Translations under genes and position numbers: made by a program
DNA from: a virus
DNA: 34,253 bases
IMG/VR virus record: IMGVR_UViG_3300020159_001236
Location: 1 to 34,253 of that record
Strand: one strand, 5' to 3'
In this document: piece after piece, positions 1 through 34,253 of the stretch
Layout of the letters: every line of letters starts with the position of its first letter
How positions within the stretch are numbered: position 1 is the stretch's first letter
The notes under the pieces: model-generated
The model's input: only the letters and a program-made list of their open reading frames with translations
The model's database searches: none
Told to the model about the DNA's origin: nothing

Positions 1-1044
1 CATGCGGGCACAATGCTGCGCTTCGTCAATGAAGTTGCCAAGCGCTTTCCCAAACAGATCATCCCAATTCTCACCCTCACCCGCTTTACTGTAATCGGTA
101 GGTCTCAACGCAAAGAAATCTGTGTGTGTAACTCCTCCAGTAAGGTGAAAAAACCAGTCCAATTCAGATGCCTTCTTCTCATTGAATTTAAATGTTGGGT
201 CATATCCAAGTTCAACTAATTTATCGTTGACTCGTTTATTAATAAACTCTTTAAGGTCAGACGCCTTCAAATTTTCAAGGTCTCCCATTTCAAAAATTTT
301 ATCGATAAATTTGTGTTCCAATTCTTGAATAAGTTTAGCCGCATTATAAATGTCTTCTTTAGCCTCTTCCAATAATTCTGGATATTCTAAACACATGTGT
401 CTGAATAATTGACATCCCATTTTAGAGTGAAGTGATTCGTCTCTTACACTCCATTTCATTTGTTGTCCGATACCTTTCAAAAGATTTCTCATTTGGAAAC
501 TATAAAGAACCGCAAATGATGAATATAACGCAACACCCTCAGCAAACGCTGAGAAAATTGCTAAACTTCTTGCAACCTCAACTCTCGCTTTAGGATTTTT
601 TTCTAAATCCTTTGGTGTCCAATCAGCAGTTGTATTTGTAAGTAATTCAAAACGTTCTTTCATAGTCTCATCATGTAAAAACCCTTCAAAATCCTCCAAA
701 CCTAACGTCTCATTTAGATATGAATATGCAACCGAGTGAATTGTCTCTTGAGACCCAAACGCCATCGCCATTTGTTTGATTTCGTGTTTTGGAAACCATT
801 TAGTAACCATTCCTGTCCAATAATCTGATACTGCACATTCTGTTTGTGCGAACCCTAAAAGGATGTTACCAACTAAGTGTTTTTCAGATACACTTAAATT
901 TTCATTCCAATCTTTAACATCACCCTGCATAGGAATTTCGGTGTGTAACCAAAATGCCTGCATTTGTTTTAACCAACCCTCATTGTAATATTCGGGATAT
1001 TCAAATGGTTTAAACGCAATTCTATCTGTAAATAACTTACCCAT
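1..1044 (-). CDS. nrdB: Ribonucleoside-diphosphate reductase small (beta) subunit, 3' end missing
   Basis: This is the class I ribonucleotide reductase beta subunit, which makes the radical used by NrdA to convert ribonucleotides to deoxyribonucleotides for phage DNA synthesis. The translation starts MGKLFTDRIAFKPFEYPEYY at the ATG ending at 1044 and stays open to base 1 (348 codons, no stop). The diiron ligands fit the E. coli pattern: E69, E100 and H103 (in SQETIH), a later FAEG glutamate and the RDESLH Glu/His pair. Y107 lies seven residues after E100, as the radical Tyr122 lies after Glu115 in E. coli. The usual C-terminal tyrosine lies in TDYSKAGEGENWDDLF, where family members normally stop (here residue 331). 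At least 17 more residues follow in GC-richer DNA, which is odd. The helicase gene lies just upstream (gap 12 bases). No Shine-Dalgarno is visible. The large subunit is not in the window. Confidence 0.95.
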   Translation of the reverse strand, partial: MGKLFTDRIAFKPFEYPEYYNEGWLKQMQAFWLHTEIPMQGDVKDWNENLSVSEKHLVGNILLGFAQTECAVSDYWTGMVTKWFPKHEIKQMAMAFGSQETIHSVAYSYLNETLGLEDFEGFLHDETMKERFELLTNTTADWTPKDLEKNPKARVEVARSLAIFSAFAEGVALYSSFAVLYSFQMRNLLKGIGQQMKWSVRDESLHSKMGCQLFRHMCLEYPELLEEAKEDIYNAAKLIQELEHKFIDKIFEMGDLENLKASDLKEFINKRVNDKLVELGYDPTFKFNEKKASELDWFFHLTGGVTHTDFFALRPTDYSKAGEGENWDDLFGKALGNFIDEAQHCARM

Positions 1045-1056
1045 ATCTTTTATAAA

Positions 1057-2436
1057 TTAAACTCTAACTTTTTTTTCTTGTGCCTTTCTAAAGACTTCGG
1101 CTGCTCTGTTCGATCTTCTCTCTTCTTGTTGATGTTCGTGACCCAACAAAGTGTTTTGTGACTCCGTATCAATCACTAAGAATTGATTGTCGAATTTACA
1201 ATTTTGCCAAATGATACCATCCTTACCAACACGAGATTTCAATAAAGTTAATGTAGCCAAATTACTCTCCTTTTGTTCAAGTGTTTTACCAATTGAAAGA
1301 ATGATGTGTGCAATTTGTGCCTTCTTAATAGAACCACCCATTTGGTCTCCTGTTACAACCTCAGATGAAATTGATCCTCTATTACCTTGAGTTGCCGTCC
1401 AAATAGCAATATTGAATTCTGATGTCATAGATTCTAAACTTCTCATGATTGAACCCTCACCCTTCCATTCTTCACCATCAACACTTCTTTCAGGTGAGAT
1501 ACAATCAACATAATCGATTAGTAACAAGTCAGGTTTAAACCCTTCTGAAATCATTTTTCTAATCTTAGATTTAATTTCAGAAATAGTAATGTTGTCACTC
1601 GGTAACTTGGATAATTTCAAAGAACCGGTAGACCTTTCTTGTTGTTCTCTAACCGCAGATAAAACTTCTTCTTTAAATTCAGGTTGGTCATCCGGTGCAA
1701 TTCCTGACCAAATTGTATAATGTTTTCTTTTAATTTGTGCTTCATTATCTTCGAAAAATATTTGAAGAACATTAAAACCATCATTATACGCCGTGTTTGC
1801 GAATTTGGTCATTAAGGTAGTTTTTCCTGTACCAGTTGGTGCCAAAACAACACCCAATTCACCTCGACCTAAACCACCCTTTAGTACGTTATCTAATCCA
1901 ACGATACCCGTTCTAATAGGTAATCTATAATCCTTTTCAAGTGCATCGTCTATGTTGTGAAAAACATCAACAACAGTATCATTCATTATACCTACTTGTA
2001 ACGCCTTTTGGATTTTTTGTTCAATCTTATTGTAGGATTCGAATTCTCCATTCTCAATAATTGATTGGATGACCTTTAATTCCTTTTTAAGATTTTGTTG
2101 TCTACAGAAATTTAATGATTTGTCTTTAACAAACTCATCATTTTTCTCCAAATTTTTGATTGATTCTAGTGTATCAATGTGTGGACGGTTAACATCTTTG
2201 TTACCACCTTCAGACATTATTTTTTGAGCCAATGTTTCATAGTTGGGTACTTTGTTATAAGACAAGTGAAGTTCCTTTATGTTTTCCATAATGAACTTAA
2301 ATGAATTGTTATCAAAATACTTGCTTTCTAAGACATCAATAATTACATCACCAAATTTTTTATCTTCAATAATGGACTTTATTAATTGTTGTTGAAACGT
2401 GTGACCTAGATAACCAAAATTTTTCTCTTCTGACAT
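1057..2436 (-). CDS. 41: Replicative DNA helicase, DnaB/T4 gp41-like
   Basis: A hexameric replicative helicase of the DnaB/RecA-like superfamily (SF4), expected to unwind DNA ahead of the phage polymerase. The 459 residues compare with 475 in T4 gp41. The N-terminal part (about 1-160) is helical and would be the domain that makes the ring and binds primase. The ATPase core starts near TGIVGLDNVLKGGLGRGEL; Walker A is APTGTGKTT at about 199-207, the following FFED at 227-230 matches the conserved acidic position, and Walker B is LLLIDYVD with D308. TATQGNRGS (from about 348) fits the conserved H3/Q-type motif. The charged C-terminal tail (HEHQQEERRSNRAAEVFRKA) is typical of a disordered end. 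The start follows an A-rich leader with no Shine-Dalgarno. It lies 11 bases downstream of a small unknown gene and is probably cotranscribed with the RNase H and uvsX genes. Confidence 0.93.
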   Translation of the reverse strand: MSEEKNFGYLGHTFQQQLIKSIIEDKKFGDVIIDVLESKYFDNNSFKFIMENIKELHLSYNKVPNYETLAQKIMSEGGNKDVNRPHIDTLESIKNLEKNDEFVKDKSLNFCRQQNLKKELKVIQSIIENGEFESYNKIEQKIQKALQVGIMNDTVVDVFHNIDDALEKDYRLPIRTGIVGLDNVLKGGLGRGELGVVLAPTGTGKTTLMTKFANTAYNDGFNVLQIFFEDNEAQIKRKHYTIWSGIAPDDQPEFKEEVLSAVREQQERSTGSLKLSKLPSDNITISEIKSKIRKMISEGFKPDLLLIDYVDCISPERSVDGEEWKGEGSIMRSLESMTSEFNIAIWTATQGNRGSISSEVVTGDQMGGSIKKAQIAHIILSIGKTLEQKESNLATLTLLKSRVGKDGIIWQNCKFDNQFLVIDTESQNTLLGHEHQQEERRSNRAAEVFRKAQEKKVRV

Positions 2437-2447
2437 TTTTTTTTATT

Positions 2448-2894
2448 TTAAAGTTGATAATTCAAATATGTTGTTTCCAAATTTTTGGATGACAAAATGT
2501 CAGTTAAGTCTGACAAAATTCTTCTCAATTTTGGGCGAATATCCACAGTGTATCTTACTTTAGGGTGATAGTAGTATGCGGGGAATATTCTTGAAATAAA
2601 TACATCATCGTTGAGTTTAATTTCAATCAAAAAGTCTTCTTTTTTATCTTCGGACGAATCTTCCACAACCTCTAAATTTGAGAAATAATTTTGATTTTCA
2701 CACAGATAATCGGATGTTTTTATTTTTAAATCATCACTGATATCTTCCGAAATATTTTTTACATATTCATGTAAATCCATACTTCTTCTTGCTTGTGGAT
2801 TATGGTTTTTTACGTTGAAGAATCTTTGACACACGATATTTCCATCTAATGTAAACAAAAATTCGAATTTTGTGATTTCTTGTTGATTATTCAT
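2448..2894 (-). CDS. Unknown protein with an internally duplicated domain
   Basis: I do not recognise this 148-residue protein. It appears to be two diverged copies of one unit of about 55-60 residues. Copy 1 (about 11-64) and copy 2 (about 86-144) share the order FL, an N/D-rich turn, an R-x-F, a P-x-x-R, a D followed by L or I, a helical segment, and a closing K...YL. An acidic linker (VVEDSSEDKKED) separates them. The start codon lies inside the end of the upstream RNase H gene (8-base overlap), and the helicase follows after 11 bases. The arrangement RNase H - this gene - helicase suggests translational coupling and a replisome-associated job, but no catalytic motif is visible. A helicase-loading or accessory factor is only a positional guess. 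Confidence 0.8.
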   Translation of the reverse strand: MNNQQEITKFEFLFTLDGNIVCQRFFNVKNHNPQARRSMDLHEYVKNISEDISDDLKIKTSDYLCENQNYFSNLEVVEDSSEDKKEDFLIEIKLNDDVFISRIFPAYYYHPKVRYTVDIRPKLRRILSDLTDILSSKNLETTYLNYQL

Positions 2895-3909
2895 AATTTT
2901 TAACTTTGATTATTTTTTTTTTATTTTTTTCTTTTCTTGTTAATCTTAAAAATGGATTTAGAAAATTTGTCCATGCATCATCGGATTTTGGTAACAAATT
3001 GAAAATTCCATCCTCCGTCATCATTTTCATCATATTTTTATATGAACGGCCCTCAGGATCTAAAACATCATTAATTAATAAATCTATATTTTCCTTTGCT
3101 TCATCAGTTAGAAACGGTTCTTCGAGACTAACAATTCTTTTGTTCACTTGGAAGAATTCATCACCAAACACACCATACTTGGTTACACCGGTTAAAATGT
3201 TTTTATATAACCAATTATGTTTATCTTGTTCGAATAGTTGATTGGTGCGGTCTATGACTTCTTCCAATGAAACACCCCTTTCTCTTATCTCAGGAAACAA
3301 GGTTAATAACCTTTTAACTCCCATATTTTTAATTCCTGAAATATTATCAGACGGGTCTCCACACAACATCTTTATCAATTTCACATTATCAATGTGAACA
3401 GGTTCATGATTGTAAATTATTGTATCATTGACCTTATAGAGTTTTTGATGTGATGGATTGAATATGTGGGTGCTTTCTGAAACAAGTTGTGTTAAATCCC
3501 CATCAGAAGAATAAATAATCTTATTTTCTTCTTGGGAACTAAGGGAGTAGTAGGCAATACAATCATCACTTTCACAGAACTCAAATTCTCCCTGTCTTAC
3601 GTATAATTCTTCGAGATATTGTTTTATTCTATGTCTTTGATAATTGTAATTGTCTATTTCCTCTTCACTTCTAATCCTGTTTTTTCTATTCTCCTTGTAT
3701 TGATGATAGATTTGTCTTCTAGATTGTGACCCATCCTTACCGTCCCAAAAGACAACGATTTTGTCTAAATGATAAATCTCAAACGATTTTCTAAGAGTAT
3801 TGATAAAATGAAAAATTCCACCAATGTGTTTTCCCTTATAGAAGTGATTTTTAAGACCAAAGAAACCAATCGTAAGTAAATTGTCACCATCAACTAATAA
3901 TACAGACAT
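2887..3909 (-). CDS. rnh: 5'-3' exonuclease / flap endonuclease, T4 RNase H-like
   Basis: A PIN-fold 5' nuclease of the T4 RNase H / Pol I 5'-exonuclease / FEN-1 family, expected to remove RNA primers and flaps from lagging-strand fragments. It is 340 residues long, against 305 in T4 RNase H. Visible metal-binding acids are D7 and D9 (LLVDGDN), D56 in VVFWDGKDG, E113/D115/D116 in FCESDDCIA, and D136/D138 in YSSDGDL. The arginine/lysine-rich stretch after WDG (SRRQIYHQYKENRKNR) matches the conserved arch region. GDPSDNISGIKNMG at about 184-197 is the helix-3-turn-helix that contacts the duplex. The C-terminus is strongly basic (RLTRKEKNKKKIIKVK). The gene ends with an 8-base overlap into the next gene and starts 9 bases after the uvsX stop, within a replication operon. 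Confidence 0.93.
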   Translation of the reverse strand: MSVLLVDGDNLLTIGFFGLKNHFYKGKHIGGIFHFINTLRKSFEIYHLDKIVVFWDGKDGSQSRRQIYHQYKENRKNRIRSEEEIDNYNYQRHRIKQYLEELYVRQGEFEFCESDDCIAYYSLSSQEENKIIYSSDGDLTQLVSESTHIFNPSHQKLYKVNDTIIYNHEPVHIDNVKLIKMLCGDPSDNISGIKNMGVKRLLTLFPEIRERGVSLEEVIDRTNQLFEQDKHNWLYKNILTGVTKYGVFGDEFFQVNKRIVSLEEPFLTDEAKENIDLLINDVLDPEGRSYKNMMKMMTEDGIFNLLPKSDDAWTNFLNPFLRLTRKEKNKKKIIKVKNYE

Positions 3910-3918
3910 TAATCATTA

Positions 3919-4899
3919 TTAAAAATCATTACTTTCTTCCGTTACTACTTCTACATCCGTAATGTCAGTAACACTAACACCTAACATTTTACTAATGTAA
4001 TCACCACTCTGTTTTTTGTACTCATCGATAGATTTTTTCTCTTCAGAATCTTCTCTACCCGGCATAAACCCATGTGATGTTACCAAGATACGTCCATCTT
4101 CATATCCCAAACCATTGATGTGGTTTTTCATAATTGAGATTTTTGTTCTTGTAGCAATTTTAACTTTTCTCTTATCTTTTGTGATTGAGATTTTGGTCGT
4201 ACCTGCACCTTTTTGATTACCAAATAGGAACACAATACTTGAATTCAACCAAATCGCCTCACCACCTTTTGCTTTAATTTTTGGTTGTCCAAATGGGTTA
4301 TCAGGTAATTCTACCCATGGTTGGTTAACAATAATTAAAGTGTTTGTATGAGGTTTATCAGTTCTTCTTGACCCCGATATACGTTGGTTAATACCCATTC
4401 CAATTTTATCCGCCAAAACTGATGCATTGTGTTGTTTACCACCTTTACCATCATATGTCATCTTACATGGAACTGAACCAACAGAATCCCATAGGATTAA
4501 TAAATCGTGAGGTAAGTCTCCTTTCTCTTGTGCATCAAGTAGTTCATTGATATAATCTGTGATTTGTTCAATGTATTCGAAATCACTATTAAAAAGATAA
4601 TCACCATCCTTATCGAATCCCATCAATTCTGCATGGTCCCAACTCCATTTTTGTTCCGTAATAATGAACACAGGAATGATACCCTTTTTTTGTGCATCTA
4701 CCGCCGATTTAACCAACGCAGTTGTTTTACCTGTATCACTATGTCCTAATAACATATTGATATGTCCCATTGCAGGGCCAGGAATACCACATGCATCTAA
4801 AAATGCATCACCCAAATCGAAAAATCGGTCAGGTTTATATTCCGCCTCTTTCGAGAACTTTTTCTTAATTGAACTAAAATCTGTTTTTTTAATTGCCAT
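3919..4899 (-). CDS. uvsX: Recombinase, UvsX/RecA-like
   Basis: A RecA-superfamily strand-exchange protein, expected to form filaments on single-stranded DNA for recombination-dependent replication and repair. The 326 residues are shorter than T4 UvsX (about 391) and E. coli RecA. Walker A is GHSDTGKTT at 52-60, preceded by the typical GHINMLLG strand. TEQKWSWDHAELMGF contains the glutamate expected after the Walker A helix. Walker B is LLILWDSV with D138, followed by the GSVP loop. The loop region includes LIIVNQPWV and KAKGGEAIWL, in line with L2-type elements. The C-terminal tail is acidic (DVEVVTEESNDF). A strong hairpin/T-tract terminator lies between this start and the upstream ssb stop, so either uvsX has its own promoter or it depends on read-through. 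The leader is A/T-rich without Shine-Dalgarno. Confidence 0.93.
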   Translation of the reverse strand: MAIKKTDFSSIKKKFSKEAEYKPDRFFDLGDAFLDACGIPGPAMGHINMLLGHSDTGKTTALVKSAVDAQKKGIIPVFIITEQKWSWDHAELMGFDKDGDYLFNSDFEYIEQITDYINELLDAQEKGDLPHDLLILWDSVGSVPCKMTYDGKGGKQHNASVLADKIGMGINQRISGSRRTDKPHTNTLIIVNQPWVELPDNPFGQPKIKAKGGEAIWLNSSIVFLFGNQKGAGTTKISITKDKRKVKIATRTKISIMKNHINGLGYEDGRILVTSHGFMPGREDSEEKKSIDEYKKQSGDYISKMLGVSVTDITDVEVVTEESNDF

Positions 4900-4904
4900 G
4901 TTTT

Positions 4905-4952
4905 TGATTTTTTTAAAAACACCCCAAGGACTTTATGTCCTCGGGAATGTTC
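4905..4952 (-). terminator. Intrinsic terminator downstream of ssb
   Basis: On the minus strand, CCCGAGGAC (ending near 4937) pairs with GTCCTTGGGG across the loop ATAAA, allowing G-U pairs. The stem can be extended by AACA/TGTT outside a small bulge. A T-rich run follows immediately (complement of 4908-4920). It lies directly after the ssb stop at 4960 and before the uvsX start at 4899. Confidence 0.85.
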
Positions 4953-4959
4953 TTGTTAA

Positions 4960-5814
4960 TTAAAATGGTAAATCTGAGTCGGTATCGTCATCATCCTGAA
5001 AATCAACAACTGGTGCAGATTTTTTAGGAGCCGCAATTGTTTCTTCTGAACGAGATTCCAACTGAGTTGCTGAAATCCATTTATTACTTTCAGTACTCCA
5101 TTTCGGAGTCTCTCCATTAGCAACCAATTCAAGATAGTCTTCTCCCTTTTTAGAGTAAACGTCAGACCATGTTAATGAGTCATTAACCCATTCATTTGCT
5201 TTATTTTGGTCTTCGTGAAGTGGTCCTTGGTCTTCAGGAATAATGGAATTAATAGTTGTATATTCTTTCCCTGTTCCCGCTTTAGTTAGTCCCAAAGAAA
5301 GAATCAAATCTCTTCCTTTGTTAATATCAGTAATGTCTCCTTTATTTTTAAAGATAGGGAAGATTTTATCTAAAACACCTTCGTTCTTTGCGTTGTGTTT
5401 AAATCTCCAAAATTTCACACCATCTGCTTCATGGTCTCTATCGATAATCTTTACAATGTAGAATTTACGAGAACGATATTGTCTTGCAAGTTCTCTATCT
5501 GATTCTACACCTGTCTCCATTAAACTTTGATAAACCTCATTTAATGGTGATCTTTTACCTTCTTGTTTTGGGTCATAGAGTTTTAACCACTGACCATCAA
5601 CTTGAACTTCGTGAAAATACACCTCAACAAAAGGTGAACCCCCATCTTTAGATGGTAAAATTCTAATTCTTTTTTCTTCACCACGAGAACCTTTTGGTAA
5701 AAGTGTGGTAAAATACTTTTTCAGTCTGTCTTCTTGTGAGACTTTGTTTCCGTTGCCACCTGTGGCTTGTTTACTTTTTTCGTACTGTGCCAGTACTGCA
5801 TCAAATGTTGACAT
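4960..5814 (-). CDS. 32: Single-stranded DNA-binding protein, T4 gp32-like
   Basis: A gp32-type single-strand DNA-binding protein (284 residues; T4 gp32 has 301) that coats DNA during replication and recombination. The evidence is the gp32-like opening of the core (KYFTTLLPKGSRGEEKRIRILPS), a basic and aromatic body with SRKFYIVKIIDRDHEADGVKFWRFKH, the phrase LYDPKQEGKRSPL, and the acidic C-terminus ending DDDDTDSDLPF, the tail through which such proteins bind partners. The N-terminal region (FDAVLAQYEKSKQ) suits the cooperative-binding arm. I do not see the clear Cys/His zinc site of T4 gp32. The gene is isolated by intrinsic terminators on both sides, consistent with separate and high expression. 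The leader contains TTTATACTTTATGAG, a possible promoter, but this is weak. Confidence 0.88.
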   Translation of the reverse strand: MSTFDAVLAQYEKSKQATGGNGNKVSQEDRLKKYFTTLLPKGSRGEEKRIRILPSKDGGSPFVEVYFHEVQVDGQWLKLYDPKQEGKRSPLNEVYQSLMETGVESDRELARQYRSRKFYIVKIIDRDHEADGVKFWRFKHNAKNEGVLDKIFPIFKNKGDITDINKGRDLILSLGLTKAGTGKEYTTINSIIPEDQGPLHEDQNKANEWVNDSLTWSDVYSKKGEDYLELVANGETPKWSTESNKWISATQLESRSEETIAAPKKSAPVVDFQDDDDTDSDLPF

Positions 5815-5863
5815 ATTAGTTAAATTTTAAAATTAATGATAACGTTACTCATAAAGTATAAAC

Positions 5864-5892
5864 TAAAAAACCCGAATTAAAAAATCCGGGTC
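5864..5892 (-). terminator. Intrinsic terminator downstream of the Dps-like gene
   Basis: On the minus strand, ACCCGGA pairs with TTCGGGT around an A/T-rich loop (5870-5891, one G-U pair), followed by a run of T (complement of 5865-5870). It lies 27 bases after the stop at 5918 and separates that operon from ssb. Confidence 0.85.
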
Positions 5893-5917
5893 TTTATTTT
5901 TGAAAATTATTTTTTCA

Positions 5918-6283
5918 CTACTCTAAAGTTATAAGATAAGATAATTTATTGACTTCTCCAATCATTTCATCTCTTATGTTTAATAAATCTGTGTCCACCT
6001 CGTCCAATTCAATTTGAACCAAGACTTCTCTTACAGTATTAATTAAACCCTTCATATCCAAATCAGATAAATTATTCATTTCGATTGTTTTTGTTCCTTC
6101 ATCAAGTACAAAACGACCGTATTTTCCCATCGCAGACTCAACAAAAGTATCAATTAAACCATCCATAACTTCATAAAAGTTACCAAAAGCTTGATGTCTA
6201 GCATAACCTTTGGTTTGCCAATGGTTTACTTTCATTTGAACTTGAAGTCCCATGAAAAAATTAATATTAGAACCTAAATTCAT
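5918..6283 (-). CDS. Ferritin/Dps-like small helical protein (DUF5856-like)
   Basis: A 121-residue all-helical protein whose first half resembles the Dps/ferritin first helix pair: LQVQMKVNHWQTKGYARHQAFGNFYEVMDGLIDTFVES can be laid over the Dps pattern of aromatic/HW, a second His, and D-x-x-x-D/E. The potential metal ligands H21, H30, D41 and D45 are in the right order, although the spacing between the two histidines is shorter than in classic Dps. From memory, similar proteins occur in T4-like phages under the name DUF5856. The second half (65-121) is acidic and helical. Its role is unknown: iron or DNA protection, or a structural use of the four-helix fold. The start overlaps the end of the upstream gene by 17 bases, so translation is probably coupled; a terminator follows. 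Confidence 0.75.
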   Translation of the reverse strand: MNLGSNINFFMGLQVQMKVNHWQTKGYARHQAFGNFYEVMDGLIDTFVESAMGKYGRFVLDEGTKTIEMNNLSDLDMKGLINTVREVLVQIELDEVDTDLLNIRDEMIGEVNKLSYLITLE

Positions 6284-6884
6284 CTTCTTCTCTATCCGGA
6301 TTAAAACTTTGTCTTATTGTGTCTTTTGTATATTCATCAACATCTCGTTTTGATAAAACGTATTCATTTTTTCCACTTTGTCTCATTTGGTCTTGTTTCG
6401 TCGCAAAAAATTGTTGTGGATTTTGACTAAATGGATATGAGTCTAAGGATCGCATTTCCAATTTTTCTTGTGCGGTCGGTTCTCTCATAGTTTCAACTTT
6501 AGAACCTAATTGGTCAATTTTAGACATAACCATATCCATTTGGGTTAACTTACTTTCCAAATCAGATAGTTTACTGAAAACATCATCCATCTTATTTACC
6601 ACACCATCTTGTTCTGCCTTCTTGTCATCCATTTCTTTTTTGATACTCTTGGTCATATTAACCAAATCAGTAATATCAATCTCTTCAACATCGTCAATTG
6701 CAGGTGCTGGTGGAGGTGGTGGCATATCCATTGGAGCTGCGCCCATAGGTGGTTCAGGTGGTAAATCACCAGCCAATGCAGGATCTGCAGGTGGAACATC
6801 CTGTTCCATAATCATTTTTTTCCCGTATTTGTTAATCGCGTTAAAACGCTTTAACTCTTCGTATAACTTTTTCTCTAAACTCAT
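6267..6884 (-). CDS. Unknown protein with proline-rich linker and coiled coil
   Basis: I do not recognise this 205-residue protein. It has four visible parts: a charged N-terminal helix (about 1-28), a Pro/Ala/Met-rich linker (about 29-64, including a run of five prolines), an extended heptad-like coiled coil (about 65-135), and a polar C-terminal part with SKRDVDEYTKDTIRQSF and an acidic end. The coiled coil and linker suggest a self-associating or scaffold-like virion or assembly factor, but that is inference. It starts 4 bases after the stop of the 67-residue gene and overlaps the Dps-like gene by 17 bases, forming a three-gene unit. Antisense open frames here are a by-product of the Pro/Gly-rich coding and are not genes. 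Confidence 0.75.
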   Translation of the reverse strand: MSLEKKLYEELKRFNAINKYGKKMIMEQDVPPADPALAGDLPPEPPMGAAPMDMPPPPPAPAIDDVEEIDITDLVNMTKSIKKEMDDKKAEQDGVVNKMDDVFSKLSDLESKLTQMDMVMSKIDQLGSKVETMREPTAQEKLEMRSLDSYPFSQNPQQFFATKQDQMRQSGKNEYVLSKRDVDEYTKDTIRQSFNPDREEDEFRF

Positions 6885-6888
6885 GGCT

Positions 6889-7092
6889 TTAATCTTGTAA
6901 AAGTTGTCTACCGTCTTCGGTAATATATTTTTTATTTATTCTTTCAACAATTCCATCTTTAGACCTGATGACATAACACTCTCCGGTTGCCAAGTCACAT
7001 TCTTCCCGTTCCATCCCATCGTTAGATACCTTTCTAACTTGTTTTGTGTTTAAAAACTGGTCTACGGTGTTTCTTAATTTATTATTGTCCAT
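6889..7092 (-). CDS. Small unknown protein with a Cys-x6-Cys pair
   Basis: A 67-residue protein that I do not recognise. Its N-terminal half is helical and charged (LRNTVDQFLNTKQ). The second half has a cysteine pair spaced by six residues (CDLATGEC) followed by YVIRSKDGIVERINKKYITEDGRQLL, which looks like a small beta-rich unit. The cysteines could form a disulphide or half a metal site, but no further ligands are evident. It is the first gene of a three-gene unit. The gap to the next stop (7139) contains tandem TATTTATA elements, so this may be the start of a transcript. Confidence 0.7.
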   Translation of the reverse strand: MDNNKLRNTVDQFLNTKQVRKVSNDGMEREECDLATGECYVIRSKDGIVERINKKYITEDGRQLLQD

Positions 7093-7103
7093 AATGATTT
7101 TAT

Positions 7104-7117
7104 TATAAATATAAATA
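7104..7117 (-). promoter_or_regulatory. Candidate late-promoter element (tandem TATTTATA)
   Basis: Two overlapping copies of TATTTATA (coding orientation) lie 11 and 17 bases before the start at 7092. The same octamer in the same orientation precedes several structural genes in this window. The intergenic DNA is very A/T-rich, so a single copy on its own would mean little. Confidence 0.35.
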
Positions 7118-7138
7118 TCCCGTTTATTATTAATGTTT

Positions 7139-10100
7139 TTATTTTATTCTAAAATAAAGAATTTCCCCTTCCGATATTTTCAATTCACTCATTAGTTTAT
7201 TGGAAAGTCCGATACCATAACCATCTATAAATGGTCCAACATTAACAGGTCCCGAAACATTTAAAGTATCTACTCTTCTATCTAAATCGTAATTTGGATT
7301 TAAGGTATATTGTTTATTGTTATTAGGATTCAAGAATTCTGTAACACCTGTGATTATTTTATCTGCGGTTATACTTTTACTAAACTGAAACTTAGTTGAA
7401 TAGAAATAATGGGAGTTTGATAAATCTTTTAGTTCTGACCATTTCAATCCGGTTTGACCCTCCGAATTCACATTGATTGTATTTTGAAGTTTACTCAATA
7501 GTGACATGTGTGTAGAATCCGATAATTCATATATAGTAGATTCCAATCCCATTCTGGCAACTTTCGCTCTAAACCATTCACCTTGTTGTCCATTTTGTTG
7601 TCTATAGGTAACTTTTTGTATGTATTTCTCATTACCATAACCATTAAATGGTATACCAAACTGACTAATTCCGGAAGTATTAATAAGTTCTTCACCATTT
7701 ATCTGAGTTTTTCCCATGTCGGTAACAAAATTACCAAAGTCAGTTCTAATTGTTTGTTCAGTTGTACCAGTCGTACTGTTTGCATTATCTGCTGTCTTTT
7801 TAACAATGGCACGTGCTGAGTTTGTAATCTTATCTAATAATGACTTATAACTTGATACAAACGAATCCTCAGGGTCAGGTAATGCCGCAACCGGTATTCT
7901 TGTACCCTTAAAACTTGTTTCAATGTTATTATCTCTAATATTATGACTAACTTCTGTAATCCAATATGTACCTCTAAACATTGGAATGTTCTTAAGATAA
8001 AAATACATTGTTGGTTGTATCATAACATTACCCATACAAGTAACATCACATGAATAAGATGCTTGTCTATAGTAATCAAACAAACTAACGTCAACATTGT
8101 ATGTACCTGCACCCGATTCGGATCTTGCAAGGTTTTCCAAAACAACAAAGGATTCTGATGTGTTTTTTAATGTTGTTTGGTCTAACGATACTCCTTTAAA
8201 AATATTTTGATATTGGTCTCCAAAACTTACTTCAAAGGCAACAACCTTATTGGATTTATTTAATTGGTCAATATCATATAATTCGGGTAAGGTTGATATT
8301 AATGGGTTTTTATTTCTATTTGAAATGTCAAAACTATCATCATTAAATTTATAATCTTTACCCATATCCGCCGGATGATTTGATGACGGACCAACGAATT
8401 GTACGATTATTTTAGGTGACGATTCTTCATAATCAACATCTAAGAATGTCCCGAATAAGTTCTCAGCAACTTTCTTAGAAGGTGTTATTTTAGATCTATT
8501 TGAGATATTTGTTCCATAAAAATTTACATATCCGGGTAATGCTCTCATATCAAACCCACTACCTTTTAATAAGGTGGATATTGTAGAATATAAATCTATG
8601 TTATCATTTCTACTATCAATCAAACCAATGAATTTACTTAAATTCAGATATGTTTTACTTCCAATGTCTCTATTTGCTCTATCTAAAAATAAAAATTCCT
8701 CAAATAATAATCTTTGTCCGAGTGAATTACCAGCTACCCATTTGTCATTAAATGATTTAAAACTATTGTAAAGTTCAACCTTGACTTGTCTATTATTATA
8801 ACCGTCAACAAAATTGACCGCTAAATCATTTCTTTCTAACTTCAAAGATGAGAACATCGGTATTAATTTAGTAAGAAATAAATTTAATCTATTATTTGTA
8901 CCACCTGATTCATTTGCAGAGGTTTTTTTATCTATTATATTATCCTGTAAATAAACTGAAAATGCATCTCTTGTATTAACTCCACCATCCTTAAGATAGC
9001 CAGCATAAATCAAAATTAAAGGTCTAAACAACAACACATTTTCTTCATCCAATCTTATGTTTGATATACTGAAGAAGTCTTGATATGTTATTCCTGTATC
9101 AGGGTTTTGTCCAACATATAATTCAATGTATTTTGTATTACCACTCTGAGATGGGAAATCATACGACCCCCATGATTCGGTCTGACCAGTATAATTGTTC
9201 AATACATATGGGTCCAATTCTTTTGGATTACCCAAAGTTATTTTAAGGTAGTTATCGGCCTTTGTAAGTTCTTCGGATAGAACAACTAACTTTTGCTTCT
9301 GTCTACTTTTAATTTTTAATATAATATCTTCTATTTCCGTCCCATCATCCGACTTCTTCTCAATTTTTACAATTTCTTTTAGTAGTTTTTGAAAGTTGTC
9401 ATATTTTACATTCGAGAATTTTTTAAATGGATCTTCAATATTAATCAACTCAGAACTAAATTGTAAGAATATTTCTTCAAATTCATCTAAAATCTGAGGA
9501 CTAAATGTTGCAATTAAATCAAATACTTTCTTTTGGTTTGAACTAATTTTATATAGGTCATCGGTTAGACTAATATTATATTCATCATAATCAAAAAATG
9601 TTTTACCACTAAAACTATCATTAATATATTCATCATCCCAAAGTAATCTAAAATTAAGTTGCTCTGATTTATCAAAATCAAAATCTGAGGGTTCTATACT
9701 GACTTCATCTTTTAGATTAATATATTTGTTACCTCCATCACTAGGTAAAATGGTATAAAACATATCAGTAGAAACAAATTTTGAATTGTCCACATATTGT
9801 GTCCAATAATTCAAACCATTTTGTTTAGACCTAACTCTTCCGTTAATTTTTTGACTAACAGTATTACCCGAAAAGGACGTATTTCCAGAAGAAACCACAT
9901 AGTGGTTGTAATCATTAATAACTTGATGATATACCGCATCATAGAAAGGATGGACACCTACATCTTTATTAGTCAAATAATCCACATTTGTTGAACCAAA
10001 TGTAAAAGTTGTAAATGTTGTTCCTGTTGCATTATCATTAAAAAATAAATCAGTATTGATATTGGTTGTTGTAGTATCACTATTAGATGTTGTGAATCCG

Positions 10101-12940
10101 TTAAGGATATCAACACCGTCCAATACCTTTCTTTTATATCGGTGATATATTGACCCCCATTTAACTATAAGATGATACGGAACATAATGAGTGGCACCAA
10201 TTTCTCTAAAAATAGACGACATCCTTTTAGGTGGATGTAATGATTTTCCCCCATCGATTCCCTTTGAAAATGTGATTTCATCTTTTAAATCATAATAAGG
10301 TAATGAATTTAATAAAAGATATGCTGAACCAGCATATTTCCCAAATGAACTTGTTTTTGTGAAATCACTGTATAATTGTTTATGGAAATATGGTGTATTC
10401 AAGATGTTGGTTAAATTGGTACCAACCCTTAAACTTCGTGTGAACATATTAAACGTATCCGATAAATCAAAATATGGTGGTTTTATCCAATTAAATCTAT
10501 CAAATGGTGTGGATATAAAATCATTACCAACTCTAAAGACACCTTCAAATTTAAATTCATCGTCACTAAAACCATCCTTTTCGATATAATCTAAGTAAGT
10601 GTTGGAATTAAATGGAAATATGTTTTTTCTATATATTTCAGGAGTATAATTAATTAAAAAATTATCTAATTTCTCATATGGGGTTAAATCAAAACTTTTT
10701 ACTGATGACCCTTCATAGTATTGTTCGATTTTAAACGGAGTAGTAATTACTTCTTTAATATAATTTGTTGTTGGTAACCAATCTTCATAATATGGATATC
10801 TCTCATATGGTGAAAGTTTCAACATATATTCTATTAAATCATCTTTTGATTTGATATAATTTTTTAATATGTCAATAACATCTAACTCTTCTCCCGCAAT
10901 TTCTTGAATCATTCCAAATTCAATTTCCGCCAACTCCCTCAACACTGTTGGGCTAAATGAATCGACTGTTGTTATTTGTAATGCTCTTTCATAAATTTCA
11001 TATAAGAACGATAATGGTCTTCTATCTGAATATGGTAGTGTTTGTTGTATTTTGAATAATTGACTTACATCCTTTACTTTTGATTCATCTTGATTACTAT
11101 CGAAGATATATTGTAAGTCGTTTACTCCTCCTTCTTTTTCAACCAATGGGTCTTTAACATTTGTTGCCACACCCATAAATTCTTCAACGAACGATACTTC
11201 GGGCCATAATGTACTGTTAAACGATTGTAACTTACTTTGTAATTCAGGTTCGCCTGGATATGCAATTACTCTTTGTTTATCACCGGGTGTGGTTTTTTTA
11301 ATTTCCGGCCACGGGTAAATAGAATCTCCAAACTCATCTGAAAATTTACCAATTATATTTTTTCTTTCATTTGCCAAATCAAAAGCGTCAGAATGAACTT
11401 CTTTCATTAACCTAACATAAACTTCAGCATTTGCCATTAGTATTCCGAAAAGATTCCGTACTGTAGGTTCAAATCCAAACCCTTTTTCAGGGTCTTTTAT
11501 GATTTCGTTCATCTTCTTTTCGATTTCCTTTTCTACTTTAATGTTTTGTTCGAAAAAGACTTTTTGAAGTGTTTGAATATCTGATATAATTCTTTCAAAA
11601 AATATGTAATATTTTGTTGGGTCACTTGATAATAAACCATAATAGGAATCTATCCGTGATAATGAATTAGACAATAGTTTTGTGTCAACACCTGCACCAC
11701 CACTTTTTACCTTTTCATTGAATATTTTCTGATGTTTTTTTAGTTGTTCAGAAAAAGTTGTTATAATATATTCCAAAGTATCATTGTTGGTTGATCCTGT
11801 TACTAATGTTAAATCAAGTTTGTTTTTTGACTTTAACGCATAACCTCTTGATACTTCAGAATTAAATGTAAATTGGTCACTATAAAGTGTCAAATCTAAA
11901 TTTTTATTTTTCCATCCATTTACTTTGATTTCAAAACTTTTCAATACTTCTCGATAAGACCTAATACCATCTAAAACTTCTGGATCAATTACCTGATCAA
12001 AAATCTGTTGTTCCAATCTTTTATCAAGAGTAGATGCCAAGGCACAAATTTCTCTCAGAGTTTTAACTGGAAGATCTTGTGGAATCAATTTTTTCTGTTT
12101 CATTTCAGAATAAACTGATTGTAAGATTTGATATCCTTTAGACGACTTTAACGCCTTCTTTTCATATAACCCTGTTTGTTCATTAAATGTCTGAGAACCT
12201 TCTACAGTTCTAATATACATATATGGAGCGTTTAACACCGCTTTCAATGGGATATCACTCATATACGCATATGTTGAACCAACAAATCTTGTTGTCACCT
12301 CAAAATTTCCACTATTGGCATTAAATCTTGAACTAAATGAAACTAAGTGAAGCCTATATCTAATCGCCTTCCCATAATATCCTTTTATTGTAAGGTAAAA
12401 TATTGGCCAAGGAATGTGAAAAAAACTTTTATATGGAGAATTTTCAGGAGAATCAAATAATGTCTTACCTCTAACATCCGCAAACTCTATCGTTATTTGT
12501 GGAATTAAATTGGCACCTTTTATTTGCACTGATATACTTTCGATACCAAAGGATTGACCTGTCCCATCATTTTGATAAAACTCACCAACACTGTTTCCGT
12601 CTTTAGATTTTCGTTCAGTTCTCTCTAAATAAGCATCGGTCCAATTAGTTGTAAAATTTCTATCGTTTGGGTCTGTCGAATCTCCTACTTGAGAAGAAAG
12701 GAAATTTAATGTTCCTTTGGCAATACTCCTTAAAGAGTTTTTATCACCATCGGAAGTGAGAGTTGTTCTCGGTATAATATCCGCTTCAAGATTGGCATAC
12801 ATTACCAGTCTTTCCTGAGAAACACTTCTTGGTTGAACTTCATTATTAACTAAAACACTATTAGGATCGACATAAATTAAATTATTTTCGTCGGTCTTAA
12901 TTAAAATGTTCTCACTATTTGATAAATCATTGTTCGCCAT
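7139..12940 (-). CDS. Giant virion protein, probable baseplate/tail hub
   Basis: A 1933-residue structural protein. An N-terminal beta-rich region (about 130-235) with IESISVQIKGANLIPQITIEF, FHIPWPIFYLTIKGYYGKAIRY and FEVTTRFVGSTYAY resembles tail-tube/baseplate-tube type domains. The middle is long, mixed and rich in Asp, Lys, Asn and Tyr. A C-terminal region (about 1580-1690) has the look of a gp27/gpD-type hub domain: a DVTCMGNVMIQPTMYFYLKN strand pair, MFRGTYWITEVSHNI and FKGTRIPVAALP. The last 230 residues are unassigned. T4 uses several separate proteins for this part of the baseplate, so this may be a fusion. Its start overlaps the gp53-like gene by 14 bases, pointing to translational coupling. 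The exact structural role is inferred from context: gp53-like protein, second giant and tape measure upstream. Confidence 0.85.
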   Translation of the reverse strand: MANNDLSNSENILIKTDENNLIYVDPNSVLVNNEVQPRSVSQERLVMYANLEADIIPRTTLTSDGDKNSLRSIAKGTLNFLSSQVGDSTDPNDRNFTTNWTDAYLERTERKSKDGNSVGEFYQNDGTGQSFGIESISVQIKGANLIPQITIEFADVRGKTLFDSPENSPYKSFFHIPWPIFYLTIKGYYGKAIRYRLHLVSFSSRFNANSGNFEVTTRFVGSTYAYMSDIPLKAVLNAPYMYIRTVEGSQTFNEQTGLYEKKALKSSKGYQILQSVYSEMKQKKLIPQDLPVKTLREICALASTLDKRLEQQIFDQVIDPEVLDGIRSYREVLKSFEIKVNGWKNKNLDLTLYSDQFTFNSEVSRGYALKSKNKLDLTLVTGSTNNDTLEYIITTFSEQLKKHQKIFNEKVKSGGAGVDTKLLSNSLSRIDSYYGLLSSDPTKYYIFFERIISDIQTLQKVFFEQNIKVEKEIEKKMNEIIKDPEKGFGFEPTVRNLFGILMANAEVYVRLMKEVHSDAFDLANERKNIIGKFSDEFGDSIYPWPEIKKTTPGDKQRVIAYPGEPELQSKLQSFNSTLWPEVSFVEEFMGVATNVKDPLVEKEGGVNDLQYIFDSNQDESKVKDVSQLFKIQQTLPYSDRRPLSFLYEIYERALQITTVDSFSPTVLRELAEIEFGMIQEIAGEELDVIDILKNYIKSKDDLIEYMLKLSPYERYPYYEDWLPTTNYIKEVITTPFKIEQYYEGSSVKSFDLTPYEKLDNFLINYTPEIYRKNIFPFNSNTYLDYIEKDGFSDDEFKFEGVFRVGNDFISTPFDRFNWIKPPYFDLSDTFNMFTRSLRVGTNLTNILNTPYFHKQLYSDFTKTSSFGKYAGSAYLLLNSLPYYDLKDEITFSKGIDGGKSLHPPKRMSSIFREIGATHYVPYHLIVKWGSIYHRYKRKVLDGVDILNGFTTSNSDTTTTNINTDLFFNDNATGTTFTTFTFGSTNVDYLTNKDVGVHPFYDAVYHQVINDYNHYVVSSGNTSFSGNTVSQKINGRVRSKQNGLNYWTQYVDNSKFVSTDMFYTILPSDGGNKYINLKDEVSIEPSDFDFDKSEQLNFRLLWDDEYINDSFSGKTFFDYDEYNISLTDDLYKISSNQKKVFDLIATFSPQILDEFEEIFLQFSSELINIEDPFKKFSNVKYDNFQKLLKEIVKIEKKSDDGTEIEDIILKIKSRQKQKLVVLSEELTKADNYLKITLGNPKELDPYVLNNYTGQTESWGSYDFPSQSGNTKYIELYVGQNPDTGITYQDFFSISNIRLDEENVLLFRPLILIYAGYLKDGGVNTRDAFSVYLQDNIIDKKTSANESGGTNNRLNLFLTKLIPMFSSLKLERNDLAVNFVDGYNNRQVKVELYNSFKSFNDKWVAGNSLGQRLLFEEFLFLDRANRDIGSKTYLNLSKFIGLIDSRNDNIDLYSTISTLLKGSGFDMRALPGYVNFYGTNISNRSKITPSKKVAENLFGTFLDVDYEESSPKIIVQFVGPSSNHPADMGKDYKFNDDSFDISNRNKNPLISTLPELYDIDQLNKSNKVVAFEVSFGDQYQNIFKGVSLDQTTLKNTSESFVVLENLARSESGAGTYNVDVSLFDYYRQASYSCDVTCMGNVMIQPTMYFYLKNIPMFRGTYWITEVSHNIRDNNIETSFKGTRIPVAALPDPEDSFVSSYKSLLDKITNSARAIVKKTADNANSTTGTTEQTIRTDFGNFVTDMGKTQINGEELINTSGISQFGIPFNGYGNEKYIQKVTYRQQNGQQGEWFRAKVARMGLESTIYELSDSTHMSLLSKLQNTINVNSEGQTGLKWSELKDLSNSHYFYSTKFQFSKSITADKIITGVTEFLNPNNNKQYTLNPNYDLDRRVDTLNVSGPVNVGPFIDGYGIGLSNKLMSELKISEGEILYFRIK

Positions 12941-13253
12941 AATATAAATTATACAATTCCACCCCTCTTTTGTAATCTTGTAAACTACTATTCAATGGAA
13001 ATGGTATTCTTAAAATAAAATTGTCTTGTATTTCAAACTCATTAGTTCCAGCATTTTGATTTGCGGTCATAATTAACCAACCAAATGTTGGTGTATTATA
13101 AAATTCTTGGGAAAGTTTATCCAATCTGTCTTTTCCACTTTTAAACGTATGATATCTATCGGTTCCTTTAATCGGTAGTTCTATTCCTGGCACAATTCTA
13201 AAATTACCATCACCTACGAAAAATTGATACCTATCAAAATAAATTCTACTCAT
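12927..13253 (-). CDS. Baseplate wedge protein, gp53/LysM-like
   Basis: A 108-residue protein with a core resembling T4 gp53 and LysM folds: KSGKDRLDKLSQEFYNTPTFGWLIMTANQ, where a helix carrying L..L..E.Y is followed by the N-P/T-P turn, the W-x-I/L-L-x-x-A-N segment and a closing hydrophobic strand (FILRIPFP). T4 gp53 has the matching pattern LA..IYGNPQLYWVLLMCN. Such proteins sit in the baseplate wedge and may touch peptidoglycan. T4 gp53 is longer (196 residues), so this is a minimal version. Its ATG overlaps the stop of the upstream giant (ATGA, 4 bases) and its end overlaps the next giant by 14 bases. The three genes are therefore probably translated as a coupled set. Confidence 0.75.
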   Translation of the reverse strand: MSRIYFDRYQFFVGDGNFRIVPGIELPIKGTDRYHTFKSGKDRLDKLSQEFYNTPTFGWLIMTANQNAGTNEFEIQDNFILRIPFPLNSSLQDYKRGVELYNLYYGEQ

Positions 13254-16200
13254 AATTTAAAATAATTTAATTTATCATCCGTTGGGGGAATATTATTTTT
13301 ACTTTTTAATTTTTTAACCTCCTTTTTGATTTCATCGTCATTTAATTCACTTTCTGTCACCAAAAATGATATTTCCTTTTCGTTTTTTCTATTTTTAAGT
13401 TTTTTGAACTTAAAGTTTTTATCTCTAGGTGGTGAACTAATAAATGACTCAAATTTCTTCGTTATTTTTTCAATGGTGTTTCCATCAAATATTATTGTAT
13501 CACCTGAAAAAACTGCAATAAAATCTGACCTATCCTCTTCTTTTAATAATACAGATAATAATTCAGAAAGTGTATCGGTTGAAATATCAGGGGTATTAAA
13601 ATTTATTGTTGTATCTAAATCTTCGTATAATTTATCTGTATTCTCTTGAATATAATTTACACAATTTTCATATTCATCATATAATAAATCATATGTAAAT
13701 CCTGATAACGTACCCTGAGTTAAAACATCCTTATCAATTTTTACATCGTAACCATATTTCACAATAAAATTAAGTTTATCAAATGCATCAATAACTTCAT
13801 TTCTTACTTTAATGAAATCATTTAATTGTGTTTTACTTGATATACTATTGATTTCTGTCTCAATAAAATTTTTGAAAAATGGTTGTAAAAGTTCATTAGC
13901 TTTATTTTGTTTTGGTACTGACAAAATACTATCAAGATCCATCATTTCACTAATATTTGTAGTTTCCAATACTTGTGTCATTTTAATTTTTAACACATTT
14001 ATATAATATGATAATGGTCTGCTTTTAGGATATTCACCAAATAAATCAATTGTCAATCCCGCACTTGGAGATGTTGTATTGAAAATATCGTATGTTTTTA
14101 CATCTCTGTAGTTCGGGTGTAAAATCATCGATGAAATGGATGTTCCATAATCTTTTACCATCAGATTATACAATGTTGGATAGTTTTCGAAATATTTTTC
14201 TGATACTTCATATAACGTATTCACTAAACCATCATATCTCAATGAAGTACTAGATACAACACCAATAAACTCACCTTCAGTCAATTCATTACCTTTACTA
14301 TCGTTTGTTGAATCTTCATTACTTACCTTTCTATTATTTAATTCTTCCAATAAAGCTTTAGTAAATTCTTCTCTTTTTTTACCATCGATTGTCTCAGCAG
14401 TATTGATAGACCTTTCGTCATACATCTCGGTATTCGCAAAGAAATTAGACGACAATGCGTTTTGTAATCTCTCAACAGGTCTTGATATTCCCTGTCCACC
14501 AATGAAACTAATTTGTAGTGTTACACTGGCAATCATCGGTTGTACACCAATACCCTCTGGATTTAAATCCCATGTGGAATCTTCAAATGTTATATTAACA
14601 TCTTTGATGATAACTTTAGAATGATAAAAATCCCCAACTCTTAATACACAAACAGGAGGAGGACCAAATGATGTATTCCTTGCATTCAAATCAGAAGTAT
14701 CTGATAATCCTTTAATCGGTATTGTATCACCGGGTCTCACACATTGTAACAAGAAGGTTAATCTTGAATTAAGTCCTTCAGGTGTTGTTGAATGAAACGC
14801 AGGATGGAAATATTTTAATTTTTCTTTTAGTGTTTTAAATACCACAGGATCACTCTCCTCGACTTTTTGGAAATAATAACACTCACTTAGTGTTTTCATT
14901 ATAATCCTCTTCAACGGATCAATTGCTGGTCTATTTGGTCTTGGTGTTGTTGGTTCACCAACAGGTACCAATTTTGAAATAACAGTTGGGTCTGCAGGTG
15001 TTTGTGGTTTTTGTGGGTCTGGTTTTGTTACTTTGGTATACTCAAATATTATTCTTGATTGTCTACATCCAAAAGCCACGGGTGCCGCAATTTTTAAAGA
15101 TGAACCACCAGTTGTTGATACAAATTTAAAATCTTGTGTAGAACAATTAATATTACTTTCATTATTGAACACTTCACCGGCACTAATTGTGGTAAACTTT
15201 AATTTACCATCTGATTCTGTATAACCTAATTCTTTTAATGTGAATTCTAAATCAATATTTGTTTGTTGATTTCCACCACCAGTAAATGACGCCGGCCATT
15301 TAGAATCTAAAACGGATTTAGAATCCACATCTTTTTTTATCCTATCTAAAATATCGAGTAAAATACTATATGTTCTTCTAATAGATAATCTGAAGTTGTA
15401 TCCATTATCAGCAAGTGCCGAACAAGATGAACCAATAACAATTGATAAGTCTTTTACTATCCCACTTTCAATGTCTGTTTTTAGTTTTGTTGTTTCGTTT
15501 AAATATGAATCATATCCACTTCTAGCATCACTTATTTCTCGATTTAAATCACTTATGGTATTATTTTTATATGTCGATGCGTCTCCAACTGGTATATCTT
15601 TACCATACAATATTTTCTTATCATGTATGGCGTCTGCCTTTTTATAAGTCGTTGAACCCGTTAAAATCTCATTAAGAGTAATTGTTAAATCATTTAATGT
15701 GTCTCCTGTCCAAGTATCTGAACCAATTTGTGTTACGTATATATCACTATACTTTGTACCTTTAAATTCTTCTTTACCAGAAATTAGTGGCCAATTGTTA
15801 GGAAAATTTAAACTAACATTTAGTTTTACTGTTTCAGAAGTGTCATTAACAATAGTTGGTTCTGGTTGAACCACGTTTGCAGTTGTGACACTTTGATATC
15901 TCAGTATTGTGTCAATATCGGTTTCTTTATTAAGAAAATCACTAACTAATTTGGCGTCTTCAGGTGTAATGGTTGAATATCTTCTAATCAAATCGTAAAA
16001 GTCGATTTCCTCACAACCAGCAAAAAATGCGTTAATATAATTTTCAGACTCTTCATCTGAAAACCCTTTAAAATGTTCTCTAACTAATAAATTTAATATA
16101 CTTGGGTGGTCAACAACTACTTTAAAAGATATCTGACCAGTTCTTTCTGTATTTTGATATGTATAAATTGGTTCGGGTCTACCCAAAAACTTATTAGGAT

Positions 16201-17983
16201 TCCAAGATGCACTATTTTGTTCACTCACCTTTAAATCATATGGAGGAAACCACATAACTCTACCACCATTTGGACCTCTTTCACAATAAGGTAAATCGTT
16301 TACAGTAAAACCGGGTGTATTAGATGTCTTCCACGCCAGATTTTCAATCGAAAACATGTATTTTTTAGCATAAAACCCATCCCCACTTGGTAAAATATTA
16401 GTTGACCCATTAAAGTCTCTACCACCATTAGATATGGGGGCAATGTTTAAATTCCATGATCTATCTAAGACACTATCATCGTATTTTCTTACGTTTTGTT
16501 GTCTTTTCATGGTATCAGAGTAATTCAAATATGACCTATCTTTTGTCCATACTCTACAATACTCAACTCCACTTTCACCACCAAATTTATCAACATATTG
16601 AACCGCAGAACCTCTACTCAACATTACATCCCCTTCTCTAAAAATTCTACTTGTTTGGTCAATAACATTGGCAACGTGAGAACGAGCCTCAGCACCATTT
16701 GTTGGTAGGGTATCTAAAATATCTTGTGTATAACCAAGAATAGAATCAGGTCTAAAGTCAAAACCAGTTGATGTTGAATTGTCAAAATCATTTTTTTGAC
16801 TTTCCCATTCTTGGTTATTTTCACCTAACTTATTTCTATTATTTCTACTAATCCATGTTAGTTTACCTGTAATACTACCATTATCAGAGTAATTTCTTTT
16901 TCTTTGAAATAATTGAGTCTGAACAGGGTCAAATAAAAGACTTAGATAGTAATTACTTCTCACTGGACGATCATTAAAATCGTTCATTGCAAATTTTACA
17001 TCATTACCTCTATCGTCACCAATGTATGCCTGACCGATTGGTGCGTCAATCCCCAATAAATTTGCTACACCCTGTGCAATGTTACCAACCACATTAAAAA
17101 GTCTTGAAGTATTTTGTGATCTTGCTGATGAGGTATAGTTGGGTGCATATGTTGAATATGATAATAAATCATACAAAACATTTTTTTGACCACTACCCAT
17201 ATGTTCAATAAACAAATCTGATGGTTTTCTGGATGGTGATGGTCGTCTACTAATTCCAATTAATGAACCGAGTGCACCTGTCACATCTTGTAAAACTCTC
17301 CCAAATTCAGAATTTGCTACAGGTCTTACATTAATTGGGTTTTGTGGGTCAGTTAAATAATCACCCGGAATATCTGAAAAGGGTAACTCAACCCCTGACG
17401 CTACTTGTACAAAGTCAATAATTTTACCGGGTATAGTTTTACTTACGGTGATTTCATAGTTTGGTGCAACCAATGGTTCTCTACCACTAATAATATTTGA
17501 TGCGGTTGATATACTACCGTTTAACGCCTCACTAAGTCTATCACGTCCATTTGTTACACGTTCAATGTTTCGTGCAATTCTAGAGAAAACAGGACCACTA
17601 TTTGATAGTAGGTGAGTTCCCGCAAATTTCATCAATTCCGATTCATTAGTTAAATTCTGTTGCTTAAAAACACTAATTAAATTATGATTCTGTAATTGAA
17701 AATATGGGTATAAATTTAAATTTGCTCTTCTTGGTATTGTTCTTAAATTCTCGGTAACATTGAAATTCGTAGGTTTGTAAACATTGTTTGTTTGCGGAAC
17801 TCTTAACATTTCACCCCTGTTATCATCAACATCACCAGGATCCACATTCGGAATATCCCTTAAACTTCGAATCGCATAATTACTTGAAGTAAAAGTTTGC
17901 GGTCCATTTGGTTTGGTAAGAGTTCTAGCTAAAATAGAATTTCGTAATTCTTTAGTAGAGTTAAAGTTTAAGTAACTTGGCAT
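13250..17983 (-). CDS. Giant baseplate/tail protein with an embedded OmpA-like domain
   Basis: A 1577-residue structural protein. About residues 565-635 read MWFPPYDLKVSEQN, then WNPNKFLGRPEPIYTYQNTERTG and ISFKVVVDHPSIL, a pattern I associate with baseplate/tail-tube proteins (GR.EPIY.Y..T.R, then F.V). A plausible second half of the same fold appears only at about 1110-1170: CVLRVGDFYHSKVIIKDVNI, STWDLNPEGIGVQPMIASVT and ISFIGGQ. Between them, about 715-1010, is a clear OmpA/MotB-like pattern: VKLNVSLNFPNNW, LSIVIGSSCSAL, YNFRLSIRRTYSILLDIL, KFTTISAGE and CRQSRIIFEY. The Asp of the usual GHTD is replaced (GSSC). C-terminal regions are helical, charged and unassigned. The protein likely lies at the tail tip or baseplate and may touch the cell wall. 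The start is preceded by AATAAATAG-type sequence read from the opposite strand (near-match to the late element). Confidence 0.82.
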   Translation of the reverse strand: MPSYLNFNSTKELRNSILARTLTKPNGPQTFTSSNYAIRSLRDIPNVDPGDVDDNRGEMLRVPQTNNVYKPTNFNVTENLRTIPRRANLNLYPYFQLQNHNLISVFKQQNLTNESELMKFAGTHLLSNSGPVFSRIARNIERVTNGRDRLSEALNGSISTASNIISGREPLVAPNYEITVSKTIPGKIIDFVQVASGVELPFSDIPGDYLTDPQNPINVRPVANSEFGRVLQDVTGALGSLIGISRRPSPSRKPSDLFIEHMGSGQKNVLYDLLSYSTYAPNYTSSARSQNTSRLFNVVGNIAQGVANLLGIDAPIGQAYIGDDRGNDVKFAMNDFNDRPVRSNYYLSLLFDPVQTQLFQRKRNYSDNGSITGKLTWISRNNRNKLGENNQEWESQKNDFDNSTSTGFDFRPDSILGYTQDILDTLPTNGAEARSHVANVIDQTSRIFREGDVMLSRGSAVQYVDKFGGESGVEYCRVWTKDRSYLNYSDTMKRQQNVRKYDDSVLDRSWNLNIAPISNGGRDFNGSTNILPSGDGFYAKKYMFSIENLAWKTSNTPGFTVNDLPYCERGPNGGRVMWFPPYDLKVSEQNSASWNPNKFLGRPEPIYTYQNTERTGQISFKVVVDHPSILNLLVREHFKGFSDEESENYINAFFAGCEEIDFYDLIRRYSTITPEDAKLVSDFLNKETDIDTILRYQSVTTANVVQPEPTIVNDTSETVKLNVSLNFPNNWPLISGKEEFKGTKYSDIYVTQIGSDTWTGDTLNDLTITLNEILTGSTTYKKADAIHDKKILYGKDIPVGDASTYKNNTISDLNREISDARSGYDSYLNETTKLKTDIESGIVKDLSIVIGSSCSALADNGYNFRLSIRRTYSILLDILDRIKKDVDSKSVLDSKWPASFTGGGNQQTNIDLEFTLKELGYTESDGKLKFTTISAGEVFNNESNINCSTQDFKFVSTTGGSSLKIAAPVAFGCRQSRIIFEYTKVTKPDPQKPQTPADPTVISKLVPVGEPTTPRPNRPAIDPLKRIIMKTLSECYYFQKVEESDPVVFKTLKEKLKYFHPAFHSTTPEGLNSRLTFLLQCVRPGDTIPIKGLSDTSDLNARNTSFGPPPVCVLRVGDFYHSKVIIKDVNITFEDSTWDLNPEGIGVQPMIASVTLQISFIGGQGISRPVERLQNALSSNFFANTEMYDERSINTAETIDGKKREEFTKALLEELNNRKVSNEDSTNDSKGNELTEGEFIGVVSSTSLRYDGLVNTLYEVSEKYFENYPTLYNLMVKDYGTSISSMILHPNYRDVKTYDIFNTTSPSAGLTIDLFGEYPKSRPLSYYINVLKIKMTQVLETTNISEMMDLDSILSVPKQNKANELLQPFFKNFIETEINSISSKTQLNDFIKVRNEVIDAFDKLNFIVKYGYDVKIDKDVLTQGTLSGFTYDLLYDEYENCVNYIQENTDKLYEDLDTTINFNTPDISTDTLSELLSVLLKEEDRSDFIAVFSGDTIIFDGNTIEKITKKFESFISSPPRDKNFKFKKLKNRKNEKEISFLVTESELNDDEIKKEVKKLKSKNNIPPTDDKLNYFKL

Positions 17984-18038
17984 CCGTTTGTTTTAACAAT
18001 AAATAGATAAAAAAATAAAATCTATTTTTGATTTTTTG

Positions 18039-19937
18039 TTAATATTCTCTTGGATTCTGTTGATTTACATTAACAGTAGTTTCAATTGGTCGTCCTTTCA
18101 TTTTTTCCGCCAATTGTGATAAAGATTCAGGAGACAAATTAACAGTCGATGGTGACGTATTTTGTGGTGTTGTATTTTGTGTTGTGGTATTCGTGTTTGT
18201 TGCATTATTAACAGGTGTTGATTGTGCGGGTACAGGTTTTGCACCTTTACTCTTTTGATCATCAGTAACCGCCTTTTGTAATGCTGCTCTTTGTTCATCT
18301 AGAACAGTTTTTAATTCACCACTTGCACTTTCCCCCGTAACATATTTTTCCAACATGTCATTAGCTCTTGCAACATATGTATCCATTTCTGCGCCCATTC
18401 CCCTATATGTCTTTGCAAATTCAACTTTTAACATTGCAGCAACTTGGGAAATATTTAATGCCATTTTTTGTGTTTCGGTAAACTGTTCTAACGCAATATC
18501 CTTAACATCCATTTTTTCAAATGCCTTTTGGTTTTCTAAAATTGCATTCGCAGTAGTTTGATTTAAATCTTCTAATTCAACTGTTTTACCTAATTGTTCT
18601 TGTAAACTTGGTGGTACTTCGATAACCATTTTTCCATCTTTTCCCATTCTGGCAATGTTTGTTAAAAATTCCATTTGGGTTTCATCTACGGATACACCCG
18701 CAGCCATTAAATCCGCTGATGCTGAGGTTCTTTCAGCTGCAGCAATCGCCATATTTGATAAGTCTTGGTAACTCATTCCAAGTTCATCTGCCATTGCCCT
18801 CGCTCTTCTAAGGTTAACACCAGTAATTTCAAATTTACCATTTTCTTCACTATATACTGCCAAAGATTCTGCTGCGCCAATCAACGCATCTTGTAATCCC
18901 TCAACATTATTTGTTGCCATATACATCATTTGAAATGGATCTCCTAACGCACCAACTGCACCACCTAATACTTGTAAATTTGCAGCCAAATCAATTGCTT
19001 TCTCGGGTGACATTACCTTTTCCGCAATATCAAATACGTTTTGCATGTTCATTCTAAATTCAATAGATTTTTGAACCATCCTATTTAGACCCTGAGTACC
19101 ATTTTCAAAACCATATTGGTTTAATTTACCAATATTTTTATTTAGTTCTTCAGTTGTTCTTCTGGCGTTCAAACCTAATGTGAGAGATGATTTACCAGCT
19201 GTATTTATATTCTCCAATGTCTTTTCTGCACCGATACCAACTAATTCAAATTGTCTAAGTACGGGTGCCATTTCTTTCATGTCTCCAATAAACGCTCTTG
19301 ATGTCACCGCCATGTTTTCCATGATGGATTCATTCATTGTAAAAAATCTTCCAGTTTCTTTTGTTGCAGAAATTGCGGTATCAGCCAATTCATCAAATGA
19401 ATAACCCATACCTTGTACACCATCTAAGGCGTCAACAATATTATTTCTGTAACCTCTTGATAATTCCCCCCCAATCGCAATTTGAGAGTTTAATTTGTTT
19501 CTAAGTTCGACCTCTTTTTCTAAGATGTTCATTGCACCATCAAAAAGATTACCTAATCCTGTAGTGAATAAATTCGTTAATCCTTCTTTTAGAGGTTTAC
19601 TACTAAAAAGTGCAGTACCAATTGCAATTGCTGCGTCCGCAATTTGGTCAGCCCCAATTAATTCTTGGGCCGCCTCGGCACTTATCATTCCATATCCTGT
19701 TGTAAATCCCTGTGTTGATACTGCTTTAGATATTACACCACCTGCACCTGCACCTCCCCCTGTTGGTTTTTTGTGATAATATGATAAAAATTTTTGACTT
19801 TCACTTTGATCTACAACGTATGTACCTGTAATATTATTACTTCTGTTATACATATTCATAGCATCTGCATATGCACTTGAGTCAGCATCAGCACTACCAT
19901 ACTTACCGATGAAATCACTAATATTAGGTTTATTCAT
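18039..19937 (-). CDS. Tail length tape measure protein
   Basis: A 632-residue, almost wholly helical protein, near the 590 residues of T4 gp29, placed with the sheath, tube and baseplate genes as expected for a tape measure protein. It fills the tail tube, sets its length and is released on infection. A Gly/Ala-rich hydrophobic stretch at about 55-115 (GGGAGAGGVISKAV, ADQIADAAIAIGTALF) is the likely membrane-active or hydrophobic segment. Long alanine- and methionine-rich helices follow (e.g. ISATKETGRFF, MAIAAAERTSASADLMAAGV). The C-terminus has a low-complexity Thr/Asn/Gln/Pro linker (about 575-605), then a short helix and the ending ETTVNVNQQNPREY, perhaps the part bound to the hub. A TATTTATA element lies 3 bases before the ATG. 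Confidence 0.85.
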   Translation of the reverse strand: MNKPNISDFIGKYGSADADSSAYADAMNMYNRSNNITGTYVVDQSESQKFLSYYHKKPTGGGAGAGGVISKAVSTQGFTTGYGMISAEAAQELIGADQIADAAIAIGTALFSSKPLKEGLTNLFTTGLGNLFDGAMNILEKEVELRNKLNSQIAIGGELSRGYRNNIVDALDGVQGMGYSFDELADTAISATKETGRFFTMNESIMENMAVTSRAFIGDMKEMAPVLRQFELVGIGAEKTLENINTAGKSSLTLGLNARRTTEELNKNIGKLNQYGFENGTQGLNRMVQKSIEFRMNMQNVFDIAEKVMSPEKAIDLAANLQVLGGAVGALGDPFQMMYMATNNVEGLQDALIGAAESLAVYSEENGKFEITGVNLRRARAMADELGMSYQDLSNMAIAAAERTSASADLMAAGVSVDETQMEFLTNIARMGKDGKMVIEVPPSLQEQLGKTVELEDLNQTTANAILENQKAFEKMDVKDIALEQFTETQKMALNISQVAAMLKVEFAKTYRGMGAEMDTYVARANDMLEKYVTGESASGELKTVLDEQRAALQKAVTDDQKSKGAKPVPAQSTPVNNATNTNTTTQNTTPQNTSPSTVNLSPESLSQLAEKMKGRPIETTVNVNQQNPREY

Positions 19938-19948
19938 AACTATAAATA

Positions 19949-20049
19949 CTATTTAGGTGTGTTTTCTACTTCAATCATATAATTGATATAGTACCTCCTA
20001 ATATAGATAGGCATAAGGAGGATATCTCGATATGAGAACCCCCTTTTAA
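19949..20049. promoter_or_regulatory. Intergenic element with paired Shine-Dalgarno-like sequences
   Basis: This is the centre of the 144-base gap before the tape measure gene. CCTCCT (19994-19999) and AGGAGG (20016-20021) form a 6-bp inverted repeat with a 16-base loop. Each strand therefore carries a near-perfect anti-16S match. On the plus strand AAGGAGG is followed after 10 bases by an ATG with five codons (20032-20049); on the minus strand AGGAGG is followed after 15 bases by an ATG with nine codons (19978-19949). No T-run follows, so it is not a standard terminator. It could be an SD-sequestering hairpin or leader for the tape measure gene. Function unknown. Confidence 0.4.
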
Positions 20050-20081
20050 CTAAATATAAAATTTCATCTAATTGTCCCTTA

Positions 20082-20831
20082 CTATAGTCCGTAGAAAGGG
20101 CGAAAAAATTCTACCCCGAATCCAATTTCAACTTGGATATCTTCTCCTGACGGGGTCTTTACTGTTTTCTTTAAATCGAGTGATGGTTTATGTTCTTTGA
20201 CAAATTTTCTAAAGTCTTGTGAGTCTTTAATTGGTAAATTCTGAATAAAATTATGAATTGACATCATTTCTTTATTTCCTTTGACGGACTTAATCATCAT
20301 TTCTAATTCTTTTGTTACAATTGGTGCAACACCATTTCCATTCCAACTCTTTTCAATGTCGTCTAATTCTTTTTGTTGTTTTTTAGTTAAAAACTTAAAA
20401 GTAACATCAACCTTAGATTTTTCCATGAAAAATTTAAACTCACCATTTTCATTTGGAGTTAGAGTAAATTCTTTAAATTTTACTTCACTTAAATCTATCT
20501 TACTTGTAAATCCTTCATTTGTTTTTGGGTCAGTAACGTATACGTTAAACTCAGAACCAAACGCGGTATTTCTTAAAAAAATTAATATGGCTTGTCTGTC
20601 TTCATCAACCAAGTCATCAACACTAATATCTCTATCTAAAACTTTTCTTTTTAATAGTTCATCTACCACAGTATTACTTTGAATGAGATTTTGTGCTGAC
20701 AAAACATTTTCATCTGATGCGGTTAGATACGCTACTTTTACTGATTTTTTTTGTGTTGTATAATGAATACCTCTACTTGGTAGTTCCACTATGTCATACG
20801 CGATTGTTGGGTCTATTGCAAATTGTTCCAT
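20082..20831 (-). CDS. Baseplate hub assembly / tail assembly protein, T4 gp26/gp51-like
   Basis: A 249-residue protein resembling the T4 gp26/gp51 baseplate family and related tail-assembly chaperones. It has an N-terminal LPSRGIHY motif (typical P-S-R-G-x-x-Y), then VKVAYLTASDENVLSAQNLI and VVDELLKRKV, and the family-like segment DRQAILIFLRNTAFGSEFNVYVTDP, matching the usual 'D...IL..LR...YG....V.V.DP' arrangement. The C-terminal half is helical and charged, ending in FGVEFFRPFYGL. Such proteins are needed for hub or tape measure assembly and usually are not major virion parts. It lies between the tube (upstream) and the tape measure (downstream), exactly where a tape measure chaperone is expected. 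No frameshift site was recognised. Confidence 0.7.
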   Translation of the reverse strand: MEQFAIDPTIAYDIVELPSRGIHYTTQKKSVKVAYLTASDENVLSAQNLIQSNTVVDELLKRKVLDRDISVDDLVDEDRQAILIFLRNTAFGSEFNVYVTDPKTNEGFTSKIDLSEVKFKEFTLTPNENGEFKFFMEKSKVDVTFKFLTKKQQKELDDIEKSWNGNGVAPIVTKELEMMIKSVKGNKEMMSIHNFIQNLPIKDSQDFRKFVKEHKPSLDLKKTVKTPSGEDIQVEIGFGVEFFRPFYGL

Positions 20832-20871
20832 GAAATATAATATAATTAATAACTCACTGATTGTAAAGTTT

Positions 20872-20905
20872 TAAAATAAAAAAGGTATCCTTTTGAGATA
20901 CCTTT
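20872..20905 (-). terminator. Intrinsic terminator downstream of the tail tube gene
   Basis: A perfect 9-bp stem AAAGGTATC/GATACCTTT (20881-20889 and 20897-20905) with a 7-base loop. On the minus strand it is followed by a T-rich run (complement of 20872-20880). It sits 19 bases after the tube stop. Confidence 0.9.
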
Positions 20906-20924
20906 CTTTGACAGATTTTTTATT

Positions 20925-21413
20925 TTAGTAAACTTGGATACATCTATCCATTCTTAAACCACAAGTGATAGTTGCCAATTCATCTCTTGAGTAATCCAAA
21001 TCACCAAAGTTTAAGTTGGTAATGAATGTACCTTGAAGAATCCATTTTTCAACTACAACACCGGTTGGGTCTAACATTTCAATTTCAATATCTTTTTTAT
21101 AACCAGCGGCATATCCCATTCGACCAGTAACAGATTCCGCGTGTAAACGGAACCATTCCATTAATGCTTGAGAAGCTGAAGGACCAATTGGGTCTTTAAA
21201 TGTTACCTGCATTTCTTCCCATTCAAATCTACCAGCAACATATGTTGATGTATTCAAGAAAGGAATTGGAACTGAGTTTATTTTTGCTTTAGGTCTTGAA
21301 GCGGATGTAACATACCATTCGTTAATTCCCAAAGTTGATGGAAATCTAACGATGAATCTATTTTGTCTTTTCGGTTCGTAAGGAACCGGCATTTTCATTA
21401 ATAAATCTGCCAT
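20925..21413 (-). CDS. 19: Tail tube protein, T4 gp19-like
   Basis: A 162-residue protein (T4 gp19: 163) that forms the inner tail tube through which DNA passes. Characteristic features are the opening PYEPKRQNRFIVRFPS, a 'P..S..RPK' stretch (SASRPKAKINSVPIPFLNTS), YVAGRFEWEEMQVTFKDPIG, a central helix (SQALMEWFRLHAESVTGRMG), DIEIEMLDPTGVVVEKWILQGTF and the ending strands NFGDLDYSRDELATITCGLR, which match the 'W.L.G.fi....fG.ldy.....i..tl..D' pattern of T4-type tubes. It has a TATTTATA element 35 bases upstream and a terminator directly after, so it is probably a single-gene transcript suited to a high-copy product. Confidence 0.93.
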   Translation of the reverse strand: MADLLMKMPVPYEPKRQNRFIVRFPSTLGINEWYVTSASRPKAKINSVPIPFLNTSTYVAGRFEWEEMQVTFKDPIGPSASQALMEWFRLHAESVTGRMGYAAGYKKDIEIEMLDPTGVVVEKWILQGTFITNLNFGDLDYSRDELATITCGLRMDRCIQVY

Positions 21414-21448
21414 TTTGTATTTGTTAAGTTTTTTGTTATTTTCTTTCT

Positions 21449-21456
21449 TATAAATA
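21449..21456 (-). promoter_or_regulatory. Candidate late promoter of the tail tube gene
   Basis: On the coding strand the sequence is GTATATTTATAAGAAAG, with TATTTATA 35 bases before the ATG. The sheath gene has nearly the same sequence (ATATTTATAAACAAAG) at 36 bases. A terminator separates the tube gene from the sheath upstream, so a promoter is needed in this gap. Confidence 0.5.
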
Positions 21457-21536
21457 TACTCAAACTAAGAAATATTTTTTTTTAATGAAAATGATTCAAC
21501 TTACTTGATTTTGTGAAAAATTTTCGTTAGTTTTTT

Positions 21537-21640
21537 ACTAGTCCCAGTATCCAGTTCCAGAATATCTCTTAACTTATTAATAAATACTAGTATATCTAGT
21601 TTTATTATAGTACTGGTCTAGTATTAATATAATACTGGGC
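21537..21640. repeat. Repeat-rich, foldable intergenic element between sheath and tube
   Basis: About 100 bases with many short repeats. CTAGT occurs at 21538, 21587, 21596 and 21618 (twice within the palindrome ACTAGT). CCAG occurs at 21544, 21551 and 21557. CCCAGTAT (21543-21550) is the exact inverted complement of ATACTGGG (21632-21639), which would close an 81-base loop; AGTATT/AATACT (21620-21636) forms an alternative local hairpin. It lies between the sheath terminator and the tube promoter candidate and contains no credible open frame. It could be a structured RNA, an operator array or a recombination/packaging-related site. Nothing known is recognised. Confidence 0.55.
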
Positions 21641-21649
21641 AATTTTTAA

Positions 21650-21676
21650 AAAATAAAAGGGTCCCATTGGGACCCC
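21650..21676 (-). terminator. Intrinsic terminator downstream of the tail sheath gene
   Basis: GGGTCCC (21659-21665) pairs with GGGACCC (21669-21675) around a 3-base loop. On the minus strand the complement of 21641-21658 supplies a TTTTATTTTTT run. It lies 22 bases after the sheath stop. Confidence 0.9.
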
Positions 21677-21697
21677 TCTATTTTATTTATTTTTTTA

Positions 21698-24544
21698 TTA
21701 AATATTATCGAATGATGCTCCTGTTGGAGTAATGATGAATTCAACATCAATAAATTCAAGAGAACGTGTAGGTTTCACATAAATTTTTCCTCTAAGTGTG
21801 TTTGCATCAATATCTTCTGGATCGTTTGATACTGTTACACGGAAATCAAATAAACCTCTTTCTTTCTTAATTGATTCAAGAATTGGGTTTACCAATCTCA
21901 AGAATTCATTTCTAACTTGTTCGTCATTTTGTTCAAACAACAATCTAACTGCAACTGCTGAAATCAACTTTCTAGCTCTCAATAATAATCTTCTTACGTT
22001 GATTCTATCAAGTGCAGACTCTCTAACCTGAAGGGTTTTATTACCCCAAATAATGGTTCCAGTATCGGAGAATGTTGCAATTGGGTTAATTCTGTTTTTG
22101 TAAAGGTCATCTCTTTCGTCAAGAGTTAACTTCTTGTATGCCTTAACAGCATTTACCAAACCTCTTGAATAACCTGCCACAGCAAACCATGGATAAGAAA
22201 CGTTATCAGTTAACGCGATGTTCTTAAGAACTTCACCTGTTGGTGGAAGATACAACTGAGTTGCATTGTCACCATCTCTTACCTGAATCCAAGGCCAATA
22301 AGTTGCAGAATAGTTACTATCCAATGCAACTGAATCCAGATTATCAATTACTTCTTCCGCAGTTGTCACATTTGGAGAGTTAATTATGTAAAGTGAATCC
22401 GCTCTATCATTTTCAATCATCTCAATTGCTTGAGTAACCAATGAACTGTGGTCAAAGAAGTTAATACCTGGAGTTGCAAATACGTTAATGTCAATTGCTT
22501 CAGGGTTTGCGAATGTATTAATACCCGCTAAGTATGAGTAGTAATCAGAATTACCTGATACTGAACTGAATACTCCACTATTTGTAGTATGTCCATTTAC
22601 ATATGTTGGTCTACCAAAAATAAATGCGTCCCCATTAGTTCTAACATTTCTGTAGATATCCCAACCATCGAATCCTCCAAATACCGCGAAAGTAAATTTA
22701 CGGGAACCGATGTTTGTTAATTGTCCTTTATCAGCACCTTCTAAGTTGTAAGGAGTACACTGATATGTTGTTCCTGTAATAGCTGAAGCATTGGATGATA
22801 GGTGGAAACCAAAAGTTTCAGTTGTTGCACCTAATCCCTTATATTTCAACAAATCTCTATCAACACCAACTTGAGAAGAAAGACCTAAAGATACTTTTCT
22901 TACTTTATCTCCGTTTGATAAAATCGGTGTACCATTTACATCATATGAAATAACATCACCTGAAGAATAGTATTCTGTTTTGTAAAGAATACTACCCAAT
23001 TTACCTGATGAACCAAATACACTGTTATTTTTAAATCCTTTGAAACCAGCAGGGAATGCATCAATTGGGTGATTATCAGCCATTGACAACATGATATATC
23101 TTGAACGTAATTCGTACTCACCATCAGATGTACCTACTTTTTTAGCTACATAACCAGGTAGGTCAGGATTCAAGTTACATCTTGTAAATTTCTCCAATAC
23201 CACAAGATTTTCGTCAGTATCATTGAAGTCTCTAACTATCAAATCGAAGTCACCAGTATCCAAATCAATATTTTGAATTGTGATTTTCACTTGGAAGTTA
23301 GCTGATTCACCATCAGAAATTGTAATTACCTCAAATAAGTCTGCAACTTCACCACCTCTAACTTCAGAAACAACCATAGGTGATATTGTGGTATCCCATT
23401 GCCCTAAGAAATTATTACCATCGGTCTCAACTTCAACTGAAGTACTCAAACCTCTGATTAATCCTTTATCGAACGCAGTTTTCAACAAATTAGGGTAAGA
23501 CTCGTGTACATAAAGTGGGAATTCTGATTTAACTTTATCAAAAACATCAGTTCCTAAAACTTTAGTAATATATTTTGTGGATGTTGTATCTAATGAACAA
23601 GTGAATGATTTAGCACCAGATGTACTACCTGTTACATTCAAAGTAAATTCACCCAATGGATTACTATCCAAATCGAAACCAGTTGTTTCAGAAATTCCTA
23701 CAGTTGAACCTGTTACTTCCAAAAGAAGTGTTTGACCACTATAAGATCCTCTTGGTCTTAATGCTGCAACAACAACATTGTGGTAGTCAGAATTTAATTC
23801 CGCGTCGTATGCATATCTTGTGACATTGAAGACTCCTGAACTACCACTATAAACGAATAAATAAGCATATACTTTAGTAATAGTGGCACCACTGTTAAAA
23901 AATGTATTGTACCATTCTTTTTCATGATTGGACGTTTCGTTATCTAAACCAGTCAATGGAGATATTACTTCACTTCCAGCGGTTAATGCCGCCACGTCGT
24001 CAGCATCACATTGACCCAATACGAACCATTTACCATTATCCGCGTTGGTATATCCACTGAAATTTGATTGAATATAAGTTGTTATTGAACTACCATTGTG
24101 AGCAGTTTTACCTGAAAGTTCTCCAAAAATTGGAGAAGTGCTTGGTGTATCAGGGTCCATAGTCACACCGCTTGTTGAAACGGTATCTAAATCTACAGTA
24201 ACACCACCTAATGTTTTAATACCAAAAGTTTTATTTGGTTTATAACCTGTTAAACCTAAAACTCTTGTTACGAATAATTGATTTGACTCTTCTAAATAAG
24301 ATTTTGCAACATATGGTAATTCATATTTTGGATTACCTTGACCATCTTTAATTGGTGAGGAGGGACCAAAATATGTTTTGAACTCATCAAAGTTGCTAAT
24401 TAAGATTGGTTCGAATGCCGGACCCTTTAGGGTTTCACCAACTAAACCGAGTGTTGTTACACCCACACTTTGAGCCACAAATGTTAAATCCTTTTCTGAG
24501 GTGTATACACCGGGAGAAACGAAAACTCTGTTTGAACTTGCCAT
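21698..24544 (-). CDS. 18: Tail sheath protein, T4 gp18-like
   Basis: The contractile tail sheath subunit, 948 residues compared with 659 in T4 gp18. The N-terminus has the sheath signature FVSPGVYTSEKDLTFVAQSVGVTTLGLVGETLKGPAF. The C-terminal 150 residues hold the conserved contractile core: WFAVAGYSRGLVNAVKAYKKLT, RINPIATFSDTGTIIWGNKTL, a helical segment INVRRLLLRARKLISAV, then FRVTVSNDPEDIDANTLRGKIYVKPTRSLEFIDVEFIITPTG. The centre (about 130-600) is beta-rich and low in similarity to anything I know; it is where sheath proteins carry surface insertions, and it explains the extra length. Flanking elements (candidate promoter upstream, terminator after) suggest a separate and strong transcript. 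Confidence 0.95.
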   Translation of the reverse strand: MASSNRVFVSPGVYTSEKDLTFVAQSVGVTTLGLVGETLKGPAFEPILISNFDEFKTYFGPSSPIKDGQGNPKYELPYVAKSYLEESNQLFVTRVLGLTGYKPNKTFGIKTLGGVTVDLDTVSTSGVTMDPDTPSTSPIFGELSGKTAHNGSSITTYIQSNFSGYTNADNGKWFVLGQCDADDVAALTAGSEVISPLTGLDNETSNHEKEWYNTFFNSGATITKVYAYLFVYSGSSGVFNVTRYAYDAELNSDYHNVVVAALRPRGSYSGQTLLLEVTGSTVGISETTGFDLDSNPLGEFTLNVTGSTSGAKSFTCSLDTTSTKYITKVLGTDVFDKVKSEFPLYVHESYPNLLKTAFDKGLIRGLSTSVEVETDGNNFLGQWDTTISPMVVSEVRGGEVADLFEVITISDGESANFQVKITIQNIDLDTGDFDLIVRDFNDTDENLVVLEKFTRCNLNPDLPGYVAKKVGTSDGEYELRSRYIMLSMADNHPIDAFPAGFKGFKNNSVFGSSGKLGSILYKTEYYSSGDVISYDVNGTPILSNGDKVRKVSLGLSSQVGVDRDLLKYKGLGATTETFGFHLSSNASAITGTTYQCTPYNLEGADKGQLTNIGSRKFTFAVFGGFDGWDIYRNVRTNGDAFIFGRPTYVNGHTTNSGVFSSVSGNSDYYSYLAGINTFANPEAIDINVFATPGINFFDHSSLVTQAIEMIENDRADSLYIINSPNVTTAEEVIDNLDSVALDSNYSATYWPWIQVRDGDNATQLYLPPTGEVLKNIALTDNVSYPWFAVAGYSRGLVNAVKAYKKLTLDERDDLYKNRINPIATFSDTGTIIWGNKTLQVRESALDRINVRRLLLRARKLISAVAVRLLFEQNDEQVRNEFLRLVNPILESIKKERGLFDFRVTVSNDPEDIDANTLRGKIYVKPTRSLEFIDVEFIITPTGASFDNI

Positions 24545-24580
24545 TGATTAATGTTTGATTAAATAATTTATTACTTTGTT

Positions 24581-24588
24581 TATAAATA
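24581..24588 (-). promoter_or_regulatory. Candidate late promoter of the tail sheath gene
   Basis: On the coding strand, GATATTTATAAACAAAG with TATTTATA 36 bases before the sheath ATG. Both sequence and spacing are nearly the same as for the tail tube gene. Confidence 0.5.
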
Positions 24589-24669
24589 TCTTTGTTTTTA
24601 TGAAAGATTATCACAATAATCACACACTGGATATTTATTTATCTAATAGTATCTTTTATTATCTTTTAC

Positions 24670-24825
24670 ATGAAAAATACCCACAAAAATGTCAAAATAA
24701 GTGAAAAACACCACGAAATGTTAAAAAACCATTGTGGTGAAAAGGGTATGAAAATTTATAAATTTTTAGAAAAGTTAATTGAAGATAACTGTAAACCTAA
24801 AAAAAAGGATTTATACGGGGAATGA
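24670..24825 (+). CDS. Small ribbon-helix-helix-like protein, 51 residues
   Basis: A short plus-strand frame from ATG at 24670 to TGA at 24823-24825. The protein begins MKNTHKNVKISEKHHEMLKN and continues HCGEKGMKIYKFLEKLIEDN, then a Lys-rich end (CKPKKKDLYGE). The pattern of a short strand (NVKIS), helix (EKHHEMLKNHC), a G-containing turn and a second helix (MKIYKFLEKLIEDN) fits the ribbon-helix-helix class of small DNA-binding regulators (Arc/MetJ/CopG-like), which act as dimers. Its stop abuts the stop of the opposite-strand neck gene with no spacer. It occupies most of an otherwise long gap before the sheath gene. It lacks a Shine-Dalgarno, like its neighbours. A regulatory role is inference; the coding call rests on protein-like composition and fit to the gap. 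Confidence 0.65.
   Translation: MKNTHKNVKISEKHHEMLKNHCGEKGMKIYKFLEKLIEDNCKPKKKDLYGE
24704..24739 (-). terminator. Candidate terminator inside the antisense small gene
   Basis: On the minus strand CACCAC-AATG pairs with CATT-GTGGTG (24709-24739; 10 pairs, 2-base bulge, 9-base loop) and is followed by TTTTT (complement of 24704-24708). It would stop transcripts of the 417-residue neck-type gene about 90 bases after its stop and so separate them from the sheath transcript. The same bases encode the helical part of the small plus-strand gene. Confidence 0.45.
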
Positions 24826-26079
24826 TTAATAAAGGTATGTCACCCCAATCACAGAACCGATACTAGGTGTACCTTGTAATGTAATTTCTTTTTGACCCGT
24901 AATTTCAAATCCTCCACCCTCATCTTCAATAAGACCGTTGATGTCTAATGTAACAACACTATCAATAAAGTTTAAAACTTCAAAGGATAATGTTGAACCA
25001 TTATATGTGAAGTATTCGGTAGTTACTTGTATTGGTCTTCCATATGTATCGATTATAACACTATTTCTTCCTTTAAAATAAGTTATGGTTACAATACTAC
25101 CTTCTAATGGTGGTGTTACAAATGTTATTTTAGATGTTCCTGCAACATGAAAATAATCAACATCTCTTTCCTGAATCAAACCATTTATTGCAACATTAAA
25201 TAAAACACCTATAGTCTCACCAACACTGAACGCAGTTTGTAAACCATCTGCAGTGAAACTTACAATGGTAATATCAATAGTTTTATTTATGTATCTCTTT
25301 TGGTAATTGTTACTTTGAATAAATTCATTCATAAGGAACATTCTACTTAATGCCGGTTTTACCTCAAATTCATCACTATCAATAAGAATACCTAAGAGAA
25401 TAAATTTATAGGTTTGAATATAAAATCTTCGATTATCCAAAGAGTCCATTGGTGTACTATCATCAATTCCATCTAAAATAATTGGAATATAATGTCCTTT
25501 AACTGTGGTGTAGGATTGTCTCGATGAGAATTTTTGTAATATAATTTTATTAAACTTATTTAAATCTCTGAATTTTGTACACACTATAGTAACTTCATAG
25601 GATATATCGATTGCAACAGGTTGTGGCATTTTGTATACATCGGCACCCATTTGAGTACCGTTCCATGTAGGAACTGATGCATAATAGAATGTACTTCGGT
25701 CAGGTATTGTTCTTTGGACTGATGGATTTGTACCGGGTTGTGCGTCCGGCTTTCTAATTAGTGCAATGAATGGAAGTTTTACGTTACCATCATCATCACT
25801 AAAGTTCCAATTGTTCGTGAATTCCCCCCACCTTTGAATTGTCATTATCTTAGGTATAATTGGTATTGTCTCACCATCCGTAACTACTTTGAAGTTTTTC
25901 TTGATGAAATCTAACATCCCACCATCTAAGTCATCGTGTAATATTGAATCAGGTAGATATGAATCAGATTTGGTAATTCTATCTAACAACTCTTGTCTTC
26001 TCTCGGTGATTTTCTGTCCTTGATAGTACTCTTTGTTTCCGAAAACTTCTATATCGTTTTTTCTTTTTGGAACACCCAT
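24826..26079 (-). CDS. Probable neck/tail-completion structural protein with two C-terminal beta modules
   Basis: A 417-residue protein using the start MGVPKRKND at 26079, which lies one base after the stop of the upstream gene (TAA-C-ATG). An in-frame ATG at 26118 would add 13 residues and overlap that gene by 38 bases, so I prefer the inner start. Residues about 70-260 form a mixed domain (PFIALIRKP, FYYASVPTWN, AIDISYEVTIVCTKFRDLNKFNKIIL, YIPIILDGI, YIQTYKFILLGILID) reminiscent of tail-terminator type folds. Residues about 275-340 and 345-417 are two copies of a beta module: 'F...G....F.V......V...INGLI......F...G...IT....P..GS...ITY'. In T4 order, gene 15 (sheath terminator) occupies this place, between neck and sheath genes, so a gp15-like role is suggested but unproven. 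Confidence 0.65.
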   Translation of the reverse strand: MGVPKRKNDIEVFGNKEYYQGQKITERRQELLDRITKSDSYLPDSILHDDLDGGMLDFIKKNFKVVTDGETIPIIPKIMTIQRWGEFTNNWNFSDDDGNVKLPFIALIRKPDAQPGTNPSVQRTIPDRSTFYYASVPTWNGTQMGADVYKMPQPVAIDISYEVTIVCTKFRDLNKFNKIILQKFSSRQSYTTVKGHYIPIILDGIDDSTPMDSLDNRRFYIQTYKFILLGILIDSDEFEVKPALSRMFLMNEFIQSNNYQKRYINKTIDITIVSFTADGLQTAFSVGETIGVLFNVAINGLIQERDVDYFHVAGTSKITFVTPPLEGSIVTITYFKGRNSVIIDTYGRPIQVTTEYFTYNGSTLSFEVLNFIDSVVTLDINGLIEDEGGGFEITGQKEITLQGTPSIGSVIGVTYLY

Positions 26080-26080
26080 G

Positions 26081-26599
26081 TTATATACCTCTAAATTCTG
26101 ATTCTTGAACAGGAGCACAAACTATAGTCAAATAGTGTGGTTTGTATCCGAACATTTTATGTTTACTGTCCGCTTGGATTCTACCATCGTCAACTACTTG
26201 ATAGAAACGTACTTTTTCTTCACTTTCAGCATACCCAACAAAGTCACCATAAATGATTTTAACATTCAAATCGTCTAAGTGACTTAGATATATTTTAACA
26301 GTGAGATTACCGGGTTCAAGGTATCTCATTATTCCATTTTTATATGAACTATTCTTCGCCTCGGCAATTTGAACCAAACCATTTACTTCAATAGGAGGAA
26401 AGAACTTTATCTCATCCTTACCCACCTCAGCATATATCGAGTCAGTATCAGTTTTTGTTCTATCAACTCTGTATAAAACGAACTTCATGTTTAAATCTCC
26501 ATGAAGATATTCCTGACCCATTTGTATGTTAATATCAAAGTCTTCTTGTGAAAAGAATTTCGATAATCTTGTGATTGGTAGTTTATTGTTCATATTCAT
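26081..26599 (-). CDS. Probable neck protein, gp14-like candidate
   Basis: A 172-residue protein, mostly beta with hydrophobic strands (MKFVLYRVDR, VKIIYGDFVGYAESEEKVRFYQVV) and the C-terminal segment DSKHKMFGYKPHYLTIVCAP, ending EFRGI. The phrases 'YGD.VGY.E....RFY.VV.DGR..AD..H...GYKP.Y.TI.C.P' recall neck/head-closure proteins of T4-like phages as I remember them. Position supports this: it precedes the possible gp15-like gene and the sheath, and the gp13-like gene lies nearby on the other strand. T4 gp14 is longer (256). Two start codons are possible, 26599 and 26593. TATTTATA (coding strand) abuts the first, which favours the second as the true start. It shares a 45-base divergent gap with the SNF2 helicase gene. 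Confidence 0.55.
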   Translation of the reverse strand: MNMNNKLPITRLSKFFSQEDFDINIQMGQEYLHGDLNMKFVLYRVDRTKTDTDSIYAEVGKDEIKFFPPIEVNGLVQIAEAKNSSYKNGIMRYLEPGNLTVKIYLSHLDDLNVKIIYGDFVGYAESEEKVRFYQVVDDGRIQADSKHKMFGYKPHYLTIVCAPVQESEFRGI

Positions 26600-26626
26600 A
26601 TAAATAGTTTAATATATGATTCTTAT

Positions 26627-26634
26627 TATTTATA
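26627..26634 (+). promoter_or_regulatory. Candidate promoter element before the SNF2 helicase gene
   Basis: TATTTATA in coding orientation, 10 bases before the ATG at 26645, within the divergent gap. It is the same octamer found ahead of structural genes. The local sequence is nearly all A/T, so chance is a real alternative. Confidence 0.3.
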
Positions 26635-26644
26635 TTATTAAATA

Positions 26645-28399
26645 ATGAATACTATGGTTATTCCTGAAATTGAAGCTAGAGAAATATTATACAAATACGA
26701 AGGTTACAACAATCAATTGTTAGAATGGAAGAATAAATTTGAAACAACAAAAAACTTCAAATTAACTCGACCACAAGCTGAATATGTTTTAAAGTACAAA
26801 GACACAACACCAAAAATTGCCAGAAAATACATCAATATTGTCTCGACATTTGGTGAAAAATTAATGGATGATAAGTTATTAACCTCTCCACCTGATAAGA
26901 TATGGTGTGAAAAATTATTATGTGAAAGTGAAAAGGCATTCCATATTTGGGGTAAAATTATTGATTCTGAAAAATTATCATCTTTTTGGTTACCGAAAGC
27001 CGCGGTAATTCAACCTGAGAAGAAATTAGATAGAGAAATCGACTATTCGATATATTCTTCAAGACCTCCAATGGAACATCAAAAAGAAGCGATTGAGAAA
27101 CTTTTAGCAAATAACAAATACATTTTAGCCGATGATATGGGACTGGGAAAAACGACCTCGGCAGTAATTGCATCATTGGAAAGTGGTTCTCGAAAAATTC
27201 TTATAGTATGTCCGGCATCTTTGAAAATCAATTGGGAGAGGGAAATTAGAAACTATAGTGATAAAAAAATCTTGATTGTTGAGGGTCGTAAATGGGGACA
27301 CACTTTTGATTACTACATCATCAACTATGACATTATAAAAAATTACCACACAACCGATAAAAGTGAGGATAGTGACGATTACAAACTATTAGTTAACACC
27401 AATTTCGATTTGGCAATCGTAGATGAAGCACATTACATTTCAAACACCACCGCCAATAGAACAAGATTATTAAATGATGTTTTGGATACCATACCAAAGG
27501 TTTGGTTATTAACCGGAACACCGATGACATCGAGACCAATTAACTACTTCAATCTTCTTAAAATTGTTGATTCCCCTCTTACTTTAAATTGGCAAACATA
27601 CGTTAAAAGATATTGTAAAGGATTCCAATTCAAAGTTGGGATGAGAAAGGTTTGGAATACGAGTGGTGCAAGTAATTTAGATGAATTAAGAGAGAGAACA
27701 AAGAATGTGGTATTAAGGAGAATGAAAACCGATATTCTTGATTTACCTGAAAAAATAGTTACTCCCGTATTTCTAGAGTTAAGTAGTAAAATGTACGATG
27801 AGGAATTAGAAGAATTTGCAAGAATTAGTAAAGAAAGAAAAGAAGAAGACACCCTTACCATTACCCTTAATCGTTTAATGAAGGTTAGACAACTAATTTC
27901 TTATGAGAAAATTCCATATACCTGTGAATTAATCGATAAATGTATCGAACAAGGTAAGAAGGTTATTGTATTAACTAACTTCACTATGACTCTTGATATG
28001 ATACATGAAAAATACAAAAAAACCTCTGTTGTATTGGATGGTCGTATGTCTAAAGATAGAAGACAGGAATCAGTCGATAGATTTCAAAATGATGATAAGA
28101 TAAAAGTATTCATCGGTAACATTAAGGCGGCCGGTGTTGGGATTACTTTAACTGCTGCGGAAGTTGTTATTATGAACGATTTGTCATTTGTTCCTGCTGA
28201 CCACTCACAGGGGGAGGATAGAGCGTATAGATATGGGCAAAAAAATAGTGTTCTCGTTTACTATCCCGTATTCGAAAACACCATTGAAAAGGTAATTTAT
28301 AATATTTTACAAAAGAAAAAGGGAATTATTGACCAAGTAATGGGAGACGGAGAATTTTCCGAATCTTTTGGTAAGGACTTATTAAAGGAGATTCTTTAA
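26645..28399 (+). CDS. SNF2-family DNA helicase/translocase
   Basis: A 584-residue superfamily 2 ATPase of the SNF2 (Swi2/Snf2, HepA/SMARCAL1-like) type. The Q-type region PPMEHQKEAIEKL (about 141-153) precedes motif I DMGLGKT (164-170), motif Ia ILIVCPASLKINWEREI, motif II VDEAHYIS (about 259-266), motif III LLTGTPMTSRP (about 289-299), and in the second RecA domain KVIVLTNFT, VFIGNIKAAGVGITLTAA and motif VI SQGEDRAYRYGQKNSV (about 520-535). The first 130 residues are unassigned. Such enzymes translocate on double-stranded DNA to remodel forks or remove proteins; in phages they assist replication or recombination. T4 UvsW has a comparable role but belongs to a different SF2 branch. The gene is on the plus strand while its neighbours are on minus, and its 3' end overlaps the convergent nuclease-like gene by 18 bases. 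Confidence 0.93.
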   Translation: MNTMVIPEIEAREILYKYEGYNNQLLEWKNKFETTKNFKLTRPQAEYVLKYKDTTPKIARKYINIVSTFGEKLMDDKLLTSPPDKIWCEKLLCESEKAFHIWGKIIDSEKLSSFWLPKAAVIQPEKKLDREIDYSIYSSRPPMEHQKEAIEKLLANNKYILADDMGLGKTTSAVIASLESGSRKILIVCPASLKINWEREIRNYSDKKILIVEGRKWGHTFDYYIINYDIIKNYHTTDKSEDSDDYKLLVNTNFDLAIVDEAHYISNTTANRTRLLNDVLDTIPKVWLLTGTPMTSRPINYFNLLKIVDSPLTLNWQTYVKRYCKGFQFKVGMRKVWNTSGASNLDELRERTKNVVLRRMKTDILDLPEKIVTPVFLELSSKMYDEELEEFARISKERKEEDTLTITLNRLMKVRQLISYEKIPYTCELIDKCIEQGKKVIVLTNFTMTLDMIHEKYKKTSVVLDGRMSKDRRQESVDRFQNDDKIKVFIGNIKAAGVGITLTAAEVVIMNDLSFVPADHSQGEDRAYRYGQKNSVLVYYPVFENTIEKVIYNILQKKKGIIDQVMGDGEFSESFGKDLLKEIL

Positions 28400-29410
28400 T
28401 TCCTCTACCTTATTTCTTATTATTTGAAGTAAATTTTTATCTTCTAAATCGTTCAATATTAATTTTATTGTTTTAACACCATTCTCATCTGAGATTAAAA
28501 ATTCATTATCTCCCTCTTCCGTTCTTTCAAACATAAAAATAAATTGATTATTAAAACAAATTTGACTTAATTCAATCAATAAGTCTTCTAATTCTTCACT
28601 ATCATTTTTTATATCCATCTCATGTATTATTTGTGATTTTAGTACAAAGAATTTTTGGTTTCTCACTCCAATAAGAGTTTCATCTTTTGAATTCTCTATT
28701 ATGTAAATCTTTTTACCCGATTGTATAGAAAATAAATCAACCCCATTTCTATATATCGATTCATTATATAGTAATGATTTAGAAGTGAAATATAAACCCT
28801 CATCTTCTAATTTCACCGATTTATGCTGTACTTTTTTTGTTTCACCATCAATCAATAATAGGTAATCAATACCCCTCATCATATCATCTTCATCTCCTCT
28901 TTCAAAACTTAAATTGTATTTAATATCAAATTTTTTTGATATGGAGTGAAGAAAAACAATTGTAGATGTAGATCCTTTTGTCCATGTAAATTGGGTAGTA
29001 AAGAACATTTTTCTAAACACCTCCGAACCTGGCCTAAAAATATCTTGTTTGTAGTTTTCTATTGCACACCTAATGAATTTCAGTGTGTTTTCTAATTTAA
29101 AAGTTGAAAATTCCATTTCAGATAAATCAACTTTTTCTTTTTTAGATATGAATTCTATTATTAGATATATTGAACTATAATTTGTATTAATTGAATTAAT
29201 CCAAGACCAAACCCATTTATCTAAATGTAGATATAAAACTCCTTGTCTCGATTGATTCTTTTTTGTTGTTATAGACCCATGTTTATAGTATTTGATACCT
29301 GAATAATCAACCGTAGGTATTACTTGATTAATTGTGTTTTTTACACTATCCCTAAAAAATTTATTTCTGTTCCAAACACCCTTAAAGTTATCATGAGATA
29401 TCATATTCAC
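28382..29410 (-). CDS. Unknown protein with a PD-(D/E)XK nuclease-like motif
   Basis: A 342-residue protein that I do not recognise overall. Residues about 168-200 contain GDEDDMMRG, then IDYLLLIDGETKKVQHKS. The order 'G-I-D-hydrophobics ... VQ-x-K' (D182, Q195, K197, with acids at 173-176 ahead) is typical of the PD-(D/E)XK nuclease fold with a QxK variant, as in Mrr-type enzymes, where D and E/Q-x-K bind metal and catalyse. The preceding helix could hold a further glutamate (E170). N-terminal residues 1-165 are helical/basic (KFFRDSVKNTINQ, WVWSWINSI); the C-terminal third is beta then helical. It converges with the SNF2 helicase and overlaps it by 18 bases. A helicase-nuclease partnership is possible. 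A non-catalytic member, or a fold match by chance, cannot be excluded. Confidence 0.75.
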   Translation of the reverse strand: MNMISHDNFKGVWNRNKFFRDSVKNTINQVIPTVDYSGIKYYKHGSITTKKNQSRQGVLYLHLDKWVWSWINSINTNYSSIYLIIEFISKKEKVDLSEMEFSTFKLENTLKFIRCAIENYKQDIFRPGSEVFRKMFFTTQFTWTKGSTSTIVFLHSISKKFDIKYNLSFERGDEDDMMRGIDYLLLIDGETKKVQHKSVKLEDEGLYFTSKSLLYNESIYRNGVDLFSIQSGKKIYIIENSKDETLIGVRNQKFFVLKSQIIHEMDIKNDSEELEDLLIELSQICFNNQFIFMFERTEEGDNEFLISDENGVKTIKLILNDLEDKNLLQIIRNKVEELKNLL

Positions 29411-29420
29411 AAATATAAAC

Positions 29421-29428
29421 TATTTATA
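29421..29428 (+). promoter_or_regulatory. Candidate promoter element of the gp13-like neck gene
   Basis: AAACTATTTATAGTG in coding orientation, with TATTTATA 18 bases before the ATG at 29447. Its palindromic nature means the divergent gene at 29410 sees TATAAATA, 10 bases upstream. It is a plus-strand example of the element seen before minus-strand structural genes. Confidence 0.4.
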
Positions 29429-29446
29429 GTGATATAACAAAAAAAT

Positions 29447-30562
29447 ATGTCAATAACTATAATATCACAACCAGAAAAAGAGAAATTATATACACAGGTA
29501 TTCCATTTATTGGGTATGCCCGTTCGTGGAATAGAGTTAACTGAAGAACAAATGGACACTTTTATGGAGTTGTCAGTTTCAGAATATGAACAATACGTTA
29601 GTGATTGGTTAATTGAATCTCAGTGGTCTGGATTGGTGGGTTTAGATTTGGACACACAATCATTAACAAGAGCGTTTACCACAAGAAGTTTAGATTACGA
29701 AACTCAATATTCACATTCCTACTCCAAAATTGTTGGTTTACAGGCTGGTGGAAATTGGGAACTTAAAAAGGATTATTTCGAATTATCAGGTGGAACTCAG
29801 ACATATATTGTACCAGCAGGAAGAGAAATTAATGAATTATTGTGGTTCCAAAGAGCCGAATTAACTGACTCTATTGTTGACCCGTTCTTAGGGGGTTTTG
29901 GTGGATTAGGTGGTGTTGGTTTTGGTGGTGTTGGTGGTTTCGCTCAAATGGGTACCTCGGGTTCCTATTTTATGTTACCTGCACACGATTTGTTATTAAG
30001 AATGCAAGACAGAAACCTCAAAAATCGACTAATCGGAGGAGATGTTACATATAGAATTACTGCGGGTCCAAACGGAACTAAAGTGGTTCACTTATATAAT
30101 GTTCCGGGAGGTAAATTTGATTTTTCTAATTTAAGAAACAATTTCCGAGTATGGTATTGGTATTATGATACCATGGATAGAGATACGTGTTTAGAACAAA
30201 ATTCAGATGTTGTTAAATTACCTTCTGATATTGATGTTACACCTCTTACTTGGGACGCACTAAATAAACCAGCACAAAACTGGGTTAGAAAGTACCTCAT
30301 AGCATATTCAAAAGAGGGTTTAGCAAGAATTTGGGGTAAATTTTCAGGTGACTTACAAGTTCCCGATTCAACAGTCAAATTAGATTATTCATCCTTACTA
30401 ACTGAAGCAAAGGATGAAAGATTGAAATTGGTTGAAGAATTAATGCAAAGGCTCGAAAGACTTCGTCCTGAAAAGGTTTTGGAAAGAAAGGGATTAGAGG
30501 CAGAAAACCTTAACAAAGCATTAAAATTCAGACCAATGGTTTCACCATTTAATGTGATTTAA
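29447..30562 (+). CDS. Neck / head-completion protein, T4 gp13-like
   Basis: A 371-residue protein (T4 gp13: 309) expected to close the head-tail joint after DNA packaging. An N-terminal helical part (TQVFHLLGMPVRGIELTEEQ and then MELSVSEYEQYVSDWLIESQ) resembles connector proteins. A beta domain has WELKKDYFELSGGTQTYIVP and INELLWFQRAEL. A Gly-rich stretch at about 146-170 (FLGGFGGLGGVGFGGVGG) interrupts it. The C-terminus has the gp13-like pattern NWVRKYLIAYSKEGLARIWG, KFSGDLQVPDSTVKLDYSSLL and a following charged helix, i.e. helix, 'I.GK.S....P...V.LD...LL..A..E...L..EL'. It is on the plus strand, 36 bases from a divergent gene, and converges on the DNA polymerase with a 4-base stop overlap (TTAA). 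Confidence 0.75.
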   Translation: MSITIISQPEKEKLYTQVFHLLGMPVRGIELTEEQMDTFMELSVSEYEQYVSDWLIESQWSGLVGLDLDTQSLTRAFTTRSLDYETQYSHSYSKIVGLQAGGNWELKKDYFELSGGTQTYIVPAGREINELLWFQRAELTDSIVDPFLGGFGGLGGVGFGGVGGFAQMGTSGSYFMLPAHDLLLRMQDRNLKNRLIGGDVTYRITAGPNGTKVVHLYNVPGGKFDFSNLRNNFRVWYWYYDTMDRDTCLEQNSDVVKLPSDIDVTPLTWDALNKPAQNWVRKYLIAYSKEGLARIWGKFSGDLQVPDSTVKLDYSSLLTEAKDERLKLVEELMQRLERLRPEKVLERKGLEAENLNKALKFRPMVSPFNVI

Positions 30563-33456
30563 GATTCAACTGCGTGATACGCAAAGTCGTTTCCGTTATT
30601 TTGAATGATTTCATCTTCATTACTCTTAATACTATCTGCCTGTAGTTTTACCACCTTTCTATTGTGGTCAACCCAATACTGGTCAACAAGTGAAAGACTA
30701 TCCTCAACATACATGAAAAAGGGATCTTTGCTCACTCTATTCCAAAATATCACCTCACTATCCGATAGTGTCATTACCTCATCGAATTTATCTTGACCAT
30801 CGTCCTTCAAAGGATAACCACTTACCAACTCACATTGTAGTTTTGTGAAATATTGTCTGTCCTTTGGGTCTTCGATTAAAATGTCTTCACGAATTTCGGG
30901 TTTGAATACACACAATAACGGTTCAATCCTTTTATTAAACATGGATAGATATCTTGGTACATTATAGTCACCCGTCATATTTGGATTGTTTTGGATTTCC
31001 TTTTCGGGTATCATGTAACAATTCACTTCGATATAATCAAGAGGCATTGGGTATCCGTGTTTTTGAGTAAACTCCTCTTGTTGTTTCTTTGTAGGTTTTG
31101 TTATTTTTTGAACATCACCGGACGTTTTCTTAGTACCATTATTGACATAGTAAATCGTTTCACCGAGACCTGCGGAATAATCATTCATCATCACAAGTTC
31201 CATATGTGCCTGTCTTGACATAAATGAACCCGATTTGGTTGTCTTCATAATGTATTTTCGATAATCCCCAACAGATTGTTTTACCCTCGATTTGTTAGCA
31301 ATTTTTGATAGAGGTATTTCCTTGTTGAATATTTTTTCTACTTGTTCATAATAAGCCTCGACGAACGCCAATCCATCACCATTTAATAAATGTTTTAAAC
31401 CCGAGTCCAAAAACTCCACAACGTATTGTTGTAGTTTTTTTGATTTAATGGTGTTACCGGTCAATTTAATTTTCTCTTTACCTTTCTTCATCATCTTAAT
31501 GATATAGTTCTTACGAGAAACATTAATACAAGCCGGAGCGACGTAGTCAATATCTAATCCCATTTCATTTCTCATGAAGATGTCATTAAACTCTGCGGTG
31601 TCAGCCTCAATACCACGATACTCTTTACCCTCAATTACCAATTCATTCAAACCCTTACCGATATATACAGTATCGTTAATATCTTCAGGTGTCTCAAAGT
31701 TAACACCATCCGTATCCATTACGAGAGGTTTATATCCTTTCTTTTGGAAGAACATAATCATCATACGTAAACATTGACGACCAACACATGTAATCGTTTC
31801 ACCCATATTCATATCACCCCATGGGAATACTTGTGGTGCGGATAATGAACCGAAATATGCGTTAATAAAAATCTTAATTGGTAATTGTTTACGGTCATAC
31901 ATTTCAGCCAGAACAGGGTCCTTATCTTTCAATTCACCAGCGAGATGTTTGTATTTGATACGAATGTTACGGAAATACTTTAACATCGATTTCTGTACAC
32001 CCATAACATCACATTCAGGGAACACATCATACACAAGTTGAATAGATGGATAGAGTGATGAGTAGTCAAACTTAACAATGTTCTTTGAAAAACCGACATT
32101 TAATAAACGAGATAAACCTCCCGTAATTGCACGTTTTTCATCTTTTTCAGGAACCGCCAATTTGTTCTCATATGACCATGCTAACATTATTATTTTCCAT
32201 AATGTTGCAGTTCCCATTGTTGCAATTCTCTCATATGTTGTTGGTACCAATTTGGATAGTAAGAAAGTCGACTGAGAGAATGAATCATCTACAACCATAG
32301 TCTCATACAAGTCATCGTCAAGATATTGTTCGACAATTTTACGACCTGGCCATATTTCAAACTTACCGGGATACTTTTCTAATAGACCTTCAGTACCGGC
32401 GTCACCAATTTTTTTGTAGTTACCCGTTTTTGGATTCACGTAGTAACTTTCATTATCTAAGTAAATCTTTGAAATCCATGCACCATCGACATATACTCGA
32501 TTAGGTTTCTCTTTTTCAAGATATTGAGTGATATATTTCAATCCCCATGATTTAATTTCACTATTAATTGCCTGTGCTCTTCGAACCGCGTGTGCAATAT
32601 CAACAATGTTGAAACCCCATATCACGTGTTGAGTGTACGGTTCGATTTCATTTGCCAATTTTAACATACCTTCCTTTTCAGTTATCCCCTTTGGGGTATA
32701 AATTCCCGTAAGTTCAGGAAGGTCAATTTCAAGTATTCTAGCCCTTTTTAAAATAAATGGCCAATCAAAAAATGCTGAGTTATAACCACCAATAATTGTT
32801 GGTTTGATTTCTCGTATAATTTTAAAAAATTCTTCTATACATTTCTTTTCACCATCTTCACCGAAAGCAGGTATTGTTTTTTGTAAACCACGATTATCTT
32901 TAACTCCAATTAGGATTATTTTATCCTTTTCAGCTTCAAGACCCGTAGTTTCAATATCAAATACAAATCTATGAACACCATCATAATCGTCAATACCCTT
33001 GAATAATCTCTTTTTCTTATCAATTAGAAATTGTTCTACCGGAGATAAGATTTGAAAAAATTGTCTAAACTTTTCATTCCAAGGGTCAATACCACCCTCC
33101 CTAAAAAAACCCGTTAGGTTCGTGTAACCTTTAATACTTTTTACTAAGTATTTTAAACCATTTTCGAGTCTCTCATTACCATAGGTTTCTAATTTGTCAA
33201 TGACAATCCCATGTTTAGACATTGCAGCCTTTTGTTGGGATTTTGAATTACCATAAAAATTTAAACCCGATAAGTCTCCCACCCATAGAAATGGTGTGAA
33301 ACTGTCTTTCTTGATAATTTTTCCCTCTTCGGGGTCTTGAATTATTTTGTAAATTGAGTTTGTTGGGTAGTCGTATTCAACACCAACGATGTACTTTTCA
33401 TCGTCCCAACCATTAAGGAAATTTTCGATAATTTCCTGAGAAATAACTTCTTTCAT
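30559..33456 (-). CDS. 43: DNA polymerase, family B (T4 gp43-like)
   Basis: The replicative polymerase with proofreading, 965 residues (T4 gp43: 898). The 3'-5' exonuclease motifs are present: Exo I FVFDIETTG with D167/E169, Exo II GGYNSAFFDWPF with D231, and Exo III EQYLDDDLYE. The polymerase motifs are A (KFDYSSLYPSI, about 460-472), B (KIFINAYFGSLSAP, about 527-540; K...NA.FG) and C (VMDTDGVNFE with the DTD pair near 580). A TxxGR-like/KKxY neighbourhood (NYIIKMMKKGKEKIKLTG) lies in the palm-thumb region. The acidic/polar C-terminus (SNEDEIIQNNGNDFAYHAVES) might carry the clamp-binding peptide, but no clear consensus is seen. A short hairpin lies about 30 bases upstream of the start, a possible leader control element. 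Confidence 0.96.
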   Translation of the reverse strand: MKEVISQEIIENFLNGWDDEKYIVGVEYDYPTNSIYKIIQDPEEGKIIKKDSFTPFLWVGDLSGLNFYGNSKSQQKAAMSKHGIVIDKLETYGNERLENGLKYLVKSIKGYTNLTGFFREGGIDPWNEKFRQFFQILSPVEQFLIDKKKRLFKGIDDYDGVHRFVFDIETTGLEAEKDKIILIGVKDNRGLQKTIPAFGEDGEKKCIEEFFKIIREIKPTIIGGYNSAFFDWPFILKRARILEIDLPELTGIYTPKGITEKEGMLKLANEIEPYTQHVIWGFNIVDIAHAVRRAQAINSEIKSWGLKYITQYLEKEKPNRVYVDGAWISKIYLDNESYYVNPKTGNYKKIGDAGTEGLLEKYPGKFEIWPGRKIVEQYLDDDLYETMVVDDSFSQSTFLLSKLVPTTYERIATMGTATLWKIIMLAWSYENKLAVPEKDEKRAITGGLSRLLNVGFSKNIVKFDYSSLYPSIQLVYDVFPECDVMGVQKSMLKYFRNIRIKYKHLAGELKDKDPVLAEMYDRKQLPIKIFINAYFGSLSAPQVFPWGDMNMGETITCVGRQCLRMMIMFFQKKGYKPLVMDTDGVNFETPEDINDTVYIGKGLNELVIEGKEYRGIEADTAEFNDIFMRNEMGLDIDYVAPACINVSRKNYIIKMMKKGKEKIKLTGNTIKSKKLQQYVVEFLDSGLKHLLNGDGLAFVEAYYEQVEKIFNKEIPLSKIANKSRVKQSVGDYRKYIMKTTKSGSFMSRQAHMELVMMNDYSAGLGETIYYVNNGTKKTSGDVQKITKPTKKQQEEFTQKHGYPMPLDYIEVNCYMIPEKEIQNNPNMTGDYNVPRYLSMFNKRIEPLLCVFKPEIREDILIEDPKDRQYFTKLQCELVSGYPLKDDGQDKFDEVMTLSDSEVIFWNRVSKDPFFMYVEDSLSLVDQYWVDHNRKVVKLQADSIKSNEDEIIQNNGNDFAYHAVES

Positions 33457-33485
33457 CTTTGTTTTTTTTTAAATGACACATTTGC

Positions 33486-33504
33486 TTACGACTTAGAATC
33501 GTAA
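33486..33504 (-). promoter_or_regulatory. Hairpin in the DNA polymerase leader
   Basis: TTACGA (33486-33491) and TCGTAA (33499-33504) form a perfect 6-bp stem with a 7-base loop, 29 bases upstream of the polymerase ATG and not followed by a T-run, so it is unlikely to be a terminator. T4 gp43 represses its own translation by binding a leader hairpin; an analogous operator is possible but this is only analogy. Just upstream, TTTTTGTATAGTAAG could be a promoter. Confidence 0.35.
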
Positions 33505-33550
33505 TTTGTCTTACTATACAAAAATAAAAAAAAATAATGAGTTTAAAAAA

Positions 33551-33919
33551 TTAAATTACATTAATAAAAAGTTTTTCCTTGATTGGTACAATCAGTTTGT
33601 TTGTTGGATTTGAGTTGGTATCTAAGAATTGAATATTAATCATACCCTCAAACCTACCCTTTTGTGAAGTGTTCAATTCGGTGAATCTGTATGTAATATA
33701 ATATTCGTCAGTAGTTTGGTCATATTTTTTTGTTCTTGTTGTTAAAAAACATTCACCATTAAGGACTTGATATTGTTCTGTCTCAACATCAAACATTTCA
33801 AAAGTTATATCAGAATTTTCTAATAAGTCGTTAAATGATGATTTGTCATTCTTTCCATCATCAATTAATCTAAGTTTTAAAATTGGGTCTGTTGCTCCTT
33901 GTCTAATAAAGAATTCCAT
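33551..33919 (-). CDS. Small beta-rich, probable fibre/baseplate-associated protein
   Basis: A 122-residue protein that begins MEFFIRQGATDPILKLRLID and alternates strands with turns (DITFEMFDVETEQYQVLNGE, then YYITYRFTELNTSQKGRFEG and MINIQFLDTNSNPTNKLIVP). The pattern resembles the N-terminal BppU-type/immunoglobulin-like domains of phage baseplate and fibre proteins ('I.QGA..P.L...L.D.......L......F......'). There are no catalytic residues. It directly follows the LamG-containing gene (13-base gap), which supports a place in receptor binding or virion decoration. TATTTATA lies 4 bases before its start, but any transcript starting there would be leaderless, so the motif's meaning is unclear here. 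Confidence 0.6.
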   Translation of the reverse strand: MEFFIRQGATDPILKLRLIDDGKNDKSSFNDLLENSDITFEMFDVETEQYQVLNGECFLTTRTKKYDQTTDEYYITYRFTELNTSQKGRFEGMINIQFLDTNSNPTNKLIVPIKEKLFINVI

Positions 33920-33932
33920 ATTTTATAAATAG

Positions 33933-34253
33933 TTACAAACCATATTTTGATTTATCTGCGTTATAGTTATTTAAAACTTCCGAAGATGTCAATGATCTAT
34001 TGTATAAACGGGTTATTCCAATTTTACCATCAAACCATTGTTCGTATTCACCATTATTATATGAACCAATATATAAACCTGTCGTTGTGTTTAATATACT
34101 TGCTAAACTATGTCCCACACTACCAATACTAATACCATTAACAAATGTTTCAAATGTATTAGCGGCAACATTAGTAAATACATAAACTAACTGATACCAC
34201 GTTCCAAGTGTTCTAACTTGATTTGAACTATTTTGGAATAATGTTGCACCAGA
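33933..34253 (-). CDS. LamG/concanavalin A-like adhesin, C-terminal part only
   Basis: The frame is open from the right edge of the window to a TAA at 33933-33935, giving 106 residues; the 5' part is missing. The text has the hallmarks of a LamG/laminin-G-type jelly roll: TWYQLVYVFTN, FETFVNGISIGS, LYIGSYNN, then YEQWFDGKIGITRLYNRSLT and SSEVLNNYNADKSKYGL. The last part ('F.G.IG..R.YNR.LT..EV..NYNA.K..YGL') is the common C-terminal end of such domains in Bacteroidota and their phages. A GTG at 34116-34118 is not a real start, since the domain runs on before it. A carbohydrate-binding tail fibre or head-decoration role is the inference. Confidence 0.8.
   Translation of the reverse strand, partial: SGATLFQNSSNQVRTLGTWYQLVYVFTNVAANTFETFVNGISIGSVGHSLASILNTTTGLYIGSYNNGEYEQWFDGKIGITRLYNRSLTSSEVLNNYNADKSKYGL

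Follow-up and report, generated by a model that had tools for sequence, protein, structure and literature searches.

Does a nuclease gene that converges on a helicase gene in a T4-like phage act together with that helicase, or does it occupy a site of its own beside it? The window analysed here is the whole of IMG/VR virus record IMGVR_UViG_3300020159_001236, positions 1-34,253 (34,253 bases), and its genes are those of a T4-like, contractile-tailed phage, with baseplate, tail tube and sheath genes for the virion, and a DnaB-type helicase, an exonuclease, a UvsX-like protein, a single-strand-binding protein and a family-B polymerase for replication and recombination. An earlier, sequence-only reading placed an SNF2 gene on the + strand and a 342-aa open reading frame on the - strand with their 3' ends overlapping by 18 bases. 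This arrangement is confirmed, and a similar one is found in relatives. The same reading proposed that the two may form a functional unit for recombination, host-DNA degradation or counter-defence, and that the arrangement resembles a cassette inserted between neck genes. The region contains the following features.

24826-26118, - strand: 430-aa protein (p430), conserved in nearly all relatives
26081-26599, - strand: 172-aa protein (p172), conserved in nearly all relatives
26645..28399, + strand: SNF2-family helicase/translocase, 584 aa (Pfam SNF2-rel_dom, E 9.6e-28, and Helicase_C, E 5e-18), conserved left neighbour of the slot, outside the cassette
28382..28399: 18 bp shared by the converging 3' ends of SNF2 and the nuclease gene, from the ORF coordinates
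28382..29410, - strand: predicted 342-aa PD-(D/E)XK-type nuclease with a fused C-terminal small domain, start codon GTG, clade B of the slot family (ORF, alignment, model, structure search)
29411..29446: intergenic region from which the nuclease and gp13-like genes diverge, the right border of the cassette
29421-29428, - strand: octamer TATAAATA, within this intergenic region
29447..30562, + strand: gp13-like head-tail adaptor, 371 aa, a conserved gene that borders the slot on the right (PHROG 'head-tail adaptor Ad2', E 3.7e-9; T4 gp13 by hhalign, E 8.8e-5 over 55 columns)

Relatives of this region were gathered by using SNF2, PolB and the gp13-like protein as queries against viral contigs; they are uncultured metagenome contigs, of which a few hybrid ones might be chimeric. 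More than 200 loci share one fixed order, sheath (-), p430 (-), p172 (-), SNF2 (+), slot, gp13 (+), PolB (-), and what varies is the content of the slot. After duplicate removal, 118 distinct loci hold a fused nuclease as in the window (49), a nuclease with a separate small gene (20, several of them overlapping by a few bases), a nuclease alone (6), the small gene only (42) or nothing (1). A nuclease ORF is thus present in 75 distinct loci, and in the other 43 SNF2 stands without it. The presence or absence of the pair in relatives had been proposed as a check on the functional unit, and this independent occurrence of the two genes refutes an obligate SNF2-nuclease unit. A cassette does adjoin the gp13-like gene, but it consists of the nuclease with or without the small gene, and not of the SNF2-nuclease pair. 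Similarly, the gp13-like neighbour has been borne out, but the supposed interruption of a gp13-gp14 order has no sequence support: a gp14 or gp15 identity of p172 and p430 was rejected after profile comparison with T4 gp13, gp14 and gp15 gave no match, and neither protein has a significant match in a PHROG search. A late-promoter reading of TATAAATA was also dropped, as the octamer is without enrichment in this AT-rich DNA (9 found against an estimated 11 or so expected).

In the records covered, the slot is, with one exception, the only address of this nuclease family. Across twenty records of 77-311 kb the family occurs at no other place, and the nuclease-less records among them have no copy elsewhere. 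Searches of phage records with clades A, B and C gave no relative at ordinary thresholds apart from a weak match in the metagenomic LR756501, and two pattern scans of bacterial and archaeal genomes found no member. The LR756501 copy (L229:2746-3618 (+), LR756501.1) was subsequently matched by the family HMM at E 3.6e-29; it lies in a 735-kb phage, away from SNF2 and gp13, and is without the small domain, and a scan for its own relatives found none. In L258, a distant relative with an SNF2 that is 47-56% identical, this slot holds a family member (HMM E 2.3e-38) that points the other way and has no small gene beside it, which suggests an independent insertion.

Four parts of the window protein can be distinguished.

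29180..29209, - strand: N-terminal family motif W68...N72..N75-T76-N/H77, with W68 and T76 invariant in 62 sequences
28820..28897, - strand: predicted catalytic signature G172-x3-D176-x3-G180-x-D182...Q195-x-K197, invariant in 62/62 aligned slot proteins
28613..28993, - strand: PD-(D/E)XK core, residues ~140-266 (AlphaFold model; VIA-align matches)
28385..28606, - strand: C-terminal domain, residues ~269-342, of alpha-beta-beta-beta-alpha topology, with homologues that relatives encode as separate small proteins of 63-94 aa

BLAST joins all 72 distinct slot nucleases into a single family, which divides into clades A-E. An alignment of 62 slot nucleases, 15-99% identical, contains nine invariant positions (W68, T76, G146, G172, D176, G180, D182, Q195 and K197), of which those from G172 onwards make up GxxxDxxxGxD...QxK, an active site of the PD-(D/E)XK type, in which D176, D182, Q195 and K197 provide the acidic and (D/E/Q)-x-K residues of that class. 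The D...QxK signature (D182, Q195, K197), which the sequence-only reading had found credible, is invariant in 62 relatives down to ~15% identity and is therefore not a product of chance; together with the predicted fold it supports the PD-(D/E)XK-like nature claimed for the protein. The domain around the W68/T76 motif is predicted by AlphaFold to consist of a beta-meander plus helices, a fold without assignment. Within-clade nuclease pairs have dN/dS values of 0.04-0.34, indicating that the nuclease is maintained and functional. One natural variant has lost exactly the catalytic core: L099 and L095 are 99% identical, except that L099 lacks 85 residues, in frame, and with them the entire catalytic signature, while the rest of it is intact. 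A copy of the L192-type nuclease at L193:4994-5851 is N-terminally truncated and may be a decaying allele.

The window protein has no family in Pfam or PHROGs, and among phage records it has a single sub-threshold match. NCBIfam and PADLOC provide no usable name for the slot nuclease, the PADLOC matches being weak and inconsistent, and a PDB sequence search returned chance matches only. Weak matches to Pfam DUF4365 in 9 members (best E 4.2e-4) are taken as a lead only. With the family alignment as input, AlphaFold2 models the window nuclease at pLDDT 90 and pTM 0.86, and this confident model contains a restriction-endonuclease-like alpha/beta core, although its structural matches stay below Z 8. 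VIA-align matches the core to Hjc (2wcw, Z 7.2), XauSPARDA (9qcc, Z 6.7) and I-Ssp6803I (2ost, Z 6.0), and to RecU-type resolvases at Z 4.3-4.8, and in Foldseek the homing endonuclease I-Ssp6803I ranks first among PDB entries (E 8.7e-3). Nearly all of the higher-ranking structural matches are PD-(D/E)XK nucleases (Hjc, SPARDA, I-Ssp6803I, DpnI, RecU), with middling Z scores. Based on the signature and the model, it is credible that the 342-aa protein is a nuclease of a previously unnamed PD-(D/E)XK family, one that has no clear counterpart in Pfam, PHROGs, NCBIfam or PADLOC.

The C-terminal domain of the window protein, out of reach for the sequence-only reading, emerges from comparison with relatives: an HMM built from the free-standing small proteins alone matches window residues 276-341 at E 2.4e-11 (72-protein set). 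The small protein is predicted to fold as alpha-beta-beta-beta-alpha (pLDDT 93). It resembles minigluzincins, IrrE and a mycobacterial regulator only weakly; none of these was adopted, leaving it without a secure structural relative. In T4, a small protein, UvsW.1, adjoins the UvsW helicase; the small-protein profile retrieved no UvsW.1 entry from the PDB, and the fold search gave no clear match. The small gene is intact and under purifying selection even in loci that have no nuclease, and the small domain perhaps serves in DNA binding or regulation.

INDEPENDENCE from SNF2, the nuclease looks to have repeatedly come, gone or been swapped for another allele among aquatic phages that are nearly identical in other respects. 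In the pairs L012/L014, L064/L067 and L201/L206, SNF2 is 99.3-99.5% and gp13 99.1-99.7% identical, while the nucleases between them are just 27-29% identical. The pair L034/L035 is ~100% identical over 4 kb upstream of the slot and nearly so over ~2 kb downstream; one slot, of 1,070 nt, holds a clade-D nuclease with a small gene and the other, of 229 nt, a small gene only, and the two small proteins are 57% identical. In L049/L123 and L168/L185, too, identity falls off at the slot or close to it. Mapped on the SNF2 tree, slot state requires at least 41 changes, compared with a mean of 66.7 (range 59-72) for shuffled labels, and there are 17 nuclease gains or losses. Where dS can be compared with the SNF2 backbone, nuclease alleles are never clearly older, and in 10 of 23 pairs they are clearly younger; this comparison is weakened as a demonstration of horizontal spread because gp13 behaves similarly, tending to be younger than SNF2 in 8 of 23 pairs. 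With regard to gene conversion with co-converted flanks, allele exchange and junctions are seen, and the flank effect is weak: slot-adjacent identity is 89.6% in different-state pairs against 95.5% in the comparison pairs (16 and 40 pairs, which are few and non-independent).

Free-standing homing endonucleases have been defined in general terms (PMC6083498), their phage-wide pattern has been described (PMC10448857), and T4 provides examples, among them segE, which lies at inh/uvsW and targets uvsW (PMC2988022). The slot nuclease, like these enzymes, is an optional gene between conserved genes. Because its alleles are replaced while the flanks stay identical, which is the signature of homing, homing is the preferred reading: the 342-aa gene is probably, and we say so with moderate confidence, a free-standing homing-type PD-(D/E)XK endonuclease in the SNF2/gp13 slot of a T4-like large-phage lineage. 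DNA cleavage, the target site, which way conversion runs and what the small domain does are all inferred here from sequences and predicted structures. Bacteroidota are a tentative first guess for the hosts of this lineage. In a mixed infection, the nuclease would cut a co-infecting relative in its slot region if the allele there is different or empty, and repair of the break by recombination from the nuclease-bearing genome would copy the cassette in, that is, the nuclease, often with the small gene or the fused domain. Over time the nuclease may decay or be lost, leaving the small gene only. The L034/L035 pair constrains this scheme. With flanks identical for kilobases, a nuclease directed at SNF2 or gp13 would cut its own genome; therefore, if homing is right, the target would lie in the slot itself or far away.

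Several points count against homing. In the twenty long records the family is confined to the slot, LR756501 being the exception beyond them, and a selfish element might have spread more widely. The fold matches that place the predicted core are middling, with Z below 8. There is also no recognised homing DNA-binding module: neither Pfam analysis of the window protein nor the families listed for the 62 members include NUMOD or a similar module. Such modules are frequent but not universal in phage homing enzymes.

Other elements of homing type are found in the same neighbourhood, which counts in favour of the homing reading. SNF2 itself carries an insertion of ~1.1 kb at the Walker A lysine/threonine (residue ~170) in eight loci (L086, L258, L120, L168, L185, L217, L221 and L259). 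The two examined of the eight, in L086 (5257-8130) and L258 (1913-4792), match LAGLIDADG_3 and Hom_end_hint, and this combination of LAGLIDADG and Hint-type domains makes them inteins; the L086 nuclease is the closest to that of the window after L002. A GIY-YIG ORF with a NUMOD3 motif and a weak SegE_GIY-YIG match lies between the 172-aa gene and SNF2 at L023:4857-5627 (-). As separate observations, an ORF at L258:7236-7952 (-), between the gp13-like gene and PolB, has an HNH-looking C-terminal motif and no Pfam match, and the gp13-PolB and PolB-p122 gaps of L029, L124, L148, L206 and L048 hold gene-sized insertions of varied content, none recognisably of the slot-nuclease family.

Allele exchange by ordinary recombination, combined with selection for diversity, could also fit these data. 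On this basis it is possible, though we think it unlikely, that the nuclease is a weapon of competition or exclusion, which cuts co-infecting relatives or satellites and is diversified by selection without any bias toward copying itself, with the small protein perhaps conferring specificity or self-protection. In favour of this, the locus has many ancient alleles and frequent null alleles, the small partner gene remains intact and under purifying selection also where the nuclease is absent, and there is a published precedent for a phage homing endonuclease that serves interference competition (PMC11620839). However, the small gene does not behave as a strict cognate partner, as co-inheritance of a toxin-immunity pair would demand: L206 and L210 have small proteins that are 91% identical and nucleases that are 43% identical, and small genes that are 84-92% identical are found both with and without a nuclease. 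Furthermore, fusion is frequent, nuclease and small domain being one polypeptide in most nuclease-bearing loci, unlike a toxin and its immunity protein. A more elaborate proposal, and a doubtful one, is that the slot is a phage-phage recognition locus, in which the five diverged nuclease clades and the small-only allele would amount to kin discrimination, each lineage cutting co-infecting relatives of another type at their slot, and the small domain, fused or adjacent, setting specificity or self-protection.

It is similarly improbable, if not slightly more so, that the nuclease is an accessory gene for degradation of host DNA or for counter-defence. Its optional presence, its restriction-like catalytic signature and the weak DUF4365 matches would suit such a role, but no sequence feature points to host DNA, the PADLOC matches do not agree with one another, and the exchange of alleles at one address between identical flanks would be left unexplained. 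The idea that SNF2 translocase and nuclease work jointly in recombination, for instance in junction resolution, draws on the overlap of the two convergent genes and on the archaeal Hjc resolvases among the best structural matches; we consider it very unlikely, given that the nuclease is missing beside SNF2 in 43 of 118 loci and swapped elsewhere beside an unchanged SNF2, that the nuclease-less ones among the twenty long records have no second family copy elsewhere, and that L099 has lost its catalytic core with the remainder intact. That the variety in the slot stems chiefly from chimeric assembly is barely credible: all relatives are uncultured contigs and the breaks adjoin conserved DNA where assemblers may join strains, but the same alleles recur in separate assemblies (L019/L020, the L139 group), the clades recur on many backbones, and the nuclease ORF is present in 75 distinct loci, those compared being under purifying selection.

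These results bear on more than this phage. They caution that convergent, overlapping neighbours need not be a functional pair, and the 118 loci, with five clades, nulls, fusions, a catalytic-core deletion and near-isogenic pairs, provide a natural experiment on the replacement of a homing-type nuclease at one address. Among known systems, the archaeal Hjc and the RecU Holliday-junction resolvases share the predicted PD-(D/E)XK core, but the slot nuclease has ~200 extra residues, an optional distribution and no PDB sequence match. I-Ssp6803I, which is compact (~150 aa) and intron-encoded, belongs to the same catalytic fold class and is the best Foldseek match; the slot nuclease differs in having no sequence similarity to it, and the structural match is middling. 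PD-(D/E)xK homing enzymes have been listed among bacterial rather than phage homing enzymes (PMC3943268), and an unnamed family of this class would now join the likely phage ones. Moraphage modules pair CcdA/HicB-like antitoxin genes with Pac-I-like putative homing endonucleases, in multiple copies (PMC12619734). They resemble the slot in being found in large aquatic phages and in coupling a small gene to a putative homing endonuclease, whereas the slot family is present in one copy per record and its small protein belongs to no recognised family. A direct parallel in arrangement is T4 SegE, likewise an optional nuclease flanked by conserved phage genes and adjacent to a helicase gene, whose alleles replace one another among relatives. 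Whereas SegE is a GIY-YIG enzyme, the slot family is a predicted PD-(D/E)XK nuclease, accompanied by a fused or adjacent small protein and diversified into five deep clades at a single address.
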